Part shown: positions 1 to 64,000 of the stretch, piece by piece | Position numbering within the stretch: position 1 is the first letter of the stretch | How the letters are laid out: every line of letters begins with the position of its first letter | From: Iphinoe sp. HA4291-MV1 | Lineage (GTDB): Bacteria; Cyanobacteriota; Cyanobacteriia; Cyanobacteriales; Nostocaceae | DNA length: 64,000 bases | NCBI GenBank assembly: GCA_019359415.1 | Contig: JAHHHH010000003.1 | Coordinates: 1 to 64,000 of the forward strand | Direction of reading: 5' to 3' | Notes under the pieces: model-generated | Database searches by the model: none | The model's input: only the letters and a program-made list of their open reading frames with translations | What the model was told of the DNA's origin: nothing | Made by a program: the position numbers and the translations under genes

Positions 1-235
1 ATGAGCGAGTGTTTGAATGTGATCATTGTGGTTTTGTTCTTGACCGCGACTTGAATGCCGCAATCAATTTGAAGAACGCGGTCAGTTAGACCGTATGAGC
101 CTGTGGACTGGTTAACGCCGACGTTGCTAGGATGAAGCAAGGAAGTAAACGAAACGCATTCTCTTTGACTAGTGCCAGTCATCTTGTTGTATAGAAAAGC
201 CTAGTTGTGCGTAGTTATGCGCAGGATTTATTTAA
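1..235 (+). mobile_element. 3' end of an IS200/IS605-type (TnpB) element
   Basis: The window opens inside the last codons of a tnpB-like gene. About 145 bases of non-coding DNA follow its stop, up to a short hairpin-prone stretch near 203-222 (TGCG...CGCA arms) and an AT-rich end near 235. IS605-family right ends are usually a small hairpin just after tnpB, and the same stretch normally encodes the guide (omega) RNA. The boundary at 235 is my estimate; the left part of the element lies outside the window. Confidence 0.5.
3..89 (+). CDS. TnpB-like nuclease, C-terminal end (cut by window edge)
   Basis: Only the last 28 codons are visible. They read through a CDHCG half zinc knuckle and then LDRDLNAAINLKNAV, the classic TnpB/Fanzor tail: the second CxxC pair of the zinc finger followed by the DRDxNAAxNL motif, whose Asp is the last RuvC catalytic residue. 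TnpB is an RNA-guided DNA nuclease of IS200/IS605 elements. The rest of the gene is upstream of the window, so it is not known whether it is intact. The stop is TAG at 87-89. Confidence 0.75.
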   Translation, partial: ERVFECDHCGFVLDRDLNAAINLKNAVS

Positions 236-277
236 CGGTGAACGATCACCCTATTGGGTGCGCGCCACTCAAAACGG

Positions 278-334
278 GGTGTTTCTTCAGAGGCATTGCG
301 GGCGTGTAATCGCGCCTTGGGCGCTCACAACTTG
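278..334. repeat. Dispersed repeat, copy 1 (second copy 3179-3236)
   Basis: Starts GGTGTTTCTT and contains TTGCGGGCGTGTAATCGCGCC, then TTGGGCGCTCACA and CTTG. The copy at 3179-3236 matches almost base for base over the last 40 positions, with two extra C. It lies upstream of ctaA. Confidence 0.7.
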
Positions 335-495
335 AAAAATCCCTAAAGCTTCAGGCAAAAAGTAGCTAGAGTGATTCAAAGTATAGTGAGAGCCAGTCTC
401 GAACCTTAGTTGTACGCTAGGGTGGAAAGGAATCGGTACTGACAAATGTTTGAAACGTAGACAGATCAATAAAGAGCGGCAAAAGGTATCTTTAC

Positions 496-1461
496 ATGAG
501 CGAATTTGTCCTAGAACAACAAAACATAACGACTGCGCCGCAGCAGGTGCCACAGGAACGAATTCGTCGCTTGGTGTGGAGAATGTGTGTAGCCACTTTG
601 ATTTTGATGGCAATAGGCAGTGCCACCCGTGTGATGAATGCTGGACTTGCTTGTCCTGATTGGCCCTTGTGTTACGGGGAACTGGTGCCAACCAAGCAAA
701 TGAATTTCCAGGTTTTCTTGGAGTGGTTTCACAGGTTGGATGCAGCATTGATTGGTGTCAGCGCGATCGCACTTCTTGGAATGTCCTGGTGGTATCGTCG
801 CTCTTTACCCAGATGGCTGCCTTGGGCATCCACATTCGCCTTATTTTTAATCGTTTTCCAAGGTGTCTTGGGCGGACTCACCGTCACTGAACTTTTGCGG
901 TTTGATATTGTAACCGCTCACTTAGGAACAGCGCTGTTATTTTTCACAACCCTACTGGTCATCGGTACTGTACTCACCCCTTACCAGGGAACCGGAACCG
1001 TTGGTAACTTGCCTTGGGTAGGTTTAACAGCAGCTATTTTGGTTTATCTACAAAGTCTACTAGGTGCTTTGGTAGGATCTCGCTGGGCACTACACCAATG
1101 CTTTGGCATATCCCAACTTTGTGCTGTGATGTATAGTCATATTGCTGGCGTAGTGCCTCCAGGCGTGGCAACGTTGGCAGTAGTATTTCTTTCATGGCGT
1201 ACACCAGCACTGCATCCAGCTTTGCGGCGACTAGCAAATATAGCTGGCGCTTTACTGATTGTACAAGTCTTGTTGGGAATTGCCACTTTCCGGCTGCATC
1301 TTCAAGTCGAACCACTCACCGTCTCTCACCAAGCTGTAGGAGCCGCAATGCTTGGTACTTTGGTGGGTTTCACGGTTCTCGCACTACGCGACTGGGTTAA
1401 TAGCCGTGGGATCAACGCTAACAGCGTGATTATCAAAGCAAACACGACGACAAGTGAATAA
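496..1461 (+). CDS. ctaA: Heme A synthase (COX15/CtaA family)
   Basis: A 321-residue polytopic membrane protein that oxidises the heme O methyl group to the formyl group of heme A, for aa3-type cytochrome oxidase. The four conserved haem-ligand-type histidines of the CtaA/COX15 fold are present at about H79 (EWFHR), H142 (AHLGT), H215 (YSHIAG) and H278 (SHQAVG). The usual GLACPDWPLCYG loop lies near residue 50. It is followed 170 bases later on the same strand by ctaB, the preceding step of the pathway, so the two probably form one unit. Length is normal for the family. The oxidase subunit genes are not in this window. Confidence 0.92.
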   Translation: MSEFVLEQQNITTAPQQVPQERIRRLVWRMCVATLILMAIGSATRVMNAGLACPDWPLCYGELVPTKQMNFQVFLEWFHRLDAALIGVSAIALLGMSWWYRRSLPRWLPWASTFALFLIVFQGVLGGLTVTELLRFDIVTAHLGTALLFFTTLLVIGTVLTPYQGTGTVGNLPWVGLTAAILVYLQSLLGALVGSRWALHQCFGISQLCAVMYSHIAGVVPPGVATLAVVFLSWRTPALHPALRRLANIAGALLIVQVLLGIATFRLHLQVEPLTVSHQAVGAAMLGTLVGFTVLALRDWVNSRGINANSVIIKANTTTSE

Positions 1462-1473
1462 GCAACTGGATTA

Positions 1474-1535
1474 CAACAGTGAACAGTGAACAGTACACAG
1501 TCAACAGTACACAAAAAACTGATAACTGATAACTG
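1474..1535. repeat. Short tandem repeats between ctaA and ctaB
   Basis: Runs of AACAGTG/AACAGTAC heptamer-like units followed by TGATAACTGATAACTGG. This is the short tandemly repeated repetitive type common in filamentous cyanobacteria. It occupies much of the ctaA-ctaB gap. Confidence 0.7.
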
Positions 1536-1631
1536 GTTAGTTACTCATGGCTAATTGCTAATAGCTCATCTTTGATTGCTGTTAGCCACTAGAGCTGCAT
1601 TTAAGTTTGAATAAAAGGAAATAGTGCCAAA

Positions 1632-2588
1632 ATGATTGAGACTAATGTCTCTCGCCACCATCAAACATTTCTACAAGTTATTCAAAGCTACTACCAGCTG
1701 ACAAAGCCCAGAATCATCCCTTTGCTACTCATTACCACTGCTGGAAGTATGTGGATTGCAGCCAAGGGAGCAGTAGATCCATTGTTGTTACTCGTCACAC
1801 TTACTGGTGGCACTTTGGCAGCTGCAAGCGCCCAGACGATTAACTGTGTCTATGACCGAGATATCGATTATGAAATGGAGCGCACACGTCATCGCCCTCT
1901 GCCTTCAGGTAGAATACAGTCGCGCGATGCTCTGATTTTTGCTAGTGTTTTGGCTGTCATTTCCTTTACCTTACTTTCCGTATTTGCTAACCTACTAGCT
2001 GCCCTGCTAGCAATATCTGGTATTTTGTTTTACGTGCTAGTTTATACGCATTTACTCAAGCGACATAGTACTCAAAATATCGTTATTGGTGGAGCAGCAG
2101 GAGCGATTCCGGCGTTAGTAGGTTGGGCTGCTGTTACAGGTACGTTAAGCTGGGCAGCATGGTTAATCTTCGCGATTGTCTTTTTGTGGACACCGCCTCA
2201 TTTTTGGTCGCTTGCTTTGATGATTCGGGATGATTACGCAAAAGTTGGCGTCCCAATGTTACCTGTTGTTGTAGGAACTACGCCTACAGTGCGGCAGATT
2301 TGGTTCTACACTCTAGTTACAGTTGCAGCAACATTTTCATTGATTTATCCTTTGCAAGTCAGTGGAATGATCTACGGAGTCATTGCTCTAAGCCTAGGGG
2401 GAGTCTTTATTTACAAAGCTTGGCAACTCCTGCACAACCCAGAAGACCGCAATTTAGCTAAAGGGTTGTTTCTCTATTCCATCTCATACATGATGTTGTT
2501 GTGTCTTGGCATGGTTGTTGATAGCCTTCCCATCACTCATCATGTGACTAACATTGTGGTAGATAAGGCGCATCTACTTGTGGGATAA
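1632..2588 (+). CDS. ctaB: Protoheme IX farnesyltransferase (heme O synthase)
   Basis: A 318-residue UbiA-superfamily prenyltransferase that attaches a farnesyl group to protoheme to give heme O, the substrate of the CtaA protein encoded just upstream. The first Asp-rich site reads N71..YDRDID and [11 protein letters not shown], and the second conserved loop is [14 protein letters not shown] near residue 205, as in CtaB proteins. About eight to nine hydrophobic spans are visible. The start ATG at 1632 follows AAAGGAAATAGTGCCAAA; a short purine-rich site is present. A HIP1 hairpin lies 24 bases past the stop. Confidence 0.93.
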
Positions 2589-2611
2589 AAGTTAGCCGTA
2601 GTAAAGATTTA

Positions 2612-2638
2612 TGCGATCGCCTCTTTGGGGCGATCGCA
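2612..2638. terminator. HIP1-based hairpin between ctaB and hicA
   Basis: Ten-base perfect arms TGCGATCGCC and GGCGATCGCA around a 7-base loop, between the convergent ctaB and hicA genes. It could end transcription from both sides. No strong T-run follows, so terminator function is inference; it is also two HIP1 sites back to back. Confidence 0.5.
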
Positions 2639-2656
2639 ATTCAAATGTTGACTATA

Positions 2657-2881
2657 TCAACCTCTCCATCCAGATTCAGGAATTTTTGCTCCCTGAAAGA
2701 TACTCCGTAAAGTACCAATGGGTAAAGTACGCCCTCGGTGTTCTGGGACAATTACTTGTAGTCCAAGGTCTTCATTTCTCCATTTACGGTGGCTACCTTT
2801 TTGAGAAATTAGTTGAAACCCATATTGCCTCAAGATACTTTCAACAACTCTTGCCGTCATACGACGGATACGTTCGCTCAT
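2657..2881 (-). CDS. hicA: HicA-type mRNA interferase toxin
   Basis: A 74-residue protein of the HicA/YcfA family, dsRBD-like RNases that cut translated mRNAs. The GSHRKW motif with the catalytic His at about residue 31 is present, as are the later strands ending RTLPIGTLRSIF that are typical of the family. Its start overlaps the stop of the upstream hicB by four bases (ATGA), so the pair is translationally coupled, antitoxin first. Family length is 60-85, so the gene looks complete. It converges on ctaB. Confidence 0.85.
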   Translation of the reverse strand: MSERIRRMTARVVESILRQYGFQLISQKGSHRKWRNEDLGLQVIVPEHRGRTLPIGTLRSIFQGAKIPESGWRG

Positions 2882-3081
2882 GAGAGAATTATCTCTCTTG
2901 TAATCGTGCCCGGAGCTAACTCAATTGAATCTGGCTGTAAATAAAGTTGAATTGCTTCTTTAATATTTTCCAAAGCCTCTTCTTCTGTTTCTCCTGCTGA
3001 GGTGCAACCAGGTAATTCTGGACACCATACAGCCCAATCACTGTTTGAAGGATCTACTTCAAGAATCACACGCCATTTCAT
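2878..3081 (-). CDS. hicB: HicB-type antitoxin
   Basis: A 67-residue partial RNase H-fold protein with the HicB pattern WAVWCPELPGCTSAGETEEEALENIKEAI, cited here in two pieces: WAVWCPELPGC and SAGETEEEALENI. It neutralises the HicA toxin encoded immediately downstream. It is of the short form without a visible C-terminal DNA-binding domain, so autoregulation, if any, would need another factor. The start ATG is at 3081. Confidence 0.85.
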   Translation of the reverse strand: MKWRVILEVDPSNSDWAVWCPELPGCTSAGETEEEALENIKEAIQLYLQPDSIELAPGTITREIILS

Positions 3082-3178
3082 AGCTAATTCTTTTGAACTT
3101 AATTGTTGTCAAGCATAAATACAAATTAGCGCGATCGCCTCTTAAGAAGGGAACTCTTAACAGGGAAGAAAGGAAAGA

Positions 3179-3236
3179 GGTGTTTCTTTCATTCGTTGCG
3201 GGCGTGTAATCGCGCCCCTTGGGCGCTCACATCTTG
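3179..3236. repeat. Dispersed repeat, copy 2 (first copy 278-334)
   Basis: Same unit as 278-334, starting GGTGTTTCTT and ending GGGCGCTCACATCTTG. The copies differ mainly by CC inserted in the CGCGCC run and by a few bases near position 3190. Confidence 0.7.
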
Positions 3237-3360
3237 CACCAGTTGCTTTACTGCAATTTTTGTCGGGGAGCCAGTACGAATGACGGCTTTCCCTCTCAAG
3301 AGCGGAGACGCTACGCGTTGGCGCAAGCCTCCGCAGGACTTACCGTAGGTATCTGGCGTT

Positions 3361-3505
3361 GGGCACTGCTTACCGTTCGCGCTCAACTCCTATTTTTACG
3401 TTGTGAGCAGTGCCCACCTTACAGTTATTGAGAATAGTGAGCCAGCGCAGTCTTGGGGGTTTCCCCCATGAGCGACTGGCGAACCCGGAGGGTGCAAGAT
3501 CTCAG
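3361..3505. mobile_element. MITE-like hairpin element, copy 1 (with nested insert)
   Basis: Begins with the perfect inverted pair GGGCACTGCT (3361-3370) and AGCAGTGCCC, separated by TACCGTTCGC... and CTATTTTTACGTTG. It continues CACCTTACAGTTATTGAGAAT and, after a 55-base interruption (3436-3490, itself containing GGGGGTTTCCCCC), ends GGTGCAAGATCTCAG at 3505. A second copy at 59108-59196 lacks the interruption, which shows that this one carries a nested insert. Confidence 0.7.
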
Positions 3506-3779
3506 ATAATAAGAGCGTTAATTTCTTGGAGCGTAAGCATACTCCAGCCAAATTGACAACTCAGCAAGTATGAGTGAGTTAATGAATGAACAAAACTTTG
3601 CTAAATTCTTTTCAGGCTTGATATGGTAAAGTGTTCATTGCCAAGTCATACACAACTTCATCCAGTTATATCAATCTTAATTGAGTTGTGAACTTCTCTT
3701 AGTTCTCTGACCTCTGTATCCTCTGCGGTAGCCTACGGCACGCCGCTACGCGTCTACGTTAGAAAACAGAAACCAGATT

Positions 3780-5369
3780 ATGCGGCATATCAAACTCGCT
3801 CCGAATTGGTTGCGGTTTCTAATTGTCGTGGTGTTGGTGGTGGGTGTCTTTTTTCGCTTCTTCAACCTTGACGGCAAAGTTTATGGGCATGATGAAACTT
3901 ACACCTCATTACGAATTTCTGGATATACAACTACAGAAGTACGGCAGCAAATCTTTAATGGTCGTGTCCTTAACAAGGAAGCTTTTGCTAAGTTCCAGAG
4001 TCTTCATCCTGATAAAAGTTTAAGTGATACACTAAAATCTTTAGTGATAGAAGACCCATACCATCCTCCACTTTATTACGTCATAGCACGATTGTGGGCG
4101 CAAATCTTTGGCACTTCGGTGACAGCTATCAGAAGTTTGTCTGTCATTATTAGTTTATTCGTATTCCCGTGTATTTACTGGCTGTGTCGAGAGTTATTTC
4201 ACGTGCCATTCTCAGTACCTTTTTTGGCGATCGCACTTGTAGCCATCTCCCCAATTCATCTCATTTACGCTCACCAAGCACGAGAATATATTCTTTGGGC
4301 TGTCACAATATTAATCTCTAGCGCTTCTTTGCTAAGAGCTTTGCGACTAGAATCAAAACGACGAGTATCAGAACGCACCGTAACATGGGGAATTTATACA
4401 CTCACTTTAGCACTTAGTCTTTATACATCTTTGCTTAGTGGATTTGTAGCGGTTGCTCATGGAATTTATGTCGTGACAATTACGGGATTTCGTTGGAATA
4501 AAACAACCAGATTTTATACATTAGCATCACTTTCAGGCTTTTTAGTCTTTACACCTTGGATTTTAGTTATTCTTTCCAACCTGTTGCAATTCCATCGTAA
4601 AACAGCAGAAACAGTAGGAAAATTGTCACTACTTACTTTCATTCAATCTTGGCTACTTAAATTAAGTCATATTTTTTTTGATTTGGACTTTGGTTTAGAA
4701 AATCCCTTCACCTATTCAATGACCTATATTTTTTTAATTATATTGGGATATTCAATTTATATTCTTTATCGTACGACTCACCCAAAAATCTGGTTATTTA
4801 TCGTGTCATTGATTGCTGTACCAGCACTACCTTTGATGCTTTCGGATTTGATTTCTGGAGGAACGCAGTCAACAGCAGAGCAGTATTTAATACCTTCTTA
4901 TTTAGGGATTCAACTAGCAGTTGCTTACCTTTTCGCTTATCAGCTCTATGATGGGATTCTTACATTCCGGAGAATTTGGCAAACAATATTTGTACTAATT
5001 ATTGTCTGTGGTGTTCTTTCTTGTGCAGTTAGTTCCCAAGCAGAAACTTGGTCGAGTCAGGGTGTCAGTTCTGGTCATCCACAAGTCGCTAAAATCATCA
5101 ATCGAGCTTCCCGTCCGCTTTTGATTAGTGATTCTTTTGGCATTAATTATGAGAATGTCTTCTCTCTCAGTTACCTTGTAGAACCAAAAGTGCGGTTTCT
5201 GTTGATGAAAGACAAAAAGATTCCCAAAATTCCCAAAGGTTTCACTGATGTATTTTTACTCAATCCATCAAGTACTTCTCGTCAGAGAATAGAAAAGAAA
5301 TATAAGTCTAAAATCAATAGAGTTTACAGTAATAAATATTACTCTCTATGGAAAGTAGCCAAACTTTAG
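3780..5369 (+). CDS. GT39-type (ArnT/PMT-like) membrane glycosyltransferase
   Basis: A 529-residue integral membrane protein with about ten hydrophobic spans. The GT-C/GT39 signature is present: an Asp-Glu pair in the first external loop (GHDET, about D38-E39), where PMT and ArnT enzymes bind the polyprenyl-phosphate sugar, and HPPLYYVIARLW near residue 96. Such enzymes move a sugar from a lipid carrier to a protein or lipid outside the cytoplasmic membrane; the acceptor cannot be told from sequence. It stands alone, with repeat-rich gaps on both sides. The start ATG at 3780 lies directly behind repeat DNA. Confidence 0.75.
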   Translation: MRHIKLAPNWLRFLIVVVLVVGVFFRFFNLDGKVYGHDETYTSLRISGYTTTEVRQQIFNGRVLNKEAFAKFQSLHPDKSLSDTLKSLVIEDPYHPPLYYVIARLWAQIFGTSVTAIRSLSVIISLFVFPCIYWLCRELFHVPFSVPFLAIALVAISPIHLIYAHQAREYILWAVTILISSASLLRALRLESKRRVSERTVTWGIYTLTLALSLYTSLLSGFVAVAHGIYVVTITGFRWNKTTRFYTLASLSGFLVFTPWILVILSNLLQFHRKTAETVGKLSLLTFIQSWLLKLSHIFFDLDFGLENPFTYSMTYIFLIILGYSIYILYRTTHPKIWLFIVSLIAVPALPLMLSDLISGGTQSTAEQYLIPSYLGIQLAVAYLFAYQLYDGILTFRRIWQTIFVLIIVCGVLSCAVSSQAETWSSQGVSSGHPQVAKIINRASRPLLISDSFGINYENVFSLSYLVEPKVRFLLMKDKKIPKIPKGFTDVFLLNPSSTSRQRIEKKYKSKINRVYSNKYYSLWKVAKL

Positions 5370-5532
5370 TCAATGTTAGGAAAATGAAACCGCAGATTAC
5401 AGCAAAGCATGGGTGCGATCGCATCTTGTACGGGAGCATCCCAAATGTGTAAGTTATATCAGACCCAGTCAGGTTATGAACTGTCATTGCGAGCGCAACG
5501 TAGTGGAGCGTAAGCGCAAAGCGCAGTTTTAA
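5370..5532. repeat. Repeat-rich interval after the GT39 gene
   Basis: Contains CGGGAGCATCCCAAATG at about 5431, which matches the ends of the palindromic element at 49226-49309 and a site near 57108. Next come CATTGCGAGCGCAACGTAGTGG and GCGTAAGCGCAAAGCGCAG, a common cyanobacterial dispersed repeat. Confidence 0.5.
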
Positions 5533-5761
5533 TCAGATTGGTGGATTTTCTTGGAAGATATGAATTTGAGCAAAAATTCCATTAATTGTGTCTTCACCAG
5601 CAAACCATGCTGCTACAATAATGCTGAATAAAAAAACGATGCTTAGTAGAAACAGCGTTGCTTTTCGTAATTGAGACAAAGACCTATAGCAGAACTTCTT
5701 AACTAAACGTCGTTGACGAACAAGACGGCTTAAATCTTTTTTTTATCTGTGTAATGGTCAT
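5533..5761 (-). pseudogene. Frameshifted small membrane protein gene with an A8 tract
   Basis: An ATG at 5761 sits a few bases behind AAAGGAG, a strong ribosome site overlapping the end of the EamA gene. It reads MTITQIKK and then reaches a run of eight A. In the frame of the ATG translation stops soon after. Counting seven A instead, the frame runs on for about 66 residues: DLSRLVRQRRLVKK, a hydrophobic span LFLLSIVFLFSIIVAAWF, then AGEDTINGIF and a stop at 5533. The sense of the second frame suggests a real membrane protein of about 75 residues. It may be broken, a sequencing indel, or expressed through slippage on the A8 run. Family unknown. Confidence 0.55.
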
Positions 5762-5763
5762 TT

Positions 5764-6819
5764 TTACACTCCTTTAAAACCACATCGAGCATCCATTTTT
5801 TCAGGAGAAGTAACTCTATGAGCAGCCGTGTTGGAAGCAGTTTGATGCCAAATTCCTATCTGACTCAGAAAAATACCAAACAAAATAATGATTCCGCCAA
5901 TATATTGAGCAGCGGTAGGCACTTCACCCAAAAACACGTAAGCGGCTAATATACCTGCGATCGGAGCAAAAGAACTCGCTAATGAAACTTCTGATGTCGA
6001 AGAATTTTTTAAACCAGTAAACCAACATAACTGACCAAATACAACTATGACTGCACTATAAATTAGTATCCATTGCCATAAAAAAGGTGAGAAGATATCC
6101 ATAAAATGTTGACTTCCATAGAGATATAAAACAAGACAAAAAAAGACAATTGTTGCTAAAGCTGTACGAAATACACTAAAAATTCCTAGAGGAACTTGCT
6201 GTAGACGAGTTTTACTGATAATAGTTGAAATAGCTATGGCTATAGCTCCTCCTACTACCATAATTTCTCCTACTCCCACAGTGATAAAAACACCAGAACT
6301 CATCATGTTTTCCCATAAAAATTGCAGGAATAGTGTGAGAGCAACTCCTATGAACGAAATAATAGCACCAGAAATTATCCAAAGATTAACTTCTTCTTTC
6401 AGTAATATAAAAGAGAGAGCAAGAGTCAAGGGAGATTCCAGACGTCCTATTAAAACAACATTTGTCACCATAGTGTGGGAAAGAGCACCGAAAATTAAAC
6501 TAGGTGCTAGCGCCCCTGAGAGAATTGCTGCTGCACTTAAACCAATCCAATTTTGCCAAGATACTTGTTTAAGATTAGAAATATTCCACTGTCGCCGATA
6601 AATAAGAATTAGCATCAGCAAGGCACAAATATTTCCTACAAATAAAACATTGCAAAAAGAAATCGGATTTCTGCCATCAATTAAATTTTGAGAACCTATT
6701 TCCGTCAGCTTACGTGTAATTGCATTAGCAGCACCAAAGATAAGAACAGCTAACCATAGATAGACTTTTGAGAAATTTCTGTTGACTAAGTTAAATATTG
6801 TGCTTAGCATCAGCATCAT
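5764..6819 (-). CDS. EamA/DMT-superfamily transporter
   Basis: A 351-residue protein with ten hydrophobic spans in two repeated halves, the pattern of EamA (drug/metabolite transporter) permeases. Typical features are VLIGRLESPLTLALSFILLKEE at the end of the first half (quoted part: SPLTLALSFILLKEE) and ASSFAPIAGILAAYVFLGE in the second. It probably exports a small metabolite; the substrate cannot be predicted. Its last codons carry the ribosome site for the small frameshifted gene that follows, so the two look like one transcript. The start at 6819 is followed within a few codons by a second Met. Confidence 0.75.
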   Translation of the reverse strand: MMLMLSTIFNLVNRNFSKVYLWLAVLIFGAANAITRKLTEIGSQNLIDGRNPISFCNVLFVGNICALLMLILIYRRQWNISNLKQVSWQNWIGLSAAAILSGALAPSLIFGALSHTMVTNVVLIGRLESPLTLALSFILLKEEVNLWIISGAIISFIGVALTLFLQFLWENMMSSGVFITVGVGEIMVVGGAIAIAISTIISKTRLQQVPLGIFSVFRTALATIVFFCLVLYLYGSQHFMDIFSPFLWQWILIYSAVIVVFGQLCWFTGLKNSSTSEVSLASSFAPIAGILAAYVFLGEVPTAAQYIGGIIILFGIFLSQIGIWHQTASNTAAHRVTSPEKMDARCGFKGV

Positions 6820-7127
6820 AATTCTTCAATCTTGGATATATTGCCTGAGATTTAAAAGTTGCATGGTCTAAAAAAACAATATTCAACAACGGAGAGTTAT
6901 AAAAGTTCGTATAAATACTTGTATCAAATTGTTACGATTTTGTAAATAGTATTTAGTCTTTAAAATTAAGGTTAAAAGCAAATTGTGCTTGCAAGATTAG
7001 AATTTGATTAAAAATTTGCTTTTGGAGAGAGGCGTAAGTTTTCTAGAAATTCTCAGCCTAAATTCATTTATCTTCGAGAAAAACAGTTTAAATTGTCCTT
7101 AGAGATGGATTTGAGGACTCTAGACTT
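6820..7127. promoter_or_regulatory. AT-rich divergent promoter region
   Basis: About 308 bases between the divergent EamA and DM13 genes. It is AT-rich and has no open frame of note. It must hold the promoters of both genes, but I see no operator palindrome or known motif that I would defend. Confidence 0.4.
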
Positions 7128-7592
7128 ATGAGATTGAAGTATTTATTGCTGGTTAGTATTGTTGCTCTGTTAACCGTTAGCTGTACCAGAGAGATAAGCT
7201 CCAAGCAGCCAGCCAAGCAACCAGATATTCAAACGTCTACTGCAACTGTAACAACGAATATTACCCAGTCTGGAACCTTTAAGGCTGGGGAACACCCAAC
7301 TCAGGGAAAAGTCCGCGTTGTCAATGACAACGGAAAACGTTATCTGGAGTTTGACCAGAGTTTCAAAACTGATTCTGGTCCTGACCTTTTTGTGATTCTG
7401 TATCGTTCTGAAACACCACCTGTATCTGGTATAAAAGAGAAAGATTATGTAAGTATTGCTCGTTTGCAAAAGACGAGTGGGACTCAACGTTATCGCGTAC
7501 CTGAAAATGTGAAACTGGCAAACTTTAAATCTGTAGCGGTATGGTGTCGTAAGTTCAATGCTACCTTTGGTTACGCCAATTTAAGTGTTTAA
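7128..7592 (+). CDS. DM13-domain lipoprotein
   Basis: A 154-residue protein with a lipoprotein signal peptide: charged start, hydrophobic run and lipobox LTVSC with the lipidated Cys at residue 19. After a linker of about 30 residues comes a DM13 domain (about residues 48-154), recognised by SGTFKAGEHPTQGKVRV, LEFDQSFKTDSGPDLFV and the ending VAVWCRKFNATFGYANL. DM13 domains are proposed to be extracytoplasmic redox or adhesion modules, with a Cys near the C-terminal end as seen here (CRKF). It is followed 80 bases later by a DUF4079 gene and may be co-transcribed with it. Confidence 0.8.
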   Translation: MRLKYLLLVSIVALLTVSCTREISSKQPAKQPDIQTSTATVTTNITQSGTFKAGEHPTQGKVRVVNDNGKRYLEFDQSFKTDSGPDLFVILYRSETPPVSGIKEKDYVSIARLQKTSGTQRYRVPENVKLANFKSVAVWCRKFNATFGYANLSV

Positions 7593-7671
7593 TTATACTT
7601 TTTGAGTTTGTATTTTTGTAGAAACATATAAATTTTTTGAGTCAAACCAAGTTTGTGCAAACAGGTGTTTT

Positions 7672-8388
7672 ATGGAACTTGCAGATTTTCTCGGTCTTAT
7701 CCATCCAGCTATTGCAGTCTTTTTCGTCTTTCCTCTCATTGGAATAGTAGCTAATTTTGCTTGGGCTACACGCCAGCGTCGCTTACAAAGTGTAGATTCT
7801 GGCAAAAGTAAAATCCCTCCTGTTGTGGGGGTAGAACATAGGCGATTAGGAAATTGGCTTGCGGGTGCAGTTGTGGGATTAGCTTTACTAGGGTTAGTCT
7901 ACCCCATTGGTGAGAATATGATTAAAAATCAATTGTGGAATAAAGACATTTTCCAAGTCATTTTTATTCTTCTCATGTTTACTGCTACTATAGCCTCTTT
8001 AGTATTACTTTATCGAGCTAAGCAGCCGCTGTGGCGGGGAATTTTTGCCACTTTAACAGGTGCAGGTTTAGTGATTCTCGGCTGTCAGGATGGAGTATTC
8101 CGCCGTACAAATGAGTGGTATTGGTCCCATTACTACTTTGGCATTACCGCAGCAGAACTGATGATTTTTTCCCTAGCAATTTTTCCTGATATTTATAAAG
8201 ATAGGTCGAATCGCTGGCGCGTCGTCCACACAATATTAAACTGCATTGCCTTATTACTATTTATTGGACAAGGGATGACAGGAACGCGAGATTTACTAGA
8301 AATTCCTTTAAGTTGGCAAAAATCTCACATTTCTCAGTGTGATTTTATGAAGAACACTTGTCCTACTCCCAATCCTCAACCGAAATAA
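7672..8388 (+). CDS. DUF4079 family membrane protein
   Basis: A 238-residue protein of the cyanobacterial/plastid DUF4079 type. It starts MELADFLGLIHPAIAV, typical of the family, and has about five hydrophobic spans (near residues 10-30, 60-80, 90-115, 122-140 and 195-212). Conserved histidines (IHPAIAV, the SHYYFG region) suggest a cytochrome b561-like or haem-binding arrangement, but that is inference. Function is unknown. It lies just behind the DM13 lipoprotein gene on the same strand, which hints at a shared membrane redox role. Confidence 0.75.
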   Translation: MELADFLGLIHPAIAVFFVFPLIGIVANFAWATRQRRLQSVDSGKSKIPPVVGVEHRRLGNWLAGAVVGLALLGLVYPIGENMIKNQLWNKDIFQVIFILLMFTATIASLVLLYRAKQPLWRGIFATLTGAGLVILGCQDGVFRRTNEWYWSHYYFGITAAELMIFSLAIFPDIYKDRSNRWRVVHTILNCIALLLFIGQGMTGTRDLLEIPLSWQKSHISQCDFMKNTCPTPNPQPK

Positions 8389-8392
8389 AGAG

Positions 8393-8427
8393 TTTTGAGT
8401 TTTGAGTTTTGAGTTTTGAGTTTTGAG
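8393..8427. repeat. Five tandem TTTTGAG units
   Basis: Five perfect 7-base units immediately after the DUF4079 stop, the short-tandem-repeat type of filamentous cyanobacteria. The sequence downstream (ACTCTTAACTCTTCTAACTC) is related. Confidence 0.85.
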
Positions 8428-8508
8428 TCAAGATCAAAAAACTTTTCACTCTTAACTCTTCTAACTCTTGATCATTATTTTTCGCTCTTCACTTAAGTAA
8501 AATCACAG

Positions 8509-9927
8509 GTGAATAAAATCAGGCAACTTTGGAGAAATATTGATTTCTTCTCATTACGTTTACGCTTAACAATTGGTATTGCTGTCGTTTCAGCATTAGG
8601 TAATGGTAGCATCGCTATTTGGATGAGCTGGAAAATGCAGCAAATTTTGATTGATAGTCATAAAAATTATGTTGAACAAATTGCTGCACGCCTACCTCGT
8701 GATGTGAAGCTTTATAGTGAAATGATACCATTAGAAACTGGATTGCAAAAGGCAATTGATAACTTGACCAACACCAACACATTCCTATGGGTAAAAAATT
8801 CTAATCATAAAATAACAGCACAATCTACCAATTGGCATTCTCTATCGGATTCTACAGTAGCTGAGTTAATGTCCACGAGCGAAATGCCGATTAAACCTGA
8901 GGTGTATAAAGTTGAACAACGCTACTTTGTTTTATGTGGTAGTTCTTTGCAAGTACAGGGGAAAGTACTAGGAAAGCTGCTCATAGTGCAAGATATCACC
9001 CGTGAACAGACAATGTTTTTGGCAATGGTACAGACTTTATGGATTGCCAGTATTTTAATCATTATTGTCATCACAGTTGCAATTGCATATTACGTTAGGC
9101 GTTCTCTTCACCCCTTGCGTCAACTCAACCAAATGACGGAAGTTATTTCCGCAAAAGATTTAGCACAAGCACAGCTACATATCGAGCATGCACCCAGTGA
9201 AGTTAAAGAGTTAGCTCAAACTTTCAATATGCTGTTATCTCGTCTCTCTCAGTTTTGGGAACAGGAGCGACAGTTTGTGAGTAATGTTTCTCATGAATTA
9301 CGCACTCCGTTGACGATTGTACATGGTTACTTGCAAAGCGTATTGCGGAGGCAGAATAATTTAACAGAAACGCAAAGAGAAGCTTTGGAAACAGCTGCAT
9401 CAGAAGCTGAACACACTATTCGCCTTTTAGAAAATCTACTTGATTTAGCACGAGCAGATAGTGGGTACTTGCATTTTCACATAGAATATTGCGTATTAAA
9501 TGATTTAGTGGTAGAAGTCGTCGGGATGGCGAAAAAGTATAGTGAAAGAACAATTCAAATTGAGGATAAAATTGATTTTGTTGAAGCAAAAGTAGACTAT
9601 GATCGCCTCAAACAAGTGTTACTCAATTTAATTGATAATGCTATTAAGTATTCTGAACCTGATGCTCCTATAATCTTAAAGTTAAATCAGCAAGAAAATC
9701 AAGCAATTATTCAAGTTTGTGACAAAGGTTATGGTATACCTCTACAACAGCAATCACGCATTTTTGAGCGATTTTACCGCGTAGATGAAGCCCGTAACCA
9801 TGCTACTGGTGGTAGTGGTTTGGGTTTATCGATAGTCAAGACTCTTGTTGAAGGAATGGGGGGTAGTGTAACAGTGCGCTCCAAATTAGGAGAGGGGAGC
9901 GTGTTTACTGTGACTTTACCTATTTAG
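8509..9927 (+). CDS. Membrane sensor histidine kinase
   Basis: A 472-residue two-component kinase with a GTG start at 8509. Order: first membrane span about residues 16-38, periplasmic sensing domain 40-170, second span about 172-196, HAMP linker to about 245, HisKA with phospho-acceptor H262 in SHELRTPL, and HATPase_c with the N box (LLNLIDNAIKYS), the G1 box (DKGYGIP) and the G2 box (GGSGLGLSIV). It resembles the RppB/NrsS-like kinases of cyanobacteria in layout. No response regulator gene is adjacent; the nearest OmpR-type regulator is at 18692. The signal is unknown. Confidence 0.88.
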   Translation: MNKIRQLWRNIDFFSLRLRLTIGIAVVSALGNGSIAIWMSWKMQQILIDSHKNYVEQIAARLPRDVKLYSEMIPLETGLQKAIDNLTNTNTFLWVKNSNHKITAQSTNWHSLSDSTVAELMSTSEMPIKPEVYKVEQRYFVLCGSSLQVQGKVLGKLLIVQDITREQTMFLAMVQTLWIASILIIIVITVAIAYYVRRSLHPLRQLNQMTEVISAKDLAQAQLHIEHAPSEVKELAQTFNMLLSRLSQFWEQERQFVSNVSHELRTPLTIVHGYLQSVLRRQNNLTETQREALETAASEAEHTIRLLENLLDLARADSGYLHFHIEYCVLNDLVVEVVGMAKKYSERTIQIEDKIDFVEAKVDYDRLKQVLLNLIDNAIKYSEPDAPIILKLNQQENQAIIQVCDKGYGIPLQQQSRIFERFYRVDEARNHATGGSGLGLSIVKTLVEGMGGSVTVRSKLGEGSVFTVTLPI

Positions 9928-10029
9928 TTGCAATCATTATCGTACATTAAAGGGTTTAAGACCCCTACGTCTTTCCGTAGTACGCCAGATGTCTCAAGTC
10001 GGGAAACCCGCCTACGAAACTGGCTCCTC

Positions 10030-10064
10030 AGTTTGAGGTGGGGTTTAAATCCCCAACTCAAACT
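10030..10064. terminator. Long imperfect palindrome between convergent kinase genes
   Basis: AGTTTGAG-G-TGGGG paired with CCCCA-A-CTCAAACT around TTTAAAT. Two mismatches in a 35-base palindrome lying between two genes that point at each other make a bidirectional terminator plausible. A smaller palindrome GGGTTTAAGACCC lies near 9952. Confidence 0.55.
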
Positions 10065-10068
10065 GTCT

Positions 10069-11424
10069 TTAATTTTGAATTTTGAGAGAAGTTGGAGCGG
10101 AGGTTTCCTCCGTCCCTTGCGCGTCTCCGTTGGCGCAGCCTCTGGGATAGGAGAAGGAGATTCCAATCTTGCCCATAGGGCACGCTTGCGCGTTGGCGGA
10201 GCCTGCGCTTTGCGCATACGGTGATTTTGAATTGTTATTTGGAGGTGGGTACATTGGTAGTCTCACTGTAACAATTGTTCCCATTCCTTCTTGACTTTTG
10301 ACTCGAATCTCACCTCCATGAAGCTCCACGCATTTTCTCACAATAACAAGTCCAAGTCCTGTGCCTTGAATTTTACCTACATTTCTAGCACGGTAGAAGG
10401 TTTCAAATAGATGAGCTTGGTCTTGGTAAGGAATGCCTATCCCTTGGTCTTTTACCCGGAAAACTGCTACACCTTCTTGGCAAATCAAATCAAACCAAAT
10501 TTTGCTTTCTGGGAAAGAGTATTTGATGGCATTGGAGAGTAGATTGGTGAAAATGGAACTTAACAGGATTTCATCCATTTGGGCTAGTGTGCATTCTCCC
10601 TGGCAACTAAAGACAATATCACATTTACCGTCTGTATTGAGTTGAAAAATTTCTGTAAGTTCCTGGCAGAAAATTTTGATATCTAAAGAGGTAGGTTGGT
10701 ATTCAACTCTGTCAACTTCGGTTTTACTGAGGAATAAAACCTCATCTAAAAGTTGAACCATTTGGTTTATAGAACTTTGAATTCGCTGAAAGTATTTGAC
10801 TCTACACTCCTCAGTCAAACGAGCGTTATAGTTTTCGAGTAGCTGTGCAGATGTACGAATAATACTCATAGAAGTGCGAAACTCGTGGGAAACCATTGCC
10901 ACAAATTTCGATTTGAATTGATTCAGTTCTTGTTCTTTGACTAGCGCTTCACGAATGCGTTGCTCGTTTGCGCGTAACTGATTAAAAATTTGTCCTCGTT
11001 GAATAGCATAGTGAATAAAACGCACTAGCATCTGAATTGTTAGTTGGTCTTTGACAATATAGTCCTGCGCTCCTTCTGCTAGTGCTTGTAGTGCTAATTC
11101 TTCATCATCAAGCCTTGATAGCACCACAACAGGAATATCAGGTACGGCTTTTTGGAATTTTTTTACGGTATCCAATCCATTAGAATCTGGCAGATTGAGG
11201 TCTAACAAAACAACATCGAATCTGCGTTGATATATGGTTTGTGATGAAGAATTCCTTGAGACGAGGCTAATTCCTGCTGTACAAGCAACAATTGCCTCAT
11301 TCAGACACTCCACATATTCTACTTGCCATTCTTCGTGACTATTGCGCGTTAATATTTGACCTAGTAGGCGAGTATCACAAGAGCTATCTTCCACCAGAAG
11401 AATCTGAATTTTTCTATTCCCCAT
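10069..11424 (-). CDS. Response regulator-histidine kinase (REC-HisKA-HATPase)
   Basis: A 451-residue cytoplasmic protein. An N-terminal receiver domain (about residues 5-130) has the acidic pocket (ED12-13), phospho-acceptor D75 (LLDLNLP) and K125. A coiled linker is followed by HisKA with H180 in SHEFRT and HATPase_c ending GTGLGLVIVRKCVELHGG. It would take a phosphate on its receiver and control its own kinase domain. The kinase domain proper ends around VTVRLPMY. The last 59 residues or so (393-451) are encoded by dispersed repeat DNA and have no counterpart in the family, so the native stop seems to have been lost. Confidence 0.85.
   Translation of the reverse strand: MGNRKIQILLVEDSSCDTRLLGQILTRNSHEEWQVEYVECLNEAIVACTAGISLVSRNSSSQTIYQRRFDVVLLDLNLPDSNGLDTVKKFQKAVPDIPVVVLSRLDDEELALQALAEGAQDYIVKDQLTIQMLVRFIHYAIQRGQIFNQLRANEQRIREALVKEQELNQFKSKFVAMVSHEFRTSMSIIRTSAQLLENYNARLTEECRVKYFQRIQSSINQMVQLLDEVLFLSKTEVDRVEYQPTSLDIKIFCQELTEIFQLNTDGKCDIVFSCQGECTLAQMDEILLSSIFTNLLSNAIKYSFPESKIWFDLICQEGVAVFRVKDQGIGIPYQDQAHLFETFYRARNVGKIQGTGLGLVIVRKCVELHGGEIRVKSQEGMGTIVTVRLPMYPPPNNNSKSPYAQSAGSANAQACPMGKIGISFSYPRGCANGDAQGTEETSAPTSLKIQN
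10080..10225. repeat. Dispersed repeat encoding the C-terminal tail of the kinase
   Basis: Contains CCTTGCGCGTCTCCGTTGGCGC, here cited as GCGTCTCCGTTGGCGCAGCC, then GGGATAGGAGAAGGAG and CGCTTGCGCGTTGGCGGAGCC. Related units occur near 3301-3345, 11944-12030, 46555-46640 and 47050-47125. In this copy the repeat lies inside the open reading frame on the minus strand. Confidence 0.65.
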
Positions 11425-12088
11425 AAAAAATATTATCTTTTTTGGCAGATTAACCGTTTTACTCTCGCCAGAGTCAGCAATAGGGTATCTTATGTCTTGA
11501 GAAGGTAAAGTGAGTTAGTTAGTATATTCACCTTTTTATTTTCAAGAAAGCTTTTTAGCTAAAATATTAATCAAAAATTTAAGTTTTCTTCATTGAAATA
11601 ACACAGAGACTTCACTTAAAATTCTTTCTCCACTTAATTTGCCATGTTAAGTTTTAAGCGTGCTATTCCTCCTCAAAAAAATATAGCTCTAGCTGAGTTA
11701 CATATTTCATCATATAGTAACATGATAATATATAGCTACTAACCAGTTTGAAAATGTAGTGGAAAGGTATAGAGGAAAAGAGCATTCTTTGCACCTCCAC
11801 ATCTTTTGAAAGCATGAATTTTTTTCTGTGAACAGTGCTTGGTTCGTAAGGTAGTGAAGCGTTGTACGAGTTTCGGAAGTAAGTGATCACCGTCACAGAC
11901 ATTTTAAGTTGAATTCATTCTGCCAAGATTATCCACGTAGCGATCGCCCTTCGCCCAAGGGGCGACGCCAAAGACGAACGCGCAGCGTCTCCCTTAGGAG
12001 AAGGGGCAGTGGCAAAGCCAATCGCATCTTAAAGAGTGTGTGCAACCATTATCAATCACAAGCTAGCTTTGATTGAAAGCTCACGATA
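11425..12088. other. Gap with one repeat block and no convincing gene
   Basis: AT-rich to about 11930, with only a 79-codon open frame (11663-11902, minus) that has no recognisable domain and odd composition. 11941-12030 is a dispersed repeat block (CGCCCAAGGGGCGACGCC, CGCAGCGTCTCCC, GGCAAAGCCAATCGCAT) that recurs near 46555 and 47060. Confidence 0.5.
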
Positions 12089-14629
12089 TCAAAGACGAAA
12101 TCCTCGCAGACGAAATAAGCTTTTGCTGATTAGATATTTGGATGATGTACTGCTAGCTTTAGCCTCAAGGATACCTTGCAATGGATTTCTGGCTTTGCGA
12201 TCGCGCTTCTCCCCCACCCACCACAAAATACCACAGGTTGTGAGAAAAGTTAGCCAGATGATGACAACATAGGGGATGGGAAAAATGCGTAGTAAAACTA
12301 GAGTTGTGAAGTAGCCTACTGTTGGTAACCAGTAAGACATTACCATAAGATCACTATAATCCACCAGATCCTCAAAATCTTTCTTGCGGATTACATCAAT
12401 GATTATAAAAGGATACAAAATTGCTCCCAATAAGAACGCTGTAAGCCGACCCCTAGGTCTGTCGTCGTAGGGCGTTATCCAGGAAAAGTAGAAACACGCT
12501 ATTACTAATACAGCTGCAAACACTAAAAGCCCTTTGGTGCTACTAAATAGTGTTGATGAGTGGAGAGCAATATTTGCCATCTCGCCTAAGGCAATTAGGG
12601 CAATGATAATGAGGAGGGTGAGGATTAACCGAAGGTGCCAACTCGTCTTGAATTGATATTTTATAGGTCGAAAGATATTGAGCCAATCTCTCTGGGTTGG
12701 CAAGGTTTTTATTACATATCCTTTTAGCAGGCAATAAAGCAAATTACATTTCATGTTAGATGTCAAACTAACCCAAAGGTAACAGCAACGAGAACTTGCA
12801 TCGGTGGTTTTGAAAACTTCCTCGACAAAGCGTGCTTGCCAATTAGATAATTGAGGTATCTGATTGCTTGGCATAGCAGCTAGTTCATGGGCGACTTCTT
12901 TTATTGCTACATAACGTTCAGATACTTTCTGAGATTTTATATCTTCGACTAACTTAGGTACAGAGTCACTAAACAGAGAATTTACTATATTCACTAATTC
13001 TGGTGTAGGTTGTTCTTTTATAAGAGCGAATAGATTCATTTCCCCCACAACTTGTATTGAACACAAAGGAATGACAAGTCGCGGATCTAATGCTGGTGGC
13101 GTTGCAGGAATTGTCTCAATTGGCGCTTTCTCCATCAAATACGCTATCCTACCAGCAATTATTGGCAGAGCTGAATTTGCAGGCTCATTAAAAGGTTCCC
13201 AGATCCAATCCAGCTTATCAGCCCGCCGCTGTTCCTCTGTGAGGGGATAATCTCGTAAGACATCTTCTACATTAGGTTGATGTAGCAAAGCTGCTAAACG
13301 CCAAGCTGCTCTACCTGCTTTACTCTCATCTTCTTGCCATAGCAAGGGTACAAGTACTTTAGCTGCTTCTGGTGTACCAATTGTGAGCAAGTCATCCATC
13401 GCTTCAACAGAACCGTTCGCAGCTAAAGATGTAAGTGCAGGTACTGCTAAATCGCCCATACGTACTAATGGTGTACGCGCCTCTTGGCAATTAGTATAGT
13501 AGTGTCCAAGCCGTTGTGCTGCATCAGGTAGGTTAGTGAGAGATAGAGCATTAGCCGCAGCTGTGCGACGGGCTGGCTCTTGACTCGTAGCCAGTGTTTT
13601 TGCTAAAAACTCTAACACTTCTCTACCACGGGGACGTGAATCTGCAGCAACAGCACCAAAAGCAGCTTCTACAGCAGTTGTGTTACCAACTGTGCCTAGT
13701 TGAACTTTGAAAGAATTTATAATTTTTTCGGCTAATCTTTGGTCTACTTTCTGAGCATCAGCGATGCATTCAAAAGCAGTAATAGAGTCTTTTGTATATA
13801 TTTTCTGGAGCAAAGCTGTACTATCTCCAGCAAGTCCGCACCAAAGTTTGACAGTCTCACGCCAAGCATCATTGTCTGTTTGGAAACGAGCGAATAGATC
13901 ATCGGCTTTATCTATCAATTCAGCAGCAGCGAAGAACTCCTGTAAAGTAAGATGGGCAAATTGATATCTATCACCGCCATCGATCGCCAGTAGTAAGCCG
14001 CTACGTTCTACAATTTCGTCTAACAGCGGTGACGCGTCTTGATCTGCTTGGAGATTCAGTCCAGGGAGCACCTGTCGTACCTGCTCCAACACTGTTGTAT
14101 ATTTGATGCTACGGCGGTCTTGCTGTTGATAATTAGAACTGTCTTGGTTGTAAAGAGCTAAGTGCTGGAGTACTAGCCGCTTGTCCCGTGCTTGAAAACG
14201 ATTGTGTTCTTGATGCCATTGATCTAGCAGAATATCTGTAGATTTCCGATAAAACTCTGCCCGCGAGTGAGGTAGTACAAAAGGGGTGTCTGTGTAGAGG
14301 TAAGCAATAATAGTTAGCATGAGCGGATTACGTGCTAAAGCCATAATTCGCGGTCGATCACGCAACGTATGCATCAGTTGCTCAATCGACTTATCTGTTG
14401 GCATATCTTGCTTCCATGAACCCAAGAAGTGGCGAATCTGTTGATCGCTAAATTCCACAACTTCCAGCGTCCGGTTAACTACATCAGCAAATTCACTTCT
14501 GTAAACTGCAGTACGACAAGTTATGACAACGCGACATTTTGGGTGCTTGTCTAACAGATCCTTAATTTGCTGTACGACTCGCCAGCGATCGCTACTGTTA
14601 ACTTCATCAAGACCATCTAACAGTAGCAT
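12089..14629 (-). pseudogene. NACHT-type STAND ATPase, 5' truncated
   Basis: 846 codons are open, but the frame begins at MLLLDGLDEV, which is the Walker B motif of a NACHT/AAA ATPase. The Walker A loop and any N-terminal effector domain are missing. Upstream, the reading frame meets stops and a transposase relic at 14641. What remains is the rest of the NACHT domain (to about residue 240, with LTLQEFFAAAELI), a run of HEAT-like helices (about 330-460) and a membrane-anchored end with several hydrophobic spans (about 665-800). STAND proteins of this kind often serve in signalling or phage defence. The remaining body is long and uninterrupted, so the truncation may be recent. Confidence 0.7.
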
Positions 14630-14640
14630 GAGTGTGCCTT

Positions 14641-14776
14641 GGCGATAAACCTAAATTTTTTAATTCCAACCAAATCTCTTTTTCAACTTCAATGAATTCA
14701 TTTTTTTTGAGACGTAGGCAGAAATATACATCCTGCTCTCTGAGCCAGTTTCCTAGTTTAACTGAACAGAATTCAC
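14641..14776 (-). pseudogene. IS4-type transposase relic
   Basis: On the minus strand one frame reads EFCSVKLGNWLREQ, VYFCLRLKKNEFIEVEKEIW and LELKNLGLSP. This is the central region of cyanobacterial IS4-family transposases, where the usual text is DREFCSVKLGNWL. Only about 45 codons survive. The 3' end runs straight into the NACHT coding sequence at about 14640, and the 5' end is lost near 14776. No inverted repeats were recognised. Confidence 0.65.
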
Positions 14777-14887
14777 ATTTCTTTCGGTTTTGAATGCAAT
14801 ATACCGATTAGCTTGTCATTAGGATTGCCGTCGAACTGGAAAATTTACGGGGTAGTGTGACTGTTGTTGTTTCCATCCGGGATACTC

Positions 14888-15625
14888 CTAGACCGGATCA
14901 TGTAGCCTCACTCCAATTCCTCCATCCACACTTAAGGATGCACCAGTCATAAAACTTGCCTGCGGCGATACCAAAAACAGCGCTACCTGAGCAATCTCCT
15001 CTGGTTGTGCAATCCTCTCTAGTGGATGTATTTTGGACAATTGCTGAAACGCAACTTCATTTCCCTCAAACCCAGCTAACAGCATCGGTGTTGCTGTTGA
15101 ACCGGGGCAAATTGCATTAATCCGAACATCTGATCCGATGTCAACCGCCATAGCTTTGGTTAGCCCAACCAAAGCGGTTTTACTGGTAGCATAAGCAATA
15201 AACCCTGGTTTGGTATTGATTGCATGAACACTGGCAATATTAACAACCGAACCCCTTGCTTTTTTCAGTTGTGGTAACAATCCCTGAGTCAGCAGAAACG
15301 GGGCAATCAAGTTAGTATTTAGAGTGCGATGCCAGTGTTCTGCTGTCACCTGTTCAGTCTTACCAAGAATCTGAATCGCGGCATTATTGACTAACGCAAA
15401 CATTCCTTGCTCTGGTATATACTTATCTACTGTGGCGAAAATATCTGTGCGATACTGTGGATTAGTGCAGAGAGTTTCAAGATCAGCTTGGATAAAAATA
15501 TCACAAACGCAGTTGCCAGCAACTTTATCTGAAGCAATTACAAAATAGTCTGATTCTACAAAAGCCTGACACAGTGCCTGACCAATGCCACCATTTGCTC
15601 CGGTAATGAGGACAGCTTTTGACAT
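14888..15625 (-). CDS. Short-chain dehydrogenase/reductase (SDR)
   Basis: A 245-residue classical SDR, taking the ATG at 15625 (MSKAVLITGANGGIG), where family members begin; the frame is open 37 codons further upstream but that part has no family character. Cofactor loop GANGGIG at residues 9-15, NNA at about 80-82, catalytic S132, Y145 and K149 (YATSK), and a C-terminal TGASLSVDGG. It should reduce or oxidise a carbonyl/alcohol with NAD(P)H. The substrate is unknown, and the neighbours (the IS relic and a DUF2808 gene on the other strand) give no clue. Confidence 0.85.
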   Translation of the reverse strand: MSKAVLITGANGGIGQALCQAFVESDYFVIASDKVAGNCVCDIFIQADLETLCTNPQYRTDIFATVDKYIPEQGMFALVNNAAIQILGKTEQVTAEHWHRTLNTNLIAPFLLTQGLLPQLKKARGSVVNIASVHAINTKPGFIAYATSKTALVGLTKAMAVDIGSDVRINAICPGSTATPMLLAGFEGNEVAFQQLSKIHPLERIAQPEEIAQVALFLVSPQASFMTGASLSVDGGIGVRLHDPV

Positions 15626-16110
15626 TACGACTAATTCACCCCCACAAAGTTGAATAACAGAGACATTGCTCCCTGAAAAGACAATTACTGGCACAGCTGG
15701 TATTGTAACTGAAAACGGACACCTCAGAGCTTGCACCTATCAGGAAAAACCACTAATACGCGAATGGAGGTGTAATAAATTAACACTGTCTGAGTCGAGT
15801 CAATGAGCCTAATCTGACGATTGACAAAAATAATTAAGTATAAAATGTGGCTTTTTCAGCCATTTAAAGTTTGATTTTTCCACTATAGAGAGCGATCGCA
15901 TCCTTTTTTGAAGCATTAGAAACATTACGAACTAATGAAACGCTGTACTTATTCAGCAAACTCTCATAAACTCTTCAGTTTATTTATTGATTTCTTAGTT
16001 AGAGCTTGTCTTGAGTTCATTGAGAATTCAGCAACTCCTTTCATCCTAGAAATATGAATCACTCATGGATTGTGATTCAAAAAGTTCTTCTTTTTTCTGA
16101 GGTTTCTAGG

Positions 16111-16605
16111 ATGAAAAAGCTGATTCTTAGTGTTGTCCCACTCCTACTTATCTCTTCTGCAATAGTTCCTCCCACTAACGCAGCCACATTTAGACGCGAT
16201 ACCAAAGCGACATATATCGTCCGTAGCGGAGCACTTTCTACCTATACCAATGCTGCTAATGCGACACACTATTTTGACTTACAAGTTCAAGGGCTTCCCC
16301 TTTCACACCTTTTTATTGATTTACCAAATGAGTTGACATTAACCAAGGGTATTAGCATAACAAATCAATCAGGAGAAAAAGTATCAGGAGAAGTTACCGT
16401 TAAAGACAAAAGAGCTGCGATCGCCTTCACCGAACCAGTAACGGCTGGAACTACACTCAAAGTTGCGCTACAAGGCGTGAGAACAACCTATCCATTGATA
16501 CCCGTTTCGCAGACGTGGCTTTACCCAATTTACGGTAGAAGCGTCGGATTAACGACAGACATCCCCTTTGGTTTAGTCCGAATCCAGACTTACGGTGCTA
16601 GCTGA
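16111..16605 (+). CDS. DUF2808 exported protein
   Basis: A 164-residue protein with a cleavable signal peptide (MKKLILSVVPLLLISSAIVP, cut after about TNA) followed by a DUF2808 domain, a cyanobacterial secreted family of unknown role. Family features are the central FDLQVQGLPLSHLFIDLPN stretch and the ending YPIYGRSVGLTTDIPFGLVRIQTYG (quoted part: GRSVGLTTDIPFGLVRIQTY). I take the ATG at 16111, behind CTAGG, because the signal peptide starts there; the frame extends 19 codons further up. A terminator-like hairpin follows. Confidence 0.8.
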   Translation: MKKLILSVVPLLLISSAIVPPTNAATFRRDTKATYIVRSGALSTYTNAANATHYFDLQVQGLPLSHLFIDLPNELTLTKGISITNQSGEKVSGEVTVKDKRAAIAFTEPVTAGTTLKVALQGVRTTYPLIPVSQTWLYPIYGRSVGLTTDIPFGLVRIQTYGAS

Positions 16606-16632
16606 AACTCAACAGGTGAGGAAGCCGACGAT

Positions 16633-16658
16633 AGGGGCGATTTTGCATCATCGCCCCT
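16633..16658 (+). terminator. Hairpin after the DUF2808 gene
   Basis: Perfect 9-base arms AGGGGCGAT and ATCGCCCCT around an 8-base loop, 28 bases past the stop. Only a weak T-run follows, at about 16679, so termination is likely but not certain. Confidence 0.6.
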
Positions 16659-16910
16659 AAAGCCAATCAAAGCAAGCTTTTAAGGCTGTTTACACCTCCT
16701 CAGAAAAAATTTATGTGCAACAAAATATCGGGAGAATCGTCCGGAACACTGGAACTGGAGTTTGTAGTTATAAGTGTTCCTAAAAAAGGGAACAAAAAAC
16801 AACAGACAACTGCATAAAACAGTCAAACCGAACCCGATAAATATATAGGAAAGGGTTCAAACCTAACAAACAAGACTAACTTTGAAATTCTTAAGATGAG
16901 GTAAGTAACT

Positions 16911-17198
16911 ATGACTAGCTTTACTCAAATCCGGGCACAAAACGACCTTCTTCAACCGATTCGTCAATGGTTTGATTCTATAGAAGTTCATAACGCTAAA
17001 CTAGCTCATTTCTTATGCAAACTGATCCCTGCTCAATGTCCTTTTGAACGTAATATTACACTATTTGGTCGCAAGTTATTTCACATTCCACCTATGTGTA
17101 AGTTAAATCCTCTTTATGAAGAAGTCGTGAGTTTACGTTTTAGAGCTTTGTGTTATCTTGCTGATGAATGTGGTGAAGATATAGCAGCCTATTGCTAA
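16911..17198 (+). CDS. Mo-dependent nitrogenase C-terminal domain protein
   Basis: A 95-residue stand-alone protein of the family annotated as Mo-dependent nitrogenase, C-terminal. Diagnostic segments are IRQWFDSIEV near the start, CKLIPAQCPFERN, and IPPMCKLNPLYEEVVSLRFRAL (quoted part: PPMCKLNPLYEEVVSLRFRA), with the ending CYLADECGED. Such proteins occur across cyanobacteria, including as short genes away from nif clusters; their function is not established. Five cysteines suggest metal or cluster contact, which is inference. The upstream gap of 300 bases is AT-rich and probably holds its promoter. Confidence 0.8.
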   Translation: MTSFTQIRAQNDLLQPIRQWFDSIEVHNAKLAHFLCKLIPAQCPFERNITLFGRKLFHIPPMCKLNPLYEEVVSLRFRALCYLADECGEDIAAYC

Positions 17199-17218
17199 TA
17201 ATCAGTGTGATAGTGATA

Positions 17219-18469
17219 TCATATAGTAACTATAGGTAATCGCACGCTGACTGTAGTACCTTCCGCAAGATTCGATCTCATCAAAAGCTCTCCACCATGA
17301 ACTTCCACAATGCGTTTGGTAATGGCAAGTCCTAACCCAGTTCCAGAAGATTTTGTAGAGTAAAAGGGCTGGGTTAGCTTGGGTAAAATCTCTGGGGAAA
17401 TTGGTTCACCACCATTGTGAACATTAATCCAAACTTGATTGAGATTGGTATTATTTGTAATTTGTAGTTCAATAGTCTCTCCTTTTGGAATTGCTTCAAA
17501 TGCATTCCGGACAATATTAATTAATACTTGTTTTAATTTATCTTTATCTCCTTCTACTTTAGTCGCATTCGTTGCTGCATCAAATGCAATTTTCCGTTCC
17601 ATAGCTTCTGGCATATTTTGCAGCGAAGGCAGCATTTCGGTAATAAATTCATTAATATCTATTTTTTCTAACTGCAATGTCTGCGGCTTAGCATATAGCA
17701 ATATTTCTTTTAACAATCTTTCTAATCTGTTGGCTTCGTCTAGTGCTAGAAATAATCGCTCTTTCGCTGGTGCTGATAAATCAAGTTTTTGAAAAAAGTT
17801 TAACCCCATTTTCATTGTTGTAAAAGGGTTGCGAATTTCGTGGATAATACAAGCAGCAAATTCGCCTATTGCAGCTAAACGTTCTTGTTCCACAAGCTTA
17901 GCCTGAGCTGCCCTTAATTCTTCTGTTCTCCGCGCTACCTCAGCTTCTAGTGTTTGATTAAATTGTAGTTGTTGCTGGTAGAGAAAATAATTGTCAATCG
18001 CTGTCGCTGCACGTTCAGCAAACAACTCAGCTATGCGAACTTCATCAGAAGAAAACTGGCGCGGCTGTTTTTGAAACAAACAAACCGTCCCAATAACTTC
18101 ACTTTGGGAAGTGCGTAAAGGCACCCCCAAATAGGCTTGATATCCTTCTGGTGTTTTGCCATAGTCAGTACAGGTTTTGGCATCCGATACCACGAGACTT
18201 CGTCCTGTATCCACCACCGTTCCAGCTACAGTCCCATGCAATGAATAAACCTCATCGCCACTGTTATCGAGGTCTATACTGCTAGCTAGCACCTTCTCAA
18301 AACCGTACTGGCATAGGGTGACAACCGACCAATCTATCTCGAGTAATTCACTAACGCCTAAGGTAATCTCTCGCAAGTAACTCTTGAGTTCACCTCTGCG
18401 ATAACTTAGTGAAGATAAAATTTCTAGTGTGCGTCTTTCTTGCTGCCAATTATGTGATTTCAAGGACAT
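17219..18469 (-). CDS. GAF-domain sensor histidine kinase
   Basis: A 416-residue soluble kinase with a GAF domain (about residues 20-165, with GVPLRTSQSEVIGTVCLFQK typical of GAF), a coiled coil (about 165-200), HisKA with H210 in IIHEIRNP, and HATPase_c with VLINIVRNAFEAIPKG, the GTGLGLAITKRIVEVHGG box and a usual end. The GAF domain may bind a bilin, nucleotide or other small ligand; no Cys in a phytochrome-like context stands out. It converges on the small nitrogenase-domain gene. The OmpR-type regulator gene 223 bases upstream is divergent and could be its partner. Confidence 0.85.
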   Translation of the reverse strand: MSLKSHNWQQERRTLEILSSLSYRRGELKSYLREITLGVSELLEIDWSVVTLCQYGFEKVLASSIDLDNSGDEVYSLHGTVAGTVVDTGRSLVVSDAKTCTDYGKTPEGYQAYLGVPLRTSQSEVIGTVCLFQKQPRQFSSDEVRIAELFAERAATAIDNYFLYQQQLQFNQTLEAEVARRTEELRAAQAKLVEQERLAAIGEFAACIIHEIRNPFTTMKMGLNFFQKLDLSAPAKERLFLALDEANRLERLLKEILLYAKPQTLQLEKIDINEFITEMLPSLQNMPEAMERKIAFDAATNATKVEGDKDKLKQVLINIVRNAFEAIPKGETIELQITNNTNLNQVWINVHNGGEPISPEILPKLTQPFYSTKSSGTGLGLAITKRIVEVHGGELLMRSNLAEGTTVSVRLPIVTI

Positions 18470-18600
18470 GGAATGCTCCTAGAAAAATGAAAAATAGTAT
18501 ACGTTATACCACTGACGATGAAAAGTTCTGTAGTCAAATCGACTCTTCAAAAACTGCAACAATTCTTATCAGGGTTTTCAACTTAGTCTGTGTATAATAT

Positions 18601-18638
18601 CAATACAAAAATATCAGGTCAATACAAAAATATCAGGT
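18601..18638. promoter_or_regulatory. Tandem 19-base direct repeat between divergent kinase and regulator genes
   Basis: CAATACAAAAATATCAGGT occurs twice with no gap, starting at 18601 and 18620. It ends 53 bases before the ATG of the response regulator gene and 131 bases from the start of the divergent GAF kinase gene. OmpR-type regulators bind direct repeats with about 10-11 or 20-22 base spacing, so an autoregulatory operator is a reasonable guess. No direct evidence. Confidence 0.5.
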
Positions 18639-18691
18639 TTTTTAGTCAGTAAATGTAAATAAAAGTAACTACTATCTGTTATTAAATATCC

Positions 18692-19366
18692 ATGACAGCG
18701 CATATTTTACTTGTTGAAGATGAAGTTAAACTCGCTCGATTTGTGGAATTGGAACTGAGTTATGAGGGCTACAAAGTCAGCATTGCCCACGATGGATTAA
18801 CAGGACTGACCACTGCACGAGAGTCTCAGCCAGATTTAGTGATATTAGACTGGATGCTACCTGGTTTATCTGGATTGGAAATTTGCCGACGTTTACGAAG
18901 CACCGGGGATCAGGTGCCTATTATATTGTTAACGGCAAAAGATGAAGTGAGCGATCGCGTTGCTGGTTTAGATGCTGGCGCTGATGATTATGTTGTGAAA
19001 CCTTTCAGCCTCGAAGAGTTGTTAGCTAGAGTCCGCGCACACTTGCGAAGAACCCAAGAAGCTGACAGCGACATCTTGCAATTTGAAGATTTGAGTTTAA
19101 ACCGTAGTACGCGGGAAGTGCATCGAGGGACACGCTTAATTGAGTTAACCGCCAAAGAGTTTGATTTACTGGAGTATTTACTCACCAATCCACGACAGGT
19201 TATTACACGCGATCGCATTTTGGAGGAAGTCTGGGACTATGATTTTATGGGCGACTCCAACATCATTGAGGTTTATATTCGCTACCTACGTCTGAAATTG
19301 GAGGCGAATAACGAAAAGCGTCTCATCCAAACGGTGCGTGGTGTGGGTTATGTACTGCGAGAGTGA
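18692..19366 (+). CDS. OmpR/PhoB-type response regulator
   Basis: A 224-residue regulator with an N-terminal receiver (acidic pair E9-D10, phospho-acceptor D53 in [11 protein letters not shown]102 in VVKPFS) and a C-terminal winged-helix DNA-binding domain (about 127-223) with [13 protein letters not shown] and the recognition-helix region [10 protein letters not shown]. It resembles the RppA-like group of cyanobacteria. It has no kinase gene on its strand; the divergent GAF kinase at 17219 is the closest candidate partner. The 19-base tandem repeat lies in its promoter region. Confidence 0.88.
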
Positions 19367-19469
19367 ACCTGATACTGATTCAATTTCCTTTGGGTGCAAC
19401 TCACTTGTGCAGCCTCAGAATCATGTCGTTACCAAAACTGTTACCCGCGCCTGACTAACGCTTGAATAA

Positions 19470-19546
19470 GTCTATGATAAATCAAAGTTAACTCTCCTCA
19501 CACCACACCTATAACCGTGGACTCAACTTAGCTTCCACGGTTTTTA
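19470..19546 (+). ncRNA. yfr1: Yfr1-like small RNA, copy 1
   Basis: The unpaired core CTCCTCACACCACACC lies at 19494-19509. It is followed directly by a terminator hairpin with perfect 9-base arms AACCGTGGA (19513-19521) and TCCACGGTT (19534-19542) and a T-rich end. Yfr1 is a nearly universal cyanobacterial sRNA whose ultraconserved element is ACUCCUCACAC between two stem-loops. Here the base before CUCCUCACAC is U rather than A. The 5' end is an estimate because the first stem-loop is not clear by eye. Confidence 0.7.
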
Positions 19547-19689
19547 TTTTGTCATGGAGTGTAAGCAGAAACTCACCCAATCAGAGGATGGCATATTATA
19601 AGGATGTTAGTCTATCATAAGCAAGAAAATCTATCAATACACGTGGAAAAATTTTTGTTACCAAAATCGTTACGAGCGTGTTTATACTC

Positions 19690-19771
19690 GTCAGTTACCA
19701 TTAAGATGATATTTAGTTAAGCTCCTCACACCACACCAACAGCCGTGAAACATTTGGTTCCACGGCTTTTA
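19690..19771 (+). ncRNA. yfr1: Yfr1-like small RNA, copy 2
   Basis: Second unit 228 bases after the first: core CTCCTCACACCACACC at 19722-19737, then hairpin arms AGCCGTG (19741-19747) and CACGGCT (19761-19767) with TTTTATT behind. The two units also share GTTACCAAAA further upstream (about 19432 and 19659), so the whole transcription unit seems to be duplicated. It ends just before the tetR gene. Confidence 0.68.
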
Positions 19772-19787
19772 TTATGATATACAGTGA

Positions 19788-19850
19788 ATGAAACGCATAA
19801 TCCATGACTGGGATGATGAAAGTGCAATCAAAATCCTCAAAAACTTTAAA
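19788..19850 (+). pseudogene. Relic of an O-methyltransferase C-terminal motif
   Basis: Twenty-one codons read MKRIIHDWDDESAIKILKNF, then K. This matches the conserved motif of plant-type/bacterial O-methyltransferases (usual form LKxIIHDWDDExAxxILKNC). A stop TGA lies directly before the ATG. The frame continues into tetR, so a start here would give a chimeric regulator, but the regulator family begins at 19851. Confidence 0.5.
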
Positions 19851-20444
19851 ATGTCTAAAGGCGAAGAAACAAAAGAGAAAATTCTCCAACAAGCAGCCGA
19901 ACTGTTTAATCAACAGGGGTATGCTGGCTCGTCTATTTCGGACATTATGCGTGTCACAGGATTGCAGAAAGGGGGAATATACAATCACTTCAAAAGCAAA
20001 GATGATTTGGCACTACAAGCTTTCGACTTTGCGATCGCTAAACTCAAACGGCATTATAGAACAGCAATCCGAAGCAAGCATCATGCAGTTGAGCGGCTAC
20101 AAGCCATTATTGATGTATTTCGCAGCAACATAGATAACCCAATTATAAAGGGAGGGTGTCCGCTGCTGAACACTGCGATTGAGAGTGATGATGCTCATCC
20201 TGCTTTACGGGAACGCGCTCAACAGGCGATGAACTCTTGGCGTGATCTATTTCGTCGAATTACCCAAAGAGGAATAGAAAAAGATGAAATTCGTCCAACA
20301 ATCGACGCTGATGAAGTTACCACCATCATTATTTCCACACTTGAAGGCGCTATGATGATGAGCAAGCTTTATGGAGACTCAATTCATCTTGAACGAGCCA
20401 TCAATCATTTGACTAATTACATCGAAAGCCAATTACGCATTTAA
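19851..20444 (+). CDS. TetR/AcrR family transcriptional regulator
   Basis: A 197-residue repressor-type protein with an N-terminal helix-turn-helix (ILQQAAELFNQQGYAGSSIS then IMRVTGLQKGGIYNHFKSKD) and a C-terminal ligand domain with CPLLNTAIESDDAHP, a motif of one AcrR-like subgroup. I take the ATG at 19851 (MSKGEETKEKIL), because the 21 codons in front derive from another gene. It is the first gene of an operon: the next ATG is 6 bases past its stop, so it probably controls the panB-patatin-maoC genes in response to a small ligand. Confidence 0.85.
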   Translation: MSKGEETKEKILQQAAELFNQQGYAGSSISDIMRVTGLQKGGIYNHFKSKDDLALQAFDFAIAKLKRHYRTAIRSKHHAVERLQAIIDVFRSNIDNPIIKGGCPLLNTAIESDDAHPALRERAQQAMNSWRDLFRRITQRGIEKDEIRPTIDADEVTTIIISTLEGAMMMSKLYGDSIHLERAINHLTNYIESQLRI

Positions 20445-20450
20445 GCTAAT

Positions 20451-21275
20451 ATGAAAAAAAACTCAGCTTACTTGCTCGCCAAAAAGCAAAATCGTCAGAA
20501 AATAGTAGCGCTCACAGCATATGACTATCCTACAGCACTACTGGAAGATAAGGCTGGGGTAGATGTCATGTTTGTTGGTGACAGCGTAGGAACTAATATT
20601 TTAGGTTATGACAGCGAACAGGAAGTGACGATGGATGATATTGTCCATCATCTCAAAGCTGTTCGACGAGGAACATCGCAAGCATACATTCTTGCTGATT
20701 TGCCCTATGCTTCTTATGAAACTCCACAGCAAGCTTTAGGAAATGCCAAAAAACTTTTAGCAAATGGAGCGGACATCATTAAGTTAGAGGGTGTTCGAGA
20801 AGAAATCGTCAAGCATCTGATTTCGCATGATATAAAAGTATGTGGTCATCTTGGCTTGCTTCCACAAACTCAACAAGAGAAGAGAGTACAAGGAAAAAGC
20901 TTTGAACAAGCTAAAGAATTAATTGAAGGTGCGCTAACTCTTCAAAGAATTGGTATATCCATGCTCCTACTTGAACTGATTCCTGAAGAGCTAGGTCAGA
21001 TTATAACAGAAAAGCTTAGTATACCTACAATTGGCATTGGTTCCGGTCGGTTTACTGATGGACAAGTTCTCATTGTTAACGACATTTTAGGAATAACACC
21101 TCGTAAGCTTAAACTAGCAAAAACGTATCAGAATTACCAAAATCTGACTGTTCAAGCAATAGGACAGTATAAGGAAGAAGTTGAGCAAAATGTGTTTCCA
21201 TCAGAAGAGAATGTTCGACACATGGCGCAAGAAGAATTACAACAGTTGATTGAATGGGTAAACCGAAGTTTATGA
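20451..21275 (+). CDS. panB: 3-methyl-2-oxobutanoate hydroxymethyltransferase (PanB-like)
   Basis: A 274-residue TIM-barrel enzyme of the PanB family, which adds a hydroxymethyl group from methylene-THF to 2-oxoisovalerate to make ketopantoate. Metal and catalytic residues are in place: D44-S45 (FVGDSVG), D83 (LADLPYASY), K111 (IIKLEG), E175 (LLELIPEE) and the IPTIGIGSG loop. The text departs from housekeeping PanB at several points (CGHLGLLPQ for MGHIGLTPQ, LADLPYASY for DMPFGSY). Together with its place in a TetR-led operon with lipid-type genes and without panC, this suggests a second PanB with a different keto-acid substrate. That is inference. Confidence 0.8.
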   Translation: MKKNSAYLLAKKQNRQKIVALTAYDYPTALLEDKAGVDVMFVGDSVGTNILGYDSEQEVTMDDIVHHLKAVRRGTSQAYILADLPYASYETPQQALGNAKKLLANGADIIKLEGVREEIVKHLISHDIKVCGHLGLLPQTQQEKRVQGKSFEQAKELIEGALTLQRIGISMLLLELIPEELGQIITEKLSIPTIGIGSGRFTDGQVLIVNDILGITPRKLKLAKTYQNYQNLTVQAIGQYKEEVEQNVFPSEENVRHMAQEELQQLIEWVNRSL

Positions 21276-21463
21276 ACACAGAAAATAATCAACATCAGAC
21301 TTGGCTGCTTATCTTGTTAGCAATGAATATTTTTGCCAGTATTCTTCACTATACTGACAACTTTATCTTTTTTGATAATTACCCAGCGCCTAATTGGATG
21401 AATACCCATTCAGTTTATATTGCCTGGTTGATATTGACACCTTTTGGACTTGCGAGAAAATAG
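21272..21463 (+). CDS. Small membrane protein, probably 3' truncated
   Basis: A 63-residue protein starting at the ATG that overlaps the panB stop (ATGA), so coupled to it. Two hydrophobic spans are visible (WLLILLAMNIFASILHY and YIAWLILTPFGLA). It ends abruptly after LTPFGLARK in the middle of the second span, and the next gene starts inside it. Proteins of this look usually have more spans, so the 3' part was probably lost by a deletion that fused it to the patatin gene. Function unknown. Confidence 0.5.
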   Translation: MNTENNQHQTWLLILLAMNIFASILHYTDNFIFFDNYPAPNWMNTHSVYIAWLILTPFGLARK

Positions 21464-22328
21464 TAAATCATTAGCGATAGCCTGTGCGTCAGGTAGTTTT
21501 AAAGGTGCATTTGCTCATGGTGTGTTAATTGCGTTGGAAGCCTCTGAAGTTCAAGCATCTGCTTATGCTGCTGCATCATCGTCCGTGATTCCCACTGCTT
21601 GGGCTACCATTGGCAAAGCAACAGAATTGGGAGTAGATTACTGGTTAGCAGGCTTACCAGTACTCAAGCAATCCAATGTGGGAATGAGCCAAGTCGTTCT
21701 TGGAGGAATTGCACATTTTAGTCCAAATAAACAACTGTTTGAGCCAGAAACACCAGAATATTTCGTTGCTACCAGCGCGGTGATAACTCCAGAAGCTGCG
21801 AACGAGACTCAAAGTGAAAAAGCCAGACGCTTAGGGCGACGCTTGTTAGTATCTGCAAGTAAAAAAGACCGTAGTTGGGTGGACGAACATTTACAATTAA
21901 CTGTGTTTAGCACCAAACTAGCAGGTGAACTGCGTCTTGATGCGAGTAACTTTGATGAAGTAGCATACGCATCTTGTCGGATGCTTCACGCTTGGGATAT
22001 CCCCGCTTGGATAGATGGAAAGCCTCACATAGATGCTTCCTACACTTGTTTGTGTCCAGCGATGCAGATGATTGAGCAAGGGTATCAGGAAGTGATTGCT
22101 ATTGCTAATGAACCAGGCATATTCTATCGGGATATGTTCCAAATCGAAGCAATTCCTGAGAGCTACAAAGGAGTTTCCATTCACATTATTCAACCAGATG
22201 TAGATCCCAAGGAAATGGAAGTCAATTTTACAGAAGCTACTGTAGAAGGGTTAGTTGCGTTATATCAACATGGAGAGGAAAAAGGCAAAGAATTTATAGC
22301 TCATCAGCTCAGTGTCACTAAAATATAG
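21444..22328 (+). CDS. Patatin-like phospholipase family protein with altered motifs
   Basis: A 294-residue patatin-fold protein. The oxyanion-hole region ASGSFKGAFAHGVL keeps the K-G of patatins. The nucleophile elbow reads AAASSSV instead of GxSxG, and the dyad DGG is IDAS (about residue 190), so Ser and Asp are kept while the glycines are lost. Activity as a lipase is therefore doubtful. Starts available are only TTG codons (21444 or 21450), with a TGA just upstream in frame, and the start overlaps the preceding gene by 20 bases. Member of the TetR-PanB operon. Confidence 0.65.
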   Translation: MDLRENSKSLAIACASGSFKGAFAHGVLIALEASEVQASAYAAASSSVIPTAWATIGKATELGVDYWLAGLPVLKQSNVGMSQVVLGGIAHFSPNKQLFEPETPEYFVATSAVITPEAANETQSEKARRLGRRLLVSASKKDRSWVDEHLQLTVFSTKLAGELRLDASNFDEVAYASCRMLHAWDIPAWIDGKPHIDASYTCLCPAMQMIEQGYQEVIAIANEPGIFYRDMFQIEAIPESYKGVSIHIIQPDVDPKEMEVNFTEATVEGLVALYQHGEEKGKEFIAHQLSVTKI

Positions 22329-22386
22329 GCTGAAGTTCTACGACTACCTCGTCAATTCCATCAAAACTAACCGAGCTAAGATAAAC

Positions 22387-22863
22387 ATGACCCAAGAGTT
22401 GCAGCGAGATACACAAAAGGTTCAGAATGTTGTCTCTTCCATAAAACCTGTTCAAGTAGGGGAGAAATTTGTCCATCAAATGAGATTGAATGAAATAGAA
22501 ATTAGCCAATTTGCTCATTCAATCGGAGATCCTAATTTACTCCATCACGATGCCGAATACGCTCAGAAGACTCGGTTTGGTAGCATCATCGTCTGTGGTC
22601 CACACATTAGTTCTCTGATGATGGGTTTAGCAGCTCAACACTTCTCTCAAAATTATGCAATGGTTGGTTTGGATTTTTCTATCCAATTCCTTAAAGCGAT
22701 TAAAGCAGGAGAATTAATTGATATGGAATGGGAGGTCGTTGGGACACAATATAAAGATAGTCTCAATGGAGAAATTCTAGACCTCAAAGGAAAAATCACA
22801 AATGAACAGGGAGTTATAGCTGTAACGAGTTCTAGCAAAGTTCTTGTTACCAAAGAGTTTTAA
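22387..22863 (+). CDS. MaoC-like hot-dog dehydratase
   Basis: A 158-residue single hot-dog domain protein. The MaoC/R-hydratase signature is present: IGDPNLLHHD (Asp and His of the hydratase dyad) followed by AQKTRFGSIIVCGPH. Such proteins hydrate enoyl-CoA or enoyl-ACP thioesters. I take the ATG at 22387 (MTQELQRD); the frame is open 25 codons more, into the end of the patatin gene. It is the last gene of the TetR-led operon, so the operon probably works on acyl thioesters or branched keto acids. Confidence 0.75.
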   Translation: MTQELQRDTQKVQNVVSSIKPVQVGEKFVHQMRLNEIEISQFAHSIGDPNLLHHDAEYAQKTRFGSIIVCGPHISSLMMGLAAQHFSQNYAMVGLDFSIQFLKAIKAGELIDMEWEVVGTQYKDSLNGEILDLKGKITNEQGVIAVTSSSKVLVTKEF

Positions 22864-22938
22864 GTGCTGGAGTAGAATGATCAACATTTTTAATCATCAG
22901 GTTGCTGCCATACAACGCACTCAAAAGACAGGGCTTGC

Positions 22939-23445
22939 CTACAAGAACCGTTCGATGATTATCTCGTCTACATACGTTCCGTTGAACTTGGCGTGTCTTT
23001 GTGCCGTTCCAACAATGTGAAAGCCACGTCGGAGGTAGCTGGCTAACGCCGCAAAGTTATCAGCACGAACGTATGTGAATATCTTTTCATATCCCTTGCG
23101 GCGAGCAGCTTCAAATGTGGCATCAAACAAACACGTGCCAATGCCTTGTCGTCGGTATGAGAGATCCACATATGTTCCGATCACTCCCACGTGGTCAAAT
23201 GCGCGTGTGAAGGTCGCAAATGGTTCCATACTTTGAAAACCAACAACCTTCTGATCTGTACGACATACAGCAACATGGAACACCCCACGCTGGGGAAAGT
23301 TCAAAATGTATTCCCGTTCCGCCTCGACTGTCAACGGTGTGTCAACTGCAGTATACAAACCAGTTGCGATGATGGGGTTCAAAATACCGACAATCGCCTC
23401 AGCATCATTCGGTCGTGCTTCTCGAACCAGCACATCCATTTCCAA
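22939..23445 (-). CDS. GNAT family N-acetyltransferase
   Basis: A 168-residue protein of the phosphinothricin/methionine-sulfoximine acetyltransferase-like GNAT group, with REARPNDAEAIVGILNPII near the start and the acetyl-CoA loop VDLSYRRQGIGTCLFDATFE (Q/RxxGxG/A). NFAALASYLRRGFHIVGTAQ follows, as is typical of the group. It would acetylate a small amine or amino acid derivative. A second Met two codons in is an equally good start. It is divergent from xisH. Confidence 0.8.
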   Translation of the reverse strand: MEMDVLVREARPNDAEAIVGILNPIIATGLYTAVDTPLTVEAEREYILNFPQRGVFHVAVCRTDQKVVGFQSMEPFATFTRAFDHVGVIGTYVDLSYRRQGIGTCLFDATFEAARRKGYEKIFTYVRADNFAALASYLRRGFHIVGTAQRHAKFNGTYVDEIIIERFL

Positions 23446-23567
23446 GTGCCTCTCACAACTTCAACGATTTGATAACCTTATATTGTAGATATTGTAGATA
23501 TACACACTCAGCCAATTGTCAAAGTTTGAGTAAAGTATGCCGAATTGTAAGCAATAGAGGCTGTCTG

Positions 23568-23984
23568 ATGCCCGCTAGGGATCTATTTCATAATGTAGTC
23601 AAAAACGCACTTCATAAGGATGGTTGGATCATTACACATGATCCCCTAACTTTGGATCTGCGAGATCGCCAATTGCATATTGATCTTGGAGCAGAAAAAC
23701 TCATTGCTGCACAGAAAGATAACCAGCAAATTGCTGTTGAAATCAAGAGTTTCGTTGCGCCTTCTAATGTTTCCGAGTTTCATATGGCGCTAGGACAGTT
23801 TTTGAACTACCGACTTATTTTACGCCTGAAGCAGCCACAACGAATTCTCTATCTAGCAGTCCCACTCGACATTTATGAAGATTTTTTTTCTGAAGAACTC
23901 CCTGAGCTTAGTCTGAAAGAATATCAAGTCAAAGTTTTGGTATTCGATCCCGAACTGGAGGTCATCACACAATGGATAAACTAA
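23568..23984 (+). CDS. xisH: XisH family protein
   Basis: A 138-residue protein of the XisH family, first known as an fdxN-element excision controlling factor of Anabaena. MPARDLFHNVVKNALHKDGW at the start and the nuclease-like core LGAEKLIAAQKDNQQIAVEI with VEIKSF fit the family, which has a PD-(D/E)xK-like fold. The ATG at 23568 gives the usual length. xisI overlaps its end by 13 bases. No fdxN-type element or recombinase gene is in the window, so this is one of the many free-standing xisHI pairs. Confidence 0.85.
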   Translation: MPARDLFHNVVKNALHKDGWIITHDPLTLDLRDRQLHIDLGAEKLIAAQKDNQQIAVEIKSFVAPSNVSEFHMALGQFLNYRLILRLKQPQRILYLAVPLDIYEDFFSEELPELSLKEYQVKVLVFDPELEVITQWIN

Positions 23985-24307
23985 ACCAGTATCGTCAAGC
24001 AATCAAGCAAATTTTGACGCGCTATAGTCAGATCAAGCCTTCCTTTGGTGACATTGAGCGCTATAGTGCATTTGATACCGAGCAAGATCACTATCAGGTA
24101 ATTAGCGTTGGCTGGGAAAATCGTCGTCGCGTTTATGGGTGCTTAATCCATATTGATATCAAAGGCGACAAAATTTGGATTCAATACGACGGTACGGAAG
24201 ATGGAATTGCCAATGAGTTAGTAGAGTCAGGCATTCCTAAACATGACATTGTTCTGGCATATAAATCTCTGTTTATGCGTAAATACACTGGTTTTGCAGT
24301 GGGGTAA
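23972..24307 (+). CDS. xisI: XisI family protein
   Basis: A 111-residue protein of the XisI family, partner of XisH. It shows the family text MDKLNQYRQAIKQILTRYSQ near the start, WENRRRVYGCLIHIDIKGDK in the middle and WIQYDGTEDGIANELVESGI with the PKHDIVLAY end. It is translationally coupled to xisH by overlapping frames. Role here unknown; the pair behaves like a toxin-antitoxin-type cassette in many genomes, which is an inference from its spread. Confidence 0.85.
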   Translation: MDKLNQYRQAIKQILTRYSQIKPSFGDIERYSAFDTEQDHYQVISVGWENRRRVYGCLIHIDIKGDKIWIQYDGTEDGIANELVESGIPKHDIVLAYKSLFMRKYTGFAVG

Positions 24308-24337
24308 AATAGAAAAGTTTAGTATTTTTCAGAAACG

Positions 24338-24472
24338 TTGCTATATTTCTGTAAAAATGATCGCGGTGCAGTAAGACTTGAGTGGGATGAAGTTTCCTTT
24401 ACTGTTACGGCTCTTCTGGATAGATACGCAGATGACCACCAAGCAGACTCATCAAGAATTTACATAATATAA
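24338..24472 (+). other. Short open frame of uncertain status before trmFO
   Basis: A 44-codon frame starting at a TTG, with protein-like text KNDRGAVRLEWDEVSFTVTA and LLDRYADDHQ. There is no ATG, no clear ribosome site and no family that I recognise. It could be a gene remnant. It ends six bases before the trmFO start region. Confidence 0.2.
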
Positions 24473-24490
24473 ATAAATATGGAAATAAAT

Positions 24491-25810
24491 ATGGAAAAAC
24501 AAACGATTCATGTTATTGGAGGTGGACTAGCTGGGACAGAAGCAGCATGGCAAATAGCCTCTGCTGGAGTGTCGGTGATTCTTTGGGAAATGCGTCCAAA
24601 TCGCTTGGGTGGAGCACATCATACGGAACATTTGGCGGAGTTGGTGTGTAGTAATTCTTTTGGGGCAATGGCAAGCGATCGCGCTGCTGGTCTTTTGCAT
24701 GAAGAACTGCGCCAACTCAATTCAATTGTGATTTCAAAAGCTGATGAACACTCTGTTCCTGCTGGTGGGGCACTCGCAGTAGATAGAGGACAATTTAGTC
24801 AGGACTTGACAGAAACTCTCGCTCGCCATCCTCTGATTGAACTGCGTCGTGATGAAGTACGTGTTATCCCTGAAGGAATTGTAGTTTTAGCAACTGGTCC
24901 TTTAACAAGTCCGGAATTGGCGGAAGATTTACACCGTTTCACAGGAATGGAATACCTCAGCTTTTTTGATGCTGCAAGCCCAATCATTGTGGGAGAATCC
25001 ATTAACCATGATATTGCTTTTCTTGCCTCTCGCTACGACAAGGGCGAAGCTGCATATTTAAACTGCCCAATGAATAAAGAGCAGTACTTGCAGTTTTGGC
25101 AAGAACTCTGTGTAGCCGAACAAGTGGAATTAAAAGATTTTGAACGGGAAACGGCAAAATTTTTTGAAGCTTGTCTGCCAATTGAAGAACTTGCACGGCG
25201 GGGAGAAGATACGATGCGATATGGTCCCCTCAAGCCAGTCGGTTTATCAGATACTCGGACTGGAGAACGTTCCTACGCTGTGGTGCAGTTGCGACAAGAA
25301 GACAAAGCAGGTCAACTTTGGAATATGGTAGGATTCCAAACGAATCTACGCTGGGGTGAGCAAAAACGTGTTTTCCGAATGATTCCTGGTTTGGAAAATG
25401 CTGAGTTTGTCCGGCTGGGGGTGATGCACCGCAACACTTTTATCAATGCGCCTGTGCTGATGCAGCCTAGTTTGCAATTTTTAAAGCGTCCAACGTTACT
25501 AAGTGCTGGACAGTTGATAGGAACTGAAGGATATACCGCAGCCGCAGCAGGTGGTTGGTTAGCAGGAACCAATGCAGTACGGCTAGCTTTGGGGAAAGAA
25601 CCCTTGACTTTACCCAAGACAACGATGATGGGGGCGCTGTTTGAGTTTATCAGTTCCGCTTCGCCTAAGCATTTTCAGCCAATGCCCCCCAACTTTGGAA
25701 TTTTGCCAGAACTGGGTGAGAAAATCAAAAATAAACAAGAGCGTTACGGACGTTATCGCGATCGCGCTTTGGCTGACTTGAAGGAATTCAAAAACAGTGC
25801 TGAGTCATGA
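24491..25810 (+). CDS. trmFO: Methylene-THF-tRNA (uracil-54-C5)-methyltransferase TrmFO
   Basis: A 439-residue FAD enzyme that makes ribothymidine at tRNA position 54, using methylene-tetrahydrofolate. It has the FAD-binding N-terminus [16 protein letters not shown], then [15 protein letters not shown], and the C-terminal [18 protein letters not shown] and GALFEFIS typical of TrmFO/Gid. The start is ATG at 24491 ([12 protein letters not shown]); another ATG in frame at 24479 is embedded in a duplicated ATGGAAATAAAT. Length fits the family. Stands alone. Confidence 0.93.
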
Positions 25811-25821
25811 GTGCTGACTGA

Positions 25822-25851
25822 GGGAATTGGGAATTGGGCATTGGGCATTGG
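25822..25851. repeat. Short tandem repeats after trmFO
   Basis: GGGAATTGGGAATTGGGCATTGGGCATTGG: pairs of GAATTGG and CATTGGG units, cyanobacterial short tandem repeat type. Related units (CCATTGCCCATTGCCC) occur near 40475-40500. Confidence 0.6.
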
Positions 25852-25913
25852 ATTCTTAATTTTGAATGAGCGAATTTTGAATTGTTTTGCCCATTGCCCA
25901 TCAGCACTCAAGA

Positions 25914-26231
25914 CTATTTTGATGCTTTTCGCTGATCTTGAGTTGTCTCCTCTTTCATAGCCATTCCGTGTGCGCCGATCGCAGCGATCGTTACACCTAG
26001 AAAACCCCAAGCTCCATTGGCAAAGGTATTCATCCGCTGAACAAGACTACGATGATACGCAAGATCCAACTGTCTATTGTTGGCTCTTCCATCTCTCGCT
26101 AACTTTTCCACATACCTTTCGGTTCTTTCTAGCTTTGTATAATCAGTGTTGAACGAGTAAAACGATGACCCCGCTACTAATAAACCCGGAATAACCAAGG
26201 CAATAAAGAGAATTGCTCTGCCTATGCTCAT
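25914..26231 (-). CDS. Small membrane protein of unknown function
   Basis: A 105-residue protein with two hydrophobic spans, about residues 5-24 (ILFIALVIPGLLVAGSSFY) and 71-90 (ANGAWGFLGVTIAAIGAHG), separated by a charged loop rich in R, E and K. The composition and the paired spans look like a real membrane protein. The ATG at 26231 has no strong ribosome site. I do not recognise the family. It is on the strand opposite trmFO and the aspartoacylase gene. Confidence 0.5.
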   Translation of the reverse strand: MSIGRAILFIALVIPGLLVAGSSFYSFNTDYTKLERTERYVEKLARDGRANNRQLDLAYHRSLVQRMNTFANGAWGFLGVTIAAIGAHGMAMKEETTQDQRKASK

Positions 26232-26407
26232 ACAACCTCGTCAGGCAATATATTTGAGATCATGCTGACATAGCGGGAATTTGCTGATAGTATCTGGCGA
26301 ACAAATTAGAAAAATTATGCATATGAAAGGTTAAACCGAATGGCACTCAGTTAAGCGATCGCGCTTACCATTAGATCTCTTCACCTGAGAAAAGGAATCT
26401 TATTACC

Positions 26408-27289
26408 ATGAGCAAAATCTCGCGTGTTGTAGTCGTGGGTGGAACCCACGGTAATGAACTAAACGGAATCTATCTGGTAAAAAAATACGAGCGATCGCCC
26501 CACTTGATTGCACGTTCGAGCTTTGAGAGTTGTACGCTGCTTGCTAGTCCTAGAGCACATCAACTGATGAAACGGTATGTAGATACCGATCTCAACCGCT
26601 GTTTTCGTCAACAGGATTTGGAGAACACTAGCCTATCTACTTACGAAGCGCAACGAGCCAAAGAAATTTACCGTAGGTTTGGATCTGGGGGTAGCCAGCC
26701 AGCCGATTTAATTGTTGATTTGCACACCACAACCTCCAATATGGGTCTAACCCTGATTCTTCCTAGCAAGCATCTATTCAACTTACAGTTAGCGTCCTAT
26801 TTGACATCAATCCATCCAAGCATCAAGGTTCTTTGTCCGCTCACACAGAATCTAGATGCGCCTTACCTGAACTCAATTAGTCAATTCGGCTGCGTCTTTG
26901 AAGTAGGTGCTGTGGCTCAGGGAGTGCTAGATGCTGCTTTGTTTCAACAAATGGAAGCACTCGTTCATTCAATTCTGGATTATGTGGAAGCTTTTAACCA
27001 AGGAAGCCCGCTTTCTTTCAAGAATACACTTCACCTATATCAAACTATTCAGAGTGTTGACTACCCCAGAAATGAGGCTGGAGAAATTCAGGCAATGATT
27101 CATCCTCAGTTGCAGTTTAAAGATTACAATGCCCTACATACTGGTGATCCAATATTTCTAACCTTTGATGGGCAGACCATCGTTTATGAAGGTGAATCAA
27201 CCGTTTTTCCTGTCTTTATTAACGAAGCCGCTTACTATGAGAAAGGAATTGCAATGTATTTGACCGAGCAGCATCAATGCACCATCTAG
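26408..27289 (+). CDS. Aspartoacylase (AstE/AspA family)
   Basis: A 293-residue zinc hydrolase that splits N-acyl-aspartate to aspartate and a fatty or acetyl acid. The Zn site is visible: H14 and E17 in GGTHGNE, and H106 in VDLHTTTSNMG. The substrate-binding DLNRCF (R64) and the catalytic Glu in FEVG (about 161) are present. Length and text match cyanobacterial aspartoacylases. The start ATG at 26408 lies 8 bases behind AAAGGAATC. Single gene. Confidence 0.88.
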   Translation: MSKISRVVVVGGTHGNELNGIYLVKKYERSPHLIARSSFESCTLLASPRAHQLMKRYVDTDLNRCFRQQDLENTSLSTYEAQRAKEIYRRFGSGGSQPADLIVDLHTTTSNMGLTLILPSKHLFNLQLASYLTSIHPSIKVLCPLTQNLDAPYLNSISQFGCVFEVGAVAQGVLDAALFQQMEALVHSILDYVEAFNQGSPLSFKNTLHLYQTIQSVDYPRNEAGEIQAMIHPQLQFKDYNALHTGDPIFLTFDGQTIVYEGESTVFPVFINEAAYYEKGIAMYLTEQHQCTI

Positions 27290-27371
27290 AAAAGATCTGA
27301 AAACTAGAAGTTAAGAGTCAAAAAGAAGAATTCAGAATTCAGCAATTGCGGCGAGTCAGAATGCAATTAGT

Positions 27372-27582
27372 GGGGGCTTGAACCTAGGGTATTGACTCTG
27401 AGAGTTTTGAGGTGATAATTTCAAAAGACAAAATCTGTGTCTCAAAGCGCAAGGAAAAAAGCCTGATTGAATGGAGGTTTCTTCCCCACTTGACGACATA
27501 AAACTTGTATGAAATATGAAAAATTTCCGGCTCATTCCCAACAAAATCAACACCCTAGTCTCAATCCCCACCTGAAGCCCCC
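27372..27582. mobile_element. MITE-like element with imperfect inverted ends
   Basis: The left end GGGGGCTTGAACCTAGGGTA and the right end (reverse strand GGGGGCTTCAGGTGGGG, then CTAGGGTGTTGA) are inverted copies that share GGGGGCTT, CTAGGGT and TTGA, with about ten extra bases on the right. The 211-base body has only a 71-codon open frame without a known domain. Only one copy is in this window and no target duplication is evident. Confidence 0.4.
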
Positions 27583-27709
27583 TGTTAAGAGTTAAGCGTT
27601 CCCTGTTCTCTCTTTAATCTGAATTCTGGCTCCTGACTACTTTCTTGGTCAATATTTTGGGAATAATGCTCATGGTGTTTGGAGCCATATCTTGGCTCAA
27701 TCTAACAGC

Positions 27710-28930
27710 ATGAGAGCGAGAGTTCTAAAAAATCAGGGAAAATTTCTTAGCTTACTTCTTACATTTTGCTGCATTTTATGTGCCTACTTGACATTCACTT
27801 CAGCATTGCCAGTTTACGCAGTACTCTCAGGCAAATCAAGTTCTCTTAGGATATTGCGCCAAAAACAGCAGGTGATTAACCAAAAGCGTCAAGACATAAT
27901 GCAGGAACAACAGCGCCTATCCAATTTGCAACAAGCAGCACAAAACCGCCTCAATGGCATAGAAAAAAACTTACACACCACGAACACTCAAATTGAAGAT
28001 AGCGAAATGCAACTGCGGCTTGCGACTCAACGCCAAAAGCAGTTGCAAGCAAATGTAGCAGTATCTGAGGTTTCCTACCAGCAACGTCAAGAGGCGACAA
28101 TTGCCAGACTGCGTTTTCTCCAACGAGCACGCCCCACTCAAGGATGGACGATTCTGTTACAAAGCCAAAATCTTACCGATTTTCTTGACCGTCGTCATCA
28201 GCTGAAGTTAGTTTATCAAGCTGACCAGCAGATGCTTACAAAACTCACAGCACAAGTCAAGCACATAAACCAACAAAAAATAGCGATCGAATACCAAAAA
28301 AACGAAATTGACCTGATTCGTCAGCAACTGCTTGCACAAAAAGCTGATTATCAAGCGCAGGCGCAGTTACAAGCAAAAATCATTCAACGCCTCAAGAGCG
28401 ATCGCAGTGCCCTAAAAGCGGCGTTAGCTCAACTAGAGAAAGATTCAAAAGCTTTGGAGGTGTTGATTCAACAAAAGGTTGCAGGAACTGAAGCACCACA
28501 AAAGGCGCAAACCGGAGCTATTAGCACTAACAGCATTATCCTTGGAACTCGTACTTTTGCATATCCCATCAAAGCTAGCACCAGCAGTCCTTTTGGTTGG
28601 CGTATACACCCAATTGTTGGGGAGCGTCGCTTCCATACAGGTTTGGATTTTGCCGCCGACTATGGTAGTACAATTCGTGCTGCAGATACTGGAACGGTTA
28701 TTTTTGCAGGGTGGTACGGAGGTTATGGCAAATCTGTGATTATCAACCACGGCAATGGAATGACGACCTTATATGGTCATACCAGCGAGTTGTATATTTC
28801 GGAAGGTCAAAAAGTGAAACGAGGACAGCCAATTGCTGCTGTAGGTTCTACAGGTTTATCAACTGGTCCCCATCTTCACTTTGAAGTGCGTCGCAATGGG
28901 ACACCAGTAGACCCAATGAATTATCTGTGA
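27710..28930 (+). CDS. M23 metallopeptidase with coiled coil (EnvC/NlpD-like)
   Basis: About 406 residues from the ATG at 27710. A signal/anchor segment (LSLLLTFCCILCAYLTF) is followed by a long coiled coil (about residues 40-250, rich in Q, K, L and A) and a C-terminal M23 peptidase domain: FGWRIHP, HTGLDFAA (zinc His and Asp), YGHTS and PHLHFEVR (HxH). All metal ligands are present, so it could be an active peptidoglycan endopeptidase. The layout matches EnvC-like murein hydrolases or activators acting in cell separation. A TTG six codons upstream is also in frame. Confidence 0.85.
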   Translation: MRARVLKNQGKFLSLLLTFCCILCAYLTFTSALPVYAVLSGKSSSLRILRQKQQVINQKRQDIMQEQQRLSNLQQAAQNRLNGIEKNLHTTNTQIEDSEMQLRLATQRQKQLQANVAVSEVSYQQRQEATIARLRFLQRARPTQGWTILLQSQNLTDFLDRRHQLKLVYQADQQMLTKLTAQVKHINQQKIAIEYQKNEIDLIRQQLLAQKADYQAQAQLQAKIIQRLKSDRSALKAALAQLEKDSKALEVLIQQKVAGTEAPQKAQTGAISTNSIILGTRTFAYPIKASTSSPFGWRIHPIVGERRFHTGLDFAADYGSTIRAADTGTVIFAGWYGGYGKSVIINHGNGMTTLYGHTSELYISEGQKVKRGQPIAAVGSTGLSTGPHLHFEVRRNGTPVDPMNYL

Positions 28931-29561
28931 GACGTTTGTGTAATTAATTCTGTTTAAGTAAGTAGGAGGACAAAAATAAACGAGTTCTGTAAAGAAGTAT
29001 TAAGGAAGTGAACGGGAATGCAATAGCAGATGATTTCGTAGGAAGGAGATTAACAATTCAAAATTCAATGTTGGCATCGATAGATTCAATTTCAAAGCCT
29101 TGAGACATAAGGCGTATTTTCTAAAATTTTCCACTACAGTATTGCTTTCATCTCACTGGTTTTTCTCCGTCGTTAAGTACTTTTTATACTCACTTGCCTA
29201 TGCTTTATTTTCCTTATTTGTCAAGTATAAACTATACTAATTTAGATGAGATTACCTTGGATTTAATAAAGCGCTTTTAATTATTTTTGTCGTGATGTAC
29301 TAGCTTAATCTTATTAAACCAAAATAAGTACTTTACTAACTCATATTTATTATCTATAATGGGAAAAAGTATTCAAATTTTGAATTCCGCCTTGCGGTAC
29401 TAGACATCTCCGAGTTAGACGTATATGGGCTGAAAGTTTTTGACAGTCTGCCATGAGAAAATCTCATAGCAAAGCATAAAAATCCTTATTCCTTCTGTCT
29501 TGACGATAGCTGCTTTATTTTCATCGCAGACATCCTTGAAATTCAGCAAAGGAAAAATACA
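28931..29561. promoter_or_regulatory. Gene-free leader of the diterpene operon
   Basis: About 630 bases, AT-rich in the right half, with no usable reading frame. It probably contains the operon promoter. A stretch near 29380-29460 (GAATTCCGCCTTGCGGTAC onward) is more GC-rich and hairpin-prone, with CCGCCTTGCGG as a short inverted repeat. I find no known riboswitch or operator. Confidence 0.4.
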
Positions 29562-31238
29562 GTGATTATTTCTTCAATAAAGCAAAGTCAGCGTACATTA
29601 GCCTTAATACGAGATATGGTATTGGCTTTACTGCAAGAGATGGTAGCTGACTATGATGAAAAGTGGGGTGGAGGGAAAATGTCCGCCGCTGCTTATGATG
29701 TTGCCTGGGTGGCTATGGTACGAGAGCCACATAATCCTGAACAGCTAGCTTTTCCAGACTCTTTCAACTGGCTTCTTAGGCATCAATCAATAGATGGTAG
29801 CTGGGGTTATCCACCTCAGATAGTACCTACCCTGGCGGGGCTTTTAGCTTTGCTAAAAGCCCCGCAGCAAACGGAATCAACTCGCTATGCTGCTAAGCGT
29901 GCTGAGGCTCACCTACAGACTGCGCTCAGACAATGGTCAGTCGCTAACCACGAAAGCGTTGCCTTTGAAATTTTAGTTCCAAAACATTTGGAAGAGCTGG
30001 AAAAGTTAGGTGTGGTGTTTGAGTTTCCAGATAAGGCTGAACTGTTAAAAATTTATCACCACAAGTTGAGCATTTGCTCCCCGGAACTCATTTACAGCGG
30101 CAAATCTGGACTGATTCATTCTCTAGAAGCTTTTGCTCCTTCTGTTGATTTTCAGCGCTTGAAGCCACTGCAGGCAGACAACGGTAGTTATGGCAACTCA
30201 CCTGCAGCTACTGCTGCTATTTTAATTCATCATAATCCAGAGTGGGATACGGTTGCTTTTGAGTGGCTACAACATTTATCGAATCAGGCTCGCAGGACTG
30301 GCGATCCGGGTGCTATGCCCAATGCTTATCCGATTGATGCTTTTGAGGGATCTTGGGTTTTATACAACCTTGTTCAAAGCGGGATCGATTTCAAAGAAGA
30401 AGCTTTTCGCTCAGTTGCCAAGAAGTTGTTAATTTGGTTGCAAGAAAGCATTACCCAAAAAGGAGCAAGCATCAGCCGATTGATAGGAATACCAACAGAC
30501 TCAGATGATACCGCAATGGTACTGGCGGCGCATAATTTGTTAGCTGACAAAATAGGAATGAAAACAGTTTCAGTGGACTGTTTACAGAACTTTGAGCGCG
30601 ACACTTACTTTACTTGCTTTGAATTGGAAAGAGATATTTCTTTAAGCGCCAACGCTCATGTGCTAGCAGCCTTGTTAAGCATGTCTACTCCTTATAATTG
30701 GGTTGTAAAAAACAACAGTGTTAACAAAGTAATTGACTACCTCTACAGCACAAAAAACGGTGCTGGTTACTGGGAAGACAAGTGGCATCAGAGTCCTTTT
30801 TACGCTACAGCAACTGCAACAATGGCTTTAGCACAACACCCATCCCCATCCGTACGAAATCAGTTGCAACTAACAGTTGAATGGGTTTTAGCAACTCAGT
30901 CAGCAAAAGACGGTGGTTGGGGCATGAATGGTAGTGAATGCTCAACGCTGGAAGAGACAGCTTACGCTCTTCAAATTTTGAATACTGTTAAGCAAAAACT
31001 AATAGAAAAAACACGACCAACAACCCAAGCAAGCATAAGCCAAACCATTAGAAGGGGTGTGAACTATTTATGGCAGCATTTGGATGAATTGAGTTCTAGT
31101 ACAGAAATAGCCGGAAATCCGAGATTACCCCGTCTATGGCGAGGTAAAGAGTTGTATTTGCCTTCACGGGTAGTATTTTCGGTAGTACTAGCAGTGCTGT
31201 ATCAGGTTTTTGCAGATGAGCAAGTTGTTCCTAGATAG
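29562..31238 (+). CDS. Class II diterpene cyclase (copalyl diphosphate synthase type)
   Basis: 558 residues, GTG start. It has the double alpha-barrel text of class II terpene cyclases: AAYDVAWVA near residue 44, HQSIDGSWGYPP (about 74-85), and the general-acid motif DSDD at 313-316 in PTDSDDTAMVL. The later repeats DKWHQSPFYATATA and KDGGWG also fit. The DDxxD of class I enzymes is absent. It should protonate geranylgeranyl diphosphate and cyclise it to a bicyclic (labdadienyl/copalyl-type) diphosphate; stereochemistry cannot be read. A perfect 14-base hairpin lies in the coding sequence at 29835-29865. First gene of the operon; the P450 starts 23 bases after it. Confidence 0.85.
   Translation: MIISSIKQSQRTLALIRDMVLALLQEMVADYDEKWGGGKMSAAAYDVAWVAMVREPHNPEQLAFPDSFNWLLRHQSIDGSWGYPPQIVPTLAGLLALLKAPQQTESTRYAAKRAEAHLQTALRQWSVANHESVAFEILVPKHLEELEKLGVVFEFPDKAELLKIYHHKLSICSPELIYSGKSGLIHSLEAFAPSVDFQRLKPLQADNGSYGNSPAATAAILIHHNPEWDTVAFEWLQHLSNQARRTGDPGAMPNAYPIDAFEGSWVLYNLVQSGIDFKEEAFRSVAKKLLIWLQESITQKGASISRLIGIPTDSDDTAMVLAAHNLLADKIGMKTVSVDCLQNFERDTYFTCFELERDISLSANAHVLAALLSMSTPYNWVVKNNSVNKVIDYLYSTKNGAGYWEDKWHQSPFYATATATMALAQHPSPSVRNQLQLTVEWVLATQSAKDGGWGMNGSECSTLEETAYALQILNTVKQKLIEKTRPTTQASISQTIRRGVNYLWQHLDELSSSTEIAGNPRLPRLWRGKELYLPSRVVFSVVLAVLYQVFADEQVVPR
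29835..29865 (+). repeat. Perfect 14-bp hairpin inside the cyclase gene
   Basis: GCGGGGCTTTTAGC, loop TTT, GCTAAAAGCCCCGC. It codes for AGLLALLKAP in the cyclase frame, so it is tolerated as a short helix. Its form is that of an inserted palindromic repeat; it could also slow transcription or translation early in the operon. Confidence 0.8.
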
Positions 31239-31261
31239 GCTATAGAGAGAGTAGTAAGAAT

Positions 31262-32728
31262 ATGGAAATCAAAGAAGGTTATTTTAAACAACAGCAAACT
31301 AAACAACAGCAAACTTTAAAAAACTCAGATACAGCACGGAAGCATCAAATCAATCACCCATCTATTTTTGACTCTTCCCTCACACCAAAAACCTGCCCTG
31401 TCATACATGGATATCCATTTGTTGGTGTCTTACCTGAGTTATTGCATAATCCTCTGCGGTTGTTCCAACGAGCCGTCAAAAAGCACCCAGGCGAGTTAGT
31501 TGCACTGAAATTAGGACCTATCCAGGCTCATTTAGTCACTTATCCTGACCATGTTCAACACGTATTGAACGATAATTGGCAGAATTTCGGCAAGGGTGAG
31601 ATCATGTGGAAGCCAATTCGGCAAGTGATGGGCAAAAGTTTGATGACGAGTCAGGGCGAAAGCTGGTTTCGCAGTCGGCGCTTAATGCAGCCAATGTTCA
31701 CAGCCAAGCAAGCCAATGCTTTGACGGAACTTTTAGTCAAGATCATCGCTTCGGAGCTTGCACGTTTTGAAAAAGTAACAGACGGTGGAGCAATCGACAT
31801 GGAAAATGAAATGGCGCTGCTCACACAAAACGTTATCTTAGGTGTCCTATTCAGTTCAAGTATCGACCGCTTTAGAACTGAAACTCTGGCTAAGGCACTA
31901 AAGGTTCTGGTGCGAGAAGTCAGTCGTCGTGTGTTCCTTTGCGTTCTCCCGAAGCAATTTTCAATACCAGGAGAGAGAGCTTTTCGCAACGCTATCCAGA
32001 CCACTGATAATACAATTCTCACTATCATTCGCGCTAGACGTCAAAGTGGTTTGAACTACGGCGACCTACTTGAGCGGTTGCTGCAAGCCCGCGATGAAGA
32101 AAGCAAGACTGGGATGAACGACCAACAACTGCGAGACGAGAGCATCACGCTTTTTCTAGCTGGCAATGAAACTACGTCTACCACACTAACATGGGTCTGG
32201 TATCTGCTTGACAAACACCCTGAAGTGGAGGGCAAACTGCGAGCAGAGATTGACGCTGTCATTGGCAAACGCCAACCAACTTGTGTTGACGTCGCCAAAC
32301 TACAGTACACCAAGATGGTTATCCAGGAAGCTATGCGGCTCTATCCACCTGGCTGGTTCTTAGCGCGAGTCGCCCAAGAGGATGATGTTATCGATGGTTA
32401 TGCGCTCAAAGCAGGAACTACAGTTTTGCTCTGTCCATATATAACCCATCGTCTGCTTAAGTTGTGGGATCGACCGGAAGTTTTCGATCCAGAACGATTT
32501 GCCCCAGAACACTTTACACAGCGACATTCTTACAGTTACTTTCCATTTGGTGGTGGACCGCGCTATTGTATCGGCAAACACCTCGCTCTTTTAACAACAC
32601 AATTGACTGTCGCCATGATGGTGCAGAAGTACCGACTACGATGCGTCCCTGGACATCCTGTCGAGGCGTTGCCTGGGATCACTCTCCGTCCGCGCTACGG
32701 TTTACGAATGACTGTGGAACCAGTTTGA
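31262..32728 (+). CDS. Cytochrome P450
   Basis: 488 residues. Oxygen-activation helix AGNETTST (300-307), ExxR at E356-R359 (EAMRLYPP), and the haem loop FPFGGGPRYCIGKH with ligand C436. There is no membrane anchor, as usual for bacterial P450s. The PFGGGPRYCIG form resembles eukaryote-like bacterial families such as CYP110/CYP120 of cyanobacteria. Lying between the two diterpene synthase genes, it most likely oxidises the diterpene skeleton made by them. The first 35 residues are Gln/Lys-rich and not conserved in type; translation from a later start is unlikely because no suitable Met follows. Confidence 0.9.
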   Translation: MEIKEGYFKQQQTKQQQTLKNSDTARKHQINHPSIFDSSLTPKTCPVIHGYPFVGVLPELLHNPLRLFQRAVKKHPGELVALKLGPIQAHLVTYPDHVQHVLNDNWQNFGKGEIMWKPIRQVMGKSLMTSQGESWFRSRRLMQPMFTAKQANALTELLVKIIASELARFEKVTDGGAIDMENEMALLTQNVILGVLFSSSIDRFRTETLAKALKVLVREVSRRVFLCVLPKQFSIPGERAFRNAIQTTDNTILTIIRARRQSGLNYGDLLERLLQARDEESKTGMNDQQLRDESITLFLAGNETTSTTLTWVWYLLDKHPEVEGKLRAEIDAVIGKRQPTCVDVAKLQYTKMVIQEAMRLYPPGWFLARVAQEDDVIDGYALKAGTTVLLCPYITHRLLKLWDRPEVFDPERFAPEHFTQRHSYSYFPFGGGPRYCIGKHLALLTTQLTVAMMVQKYRLRCVPGHPVEALPGITLRPRYGLRMTVEPV

Positions 32729-32804
32729 TGTCAACAACACAGAGAGTTGTAAGAAGATGGCGAGTGATTTAGAATAACAGCAGAATTTAAAAAATACAGT
32801 TGCC

Positions 32805-33824
32805 GTGAGTGAACTTTCTGGTATTCCACTAGTAGATCGCGCCCATGTGCTGCAAACTGCGCTATCCATTTATCCAGAAGTGGAAAACTGGGTAGCACAG
32901 TTTACGGTGATTCTACCGCAACGGATAGCAGGAACATGTTTGGCAATAGCCGCAACAGCCCCTCATGCACAACCATCTGTCATTGTTGAGGTGTCTGTTA
33001 TATCGCTAATCTTATTCGCTGTGGATGATTTGGGTGACATCACCGAAAGTTTTCTGGATATGACACTGACAGTTGAAGAAGTAGAGGTCATGTTAACGCT
33101 GTACGTGAAGCTTGTTCAATCAGGTGGTAACTCAACTTATCGTGATTATCCAGATTTAATCAAAGTATTTTCTACAATTAATGAGGCGCAGCCCTGGATG
33201 CAGTTAGCCAATGCTTTGACGAAATTTTGCCAAGAATTGCAAAAATTCCCAGCTGCTACGATTTATTACGGTATATTAGCAAAACATTTTGAGTTAGCTC
33301 TGGAGGCTCAACGCACAGAATTACACTGGAGCCAAGCTTTCAAGGAAACGGGAACTTACTCTACTTATGAACAATATCTCCTAAATGGTAGAAAATCCAT
33401 AGCAGCATCGACTGTCATGAGTTCGTTGCTAGCAATGGTGGGTGAACCTGTCGATTCAGAATTTAGCCTAAAGCCTCACGCCAACCTGGAGACTCTCATA
33501 GATGAAGTGATGCTAACTGCTTGCAGTAGCATTCGATTAGCTAATGATATACGCTCCTTCGAGCGCGAACGCCAAGCTCAAAAGCCAAATAGCCTCCTAA
33601 TTTTAATGTTGACTCAGGGTTTTAGCCAGAAAGAGGCTGAAGCGATCATTCTCAAAGAAATAAATACATACCTGCAAAAGATGGAGACTCCGATTTCTTT
33701 GTTACCGCCTAGTCTGAGTGCTTGGGGAGATACTGTAAGAAGATTATGCTGGTTCTCGTGTGCTTGGTATCAAACCAGGGAATTTCACGATTTTACGAAA
33801 CAGATGCTGGCGGCTTTGCGCTAG
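32805..33824 (+). CDS. Class I terpene synthase (diterpene synthase candidate)
   Basis: 339 residues, all-helical, starting with GTG at 32805. The metal-binding motifs of class I terpene synthases are present: the first Asp-rich motif DDLGD (74-78, in FAVDDLGD, a true DDxxD) and the NSE triad NDIRSFERE at 247-255. It should ionise the bicyclic diphosphate from the class II cyclase and finish the carbon skeleton, as KS does after CPS. No Walker-type or prenyltransferase FARM/SARM pair is seen. Third gene of the operon, 77 bases behind the P450, with a terminator shortly after. Confidence 0.82.
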   Translation: MSELSGIPLVDRAHVLQTALSIYPEVENWVAQFTVILPQRIAGTCLAIAATAPHAQPSVIVEVSVISLILFAVDDLGDITESFLDMTLTVEEVEVMLTLYVKLVQSGGNSTYRDYPDLIKVFSTINEAQPWMQLANALTKFCQELQKFPAATIYYGILAKHFELALEAQRTELHWSQAFKETGTYSTYEQYLLNGRKSIAASTVMSSLLAMVGEPVDSEFSLKPHANLETLIDEVMLTACSSIRLANDIRSFERERQAQKPNSLLILMLTQGFSQKEAEAIILKEINTYLQKMETPISLLPPSLSAWGDTVRRLCWFSCAWYQTREFHDFTKQMLAALR

Positions 33825-33888
33825 TAATCCAAGTTGGGAGTTATCAATATAAGACAGCATAAACAGCAATTGTTTCATTCAGCATATG

Positions 33889-33915
33889 CCCCTCCAAGTT
33901 TTCTGACTGGAGGGG
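33889..33915 (+). terminator. Terminator of the diterpene operon
   Basis: Perfect arms CCCCTCCA (33889-33896) and TGGAGGGG (33908-33915) around 11 bases, followed by ATTTTATTG. It lies 65 bases after the class I synthase stop, a good intrinsic terminator. The glycosyltransferase gene further on would thus need its own promoter. Confidence 0.75.
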
Positions 33916-34098
33916 ATTTTATTGCTTTAGTGACCCAAGCGATCTGATCGCCTTCTCAGTAGCCTAGACGTTACGTGTATGCCCTGCGGGCACACTTTGC
34001 ACTTATGGCAGTACCCCGAATCGCGATCGCCTACGGCGGGCGCTCTGCGCCATCGCAATTTTGCGTAATTAGTGTCAATATACCATTTGCGGAAGTAA

Positions 34099-34343
34099 TT
34101 ATATACCTTTTTCTAGTTGGGGAAAGTCTAGTAGTAGCATTCGCCACGCATAACTCGCGTAAGCAGTATAGAAAATAGCGCTAATTACTCGTAGGTCAAC
34201 CGTTCGCGTGCCTCCCAGAAGAGCTAACGCACTCAGCATGCCGAAAGCATAGAAGGACGATCTGTTAGCTTTTCGAACGGGACAAGGGTCAATAGCAATC
34301 CCCACAGTTCATCAATGAAGTTGCTTGGATAAGATTTAGACAT
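34099..34343 (-). pseudogene. IS5-family transposase relic, frameshifted
   Basis: From an ATG at 34343 the minus strand reads SYPSNFIDELWGLLLTLVP and then stops. In the next frame it continues LLGGTRTVDLRVISAIFYTA and WRMLLLDFPQ, ending at 34099. Together this is a degraded N-terminal helix domain of IS5-type transposases (usual text YPSDLTDAQW..., GGRPRTVDLREVLNAIFY..., WRMLPxDFP). No DDE domain remains. Confidence 0.55.
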
Positions 34344-34476
34344 TGCTCTTGTAATACTGTCGCATTTTTATCTACTAAAAGATTATTATTACGGGAGTTT
34401 TTTGACTTTTTAAACACCATCTTAGTCTATACTTAACAACTAATCGCTATATTTTTTTACACATCATCAAATTCTT

Positions 34477-35796
34477 ATGCACATAACCATTTTGACTATT
34501 GGAAGCCGTGGCGATGTGCAACCATTCATCGCGCTTGCACTCGGCTTAAAACAAGCCGGACACATCGTTAGATTAGCAACCCACGCCAATTTTGAAGCGG
34601 AAATTCGCTCCTTAGGGTTAGAATTTGCACTACTTTCTTTCAACCCACAAGAAGAACTACAAAAGCAAGCTGGACAAGCAGTATTGCGAACGGGCAAAAA
34701 TCCAATCGCGTTCTTCCTCAATATAGCCAAAATGGCTAAACCGTATCTTGTAGGTTTGGTTAAAGAAGCCTGGGAAGCTTGCCAAGGAACTGATGCAACA
34801 ATAGTTTGCATCTGGCTGATGTTTGCAGCGTTGGATTATGTGGAGAAACTAGGTATACCTTTATATATTGCTGGATTCCAACCCACCATTCCGACACGCG
34901 CATTTCCAAGTCCCAACACACCGCCAGAATTAGAGCGCTTGGGAGTCATTTACAATCGCTTGACCTATTCGTTGATATTGTTTTTGTTATGGCAGTTGTT
35001 TAGTGAACCTATCAATTACTTTCGTAGTAGTGTGTTAAAATTACAGCCAATTTCCTTCTGGCAAGGTGCGTTGGGACGAATAAATTTTCGGAAATTACCG
35101 TTTCTTCATGCCTATAGCCGAGAAGTTGTCCCACCTCCACGTGATTGGTCTGAACATACACACGTAACTGGATATTGGTACTTAGATAAACCCACTAATT
35201 TTTCACCCCCACAAAATTTAGTTGATTTTCTCGCTGCGGGCTTACCTCCGGTTTACATCGGGTTTGGCAGCATGGTAGGCGATGCAGCGGAAGCTACCGC
35301 AGAAATAGCGCTTGCAGCGTTAGCGAAAACTGGACATAGAGGAATTTTTCTCAAGGGTTGGGGCGGAATTCGCGATGGGAACTTGCCAGATAACGTTTTT
35401 ATGATTGAATCGATACCCCACGACTGGTTATTTCCACAAATGGTATGTATCATTCATCATGGCGGTGCGGGAACAACGGCAGCAGCTTTCCGCGCCGGAG
35501 TACCTGGAATTGCAATACCATTTTGCTTTGATCAACCGTTTTGGGGATATCGTGCGGCGAAGTTAGGAGTTAGTCCCAAACCGATTCTCACCAAAGAATT
35601 AACGGTAGATAAGTTGGTATCAGCGATTGAAATAGCAGTACACGATAAAGCAATGCGGCAGCGTGCCTTGGCATTGAAGGAAAAGATTCGTGCGGAGAAT
35701 GGTGTTGCAGAAGCGGTGAGGATTTTTCATCGGTATTTGACGTGTACTAACTCAGAAAATCTTGAGGCAAAGAAACACAAAAACCCGGTTTCTTGA
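34477..35796 (+). CDS. UDP-sugar-type glycosyltransferase (GT1, MGT-like)
   Basis: 439 residues, GT-B fold. The N-terminal ITILTIGSRGDVQPFIALAL is typical of sterol-glucosyltransferase/rhamnosyltransferase-type GT1 enzymes. The C-terminal donor-site motif HHGGAGTTAAAFRAGVPGIA (about residues 325-345) with FCFDQPFWGYRAAKLG corresponds to the PSPG region. These enzymes glycosylate lipophilic small molecules. Its position 650 bases behind a diterpene operon, same strand, suggests but does not prove a diterpenoid acceptor. The last codons and the stop lie in a 29-base palindrome. Confidence 0.82.
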   Translation: MHITILTIGSRGDVQPFIALALGLKQAGHIVRLATHANFEAEIRSLGLEFALLSFNPQEELQKQAGQAVLRTGKNPIAFFLNIAKMAKPYLVGLVKEAWEACQGTDATIVCIWLMFAALDYVEKLGIPLYIAGFQPTIPTRAFPSPNTPPELERLGVIYNRLTYSLILFLLWQLFSEPINYFRSSVLKLQPISFWQGALGRINFRKLPFLHAYSREVVPPPRDWSEHTHVTGYWYLDKPTNFSPPQNLVDFLAAGLPPVYIGFGSMVGDAAEATAEIALAALAKTGHRGIFLKGWGGIRDGNLPDNVFMIESIPHDWLFPQMVCIIHHGGAGTTAAAFRAGVPGIAIPFCFDQPFWGYRAAKLGVSPKPILTKELTVDKLVSAIEIAVHDKAMRQRALALKEKIRAENGVAEAVRIFHRYLTCTNSENLEAKKHKNPVS

Positions 35797-35809
35797 AGAA
35801 ACCGGGTTT
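35781..35809. terminator. Palindrome over the glycosyltransferase stop codon
   Basis: AAACCCGGTTTCTT and AAGAAACCGGGTTT flank a single G: a perfect 14-base palindrome. It holds the last codons and the TGA of the glycosyltransferase gene. It may terminate this gene and the opposing CHAT gene. A shorter relative (CAGTTTCTCCAAGAAACTGG) lies near 55143. Confidence 0.7.
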
Positions 35810-35855
35810 CTGTGCACGCGAACTACCCTTAACCGAACCGTATAGCCCTCACTCC

Positions 35856-38612
35856 CTACTGCCAATTTCCTACCAAAACGTAAGATGCCCAGTAATAAGG
35901 ATGAGGAGGTAAAGCTCTAATTTCTTCAAATGGGGGCTTTGTCTTAAGCGCTTCTATCAAAGATAATTGAGCTATCCTGAGTGCATCTGATTTTTTCTCT
36001 CCTGGTTTTTTTAAGTCTTGATAGAATTTACCCATCACTCCAGCCGTTGAAGCATCTCCCACAGGCCAGAGAGTCGCTAGAGTACTACGTGCGCCAGAAC
36101 GCACAGCAACTCCTGCCAAACCTAAGACAGCACGCTCATCACCAGTGGCGGTTTCGCAAGCACTCAGCACGAGTAGTTCCAAGTTTTTTTCTGCTTCTTT
36201 TAACAAAGCACTCAACTCATTGATACTGATACTTTTTCCATCTCCTGTAATAATAAAGTTTTTTTCAGGATTAGAACTGAACAGCCCATGAGTCGCTAAG
36301 TGGACAACAGGAAAATTGAATTTCAGTTGGTTTTGAATAGTTTTTGTGGTAAATTCTTGATTAAGAAGCTTCAAAGAAGAAGGAAAAGCTTCTTTGATTT
36401 CATTTAATTCTTTAGGCACGTTAGTTAGTGCAGGAAAAATCTCTTCTTGTACTTTGATCTGCTCACTAACTCCAGCTGCTAAAACCTTAAGCTGTTGCTG
36501 CTTGAGTCGTTTAGAGTCTACGAGTTGCAGACTTGGAACCAGAGCAACGCTATATTTCTCAATCAGATATTGTTGACCATCATAGAGTGCAGCCATTGGC
36601 ACTCTCTGCAATTGACCATTGAGCACAAAGACTAAATTTTTGACTTTGTTGGCATTTAACTCTGTCTCAAAAGGTTTGATTAACCAGTTATAAAGCTGTC
36701 CAAAAATTGGTAAAACCCTCTGGATATTTTCTTTTAATTCCTGTGGATCTGGGTTAGAAGTAGATAAGATGTTGCGAGCAGAAGTATTGACAGTTACGTT
36801 GTCTAAGTTATCATAAAGCCGATCTAAAATGTCATTAACTTTCTCCTCACTGATAGGAATTGCGACTTCTTGCAAGGGTTTTCCTGGCAAGGACAAGATA
36901 ACTTCTAAGCGCTCTTTTAAAACAATGGGATAGATCACAGCTGCTTGAGGATCGATATCATCAATCTGCACCGCGACATCCGTTTCCTCTGAACAGGGGT
37001 CTTGAAAAAAGTTGTCTAATTCTGCTAATTGTAGAGACTCTATCACCCTTCGAGCAAACTCTAAGCGGCTTTTAGGCTTGTTCGTCTCAATTTTTTCCTG
37101 CTTAATGCCAGAGTTCGACACGAGTAGGGTATTTAGCTCGCTTGGACTCAGCTCTGATTTCAAGACCAAATCCGCTAGTTCAGTATAAACAGGTTTGACC
37201 TCTTGGAGAAAGTTAAACTGGACATCTCGATTATTTGCGTTTAAATCGCTGCGGAGAGACTGGAGAGTGTTGAAGGCGGCTGTGTAAGCAGCAATTGCTC
37301 CTTTTGTATCTCCCTGTTCTTTCAGTAAATTCCCTAACTGAGATTGCCAAAGATAACTAATTTCACGTACATCTTTTGTAATTTTTTGTTCTGGAGCTAA
37401 AGCCAGAGCTTGCCGAGTTAGTTGAATTGCTTGATTTAACTGCCCCTGTTGATGGTATAATTTACCGAGATAACCTAGAGCATAGGTTTGTGCTTGCCTA
37501 TCTCGCAAGCTCAGAGCCTGTTCCAGCGCCACGTTCAAAATACGTTCAGCCTTGTCTGTCTGTTGGCTTTGCATCAAACCTTGAGCAAAGTTAATCTGAG
37601 CGTAGATTGCTGTGCGATTTAGAGGAAGAGTGGCAAGAGTGGATTCAATCTGACTTTGCAAATCTTGTGCATCTTGACTCAACTTCACCTCTAACTGGGA
37701 CAAAAAATCCTTTGCCCGTTCGACCAACTGAGATTCGCCAAACTTAGACCAAGAAGCAACGCGCCGATTCGTTTGCTCTTCCCACCATTTTTGCAGTTCT
37801 AGTAATAGCTTGAAGTGATTGAGTTGTGCCTGAATTTTAGAAATTGGTGAAGCTGATGTTACCGTTGCTGCTTGGACGTAGTCATTCAAAGCTTGTTGGT
37901 AAGGTGCTCTAGCCGCTTCTTGAGATTTGCGGTCTATAATTTCAGTGACCTCTTCATAGTCCCAACGGTCTCGTATTTGGTTTCCTAAAGCGCGTTCGGT
38001 GTTACCTAAACTCAGCAAAACAGCACTGGACTCCGGTGATTCCTTCAGGACTGACAAACTCAACTGCAAAACTTTCTTGGACTGCTTCAACAATCCTTGT
38101 TTTCGCAGGACTTCTCCGAGGCTATGTAAGCCAACAGCTTGGGTTGGTGAAATAGAATTTTGCTGTTGAGAGAGATTTGTGAGGAAGCTATCTATTTGTG
38201 CTTGGTTACAGTTTGGGTTATTAATGCTAAAAGCTTGGAGTAAAGTTTTGCAAGCTTTAGGATATAATCCTAAATCTTGAAGAGCTTGGGATTTGTTGAT
38301 CAGGCTCTTACTTATCCCTTCGCGATCGCCTATTTGCTTATAAGTCTCAGCTGCTTGTTCCCACAACTTAGCTGCTTCATCGAATTTTCCGGTATTGTAG
38401 AGTTCTTGACCTTCCCGTGCCAGTTGTAGCGCACGACTCGAAGAATTTTGAATTTTGTTTGTGTTGCGTGTCCTTTGGGCATATTCCGAATTATGACTCT
38501 TGAGTTCTGCACGGCTTGTATTCGACCAAGCTGAAAAACTTAAGGTGAACACCAGTCCAAACAAGACTAGAAGGATTAAGACAACTATACGACGGTACTT
38601 TCTCACAATCAT
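35856..38612 (-). CDS. TPR-CHAT protein (caspase-like protease)
   Basis: 918 residues with an N-terminal membrane anchor or signal (IVVLILLVLFGLVFTLSFSA), TPR-like repeats (about residues 60-480) and a C-terminal CHAT domain (about 620-918). The CHAT His-Cys dyad is visible as HLATHG and LVLSACETATGD, followed by VRSGARSTLATLWPVGD. CHAT proteins are caspase-fold cysteine proteases. The gene follows the TpsB gene by 46 bases on the same strand; this TPS-CHAT linkage is common in cyanobacteria. Substrate unknown; a protease acting on or regulated by the secreted TpsA partner is possible. Confidence 0.88.
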   Translation of the reverse strand: MIVRKYRRIVVLILLVLFGLVFTLSFSAWSNTSRAELKSHNSEYAQRTRNTNKIQNSSSRALQLAREGQELYNTGKFDEAAKLWEQAAETYKQIGDREGISKSLINKSQALQDLGLYPKACKTLLQAFSINNPNCNQAQIDSFLTNLSQQQNSISPTQAVGLHSLGEVLRKQGLLKQSKKVLQLSLSVLKESPESSAVLLSLGNTERALGNQIRDRWDYEEVTEIIDRKSQEAARAPYQQALNDYVQAATVTSASPISKIQAQLNHFKLLLELQKWWEEQTNRRVASWSKFGESQLVERAKDFLSQLEVKLSQDAQDLQSQIESTLATLPLNRTAIYAQINFAQGLMQSQQTDKAERILNVALEQALSLRDRQAQTYALGYLGKLYHQQGQLNQAIQLTRQALALAPEQKITKDVREISYLWQSQLGNLLKEQGDTKGAIAAYTAAFNTLQSLRSDLNANNRDVQFNFLQEVKPVYTELADLVLKSELSPSELNTLLVSNSGIKQEKIETNKPKSRLEFARRVIESLQLAELDNFFQDPCSEETDVAVQIDDIDPQAAVIYPIVLKERLEVILSLPGKPLQEVAIPISEEKVNDILDRLYDNLDNVTVNTSARNILSTSNPDPQELKENIQRVLPIFGQLYNWLIKPFETELNANKVKNLVFVLNGQLQRVPMAALYDGQQYLIEKYSVALVPSLQLVDSKRLKQQQLKVLAAGVSEQIKVQEEIFPALTNVPKELNEIKEAFPSSLKLLNQEFTTKTIQNQLKFNFPVVHLATHGLFSSNPEKNFIITGDGKSISINELSALLKEAEKNLELLVLSACETATGDERAVLGLAGVAVRSGARSTLATLWPVGDASTAGVMGKFYQDLKKPGEKKSDALRIAQLSLIEALKTKPPFEEIRALPPHPYYWASYVLVGNWQ

Positions 38613-38658
38613 ATCAATTCCAGTTAAAAATCATTCTTTCTGATTCCCCATTCTGGTT

Positions 38659-40524
38659 TCAGAACGGTCTGTACTGTAGTTGAAAATACACACCATTTTC
38701 TTGCCATGTCCCATCTCTCAAATTAATATCTATTAGAGGAATACCCCAGTCCAAACGAGCCGTGAAGTTATCCCCCATCTGCCAGAGTAAACCGAATCCT
38801 ACACCCACTAGGGTATTGGGGTCTGGACCGTCTCCACTTGTGTTCCAGCCAGTGCCAAAATCAATGAATGGTGTAACCTGTAAAGTTCCTTGCACCTCTG
38901 GTACTCGGAAGATAGGTAATCGTGCTTCTACAGAAGCAAAAACACCATTGTCAGTGAGCAGAGCATCCTGACGATAACCCCTCACAGTTGCTTGACCTCC
39001 CAAACTGAACTGCACTCGGGAAAGTAAAGAATCACTTGCTAGTTGAATGTTTGAACGGACTAACAAGTTAGGACCCACAGCAGGCTTACCTGTCGCCTCT
39101 CCTAGACGGCGCAAATACAGCATTTGCCCTCGCCAAAGGAAAAATTGACTGTCCGGTTCGCTGTTGTTAATAGTGGCATCAAAAGCACCGATACCAACAC
39201 TAAATTCAGAACGAGCAGCTAAAACATCTTGACGGCTCCGTTGGAGCCATTCTTGAGCAAAATTCAGTTCCGAAATACGGGTTTTTCCATTGACGTCTGC
39301 TCCTGGGAATAAAGGAAAGTCAACTCCAAAAATCGAGGCATCACTTTCTCGCCTAGCTGCTGTAAAACTGAGGGCAAATTCTTGGCTGCGTTGTGGAGTA
39401 GCTGTTTGAATAATTGGTTGGCGAAAAGTGAGTTCAAACTCGCTAGAGTCTACCTCAATATCTAAATCGTTGAAAGGGGGTTCAACGATGTTATTGTTAG
39501 TTATCTGGTAATCGAAGCGTAGGGTACCATTACGGGGATTGACTGGCAGAGTGTAACTACCCTCAAACCTATTGCTGCCATCGGTATTGCTATAGGCAAA
39601 ACTCAACTTATCTCCCAGTCCTAGGAGGTTAGCTTCCGATATCTCGACACCGCGTTCAAAACTCCCAACGCCAGGGTTGCGGTTATTATCGATTCTGAAT
39701 TCGGTGCTGAAGGTTTTTGCTCCCCGAAGCGTTACCTCTAGAGAATTCGTACCAGGTTTAGTGCCAGCAGTTAGTTCCGCATCTAAGCTTTCAATTAAGG
39801 GGTTAAGTTGCAACAATTGCAGTGCTTCTTGTAGGCGGTTGATGTTGAGGGGTTTTGAGGTTGCCAAAGCAATGCGACTGCGAACATAGTTTGAATTCAA
39901 CCGCCCTTTAGCGATATTGATCTTAATCTCTTCCAAGCTACCTTCAAGTACCTGAATCTTGACGATACCTGATTGGATTTCTTGACTGGGTATGTAGGCA
40001 CCAGAAGTGATGTAGCCCTTTTTGAGATAAAGCTCAGTCACTTTATTAGCAGCTTGCAAGAGTTGGTCAAAACTGATAGATTCCCCAATAAAGTCAGCCG
40101 TCACCTGATTTAACTCTTCTTGGCTAAATACAGTGCTACCGACAAACTCAAACCTCTGAACAACAATCATCCTAGGCACATTCTGGATTTTCTCATAAGC
40201 TGGAGGCGCAGTCGGAGGTAGTCGGAGTGGTTTTTTTTGTGGGGGAAGTGGAGTAAGCTGAGGTTGTTCTGGGGGAATTGGGGTAACGCGATCGATAGGC
40301 TGCGCCCAAGCAGGAGGTGTGTGAGAGAGTATGACGAGTAGGGGGAGGAAGAGGAGGGCGAGATAGGGAGATTGGGGGATGGGGGGCTTCGGGGAGGGAG
40401 TGAGGGAGAGATTCCTAATTTTGACTTTTGACTTTTGACTTTTGAATTGATTTGTCCCCTTGTCCTCTTGTCCCTTGCCCCTTGCCCATTGCCCATTGCC
40501 CCATAACTTCGATTTAATGAGCAT
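38659..40524 (-). CDS. TpsB outer-membrane transporter (ShlB/FhaC family)
   Basis: 621 residues. A proline-rich linker (about 80-120) and POTRA domains (about 130-280, with FVGSTVFSQEELNQ) precede a 16-strand-type barrel that ends in Phe (QLQYRPF), with FHA-transporter motifs such as LSFAYSNTDGSNRFEG and GGQATVRGYRQDALL (the VRGY lid loop). It exports the TpsA protein encoded directly upstream; the two genes overlap by 11 bases. The first 50 or so residues come from short tandem repeat DNA, ahead of the signal-like stretch YLALLFLPLLVILSHTPPAW; no other start codon exists before the POTRA region. Confidence 0.88.
   Translation of the reverse strand: MLIKSKLWGNGQWARGKGQEDKGTNQFKSQKSKVKIRNLSLTPSPKPPIPQSPYLALLFLPLLVILSHTPPAWAQPIDRVTPIPPEQPQLTPLPPQKKPLRLPPTAPPAYEKIQNVPRMIVVQRFEFVGSTVFSQEELNQVTADFIGESISFDQLLQAANKVTELYLKKGYITSGAYIPSQEIQSGIVKIQVLEGSLEEIKINIAKGRLNSNYVRSRIALATSKPLNINRLQEALQLLQLNPLIESLDAELTAGTKPGTNSLEVTLRGAKTFSTEFRIDNNRNPGVGSFERGVEISEANLLGLGDKLSFAYSNTDGSNRFEGSYTLPVNPRNGTLRFDYQITNNNIVEPPFNDLDIEVDSSEFELTFRQPIIQTATPQRSQEFALSFTAARRESDASIFGVDFPLFPGADVNGKTRISELNFAQEWLQRSRQDVLAARSEFSVGIGAFDATINNSEPDSQFFLWRGQMLYLRRLGEATGKPAVGPNLLVRSNIQLASDSLLSRVQFSLGGQATVRGYRQDALLTDNGVFASVEARLPIFRVPEVQGTLQVTPFIDFGTGWNTSGDGPDPNTLVGVGFGLLWQMGDNFTARLDWGIPLIDINLRDGTWQENGVYFQLQYRPF
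40385..40505. repeat. Short tandem repeats encoding the TpsB N-terminus
   Basis: TTGACTTTTGACTTTTGACT (three copies of a 7-base unit plus a partial) and CCCTTGCCCCTTGCCCATTG-type units, with CTCCCTCC tracts before them. All lie inside the tpsB reading frame. Confidence 0.7.
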
Positions 40525-43036
40525 GGCACGATGATGAGGTCAACAATTCAGAAGCGTTGGGGGTAACTATGGGGGGATTAGCAGTGAGAATCACAGTACC
40601 TTTTGAGTTAACATACCAACCTTGAGCTGGAGGCGGTAACTCTGAGGTATCCGCTTCCTCAACAATAGGCATCATTGAATAAGAGATATTTCCTGGTTGG
40701 GAAGGCTCAAAACTTACTAAAGCTTTACTGCTGAGTGGTTCGCTGGGTCGGGGTGGCAATCCTCCGCGCCCGGTGATAATAAACTCACTCCTATTCTGTT
40801 CCTTTTTTGCGGTACATACCCGCGCCACGACTTCTTCAGGTTGAACTATTTCTTGTGGCACGTCGATCGCTTCCTGGTTGGCTTCAATATCTGGTGTGAT
40901 AAATTGTACGGCACCATCTAATCCGAATTGGGAACTGGCAGAAATCTGGCATTCTGGGCAAACAAATAATCCTTGAGTGTTGATTTGGATGTTTCCTCCT
41001 CTCCCCTCAAAAGCATTGGCGGTAATTTTGCTATTTTCTAGCAACACAACAAAATCAGCGGAAGGAGAGCCAGTAATAGTGATGTTACCGCCGTTACCAG
41101 TTCCACCTGCTTGTGCTGAAATCTGACTACCGTGGCGCATTTGTAACGAACCTGTTTGGAGGGTGATGTTACCACCTTCACCAGATTGCGTGGCTGCTGT
41201 GATACTACCTCCGCTATCCAGTAAAATAGAGCGAGCATTTATTGTGGCGGTTCCTGCATTACCTGACCCCTGATTCCTCACAGTCACTTGACCACCATCC
41301 GTGACCCTCAACTGACCTGTATTAATTGTCACGTTTTGTGCTGCCCCACTTGGCACTGCAGGCAAGCGAAAAGCCTCTCGTAAGCTTTCATCCTGTATAA
41401 TGGCGGAGGAGCCAATCAAACTCGGATTTATAGATCCTGGTACTGTACCTTTCACTTCTACAAATTCAGGAGCATTGATGATAACATTGCCAGCTGAACC
41501 ACTTGCAGAAGTAGAAGTATCGACCCTTCCTCCATCCCGAACTGTCAATCTTGGTGTATTGACTCTTAGGTCACCAGCATCTCCAGTAGTATTTGTGGTA
41601 GCAAAAAAACCGCTAGGTATAAACAACTGAGGTTCGACGCCAATAATTTCTATAGAATCAGTGGCATTTACGTTCAGATTTCCTCCGTTACCTGTTCCAA
41701 AAGTGGTAGATATGATGGTTCCTCCTCCAGTAGCGGTCAAACGTCCAGTAGACACCGTAGTGTTGCCTGAATCTCCAGAACCATAAGTGGCAGTTATGAT
41801 AGAACTGGAAACGCTAGGATTAACAGCACTTACTCCATTTACTTGTACCGACTCAGAGGCATTGATATTGATATTTCCGCCTGTTTCCGAACTAAAGGTT
41901 TTCGGAAAGATGGTAGCTCCTCCCTCTACAACTAAGCGCTTGGTTGAAATATTGATGTCTCCTCCTCTACCCGCTCCCACTGTTTCATTCGTTAAGCTGC
42001 TCCGAATGTTTCCATCTGCATTGGTTCCGCTCAATTTTACAGACTCTGTGGCGTTTACTTGAATCGCGCCTGCGGGTTGGATTCCTTGATTTTGAATCAA
42101 AACGAGCGAGCCATCGCTGACGGAGAAGTTTTGCCCCTGCACCTGAATTGAACCGCCGCTAGCACCGCTAGCATCTACTAAAGCTTGCGATCGCATTTCA
42201 ATATCTTTAAAAGCACGCACGCCCTCATACCCCAAAGTCCACCCACCCAAAGTGGGATTGAGACTCACCTGACCTTCTGCTACACTGGCTAACTCTACTC
42301 GTCCTCCTTCTGCTGTCAGAGTACCTCCGTCTATACTGATATTGCCCCCAACCAAAGCCAAGGTCTGATTGGGCTGTACCCGCAGACCTGTTGAGGTATT
42401 GGTTCTCATTACAGGTGAGAAGTTGGGATCGGCAACAGTGAAAGCTTGACTCGTACCTTGTACGCGAATTGTTCCCGAATTCTGCCCAAATTGCAAACCG
42501 ACTGGAACACTGATAGTCAGTAGAGGGGGAGTTTGAGGATTTGTGGCGCTAAATTCCACACCATCGGCAAATTTGATGCTACTCGCGGTACTACCTAAGA
42601 AAGAACCGCCAATATTCAATTGGGCATTGGGACCAAAATTAATGCCGTTTGGATTAATCAAAATGAAATTAGCACCGTAATTTTCTTTGATTAATCCATC
42701 AATATTGGAAATTGAGCCACCTGTTACTCGGTTGATAATGTAGTTAATGTTATTAACATTTGTCGTATTTTTAAAAAAAGCCTCGCTGCCAGTTGGAATA
42801 GAGAATTCCTTGAAGCTGTGAAATAGATTTCTACCAGCTTGTGCTCCTCCGGTAATTTCAAAGACATTGCCAGACCGACTGACATTTGTTGGAACACTTC
42901 CATCTGAAGAAATTTGCGCTTGAACAGGGCTACTGATTAGTAGACAGTAGAGGTAAACAACGCCAGCTACAGTTCGCAGAGTAACGTTTGAAAACACTGG
43001 GGGGAGTGGAGGGAGTAGACAGAGAAATGTTTTCAT
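40514..43036 (-). CDS. TpsA filamentous haemagglutinin-type exoprotein
   Basis: About 840 residues from the ATG at 43036 (MKTFLCLLPPLPPVF); the frame is open to 43102. After a signal peptide ending near SSPVQAQ comes the two-partner-secretion domain (about 45-290) with NGANFILINPNGI-like text (here NFILINPNGINFGPNAQL and NIGGSFLGSTAS), then Gly/Ser/Asn-rich beta-helix repeats to about residue 720. It should be exported by the TpsB encoded next and act at or beyond the cell surface. The C-terminal region has Cys-containing text (FVCPECQISASSQF) common to cyanobacterial members. Confidence 0.88.
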   Translation of the reverse strand: MKTFLCLLPPLPPVFSNVTLRTVAGVVYLYCLLISSPVQAQISSDGSVPTNVSRSGNVFEITGGAQAGRNLFHSFKEFSIPTGSEAFFKNTTNVNNINYIINRVTGGSISNIDGLIKENYGANFILINPNGINFGPNAQLNIGGSFLGSTASSIKFADGVEFSATNPQTPPLLTISVPVGLQFGQNSGTIRVQGTSQAFTVADPNFSPVMRTNTSTGLRVQPNQTLALVGGNISIDGGTLTAEGGRVELASVAEGQVSLNPTLGGWTLGYEGVRAFKDIEMRSQALVDASGASGGSIQVQGQNFSVSDGSLVLIQNQGIQPAGAIQVNATESVKLSGTNADGNIRSSLTNETVGAGRGGDINISTKRLVVEGGATIFPKTFSSETGGNININASESVQVNGVSAVNPSVSSSIITATYGSGDSGNTTVSTGRLTATGGGTIISTTFGTGNGGNLNVNATDSIEIIGVEPQLFIPSGFFATTNTTGDAGDLRVNTPRLTVRDGGRVDTSTSASGSAGNVIINAPEFVEVKGTVPGSINPSLIGSSAIIQDESLREAFRLPAVPSGAAQNVTINTGQLRVTDGGQVTVRNQGSGNAGTATINARSILLDSGGSITAATQSGEGGNITLQTGSLQMRHGSQISAQAGGTGNGGNITITGSPSADFVVLLENSKITANAFEGRGGNIQINTQGLFVCPECQISASSQFGLDGAVQFITPDIEANQEAIDVPQEIVQPEEVVARVCTAKKEQNRSEFIITGRGGLPPRPSEPLSSKALVSFEPSQPGNISYSMMPIVEEADTSELPPPAQGWYVNSKGTVILTANPPIVTPNASELLTSSSCHAH

Positions 43037-43473
43037 GTATGGAGGTGGCGAATCCGCCGTGAGGTCTGTTGTTGGATATGCGGCTCTCATACCAAGTCGC
43101 ACATCAAACCGTAAAATCGTAGTGCGGGCAAGATGCCCGCGCTAAAACGAGACAATTGCCTTGCCCGCATGCAAACCAAATGCTTGCACTACAAAGTTAA
43201 GTAGACTTGGTATCAGAATCCAAGCAAAAGAAGTAGCCGGAAGTATATCCAACTACTAAGTCTTTAAGGGCAGCAGGCAGACGAACCAGCTGATTCAATA
43301 GCACCCTGTTTTCATTTAAATAAAGTAAATTTTCACACCCTGTTTAATACCAAACAATGGTAATCTTCACTTAAGCATAAGTTTTGATATTAAACCTAAG
43401 TAAATTTAACTAAAAGCGACATCATAGAGTCTATATTCAAGTGTAAACCCACGTCAAGATAGGAAGTCAACTG
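43037..43473. promoter_or_regulatory. Divergent promoter gap with an AGA-loop hairpin
   Basis: Lies between tpsA and the COP23 gene. A hairpin GCGGGCA-AGA-TGCCCGC is at 43124-43140, with related text GCCCGCATGC further on. The right half is AT-rich (43310-43430) and likely holds the COP23 promoter. No gene is seen. Confidence 0.5.
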
Positions 43474-44004
43474 ATGAACAAAATGCAATTTTGGACAACG
43501 ACTTGGACAACTCCGATGTTGGTTTTAGGCTTTGTAGTATCACTCACTCAACCCAGCACAGCCAATACCGCGAACATTAGCTGTAACACCAACGCCAGTA
43601 TACCAACAGTGATTGCTACCTCTACCGAACAGGGAATAGGGAAAGATGTTACAATCCTCAGCTTCCTCCCCGAATATTTTTCACCCAAAGATGCTGTGCA
43701 GAACTGTCAGAATACAGCTAAAACTTTGCAGACTCTTTACAATACGAATCGTGCAAACTACTTGACAAATGACAAAGTCAATTCAAGATCTGTCGTGTGC
43801 GTTGTAGAACGTAGGGGTATCGGTTGCGATCGCGATAGTACCCAAGTTTTATTTACTCTCGGTTCAACAGTTAACTCCTCTCAAGCTTTATACCAAATGC
43901 TGGGTAGCAATTTTAAGCAAGCACAGCCTCCTGATGCTAGGACTGTCAGTCGAATTTACTCTGATCTCAAACCCAAATCTCATAGTCGTTGGTGGTTCTT
44001 CTAA
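43474..44004 (+). CDS. COP23-domain exported protein
   Basis: 176 residues with a signal peptide (MLVLGFVVSLTQPSTA region) and a COP23 domain, named after a circadian-oscillating protein of a unicellular cyanobacterium. Family features: a Cys near the mature start (ISCNTN), CQNTAKTLQTLYNTN, VVCVVERRGIGCDRDSTQVL and LFTLGSTVN. Four cysteines suggest two disulfides in the periplasm. Function unknown. It converges on the TPR protein gene. Confidence 0.85.
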   Translation: MNKMQFWTTTWTTPMLVLGFVVSLTQPSTANTANISCNTNASIPTVIATSTEQGIGKDVTILSFLPEYFSPKDAVQNCQNTAKTLQTLYNTNRANYLTNDKVNSRSVVCVVERRGIGCDRDSTQVLFTLGSTVNSSQALYQMLGSNFKQAQPPDARTVSRIYSDLKPKSHSRWWFF

Positions 44005-44014
44005 TGTAATGAGA

Positions 44015-46048
44015 TTATGTTCCGCAATTCATTTTTGCTGTCTTTGCTGCCTGATAATCTGACTTGAGTTTGAGAGCTTCTTCAAGGGCGATGTGCGCTT
44101 TTTTGATTTCAGATAACCGACAGAATGTCAATCCCAGATAGTACCAAGTTTCGGCTTTTTGAACTTGTTTCAGCTTAGATACATTTAGCATCTGGTTAAA
44201 TTGAGCAGTTGCTTCATCGTATCGTCCCAAGCCCTGAAGCGCTATACCTCGACCTCGTTGAGCAGCAAAATAATTTGGATTGTATGCTAACGCTTGGTCA
44301 TAGGCTTTCAGGGCTTCTCTGTATTCTGGCTTTTGCAATAACACCTTACCTTTATGACTAAAAGCAACCGATAAATTTCTCTGACTAGTTTCTTTTTCTT
44401 TAATCGGTTCAAAAAGTTTAATTGCTTCGTCAATGACTGCAAGTGCTTTGTCAGTTTTCTTCTTTGCTAGCAGTGATTCAGTTTTGTTAATCCAGAAAAC
44501 AGGGTCTTTCGAGTCGAGCGCAATGGCTTCATCAAAAGCAGCGATCGCCTGATCGTATTGCTTGAGGTTATGTAATGCCTCTCCTTTGCAATTCCAAGCA
44601 TACACTGCCTTCAGCTCAATGATAGTTGCTGCAGAACAGGATTCGAGCATCTTGTTGTATTCCTGTAAGCTACCTAGTGCATAGCCTCGGTTAGTCCAAG
44701 CTTGGTAGTAGTTACTATCAATTTTTAAAATCTCGTTGTATTTCGTGATTGCCTCTTGAGATTTTCCTTGGTAGTATAATTGGTTAGCTTGTTGAAAAAG
44801 AATTTCCACCTCTGAATGCCCAAAAAGATTAGAGCGAATGACATTAACGCCAAGGAAGACCAAGCCGACTATTCCCAGTGAAACCCAAATGCGTCTAAAA
44901 ATTGCGTTTCTAGGATTGGAAATAGTGTTTGTTCCCTTTAAGGGAGCACTTTCTGGAACTGGTTTGCTTTGAGCACTTCTGGTTGATTCTGAAAGTGAAG
45001 GCTGAAGGCTTTTCTCTAATTCTTGAGTCACCCAATTCAAAGAAAAAACAGATTGGTAAATACGATTAGAGACTTTTAACTTATCTTCCTGTTGTATAAT
45101 CAATCCCAAATTCAGCAGTTCTGCTTGTACAAGACTCCCGTCTGCTGGAACTTCTCCCAGAGACAAGATTTGTTGGTACAGCCGCAGTAGTAGTGGGGGA
45201 TCGCACTGCTTATTTCGAAAAAGCCCCTCCTGAATCGCCTTCAAATGCTCAGATGCTGCTTGAGTTTCCCAATGACTAATCAAGCAAGTTCGTACTAGCT
45301 GCTCTACTGTTGCTGCTTCCTCACCAGCGGGAATAAAAGCTTCAAACTCAGCAAGCAACTGACAAAGCTTTTGGTTAAAAAACGGCTGAGCACCTGTCCA
45401 TGACAAGACCTCTTCTAGCAAAATGTCTGGGCGGCTGGCTTTTTCACCTAATTTGAATAAAGGTTGTAAACGTGCTAACTCTTGGTCAATCCAACTTTGA
45501 TTAAAAACAGATTGGTAAATACGATTAGAGATTTTTAACTTATCTTCCTGTTGTATAATCAATCCCAAATTCAGCAGTTCTGCTTGTACGGGACTCCCGT
45601 CTGCTGGAACTTCTCCCAGAGACAAGATTTGCTGGTACAGCTGCTGTAGGGATAAAGAGTTGCACTGCTTATTTCGAAAAAGCCTCTCCCGAATTGCCTT
45701 CAAATGCTCAGATGCTGCTTGAGTTTCCCAATGATTAATTAAGCGAGTTTGCACTAGCTGCTCCACTGCTGCTGCTTCCTCACCAGCACCAATCAAAGCT
45801 TCAAACTCAGCAAGCAATTGACAAAGCTTTTGGGTGAGAAACGGCTGAGCACCTGTCCATGACAGAATCTCTTCTAGCAAAATGTCTGGGCGACTGGCTT
45901 TTTCATCTAATTTGAATAATTTAATCGTGCTGCGGTTAAATGGTCGTAAATGTGTGAATTCTGGAATCACTCCACTTTGATGAAAAGTTGATTGATAAAT
46001 GTGATTAGGGATTTCTGACTTGTCTTCCTGTTGCACGACCAATTCCAA
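44015..46048 (-). CDS. Duplicated AAA-like/TPR protein, 5' truncated
   Basis: 677 codons from a TTG. The protein starts in the middle of a module: about 154-residue units (ASRPDILLEEVLSWTGAQPF, EHLKAIRERLFRNKQC, QAELLNLGLIIQQEDK) occur as one partial and two full copies, residues 1-350. These resemble the C-terminal winged part of cyanobacterial AAA-like (STAND-related) proteins, whose ATPase domain is absent. A membrane span follows (about 385-403), then a TPR array (about 420-677). Homology to the unit starts at about 46085, before any possible start, so the true 5' end is lost. Confidence 0.65.
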   Translation of the reverse strand: MELVVQQEDKSEIPNHIYQSTFHQSGVIPEFTHLRPFNRSTIKLFKLDEKASRPDILLEEILSWTGAQPFLTQKLCQLLAEFEALIGAGEEAAAVEQLVQTRLINHWETQAASEHLKAIRERLFRNKQCNSLSLQQLYQQILSLGEVPADGSPVQAELLNLGLIIQQEDKLKISNRIYQSVFNQSWIDQELARLQPLFKLGEKASRPDILLEEVLSWTGAQPFFNQKLCQLLAEFEAFIPAGEEAATVEQLVRTCLISHWETQAASEHLKAIQEGLFRNKQCDPPLLLRLYQQILSLGEVPADGSLVQAELLNLGLIIQQEDKLKVSNRIYQSVFSLNWVTQELEKSLQPSLSESTRSAQSKPVPESAPLKGTNTISNPRNAIFRRIWVSLGIVGLVFLGVNVIRSNLFGHSEVEILFQQANQLYYQGKSQEAITKYNEILKIDSNYYQAWTNRGYALGSLQEYNKMLESCSAATIIELKAVYAWNCKGEALHNLKQYDQAIAAFDEAIALDSKDPVFWINKTESLLAKKKTDKALAVIDEAIKLFEPIKEKETSQRNLSVAFSHKGKVLLQKPEYREALKAYDQALAYNPNYFAAQRGRGIALQGLGRYDEATAQFNQMLNVSKLKQVQKAETWYYLGLTFCRLSEIKKAHIALEEALKLKSDYQAAKTAKMNCGT
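45049..45966 (-). repeat. Tandem 459-base coding duplication
   Basis: 45049-45507 and 45508-45966 are near-identical over long stretches, for example CAGATTGGTAAATACGATTA at 45049 and 45508. The spacing of 459 bases is 153 codons, so the frame is kept. Confidence 0.8.
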
Positions 46049-46050
46049 AT

Positions 46051-46317
46051 TCAGCAGTTTTGTTTGTATAAGATTTTGAAGCGAACCCCTGGATTATGTC
46101 CATAGAGTTCTAACGGGTAATGCTGTGAGTTTATGTTTTTAGGTTCAGCCACCAGAAGCCCTGCATGGTATACGAAGTATCGATACCTGGATGAATGGCT
46201 AACTTGCCTAACATATTTCCAATAACGGTAGTCATCCTCGGATGACAGATTACTGAGGCTAATGACGTAACTGTCAGCCCACAGTTTACACCCAGAGGGC
46301 GTCAGTGTATGGATCTG
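46051..46317 (-). pseudogene. Unidentified gene remnant upstream of the truncated TPR gene
   Basis: An 88-codon frame without ATG that reads like protein (LWADSYVISLSNLSSEDDYR, then YWKYVRQVSHSSRYRYFVYH and LLVAEPKNINSQHYPLELYG) and ends exactly where the truncated TPR frame begins. I do not recognise the family. It may be the DNA that replaced the missing 5' end. Confidence 0.35.
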
Positions 46318-46329
46318 TCACGAATCAAT

Positions 46330-46370
46330 GAACAATTGATAATTGATAATTGATAATTGATTGGTCACGT
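46330..46370. repeat. Tandem AATTGAT units
   Basis: Units TTGATAATTGATAATTGATA repeated about four times, short tandem repeat type. Confidence 0.6.
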
Positions 46371-46549
46371 GTAGTTTATTACTAGCATGATGATATGCTA
46401 TCATAGGTTGTACTCAATAATCACATGCAATACAGTTCGGTTAAAACCAAAACCAGGTAAACTAAGCGTTGTACCCTAAGTGTAATTGGCAAAAAATGTA
46501 ACTCAAAGAATTCTCTTGCTCGCCTCGATACAAACTGAACATCAGTGTG

Positions 46550-46650
46550 ATGGATGAGCGATTGCCCAAGGGGCAGTGCCGTAAGTCCTGCTGACAGGCT
46601 ACGCCAACGCGGAGCGTCTCCGCTCTTGAGAAGGCAATCGCATATTACAC
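46550..46650. repeat. Dispersed repeat block
   Basis: CGATTGCCCAAGGGGCAGTG, then GCCAACGCGGAGCGTCTCCG and GAAGGCAATCGCAT. Same family as 11941-12030 and 47050-47125. Confidence 0.6.
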
Positions 46651-46804
46651 CTGAAACCACCAAACCTTTTTCTTTTTACGTGTAAGCCCTCGCCTCCACG
46701 CTCAAAATTGCTGAGTTGATGAGTTGTGATTCTTGAGTTCTTCTTCAAGGGATAGCTATGCTATTATTGATTCCAGTTGCAAACTTTGATGTTTGCTGCT
46801 TTAA

Positions 46805-46877
46805 GGGCGCGTAGCTCAGTGGATAGAGCAACAGATTCCGGTTCTGTTGGTCGGGGGTTCAAATCCCTCCGCGCTCG
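46805..46877 (+). tRNA. trnR: tRNA-Arg (anticodon CCG)
   Basis: A 73-base cloverleaf. Acceptor arms GGGCGCG and CGCGCTC pair fully (one G-T), the D arm has GCTCAGTGGATAGAGC, the anticodon stem ACAGA/TCTGT encloses loop TTCCGGT with anticodon CCG (Arg codon CGG), and the T arm has GGGGGTTCAAATCCCTCC with TTCAAAT. The discriminator base is G. CCA is not encoded. Confidence 0.95.
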
Positions 46878-47172
46878 TCTTATAGCTGACTGAGTTCTTT
46901 TGCGCGTTCGCGAGCTCATGCTGAGCGCAAAGCCTCAGCGCGCCCTGTTGCTCAAAGTCGCGGAGCAACTTTGCTCTAAAGCAGAGCTTTGGAGAAGCTT
47001 GTTCACAGAAGAACAGGCGCTTGCATATACGGACAATGCAAGGGAGCGCAGTGCTCTAAAGGGCGATGGCGCAGGATTGCCCAAGGGGCGATTGCCCAAA
47101 GGGCAGTGGCAAAGCCAATCGCAATATTTACAATTATAATTAATCATAATTTCAAAAATATATTGACAACTA
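46878..47172. repeat. Repeat-filled gap after tRNA-Arg
   Basis: Contains GCGCGTTCGCGAGCTC, AGTCGCGGAGCAACTTTGCT and, at 47060-47125, GCGATGGCGCAGGATTGCCC, AAGGGGCGATTGCCCAAAGG and GGCAAAGCCAATCGCAA. Open frames through it are repeat artefacts. Confidence 0.5.
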
Positions 47173-49221
47173 TTGACAACCAGTAATACAGATGCATCAA
47201 GTGGCAAAGCCCCAGTGCTCTTAGATCAATTTTTAGTTTGTGGACTGGGCGGTTTAGGTCAACATTGTGTTGCTGCCCTCAAGGAGTTTGAGATCAGCGT
47301 GATTGCAATTGATAAAAAACTGCCTGGAGACTGGGAAATTCCTCACCTTCAGGATTTCTTAGATAACTTACTTATTGGTGACTGTCGTCAAATCGATGTT
47401 CTACAACAAGCTAAAATCCAGCAGTGCCGAGCTGCCATCATAGTCACTAGTAGTGAGCAAGTCAATGCAGAGACAGCTTTAGCGGTGCGGAAACTTAATC
47501 CCAAAACTCGCTTGGTTGTTCGTTCATCGAAAAAAAATCTCAATGAATTATTGAGTGAACATTTAGGAAATTTTATTGCCTTTGAACCAACTCAACTACC
47601 TGCCTCAGCCTTTGTTCTTGCTGCTCTTGGTACAGAGACATTAGGATTGTTTAATTTAGAAGGACAGTGGTTGCAAGTTGTAAAACGCACTTTATCACCA
47701 ACAGACTCTTGGTGCAATAACCGTCTGTTGTACGAACTGAATACTCACAAGCGTCGGCTTCTCTATCACACATCTGGGACTGCTTCTTCATCCAAGGTCT
47801 TCAATGAATGGGAGCCAAATGCACCCTTTTTGCCAGGAGACACAATTGTTTATCTTGAGGTAATAAAGCCAACTTCCACTGACTCTAAGAAACTGGTAAA
47901 AAAGACCTGGTATAACCCTTGGCACTTATTAACAAGACTCAAACACCTCAACTGGTTAACTGTTAAGCAGCAAGTTGCTAAATTTTTACGCAAACCTAAC
48001 GAACATCGATTTAAGCAGATAGGTATTGTCTGTGGAGTGATTGTAGGTTTTTTATTGCTCTTGGGAACGGTTTTGTATCGATTGACCTATCCCCAAATCA
48101 GCTTAGTAGATGCCTTTTTAACCTCAACAATGCTACTTTTAGGAGGATTTGGTGATTTGTTTGGTGGATTCAATTTCAAGCTTCCTGTTCCGTTTTGGTT
48201 ACGGTTGATTAGTTTGGGAATGACAATCACTGGTACAATCCTTGTAGGGGTGTTCTATAGTTTTTTGACAGAAAGACTTTTAGCTGCTAGATTTCAGTTG
48301 AATAAACGACGTCCACCCATTCCTCAGAAAGACCATGTCGTTGTGGTGGGACTCGGTCGGATGGGTCAGGGAATCGCAGAGATTTTACAAGAATTCAACC
48401 AATCCCTTGTTGGCATCACTCTAAATACAGATTTTGACATGACGGTTCTACCAAAGATGCCACTCATTACTGGTTCCTTAAAGGGGTCTCTTTCTAAGGC
48501 AAATCTTCAGACAGCAAAAAGCGTCGTTGTGGTGACTGATGACGAGATGCTGAATTTGGAAGTCAGCCTTATGGCTTATGATGTAAATCCAAAAAGCAAT
48601 TTGGTTATCCGCACCACAGGTCTTGGCTTAAGTGACAATTTAGCTGAACTCTTGCCGAATGCTCAAGTATTGTGTGTCTACGCCGTAGTTGCTGAAGCTT
48701 TTGCCGGAGCAGCATTTGGGGAAAACATTATTAATCTGTTCCGCGTTTATCACAAAACTATCTTGGTCACAGAATACCAAATTGAAGCAGGTGATACGCT
48801 CAATGGTTTACTGCTATCTGAAGTCGCCTATGGCTACGGAGTCGTTCCAATTCTCTACCAAAAAGGAACAGAGATGGCTAAGCTTATGCCTTCTGAGGAC
48901 ATTAGTTTAGCTGTGAGCGATCGCATGGTAGTATTGGCAACAAGCGATGGTCTACAGCGCATTGAGCAAGGAGCAAGTCGCACCGCATCAAAAAACTGGC
49001 AGGTGCATATTGCAAAAGCTTTGACAGAAGAGGCACAGTTTGAAGGGGCTAATGTTATTGTTCGAATTTCAGGATGCAATCTCAACACAGCTAGAAATCT
49101 GATGAGGAATTTACCAAAAACATTGCATTTCCCACTCTATAAACATCAAGCTCAACGACTTGTTATAGAACTAAGTAAAGCTCAAGTTATCGCCTCGTTG
49201 CTTCCAACGAATTCTCTTTAG
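47173..49221 (+). CDS. Double-RCK ion-channel-like protein (TrkA-N domains)
   Basis: 682 residues, TTG start. First Rossmann RCK-N domain about residues 17-150 (FLVCGLGGLGQHC), two membrane spans at about 284-305 and 342-362 flanking a pore-like loop with GGFGD at 324-328, and a second RCK-N domain from about 386 (HVVVVGLGRMGQG) with an RCK-C-like part after 530. The layout is that of a K+ channel with cytosolic RCK domains, but the filter GGFGD differs from TVGYGD and the N-terminal RCK precedes the pore. Probably a ligand-gated cation channel. Stands alone. Confidence 0.75.
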   Translation: MTTSNTDASSGKAPVLLDQFLVCGLGGLGQHCVAALKEFEISVIAIDKKLPGDWEIPHLQDFLDNLLIGDCRQIDVLQQAKIQQCRAAIIVTSSEQVNAETALAVRKLNPKTRLVVRSSKKNLNELLSEHLGNFIAFEPTQLPASAFVLAALGTETLGLFNLEGQWLQVVKRTLSPTDSWCNNRLLYELNTHKRRLLYHTSGTASSSKVFNEWEPNAPFLPGDTIVYLEVIKPTSTDSKKLVKKTWYNPWHLLTRLKHLNWLTVKQQVAKFLRKPNEHRFKQIGIVCGVIVGFLLLLGTVLYRLTYPQISLVDAFLTSTMLLLGGFGDLFGGFNFKLPVPFWLRLISLGMTITGTILVGVFYSFLTERLLAARFQLNKRRPPIPQKDHVVVVGLGRMGQGIAEILQEFNQSLVGITLNTDFDMTVLPKMPLITGSLKGSLSKANLQTAKSVVVVTDDEMLNLEVSLMAYDVNPKSNLVIRTTGLGLSDNLAELLPNAQVLCVYAVVAEAFAGAAFGENIINLFRVYHKTILVTEYQIEAGDTLNGLLLSEVAYGYGVVPILYQKGTEMAKLMPSEDISLAVSDRMVVLATSDGLQRIEQGASRTASKNWQVHIAKALTEEAQFEGANVIVRISGCNLNTARNLMRNLPKTLHFPLYKHQAQRLVIELSKAQVIASLLPTNSL

Positions 49222-49225
49222 TTAG

Positions 49226-49309
49226 GGAGCATCCCAAATGTTCGCTCTTTATGTCAAATGCAGTGCGAGCAAGATGCTCGCACTACTTTCACAAAATTGG
49301 GATGCTCCC
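49226..49309. mobile_element. Palindromic element with GGGAGCATCCCAA ends
   Basis: Perfect 13-base inverted ends GGGAGCATCCCAA (49226-49238) and TTGGGATGCTCCC (49297-49309). Inside lies a hairpin AGTGCGAGCA-AGA-TGCTCGCACT (49262-49284). Single ends of the same kind occur near 5431 and 57108. It sits between the channel gene and the first kinase gene and may end transcription of both. Confidence 0.65.
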
Positions 49310-49315
49310 CTTTAG

Positions 49316-50680
49316 TTATTTCACTCTCAACCAATCATTTATTTCCTGAATCAACCAATGGCGTTCCACCGTAGCTAAAGGACTGGAGGTAAACTTCTGT
49401 TTACCAGAATATTCAATTGTCACACCCCGAGGTGCGGAACCCTGTTGAACTATCTCTTCGTAAACTCTACTAATTAGTGGAGTTTTTCCTCGACGCCGCC
49501 AATAGCATAAACCAAATAACTTCCAGCGGATTTCAAAATATTCACGGTCAAAGTACAAGTCTGTGTGTCTCAAAGCAGCTAGCACTGTTGTTTGGAATAA
49601 GACAAACAGTAATGCTAAAACAGGCACAATATACAATATCGAAGCATAGCCAAGTCCTGTTGTTGCCAAATTGACCCACTGTGGCAGTTGCCAGATAAAA
49701 GGAGTCACCAGCCCGATAAGATAGAATAATTTGAATACTTTGCCTCCGCGTCTAGGAATCTGAATTTCTATCTTGTTCGCAGACTTTTTGATTTGAATTT
49801 GACTACCTGTAGGCTTACGGCTAGTGAGTGGTGGAGTGAGTGCGTGTCTGTTCTTTAGTGCGTCTAGCGCTTGACGAGCAGTACTAAGCCTCTGTACGAC
49901 ATTTGGTTCTGTCAGTTTACCAATCCAATTCACAAAACCCAAATCGACACTCACTCTGTCAGCAAACTGAATGCGAGAGTCCCGATATGGTAAATCAGCT
50001 GGAGGTGTTCCTGTCAGGAGATGAATTAAGGTTGCACCCACAGCATACAAGTCAGAGGCGGGAACAGCACGACCTGCAAATTGTTCCATTGGCACATAGC
50101 CGTAGGTTCCCACAACTGTGAAAGTTGCACCTTCCAACACCGCTTGGTCTTGCACTGCGCCAAAGTCAACCAGGTAAACTCGTTCATCCTTACCCCAAAT
50201 TAAATTGCTGGGTTTGATATCTCTATGTAGCACAGGAGGATCGAGTTCGTGTAGATAGACAAGAATGCTCAAAATTTCCACCGCTATCTTTTCTACCTGT
50301 GACTCACAAAAGCGATGACCCCCATCCAGCAGTTGCTGAAATGATACTCCAGGAACGTAACTCTGCACCAACCCAAACCAGGGAAATCTCGAACCAGGTT
50401 GCTGTTCCAAAACAAAATCATCTCGATACTTAGGAATTCGGGGATGATTGAGATTTTTCAGCACCTGAGCTTCACGTTCAAAGAGCTTGCATTCATCCCA
50501 CTGCACCTGCGGGCTTAGAGTGAGCAGTTTAACAACAACTTGTTCTTGGGGCTGTGTACCCAAATCTACTGCTAACCAAGTCTGACGACTAGCATCTTGC
50601 CCCAATTTTTCTTGGAGTTGATAGCGAGACTCTTGCGGAGTCGCTGAGCGAACGCAGATTACCTGTCCTGCTTCTGCCAT
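49316..50680 (-). CDS. Ser/Thr protein kinase with C-terminal membrane spans
   Basis: 454 residues. Hanks-type kinase domain about 18-275: VVVKLL (Lys at about 51), HRDIKPSN (152-159), DFG (172-174) and EQFAGRAVPASDLYAVGATL. It is followed by a short linker, two hydrophobic spans (about 318-360) and a cytosolic C-terminal module. It is a close relative of the protein encoded immediately upstream (50697), with the same layout. The input signal is unknown. Confidence 0.88.
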   Translation of the reverse strand: MAEAGQVICVRSATPQESRYQLQEKLGQDASRQTWLAVDLGTQPQEQVVVKLLTLSPQVQWDECKLFEREAQVLKNLNHPRIPKYRDDFVLEQQPGSRFPWFGLVQSYVPGVSFQQLLDGGHRFCESQVEKIAVEILSILVYLHELDPPVLHRDIKPSNLIWGKDERVYLVDFGAVQDQAVLEGATFTVVGTYGYVPMEQFAGRAVPASDLYAVGATLIHLLTGTPPADLPYRDSRIQFADRVSVDLGFVNWIGKLTEPNVVQRLSTARQALDALKNRHALTPPLTSRKPTGSQIQIKKSANKIEIQIPRRGGKVFKLFYLIGLVTPFIWQLPQWVNLATTGLGYASILYIVPVLALLFVLFQTTVLAALRHTDLYFDREYFEIRWKLFGLCYWRRRGKTPLISRVYEEIVQQGSAPRGVTIEYSGKQKFTSSPLATVERHWLIQEINDWLRVK

Positions 50681-50696
50681 AACATGAGCCTAAAAT

Positions 50697-52034
50697 CTAA
50701 AGTCCCAACCAATGCTTGATTTCGTCTACTAGCCAACGGCATGCATCGTGAGAAAGAGGCGGCTGCAATCTTCCAAATGAATGCTCTTCCACACCAACAG
50801 CCAGAGTGACTTCAGGAATCTTCTTGTCGCCATAGCCGCCAGAATCACTTTTAAAAACTTTATCAATCTCTGAGACATTTCCTCGCTGTCGCTTGATGCA
50901 AAAACCCAATAATTTCACCTCAATTTCAAATTGCAGATGATCAAAGTAGATATTGGTTGCCACAAAGACGGGTAGTATAAACCAAGCTGCCAATACGAGA
51001 CCACCTGTCAACCACAGTAAATACGTCAAAATCCCACCACGACTCAACATCCACAGCCAAAACAACCAAAATCCTAACCCCGCCACCACAATCCAATTTC
51101 TAGGGGTAGTTACCACCTTGTGCCAAGGAACAGAAAGTTTAATCTGCAAGTGGCTCGGTGATTTTCTCAACCAAATACTACTTTCAGGGAGTCGTGGACT
51201 AGCGACTCTGATAGCATTTTGATTAGCTTTGAGAGCTTGAAGTGCCTCTTTCGCGCTACTAAAGCGTCTTTCCAGATTAGGCTGGGTCAGTTGCTCTAAC
51301 CAACGGACAAACCCAGGATTCAGCCGGACAAGGTGAGCAAACTGCAAGCGAGAATCCTTCTGAGGTAAATCCGCTGGAGAAATACCCGTCAGCAAATGAA
51401 TCAATGTTGCTCCCAAAGCATAAAGGTCAGATGCTGGAGTTGCTCTTCCACCAAACTGTTCCAGTGGTGCATAGCCATAAGTTCCCACCACTGTGAAAGT
51501 GGCACCTTCTTTAGAAGCACGGTCTTGTACTGCGCCAAAATCAACCAGATAAATACGAGAATCCTTACCCAGTAGTAAATTGCTAGGTTTAATGTCCCGA
51601 TGCAGCACAGGAGGACTTAAACCATGCAGATAAATCAGAATCTTTAGGATATGAGCAGCAATTTTCCGAACTTCTGGTTCTGCGAACACTTGACCTTGAG
51701 TCAGTAATTGCTTGAGTGATATACCAGGAATATATTCTTGAACTAACCCAAAGTAGAGTAACTGGTCATCAACACAAAAATAATTGCGATACTCAGGAAT
51801 GCGAGGATGGTTCAGCTGTTTCAAAACTTGTGCTTCTCGCTCAAATAGTTTCAAGTTTTCCCACTGCATCTGGTCGCTAAAGGTCAGCAGTTTCACCACA
51901 ACATCTTCATGTGCTGACAAATCCAGTGCTAACCAAGTTTGGCGACCTGCACTTTCACCCAGTTTTTCTTTAAGTTGATAGCGATTATGTATAACCTGTT
52001 GCGTTTGCAGCATCGTGTCGCTATTCCTCAACAC
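50697..52034 (-). CDS. Ser/Thr protein kinase with C-terminal membrane spans (paralogue)
   Basis: 445 residues. Kinase motifs: Lys48 (VVVKLL), HRDIKPSN (145-152) and DFG (165-167). Two hydrophobic spans lie at about 311-350 (WIVVAGLGFWLFWLWML), and the C-terminal module ends LVDEIKHWLGL, like the paralogue's LIQEINDWLRV. The 16-base gap to the second kinase indicates one transcript and a tandem duplication. A second start at M8 is possible. Confidence 0.88.
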   Translation of the reverse strand: MLRNSDTMLQTQQVIHNRYQLKEKLGESAGRQTWLALDLSAHEDVVVKLLTFSDQMQWENLKLFEREAQVLKQLNHPRIPEYRNYFCVDDQLLYFGLVQEYIPGISLKQLLTQGQVFAEPEVRKIAAHILKILIYLHGLSPPVLHRDIKPSNLLLGKDSRIYLVDFGAVQDRASKEGATFTVVGTYGYAPLEQFGGRATPASDLYALGATLIHLLTGISPADLPQKDSRLQFAHLVRLNPGFVRWLEQLTQPNLERRFSSAKEALQALKANQNAIRVASPRLPESSIWLRKSPSHLQIKLSVPWHKVVTTPRNWIVVAGLGFWLFWLWMLSRGGILTYLLWLTGGLVLAAWFILPVFVATNIYFDHLQFEIEVKLLGFCIKRQRGNVSEIDKVFKSDSGGYGDKKIPEVTLAVGVEEHSFGRLQPPLSHDACRWLVDEIKHWLGL

Positions 52035-52422
52035 TTCTGTTGTACCAAAATGGCGCTATAGTCCTAAATATGACAAGGCAATGTTTGTTAAAGCTAAGCA
52101 TCTTAATTTATGTAGGAATAAAATTAATCTACAAATTGAAGCAACCGTATTCCGGATGTCTTTATCAAATTTTTGGCAGAACTGAGAGACTTCGTTATGA
52201 CTCCTTTTGTCAGTATATTTTCTTACAAAATAATTAGAGAAAAAATTTTTTCTACTTGATAACATTATAATTTTGATACAGCTAACTGTGTTAATCTTAT
52301 TTCCCAGTTCTTAATAAATTAAGTAGGGTGGATACTGCCCACCCAAAAATAGACTTGCATTTCAGCAAATTGAGAAAAGTTACAATTTGGCTAGTAAGAA
52401 TTGCAAAAGCTAGACTTCTGGA
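52035..52422. other. AT-rich gap
   Basis: No convincing gene. A small hairpin GGGTGG-ATACTGC-CCACCC lies at about 52325-52343. It must hold the promoter of the kinase pair. Confidence 0.4.
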
Positions 52423-53322
52423 CTAGTCCAATTGACTACTGTAAGCACTATAGCCATAAGCTAAAGTTTCTCTCATAGCTGCTGATGGTTTGAGACTTTT
52501 ATTAATTAATCTAGCAAACGGTATCCGAATTCCTTTGATTGTTTCTGGTAAAATGGCATATTCTTGTGTTGGTTCTATAATATATTGTGGACACTTCGCT
52601 TTCATTCCAGAAACAGTTAACATTGCATCTATTTCGGTTGCCGAATATTGCTTGAGATAAATTGAGTTTTGCTTTGGGTTGAGTCTTCTGACTAAATTAT
52701 GAATGATATGAGAAGGACAAGACTTGTTGTGGAAAGAATGATTAAACACAAAAGTTCCACCTGGTTTTAGTACACGAGACATTTCAACCAAGAGATTTCT
52801 AATTTGTGCTTCTGGTATATGCATAAATACACAGTTTGAAATGAGCAAGTCTATAGAATTATCTTCTAAAGGCAATAACTCAGCCGAAGCACAAATAATG
52901 TAAAAATCTGCTCCAGGTAAAAAATCATATTCTTGCTTACACTTAAGTAACCGTCGCAATAAAGATTCAGAAATATCAATACCATAATAGTGCTGACATT
53001 GCAAATTTTTATTCTTTGAAAGGAACAAAGGAATTCGACCATAACCACAGCCTATTTCCAGAATAGAATCAACAGACTTGTTGATAGGGAATTTCTTCCA
53101 AGTTCCTCCAGGTCTTCCAGTTAAAAGAGTGTAATCTTGTTTAAGTGGCGATGTTTCTTCTGCTTGTTCAATTTTTTGAGAACCGTAGTATTTCTCACCA
53201 ATTTTGTCCCATTTTTGTTTTTGTTCAGTACTATTCAACTGCTCATAGTCATTAGGTAAATAGATACCATCCCAAAGTTGAAAGTCATTCAAACTGATTT
53301 TGCCGTTTACTGATTTACTCAT
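52423..53322 (-). CDS. Class I SAM-dependent methyltransferase
   Basis: 299 residues. SAM-binding motif I is ILEIGCGYGRIPLFL (about residues 89-103), motif II is HYYGIDISESLL, and IDLLISNCVFMHIPE then VLKPGGTFVFNHSF complete the fold. It methylates a small molecule or sugar; the substrate is unknown. The N-terminal 70 residues carry NGKISLNDFQLWDGIYLP, not typical of the core. The start ATG at 53322 precedes a repeat-rich gap. Confidence 0.8.
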   Translation of the reverse strand: MSKSVNGKISLNDFQLWDGIYLPNDYEQLNSTEQKQKWDKIGEKYYGSQKIEQAEETSPLKQDYTLLTGRPGGTWKKFPINKSVDSILEIGCGYGRIPLFLSKNKNLQCQHYYGIDISESLLRRLLKCKQEYDFLPGADFYIICASAELLPLEDNSIDLLISNCVFMHIPEAQIRNLLVEMSRVLKPGGTFVFNHSFHNKSCPSHIIHNLVRRLNPKQNSIYLKQYSATEIDAMLTVSGMKAKCPQYIIEPTQEYAILPETIKGIRIPFARLINKSLKPSAAMRETLAYGYSAYSSQLD

Positions 53323-53628
53323 GAGATTCTTCTGTTCTTGGTTGTACTCTGAAGTCTATGTAAACCACTAGTACAGCTTTGCGTAAAATCGTGGCGAATT
53401 GAGAGTTGAAATTTAAACGCATAGGCGCTGAGTCGCAAAGCGACACGCTGCGCGAACGCCTTCCCGCAGGGTAGGAGCGCAGAGGTAAGCGCAGAGGAAC
53501 GCGGAGAATTCGCGCTCGTATGAATGAAATGTTGTACTTAGTTAGCTCATCTAAATTTGCATAGCAACACTGGATGTCAAGGTGTGAATGTTTTAAATTT
53601 GATGGTAGGATAAAAATTGGAGGCTTAT
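53323..53628. repeat. Gap with dispersed repeat
   Basis: Between the divergent methyltransferase and FAD enzyme genes. 53420-53500 is a repeat block (GCTGAGTCGCAAAGCGACAC, CGCGAACGCCTTCCCGCAGG, GAGCGCAGAGGTAAGCGCAG). The remainder is AT-rich promoter-type DNA. Confidence 0.5.
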
Positions 53629-55131
53629 ATGTCACAAGGCAAGCGAGTGGTCGTTGTTGGTGCTGGTTGGGCTGGTTTAGGAGCAACTAACCACCTAGCA
53701 AAACAAGGATATCACGTGACACTACTAGAAGCAGGTTCTTATCCTGGTGGATTGGTTGCAGGTTGGAAAACAGCCGCAGGACGTTCTGTGGAAGCGGGTA
53801 TTCATGGTTTCTGGTATCCTTACAGAAATATATTTTCTCTGATAAATGAACTGGGAATTAGTCCTTTTACAACTTGGACTCGTTCATCGCAATATTCTCC
53901 AGCAGGGTTAGAAGTTGAATCACCCATTTTTCAGGAGTTACCACAACTCCCCACACCTTTGGGAACTTTCCTCTATACACAGTTTAAACGTTTACCACTG
54001 ATTGACCGCCTCAGCGCTCTGCCTTTACTTTACGCCGTGATTGATTTTGATAATTCCGATGAAGCTTGGCGGCGTTATGATTTTGTTACTGCCCGTGAAT
54101 TGTTTAAAGATTTTGGTGTTTCTGCACGACTCTATCACGAATCTTTTGAACCTATGTTATTGGTGGGCTTGTTCGCCCCTGGAGAGCAGTGTTCGGCAGC
54201 AGCAGCTATAGGGATGCTTTACTATTTTATCTTGGCGCATCAACCGGATTTTGATGTGGTTTGGTGTCGAGGAACTGTAGGAGAAAAAATCTTTCGCCCT
54301 TGGGTAAAACGTATTGAAAAATGTGGTGCTCAAGTATTAGCGAACCATCGAGTTACTGACTTAATCGTTGATGGAAATAATCAAGTTACAGGAGTTGTCT
54401 GTAATGATGAGGTCTTTGATGCGGATGCAGTCATTTTTGCTGTTGGTATCACTGGTATGAAAAAGATTTTATCAAGTAGTCCCAGCTTGCAAAGTCGTGA
54501 TGATTTTCGCAATGTCAGCAATTTGGGAGCAATTGATGTTTTAGCAACTCGGCTATGGTTTGACCGTAAGATTCATATTAAGCGTCCTTCTAATGCTTGC
54601 TTTGGGTTTGATGCAACTACAGGCTGGACATTTTTTGATTTAAATACGTTGCATGATGAGTACCGTAACGAACCTGGCACAGTTGTTGAAGCTGATTTTT
54701 ATCATGCTAATCAGTTTCTTTCTTTAGAAAATGAGGAAATTATTCCAATAGTTCAGCGTTATTTAGCAAATTGTGTACCGGAATTTTGGGAAGCTAAAGT
54801 TATTGATAGCAGCGTGATTCGTCTACCACAGGCAGTCTCTCATTTTGCTCCTGGTAGTTATCGTTATATGTTACCAGCAAAAACGAGTTTTAAGAATGTT
54901 TTTATGAGTGGTGATTGGATTGTAAATCGACACGGTTCTTGGTCGCAGGAAAAGGCTTACGTTACAGGTTTAGAAGCAGCGAATTTAGTGATTTCCTATT
55001 TTGCAGAGGGTACTCCAGCTAAGATTATACCTGTGGAAGTGGATGAGACACACATTCAATTAGCAAGAGTTGTTAACAGAACTGCGCGTCAAATTGGCAA
55101 ATCTATTTTGCCTGAATTTTGGTTACCTTAA
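53629..55131 (+). CDS. FAD-dependent oxidoreductase (phytoene-desaturase-like)
   Basis: About 500 residues from the ATG at 53629, six bases behind GGAGG. The N-terminal dinucleotide fold VVVGAGWAGLGATNHLAKQG, then LEAGSYPGG and the C-terminal FMSGDWI and SQEKAYVTGLEAANLV, define the carotenoid desaturase/amine oxidase superfamily. It may oxidise or isomerise a carotenoid or another hydrophobic substrate, but it is not one of the standard CrtP/CrtQ enzymes as far as I can judge. No carotenoid genes are adjacent. Confidence 0.78.
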   Translation: MSQGKRVVVVGAGWAGLGATNHLAKQGYHVTLLEAGSYPGGLVAGWKTAAGRSVEAGIHGFWYPYRNIFSLINELGISPFTTWTRSSQYSPAGLEVESPIFQELPQLPTPLGTFLYTQFKRLPLIDRLSALPLLYAVIDFDNSDEAWRRYDFVTARELFKDFGVSARLYHESFEPMLLVGLFAPGEQCSAAAAIGMLYYFILAHQPDFDVVWCRGTVGEKIFRPWVKRIEKCGAQVLANHRVTDLIVDGNNQVTGVVCNDEVFDADAVIFAVGITGMKKILSSSPSLQSRDDFRNVSNLGAIDVLATRLWFDRKIHIKRPSNACFGFDATTGWTFFDLNTLHDEYRNEPGTVVEADFYHANQFLSLENEEIIPIVQRYLANCVPEFWEAKVIDSSVIRLPQAVSHFAPGSYRYMLPAKTSFKNVFMSGDWIVNRHGSWSQEKAYVTGLEAANLVISYFAEGTPAKIIPVEVDETHIQLARVVNRTARQIGKSILPEFWLP

Positions 55132-55222
55132 ATTTAGAAAATCAGTTTCTCCAAGAAACTGGGTCGGTGGGGCAATCAAGAGGAGCTATAATATATTTGT
55201 TCTCTAGAAAAGGGAAGTCACA

Positions 55223-55639
55223 ATGGCGGTCAAGCCTATTCCTGACACAGTGATGGAATCTCATGATGTTGGTGCTGTACTGCGCACACTACCTCGCTTG
55301 GACATCAATGAGCAAACCACGCCAGAAGAGGCTGGCGCTGCGATGCACGTGCTTACACCATTTAACCAATGTGCGGTTGGAGTAGTTGGCTTTTCGGGTC
55401 AAACCCCGTGGGAACGCCACCCGGATGATGAACTTCTACACATTCTGGAGGGCGAGGTTGAGGTCATGATTATCACTGAGAATCAAGTCTATAAAGTAAC
55501 ACTAGGAACTGGTTCCGTATTCGTCGTTCCTCGTACCTTGTGGCATAAACAATTCGCGTTCAAAAGCGTCAGATTGCTGTTCGTTACGTCACAGGAGGGA
55601 AACGAGGAATCAACGGCGGAAGACCCACGGACAAAGTGA
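55223..55639 (+). CDS. Cupin-domain protein
   Basis: 138 residues, a single cupin barrel. Motif 1 is PWERHPDDELLHILEGEVEV (metal-type His, His, Glu) and motif 2 is GSVFVVPRTLWHKQ (second His). Probably a metal-binding small enzyme or binding protein; the substrate is unknown. It lies 91 bases after the FAD enzyme on the same strand with a small palindrome (AGTTTCTCCAAGAAACT) between, and converges on rsgA. Confidence 0.78.
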   Translation: MAVKPIPDTVMESHDVGAVLRTLPRLDINEQTTPEEAGAAMHVLTPFNQCAVGVVGFSGQTPWERHPDDELLHILEGEVEVMIITENQVYKVTLGTGSVFVVPRTLWHKQFAFKSVRLLFVTSQEGNEESTAEDPRTK

Positions 55640-55670
55640 CGATTGCAACACTGGGTCCTTGTAGTTTTAT

Positions 55671-56744
55671 TTATCGCTTCTTGTGATTCCGCATCGCCTT
55701 ATGAATTTTCTTCCATTTTTCCTTCTCAGCTAAATTGAGTCTTTCGTCTTGTTTGCGAGCGAGGTAGTTGAGTTCCTTCTGCAGCTTTTGGTAGTTTTGA
55801 AACCTTTGCAAGTCGAGTCTTCCTTCGTCCAACGCCTGCTGTACCGCGCAACCTGGTTCGTAACTGTGCTGACAATTACGAAAGTGACACTGCTGTGCTA
55901 GTGTTTCGATATCTGCAAATGTTTCTTGCAAACCTTCGTCACCCGCCCAAATTTGAATTTCCCTCATTCCTGGGGTATCCATAATTAAGCCGCCGGTTGG
56001 TAGTACAATTAACTCTCGATGGGTCGTTGTGTGTTTACCTCGGTCATCACCCTGTCGCACTGGTTGAACAGTTTGAATGGCTGTTCCCATGAGTTGATTG
56101 GTGATGGTGGATTTGCCCACGCCAGATGAACCTAGCAAAGCAACCGTTTGTCCAGGTTGGAGGTGTGGCTTTAAAGCATTGAATCCTTGATGGTTGGTCG
56201 CACTTAAAACTACAATGGGTACACCAAGAGCGATCGCTTCCACTTCAGTCAAACACTGTTCAACATTGTCACACAAGTCTGCCTTGTTTAAGACAATAAC
56301 TGGATTTGCACCACTATCCCAAGCCAGAATGAGATAGCGCTCGATTCTTCTGAGGTTGAAATCTCCATCTAATCCAGAGACTAAGAAGACAGTATCAACG
56401 TTGGTTGCAACGATTTGTTCTTCTGTTTTAGCACCTGCTATTTTGCGGGAAAATTTGCTTTTTCTGGGCAAAATCTCATGGATAGTTGCTTGCTTTTCGG
56501 AATCTCTTGCACGAATGACAACCCAATCCCCTACTGCAGGAAAATCTTTGCTTTGGGAAGCCCGATACCGCAGTTTACCTGTCACTTCTGCTGACAGTTC
56601 TCCCTGTTCACTGTAAAGGATGTACGTATTTCTATGTTCAATGGCTACCCTACCAACAGTAAATCCTTCTTGGCGATAGGGTTCAAAGCTGTTAGCAAAA
56701 AAATTGCTCCAGCCTAAGCAATCTAAATTCATTTTTTTCCTCAA
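55671..56744 (-). CDS. rsgA: Ribosome small-subunit-dependent GTPase A
   Basis: 357 residues. A circularly permuted GTPase that helps late 30S assembly. OB-fold N-terminus (about 28-95), then G4 NKAD (153-156), G5-like SATN (181-184), G1 GSSGVGKST (205-213) and G3 DTPG, followed by a zinc finger [14 protein letters not shown]. The G4-G5-G1-G3 order is diagnostic. The C-terminus is Lys-rich ([13 protein letters not shown]), suiting rRNA contact. The Met at residue 5 is another possible start. Confidence 0.92.
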
Positions 56745-57202
56745 TGTGTGCTACTTGTTTTGCACAAGGTACACAGAGGACTTTTGAGCTTCATTCCTCT
56801 AATACAAAGGACTGAACGAGAATCTCTGCGCCTTGTGTTTGATGGTTTGGGGTAGTCAAGATTACCTTGACGGCTAACAATACAGTCATCGCTTTTTCTC
56901 CTTACGCGCTTCTTTAAGTTATCAACACTTGCGCTCTTGTCAATTCCGGACGACGAGTAAGCTGTTACGCCTACAAGTTGCACAATGGAGAGTGAGGGAG
57001 TGAGGGAGTGAGAGAGTGAGGGAAAGGATTTGACGGTTTTCTTTAAAGTTAAAAAATGCATTTTATAAACGCAACAGCTTACTCTGTCAAGCAGAAATTC
57101 AAGTTAAATTTGGGATGCTCCCGTTAAATTTAAGAAATTTAATAAGTTCGATGTTGAAAACCAAAGCGATCGCTTCTGTTGAGAGACAATCTTCTGGCAG
57201 TT
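56745..57202. other. Gap with tandem repeats and an element end
   Basis: Contains GAGTGAGGGAGTGAGGGAGTGAGAG tandem units near 56985-57015 (quoted part: GTGAGGGAGTGAGGGAGTGA) and TTGGGATGCTCCC near 57109, a single end of the 49226 element. No gene is recognised. Confidence 0.5.
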
Positions 57203-57511
57203 TTAACTTTCCTCATCATAACAATCAGCTACAATATTTCGGATTTCTTTCGCAGAGATATCTTCTTGGTCAGACTTGGAATAAATTGTTAGTAGTAAAA
57301 TACTTGTAGGTGATTCGACTTGATAAATCAATCTGTATCCAGCACTCTTACTTTTTTGAATGTTACTATTGCGAATCTTCATCTTATAAACAACATAATC
57401 CTCACCAAGATCTCCAATTCTATCTCCTAAAATATTTCCTTGTTGTAATTGCTCAATAATCGGTTGAACATCATATCGAATATTGCGAAATCTTTTAGAA
57501 AGTTCGCGCAA
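57203..57511 (-). CDS. RelE/ParE-type toxin
   Basis: 102 residues from a TTG at 57511. RelE-like core: RDVQPIIEQL-type helix (NIRYDVQPIIEQLQQG), GDLGEDYVVYKMKIRNSN and KSAGYRLIYQVESPTSILLL with TIYSK. The family text continues upstream of the TTG in frame (KLNTPEYKQNL), overlapping the end of the preceding gene, but no ATG or GTG is available there. Translation may be coupled to the upstream gene. It is probably a ribosome-dependent or free mRNA interferase. Confidence 0.7.
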   Translation of the reverse strand: MRELSKRFRNIRYDVQPIIEQLQQGNILGDRIGDLGEDYVVYKMKIRNSNIQKSKSAGYRLIYQVESPTSILLLTIYSKSDQEDISAKEIRNIVADCYDEES

Positions 57512-57534
57512 ATTTTGTTTATATTCAGGAGTGT

Positions 57535-57969
57535 TTAGCTTTGCTGCATATGCAACCCATCCATACCTTGTTTAATCCATCTCAAGCACTCGTATTCCGA
57601 TGAAAATAACTTTGGTGCTGCAATATTGTTCAGTGAGTCTGAAGGATAATGGTCATAAAAATATTTTCCAGCCTCTTGAAAGACGATAATTAAGTTGTTG
57701 CGGTAAACGTAGCGAAATTTAAAACTATCCCCATGACTAACAAAATCTGAATGTTTCTCAATATGTTCTTTGGCAATGTCAGCAATACTTTCTATACTAC
57801 TACCATAGATTTCAGCTGGATTTTCTGTTTTGTGAAATTGGCTTTTATGGCTAATTTCTGATAGTAATTTATACGAATAAATATCGTGATTATGAATTGT
57901 ACTAAAGACAAATGGAATGATGAGATAACCTTTATATGAAACGGAATTCTCATAAAGAAGACGGCTCAT
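57535..57969 (-). CDS. Putative partner of the RelE-type toxin
   Basis: 144 residues, no domain I can name. It starts MSRLLYENSVSYKGYLIIPF and has a central HIEKHSDFVSHGDSFKFRYV. Its stop lies 23 bases before the toxin TTG, and the toxin reading frame overlaps its last codons, so the two are one unit. Gene order (partner first) fits an antitoxin, but its sequence does not look like a common DNA-binding antitoxin. Confidence 0.5.
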   Translation of the reverse strand: MSRLLYENSVSYKGYLIIPFVFSTIHNHDIYSYKLLSEISHKSQFHKTENPAEIYGSSIESIADIAKEHIEKHSDFVSHGDSFKFRYVYRNNLIIVFQEAGKYFYDHYPSDSLNNIAAPKLFSSEYECLRWIKQGMDGLHMQQS

Positions 57970-58012
57970 CTAACTCTCCTTTGGCTCTTCTACTCAAATT
58001 ACCACAGTACGC

Positions 58013-58867
58013 TCACCACAAACTTAACTGATTAGGAGGATTATCAAGGATATTCCAAGGAAGAGGAGGAACTGCTACACCACTCTGTTCCAATAACTTT
58101 TGAAAGTAACGCGCTGTATTAGGCGATCGCTCTTCTACAGGACAATGAACAAAGAAGTAAATTTGTGTTTCCTGCTGTAACCACTGCTTAATCTGAGTCA
58201 CCCACTCTTCCATAAAAGGTTGATTCACTGGTAAGTTGGGATGGGAAATAAACCGAATCAAACTAAAAGGCGCTGTTACGCTAAATTGCACAGGGACTTT
58301 GGGTTTATGACGTTCAGATTGTAGTTGTGGATCATCATCTCCGGTGTAGATAGGACGCGAGTCTAGCAATACTCTTCCAACACCAAGCCTTTGCAAAAGT
58401 GCTGTCAACTCACCAGTATAAGGTTCTGCAAACCATTCTTGATGGCGAACTTCTAACGCTAAACGAACGCCTGTTTGCTGTAAAGCTTCGAGAAATACGG
58501 TAAGGTCATCAATGAGTGTAGGTGCATAACTCGGGGGTAACTGAGCAAAAATAGGTCCAAGACGTTTACCTAAAGGACGCATCCCTTCCAAAAACTTCAA
58601 AGCATCAGGAATATGAGGTTGTAGTCGTCCCTTGTGGGTGACATCTCGCGGTAATTTGAGGCAAAATTCAAAACCTTGGGGTGTCTGTGTTGCCCAACGC
58701 GTGATAGTTTCCTGATTAGGCACAGCGTAGAAGGTGGTGTTACCTTCAACAGTGGTGAAGCGTCGGCTGTAGAGTTGCAAAAAATCACCTTGGCGAGTGC
58801 CTTGAGGGTAAAGTTCGCCTACCCAACCCTTATATGCCCAAACAGCGCAACCAATAAAAAAGTTCAC
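58013..58867 (-). CDS. DUF72 family protein
   Basis: 284 residues, TIM-barrel-like DUF72 (YecE). Family text: FIGCAVWAYKGWVGELYPQG at the start, VEGNTTFYAVPNQETITRWA, GFEFCLKLPRDVTH, and RLALEVRHQEWF. Function is not established; some members are suspected nucleases or metal enzymes. Complete at the usual length. The start at 58867 is 56 bases from the divergent GNAT fragment. Confidence 0.85.
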   Translation of the reverse strand: MNFFIGCAVWAYKGWVGELYPQGTRQGDFLQLYSRRFTTVEGNTTFYAVPNQETITRWATQTPQGFEFCLKLPRDVTHKGRLQPHIPDALKFLEGMRPLGKRLGPIFAQLPPSYAPTLIDDLTVFLEALQQTGVRLALEVRHQEWFAEPYTGELTALLQRLGVGRVLLDSRPIYTGDDDPQLQSERHKPKVPVQFSVTAPFSLIRFISHPNLPVNQPFMEEWVTQIKQWLQQETQIYFFVHCPVEERSPNTARYFQKLLEQSGVAVPPLPWNILDNPPNQLSLW

Positions 58868-58971
58868 AAGTTATTAAAGAAGAAAAAAGTTGAACTAGTT
58901 TTTGTGCAATTTTTTGGTATCTTATGAGAATTTTACAACAAAATGACCAACTAAACTCCAGTTTTTTGATG

Positions 58972-59130
58972 TCAGGAAAAATTCAAACCTTCACCGCTGA
59001 ACATCTAGATAAGTGTGCCAATTTGTATGTTGAAGTGTTTAACGGTGAACCTTGGAATGAGCAATGGACTATCGAAACTGCAAGATTGCGGTTGCTTGAA
59101 ATCCTCAGGGCACTGCTTACCGTTCGCTAA
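58972..59130 (+). pseudogene. GNAT acetyltransferase N-terminal fragment, cut by a MITE-like element
   Basis: The fragment reads MSGKIQTFTAEHLDKCANLY and EVFNGEPWNEQWTIETARLR, the N-terminus of a GNAT protein (alternative start 58924). After LLEIL the frame enters the repeat element at 59108 and stops at 59130. The acetyl-CoA loop is absent, and no continuation is found behind the element. Confidence 0.65.
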
Positions 59131-59196
59131 AACTGCTATTTTTACGTTGACAGCAGTGCCCACCTTACAGTTATTGAGAATGGTGCAAGATCTCAG
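59108..59196. mobile_element. MITE-like hairpin element, copy 2
   Basis: Inverted pair GGGCACTGCT and AGCAGTGCCC, then CACCTTACAGTTATTGAGAA and GGTGCAAGATCTCAG, in one uninterrupted 89-base unit. Same as 3361-3505 without the nested insert. It lies inside a GNAT gene fragment. Confidence 0.75.
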
Positions 59197-59270
59197 TTAG
59201 AGTCATTGGTTGATTAATACACGTAATGGCAATTTGTTAGAATCAATGGCAAGTGTGGTGAGTAACTAGA

Positions 59271-59447
59271 ATGCCTACTGCTGCTCAATTAGAGAGCTTG
59301 TACCGTGTTGGCTATCAACTGACATATTTTATGTTTCAGCCCATACATCTCATCTGCGTTGATAACCGAACTCGAAATGTATACATTCTAGCTGGGTATG
59401 ATGAGGAACTGGAATTCCAAATTACACTAAACGGGGATGTATTCTGA
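59271..59447 (+). CDS. DUF6888-type small protein
   Basis: 58 residues starting MPTAAQLESLYRVGYQLTYF and ending with VYILAGYDEELEFQITLNGD. The text (YQL...MFQPIHLICVD, AGxDEE) fits DUF6888, a cyanobacterial small-protein family that sits next to DUF6887. Its stop overlaps the next start (TGATG), so the two are coupled. Function unknown. Confidence 0.65.
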   Translation: MPTAAQLESLYRVGYQLTYFMFQPIHLICVDNRTRNVYILAGYDEELEFQITLNGDVF

Positions 59448-59671
59448 TGAGTTATGTTAACTATGAAGCGATGTCTGATACAGAGTTGCGACAATACTTT
59501 ATCAGTCATCGTGAAGATAAAGTAGCTCTTGAAGCATATCTGGATAGACTTAGTAAATACCCACGCAAAGTCATTGCTACTGTTGATGATCCTGAATTTG
59601 ATGCCAAAATTCAAGCAGCAATTATTCAGCAGTTACAAGCGAAAAAGAGTGAAGGCGAAACACAATCCTAG
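59447..59671 (+). CDS. DUF6887-type small protein
   Basis: 74 residues: MSYVNYEAMSDTELRQYFIS, then REDKVALEAYLDRLSKYPRK and an acidic/helical end. The text YEAMSDxELRxYxxxHREDxxAxxAYxDR is that of DUF6887. With the overlapping DUF6888 gene it forms a two-gene cassette of toxin-antitoxin size, whose function is unknown. Confidence 0.7.
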   Translation: MSYVNYEAMSDTELRQYFISHREDKVALEAYLDRLSKYPRKVIATVDDPEFDAKIQAAIIQQLQAKKSEGETQS

Positions 59672-59772
59672 AACCGACTCAGCCAATAAGTTGTTTTTCA
59701 TCATCAAGACTTATAGGCGATTGCTTATCCCTTGGGCGACTCTATCAAGAGCATAACCCAAGGCGAGTACTC

Positions 59773-61413
59773 CTATTTCAACTGAAACTCATCAAATTTC
59801 ATAACCTCCGAATCCGGCTTACGTATATCAAAACGATAACTACTGACTGTACCCGAACCTGTGTCAAAGATACTAAAAACCGTGATATCATTACTCGCAA
59901 TGTAGGGCATCGGTTTACCATTCTCACCCAATAATGGAACAATTGTTGGTACTACAGGTTCTAAACCATAAGGATCACCAAGTTCAACATAATCCTCTTT
60001 ATAGCCAACAGGAACTTCTCGCTTGTTATCACCCCAAGCAGCACCGTAAGAGTTACCAACATTAGATGTTTCTAAAAACTGCATTCCTGACTGACTACGA
60101 AAGCGGTTCCATAAATGGGAATGCCCGTAAAATACTAACTGCACACCAGCGACCTCAAGTAAAGGTACAATATCACGGATGAGGTAATCTGCATCCTTGG
60201 GGTACTCGTAACGGATTGCTTTGATATCACCATCAGCATCACGTTCAATGATTTGTACAGGATCTGTATATGCTGGAACAATATTACCACCTAATGTATG
60301 GGGCGGATGATGCAACATTACCACCTTGTACGTTGCTTGCTGAAATTCAGAACTGTTGAGTTCTTGTACTAGCCAATTATACTGCGTGCTGCCTTTGGCA
60401 ATTGGTTCATAAATATGTTGCCCGTAACCCCAATTTTCTGGGGTGTTCAAATCTTTTTCCCGTTCTCGGTATCTACCTCTAGCCTCTGCATCCAAGTGAG
60501 GAGTCCGCCACATATTTGTCGCGTACAGGACAACCAAACGCACGTCACCAAAGCTGATCGCGTAGTAAGTTTTTCCACCTTCTTGACTTTGTGGTAAGGT
60601 GAAAATCTCTTCGTAGGTATTAGTATTAAAAGAATTATCTTTTAAAGATTCTTGCCCATACAACTTGAGAGCAACAGCACGAGGAATCGTCGCATCAAAT
60701 TCATCATTGACACTTCCACCTCCATAACCTCCCATAATCTCATGGTTGCCAATGCAAGTAAACATTGGGGCGTGTTGAATGATTTCGCCACCTGTGTAGA
60801 TTGCCTTGATCTCGTTGTTGTTCATTTCATAGTTAGCATGACCTTGCAAACAGGGAAAGAAAGCACCGCCACGATTGTCATCAAACCATTCTGAGGCGCG
60901 ATCAGGAATATTGACCAAATCACCAGCGAACCAAACCGCATCAACTCGTCCAATTGTCTCCACTACCTTTTGCAAATTTGCTGCAACCATTGGTTTGATT
61001 TGATGATCAGAGGTCAGTAGAATTTTCAATGGTTTACCAGAACTAGGCTTGGGTGCAAGAGTAAACACATTACTACTGACGCTTTCGTCATCTTCCCGCA
61101 CACTCGTTACATAGTAAGAAACCCGCGTGTCGGGAGTCAAGCCAGTGATCTGGGCTTCGTGTCGCCAAATATGGCGCTGGACAGGATGTTGATAAACCTG
61201 TCCATCTTGGGTTTGATTTCCGACTCGTGAGTGTTGGTCTTCGCGTGTGCGCCTAAGTTGGGTAGTTATGGCAATAGCAGTTTGAGCTAAATTCTTACCG
61301 TAGGCGACTATATGTCCATAACCAGCAAACTCAGTAAACCACACAACTCGCACTGAAGTTTCTGTTGGAAGTTGCAGAAACGGATCGGTTAGCAACTGGG
61401 GTGGTAATGTCAT
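59773..61413 (-). CDS. Metallophosphoesterase (purple-acid-phosphatase-like)
   Basis: 546 residues. An N-terminal fibronectin-III-like domain (about 10-120) as in purple acid phosphatases is followed by a calcineurin-type metallophosphatase core: SDHQIK (Asp-His site), GDLVN, GNHEIMGGYGG, VMLHHPPH and FYGHSHLWNR. All five metal-binding blocks are present. There is no obvious signal peptide, which is unusual for a phosphatase of this shape. It lies behind alaS on the same strand, with a hairpin between. Confidence 0.85.
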   Translation of the reverse strand: MTLPPQLLTDPFLQLPTETSVRVVWFTEFAGYGHIVAYGKNLAQTAIAITTQLRRTREDQHSRVGNQTQDGQVYQHPVQRHIWRHEAQITGLTPDTRVSYYVTSVREDDESVSSNVFTLAPKPSSGKPLKILLTSDHQIKPMVAANLQKVVETIGRVDAVWFAGDLVNIPDRASEWFDDNRGGAFFPCLQGHANYEMNNNEIKAIYTGGEIIQHAPMFTCIGNHEIMGGYGGGSVNDEFDATIPRAVALKLYGQESLKDNSFNTNTYEEIFTLPQSQEGGKTYYAISFGDVRLVVLYATNMWRTPHLDAEARGRYREREKDLNTPENWGYGQHIYEPIAKGSTQYNWLVQELNSSEFQQATYKVVMLHHPPHTLGGNIVPAYTDPVQIIERDADGDIKAIRYEYPKDADYLIRDIVPLLEVAGVQLVFYGHSHLWNRFRSQSGMQFLETSNVGNSYGAAWGDNKREVPVGYKEDYVELGDPYGLEPVVPTIVPLLGENGKPMPYIASNDITVFSIFDTGSGTVSSYRFDIRKPDSEVMKFDEFQLK

Positions 61414-61541
61414 ATATTTGATTAGATAAACACACGTTTATCAGATTAAGCCATCTGGGTAAAAGTTAGGGTTAGCAGCGGTTAAGTGTTCAGTTCACAA
61501 TTATGAACGGGTGAGACACCCATCCCACAAAAGAACCATAA

Positions 61542-61560
61542 GGCAGACAAGATGTCTGCC
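61542..61560 (-). terminator. AGA-loop hairpin after alaS
   Basis: GGCAGACA-AGA-TGTCTGCC, 15 bases past the alaS stop. It has the same loop as the hairpins at 43124 and 49265 but different arms. It may end alaS transcription, although no T-run follows on the minus strand. Confidence 0.5.
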
Positions 61561-61574
61561 CTACAAAAACGAGA

Positions 61575-64000
61575 TTAACTCAACGCTGACTTTAACTCAG
61601 TTTTCGCTTTTTCCAACGCCTCTGGTAATTTACTTGCGTCGCGTCCGCCTGCTTGAGCAAGGTTCGGTCTTCCGCCACCGCCACCACCACAAATTTTAGC
61701 GATCGCACCAACAAATTTCCCTGCTTGCAAGCCTTTTTTGTTCACCTCTGGACTGAAAGCTGCGACTAGGCTAACTTTTCCTTCTTCTGGAACCGAACCC
61801 AGCACAACTGCACCATTGCCAAGTTTTTGCAGCAAGCGTTCGGCTGCGGTTTTTAAAGACTCTGGATCAACGTCTTCCATCTTGGCGACGAGTATTTTAT
61901 AATCGCCAATAAACTCGACTGTTTGTAGCAAACTATCTGATTTGGCAATAGCAAGTTGTGATTTGAGAGTTTCCAGTTCCTTCTGATTGGTTCTGAGTTC
62001 GTTTTGCAGAGTGGTAATTCTGTCGGGGAGTTCTTCGGGTTTTACCTTGAAGCGATCGCTCAAATCTTTCACGACCTTGTCCCGGACATTGAGGTAATCT
62101 AGTATCGCAGGACCAGAAACAGCTTCAATTCGCCGCACTCCTGACGCCACGCCAGCTTCAGAGATAATTTTGAAAACGCCGATTTCCGCAGTATTGCCGA
62201 CATGAGTTCCGCCGCACAGTTCCATTGATACACCAGGAAAGTCAATCACGCGGACTTCTTCGCCGTATTTTTCCCCGAACATCGCAACAGCACCTCTCGC
62301 TTTTGCTTCTGCTAAAGGCAAAATTTCCACTTTGGCAGAATGTGCTTGGGCTATCCAAGTGTTCACCTGTTCCTCAATTTGCTGTATTTCTTCTGGTGTT
62401 AAAGCACGCGGACAGTTGAAGTCAAACCGTAACCTGTCAAATGAAACGAGAGAACCTGCTTGCGATATAGAGTCATCAACAATTTTCTTCAACGCCGCTT
62501 GCAAGAGGTGAGTTGCGGTGTGATTAGCTTGGAGGCGACGACGACAAGCTTTATCAATTTGTGCAGTTACAGCATCTCCTACTCGGATTGTACCGCGTTC
62601 GATGCGTCCGAAGTGAACAAAAAAATCAGATTCTTTCTTCACATCGTGAATTGTCACGAGGACACCATCACCAGATAGATAACCGCGATCGCCAATTTGT
62701 CCCCCCGACTCTGCATAAAATGGGGTTTGGTCGAGGACAATTTGCACGTCTGTCCCGGCTTCTGCGTCTTCTTGGGAGACACCATCTATTAATAGCACTT
62801 CGACTTTGGATGTTGCGACAGGTTGGGTGTATCCCAAGAATTCTGTCGCATGGATGTGTTCCGCCAGCTTATCGAGAGAACCTTGTACTGTTAAGTCGAT
62901 TGTTTCGTGTGATTCTCTACCGCGTTGTTTCTGCTTTTGCATTTGGACATCAAAACCCGCCTCATCAACAGTGAGGTTGTTTTCAGCAGCAATTTCTTGA
63001 GTCAGTTCTAGAGGGAAACCGTAAGTATCGTATAAGGTAAAGGCGCTTTCACCACTAATTTGGGTTTCGCCTTTGCCTTGCACCTGTTGGATAATTTCTG
63101 CCAGCAGTTCTTCACCGCGTTCCAAAGTTTTCAGGAAGCGGGACTCTTCTCGTTGCAGTTCTGCTTTGATGGCGTTTTCCCGTTCTCGTACATTGGGGTA
63201 AGCTGATTCCGAAAGTGCGATCGCACTTTCAGCAACTTGGGTGGTAAACTCTCCACCAATTCCAATTAATTTTCCATGACGGACAACGCGACGAATGAGG
63301 CGACGCAGCACATAACCTCGTCCCACGTTAGAAGCGCGGATTTCATCGGCTATCATGTGAACGACTGCACGAATGTGATCTCCAATCACTTTTAAGGAGA
63401 CTTTGGTTTTCTCATCAGCTTTGGCGTAGTCTATTCCAGCAATTTCCGCTGCTGTTTTAATAATGGGGAATATTAAATCGGTTTCGTAATTGTTGGGAAC
63501 GCCTTGGAGGATTTGCGCCATCCTCTCCAAACCCATCCCGGTGTCGATGTTTTTGTTCGCGAGTGGTGTTAAGTTCCCTTCAGCATCCTGGTTGTATTGC
63601 ATGAAGACGAGATTATAGAGCTCGATAAACCGGGTATCGTCTTCTAAATCTATGTTGTCATCCCCACGTTCGGGGTGAAAATCGTAGTGTATTTCTGAAG
63701 ATGGACCACAAGGACCAGTAGGACCAGAATTCCAAAAGTTATCTTCCCTCAAACGTTTAATTCTAGCTTCCGGAACACCAATTTTACCACGCCAGATTTC
63801 AAAAGCTTCGTCGTCTTCCTCAAAGACAGTAACGACGAGGTGTTCTCTTGGTAAACCAAAGACTTTTGTTGACAACTCCCAACCCCAAGCGATCGCTTGT
63901 TCTTTAAAATAGTCCCCAAAGCTGAAGTTCCCCAACATCTCAAAGAACGTGTGATGCCGTTGTGTGCGTCCGACATTTTCGATATCATTGGTACGAATGC
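61575..64000 (-). CDS. alaS: Alanyl-tRNA synthetase (5' end outside window)
   Basis: At least 808 codons; the frame runs off the right end through [20 protein letters not shown], so the N-terminus (motif 1 region) is missing. Visible: [29 protein letters not shown]-type text ([17 protein letters not shown]), GMGLERM, the editing-domain zinc motif HTATHLL...CGGTH, and the C-terminal DHHA1 region with [17 protein letters not shown]. It charges tRNA-Ala and clears misacylated Ser/Gly. It continues beyond position 64000. Confidence 0.95.

Follow-up and report, generated by a model that had tools for sequence, protein, structure and literature searches.

The question raised by this locus is whether three genes arranged head to tail on the plus strand (29562-33824), encoding a class II diterpene cyclase, a cytochrome P450 and a class I terpene synthase, form one pathway to an oxidised diterpenoid, and whether the glycosyltransferase gene that lies beyond them takes part in it. 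The window, here the whole stretch of 64,000 nucleotides analysed, comes from a cyanobacterial genome (7.36 Mb in 140 contigs) that is called Brasilonema-like, the genus as delimited here including Scytonema tolypothrichoides VB-61278 and Brasilonema sp. UFV-L1. Judged from their sequences, the three genes most likely specify a copalyl diphosphate synthase (CPS)-type class II enzyme, a class I enzyme and a P450 acting in series (probability about 0.7), and the locus very probably makes an oxidised diterpene. From the genes present, their motifs, conserved order, selection and orthology we infer the substrates, the order of steps, the stereochemistry and the nature of the product as follows. 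Geranylgeranyl diphosphate (GGPP) would be supplied by a prenyltransferase encoded elsewhere in the genome, which has three polyprenyl synthases, none within the window. The class II cyclase would protonate GGPP and close the first two rings; the resulting diphosphate would be of the copalyl type and probably ent-configured. Its ionisation by the class I synthase, which is orthologous to tolypothrichol synthase, would give a diterpene hydrocarbon or alcohol for oxidation by the P450. In two cases, the window lineage and Brasilonema sp. UFV-L1, a later-added glycosyltransferase may then glycosylate the product.

The class II gene (29562..31238, plus strand) was identified from its ORF, Pfam and PDB profile matches and alignment, and encodes a 558-residue CPS-type protein with a DSDD motif at residues 313-316 and the pair His186/Asn254. 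It is followed after 23 bases by the P450 gene (31262..32728, plus strand; 488 residues, haem Cys436; Pfam p450, E 6.7e-90), also recognised through its orthologues, and, after a further 76 bases, by the class I gene (32805..33824, plus strand; 339 residues), assigned to the tolypothrichol synthase family by ORF, Pfam, PDB match and orthologues, with DDLGD at residues 74-78 and an NSE motif at 247-255 (N247, S251, E255). The catalytic residues listed in a preliminary description of this DNA (DSDD, C436, DDLGD and NSE) are all in place, as is the first of its two spacings, 23 bases; the second had been given as 77. Beyond an insertion, a plus-strand ORF (34477..35796) with Pfam support encodes a 439-residue GT-B glycosyltransferase that has a GT28-like N-terminus and an EryCIII-like/UDPGT C-terminus and that comparison marks as a lineage-specific companion. 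The Pfam matches, SQHop_cyclase_C, p450, Terpene_syn_C_2 and, for the glycosyltransferase, Glyco_transf_28, EryCIII-like_C and UDPGT, are each above the curated cut-off.

Conservation extends upstream of the class II gene, across 29399..29561 (plus strand). When the five other carrier loci were compared with the window by blastn, homology began at 29399-29418 in four of them and, in UFV-L1, mainly at 29507, with a weak 80-base piece at 29432. The window class II gene starts with GTG, a codon that the six-locus alignment shows in one further carrier, the remaining four having ATG; it is preceded by a conserved AAAGGAAA-like stretch that resembles a ribosome binding site. Pairwise dN/dS lies between 0.19 and 0.54 in every one of 33 comparisons, which cover the class II, P450, both types of class I (see below) and glycosyltransferase genes; all these genes are under purifying selection. 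Since the same gene order recurs in other genomes and dN/dS is in this range, the locus is not a chance assembly, and it is real and very probably functional.

Among the 193 genomes of the family compared, the source genome included, a full-length homologue of the class II cyclase is present in six: the window genome (G000), Brasilonema sp. UFV-L1 (G124), Scytonema tolypothrichoides VB-61278 (G011), Scytonema sp. NIES-4073 (G058) and two designated G089 and G018. Class II matches occur in 126 genomes, the other 120 being weak and confined to residues 364-518, the part that Pfam recognises as squalene-hopene cyclase; within the genus, three of eight genomes carry the gene. In the public genome collection, a scan picked up three loci, the counterparts of those in UFV-L1, NIES-4073 and S. 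tolypothrichoides. At all six loci the class II gene lies ahead of a class I gene on the same strand, and the P450 gene is present at five, with products 81-84% identical to that of the window in four of the five other carriers; S. tolypothrichoides has no P450 match at E<=1e-60 anywhere in its genome. The class I gene of the window type occurs in four of the 193 genomes (G000, G124, G058 and G011; 78-88% identical to each other), as one copy each and always downstream of the class II gene. G089 and G018 have, at that position, a different class I synthase (80% identity between the two, 22-27% to the window type), which matches Terpene_syn_C_2 and has an NSE-like motif and D-I-R-L-D instead of DDxxD. 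The set first proposed, a class II cyclase, a class I diterpene synthase and a P450 on one strand, is one that relatives keep together. The refuting condition set in the preliminary description, that homologous loci consistently lack the P450 or the glycosyltransferase, gives a split result: the P450 is present at five of six loci, and the glycosyltransferase, found in G000 and G124, is absent from the four others.

The diterpenoid genes are part of a longer block. The window from 29.4 to 46.1-46.4 kb matches G058, G011, G089 and G018 in the same order, and the G124 contig stops next to the CHAT gene. Besides the diterpenoid genes the block holds a CHAT-TPR protein gene and three further large ORFs (together 35856-46426) whose appearance, the Pfam scan having covered CHAT-TPR alone, suggests a transporter of the ShlB type, a protein resembling filamentous haemagglutinin and a TPR protein. 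Ranked by CHAT match, the six carriers take exactly the first six places among the 193 genomes (85-100%), and the next (77%) is G144, which has no class II match; the diterpenoid gene set consequently travels, or is inherited, with the CHAT block.

The best PDB profile matches of the class II cyclase are the copalyl diphosphate synthases 8V0F (193 bits) and 9Q3I (175 bits), presumably both fungal, followed by the ent-CPS 5BP8, which we take to be bacterial. The chains of 8V0F and 9Q3I, at 959 and 987 residues, contain more than a class II part, and the position of Asn254 is occupied by Ser in both. In an alignment with the chloroplast (plant) ent-CPS 3PYA, His186 falls on its LHS motif and Asn254 on its PNV motif, so that the designation CPS-type made in the preliminary description is borne out by both the matches and the retained His-Asn pair. 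The pair is characteristic of ent-CPSs that serve gibberellin biosynthesis, bacterial as well as plant, is dispensable for ent-CPP formation as such, and when lost gives a hydroxylated product (PMC11469919). Across the six loci the Asn is always kept and the His in five; the DxDD motif of the other five reads DSDD or DGDD. In NIES-4073 (L039:11383-13101) Phe replaces the His, and since this residue belongs to the catalytic pair the product there may be different. With Phe in NIES-4073 and no Asn at the equivalent place in 5BP8, the pair is neither uniform among the six loci nor required for ent-CPP. The class II proteins of G011 and G124 are 46% identical to that of the window over alignment columns 300-339 and 62-79% over columns 340-579, against 82-98% in six segments of columns 60-299; by this alignment the gene appears in two versions or as a mosaic.

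Further class II-like sequences were noted in two of the carriers. G018 has a second homologue (L038:7428-9122), 58% identical to the window protein, in which DxDD reads HSDN and the His-Asn pair is lost; its role as a protonating cyclase is probably gone. In NIES-4073 two adjacent P450-like ORFs (L042:1-6689) lie ~3 kb from a weak class II-like match (G058:C1:2900648-2900965). Searched with the class II protein, the window genome has no second, squalene-hopene-cyclase-like match, which all seven other genomes of the genus do have; an assembly gap may account for this.

The sole significant PDB sequence match of the class I synthase is 9KGB (E 1.9e-170), an entry titled 'Crystal structure of tolypothrichol synthase', the next match (E 0.067) being a nanobody. 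The product name is taken from this title alone. The 9KGB sequence is that of the S. tolypothrichoides gene product across all 336 aligned residues. Over its whole length, the window protein shares 79% identity with this enzyme. The two are encoded downstream of orthologues of the same class II gene, and by sequence and genomic place the window enzyme is a full-length orthologue of tolypothrichol synthase. The S. tolypothrichoides locus differs from the window in having neither P450 nor glycosyltransferase, and its synthase starts with the leader peptide of the P450. Because the Asp-rich motif of 9KGB (DDITED), unlike DDLGD in the window, is three residues shorter than in the other three members, the products of the two synthases may differ. 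The class I enzyme had been described as 'KS-type', a label that its sequence does not support: no kaurene synthase is found among its eight PDB sequence matches at E<=1, a comparison that covers kaurene synthases of known structure. The statement that no known product could be assigned to the gene set likewise needs amending, since an enzyme 79% identical to the window's class I synthase is named after a product, tolypothrichol.

The class I gene has a history of its own. In a tree of the four genes G058+G124 is the preferred grouping (bootstrap 87), and the class I genes reject G011+G124 (p-AU 0.0014), the grouping backed by CHAT and class II genes, both of which reject the two other groupings; the class I genes are compatible with the third grouping (p-AU 0.14). 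G058 and G089 are closely related, with CHAT proteins that are 96% identical, but have P450s that are only 82% identical and class I genes that are unrelated. Close to their starts, the P450 and class I genes of G058 share an identical stretch of 22 bases; the corresponding match comes to just 13 bases in UFV-L1 and to 9 in the window. In G011 the class I protein (L040:8782-9852) opens with the first residues of the P450, as expected if recombination between the two leader copies removed the P450 gene; it was probably lost there, with the repeated leader marking the site. A DDE transposase gene lies just downstream of the S. tolypothrichoides synthase, and near it (L040:7543-7580) a 38-base piece of the window insertion recurs with 89% identity. 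A tentative reading, which we hold at a little under even odds, is that the locus is an exchange cassette in which a front end of one class II cyclase and one P450 keeps its chromosomal position while unrelated class I synthases replace one another downstream, so that the same copalyl-type intermediate would lead to different skeletons in sister cyanobacteria, with the repeated leader at the P450 and class I starts serving as the site of cutting and joining. With one class II enzyme throughout, a P450 that is mostly the same and two unrelated class I enzymes, the six comparable loci amount to a natural experiment on which enzyme determines the skeleton and on whether the P450 tolerates both, and NIES-4073 and G089, so similar in CHAT and so different in class I, provide a clean comparison.

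The same features could be taken to mean that class II and class I enzymes are neighbours that do not act in series, the class I synthase using GGPP directly and the class II cyclase serving a separate product. The discordant class I tree would fit this, as would the finding that an unrelated class I gene can occupy the same place, and the name tolypothrichol is silent on whether the substrate is CPP or GGPP. Set against this is the placement of the window-type gene, single-copy and behind the class II gene in every one of its four carriers among 193 genomes, a count that for the other class I type extends to the six loci only, and we consider separate action unlikely. A different objection is that the window class I gene is a relic. 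The N-terminal leader of three relatives survives in the window as a remnant (32757..32804, plus strand) interrupted by a stop codon (32775-32777), 27 bases before the GTG and in frame with it. The 339-residue core is, however, complete, and dN/dS against three relatives is 0.27-0.31; the 9KGB chain, which has 336 residues in the structure library and 377 in the sequence file and aligns from residue 22, matches this core without the leader. A relic is thus very improbable. The leader is probably dispensable and, to judge from the two chain lengths, disordered in 9KGB; as it holds a stop in the window, the protein should start at GTG 32805. Serial action of CPS-type cyclase, class I synthase and P450 remains the preferred reading, with the missing P450 in S. 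tolypothrichoides as one of the points against it.

Participation of the glycosyltransferase is more doubtful. In UFV-L1 its gene starts 70 bases after the synthase stop codon, on the same strand, and relative to UFV-L1, in which it is absent, the window certainly carries an insertion of ~590 bases between the two genes (33881..34468, edges approximate). Within it lies the hairpin 33889-33915, previously called a terminator; the stem is good and forms part of a 61-nt fold of -23.6 kcal/mol, but the hairpin is not listed by the terminator scan, whose sites are no more frequent than in shuffled sequence (5 found, 6.5 expected). The insertion had also been read as an IS5 relic. The basis for this doubtful minus-strand IS4/5-like element is one weak match to a transposase domain, DUF4096 (E 0.019), in one of four fragments, and as two plainly unrelated families score E 0.028 and 0.04 in the same scan, it is indistinguishable from chance. 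Between G000 and G124 the glycosyltransferase has a dS of 0.135, less than half of the 0.35-0.40 for class II, P450, class I and CHAT genes of the same pair, from which it looks like a recent arrival, acquired or exchanged later than its neighbours. This low value, pointing to a later and separate spread, the absence of the gene from four of six loci and its separation from the synthase by the hairpin-bearing insertion would all suit a passenger that does not act on the diterpenoid. So would its distribution: similar proteins (E<=1e-100) are encoded in 52 of the 193 genomes, three of them carriers and 49 without the class II gene. The close, same-strand placement in UFV-L1 and purifying selection (dN/dS 0.30, one pair) speak for a role in the pathway, and we regard a passenger as possible, with the balance tipping slightly the other way. 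A diterpene glycoside pathway would be expected to keep its glycosyltransferase, and here the gene is kept at two of six loci; the glycoside of the preliminary description is a weak suggestion, possible for the window and UFV-L1 only.

To our knowledge, few cyanobacterial class I/class II pairs have been described. Bacterial clusters for labdane-related diterpenoids combine a DxDD class II enzyme with an adjoining class I enzyme that has DDxxD and NSE motifs, and the window has both. It also shares with gibberellin-type ent-CPSs the His-Asn pair in LHS/PNV-like motifs, a mark of that type and not of all ent-CPSs. Gibberellin operons, with their kaurene synthase, have three P450s, a ferredoxin, an SDR and a GGPP synthase, whereas the window locus has one P450 and no prenyltransferase. 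CseDCS, from Ca. Sericytochromatia, a lineage that PMC11469919 calls cyanobacterial, likewise joins the class II His-Asn pair to class I activity, but is described there as one fused CPS-KS protein that makes ent-kaurene; the window enzymes are separate and the class I protein has no detected kaurene synthase match in the PDB. The tolypodiol cluster of strain HT-58-2 concerns another diterpenoid of a Brasilonema-like cyanobacterium, but was proposed from MEP-pathway and ubi genes, and the word copalyl is absent from the main text of that report (PMC8073705). The current view of plant terpene synthases is that they derive from bacterial diterpene enzymes of classes I and II that became fused (PMC11469919). 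On its sequences, the locus encodes a pathway of the copalyl diphosphate type that has one P450 and a class I enzyme like tolypothrichol synthase; this biochemistry is of a known kind, and it is the mixing of enzymes at a single site that is less ordinary.
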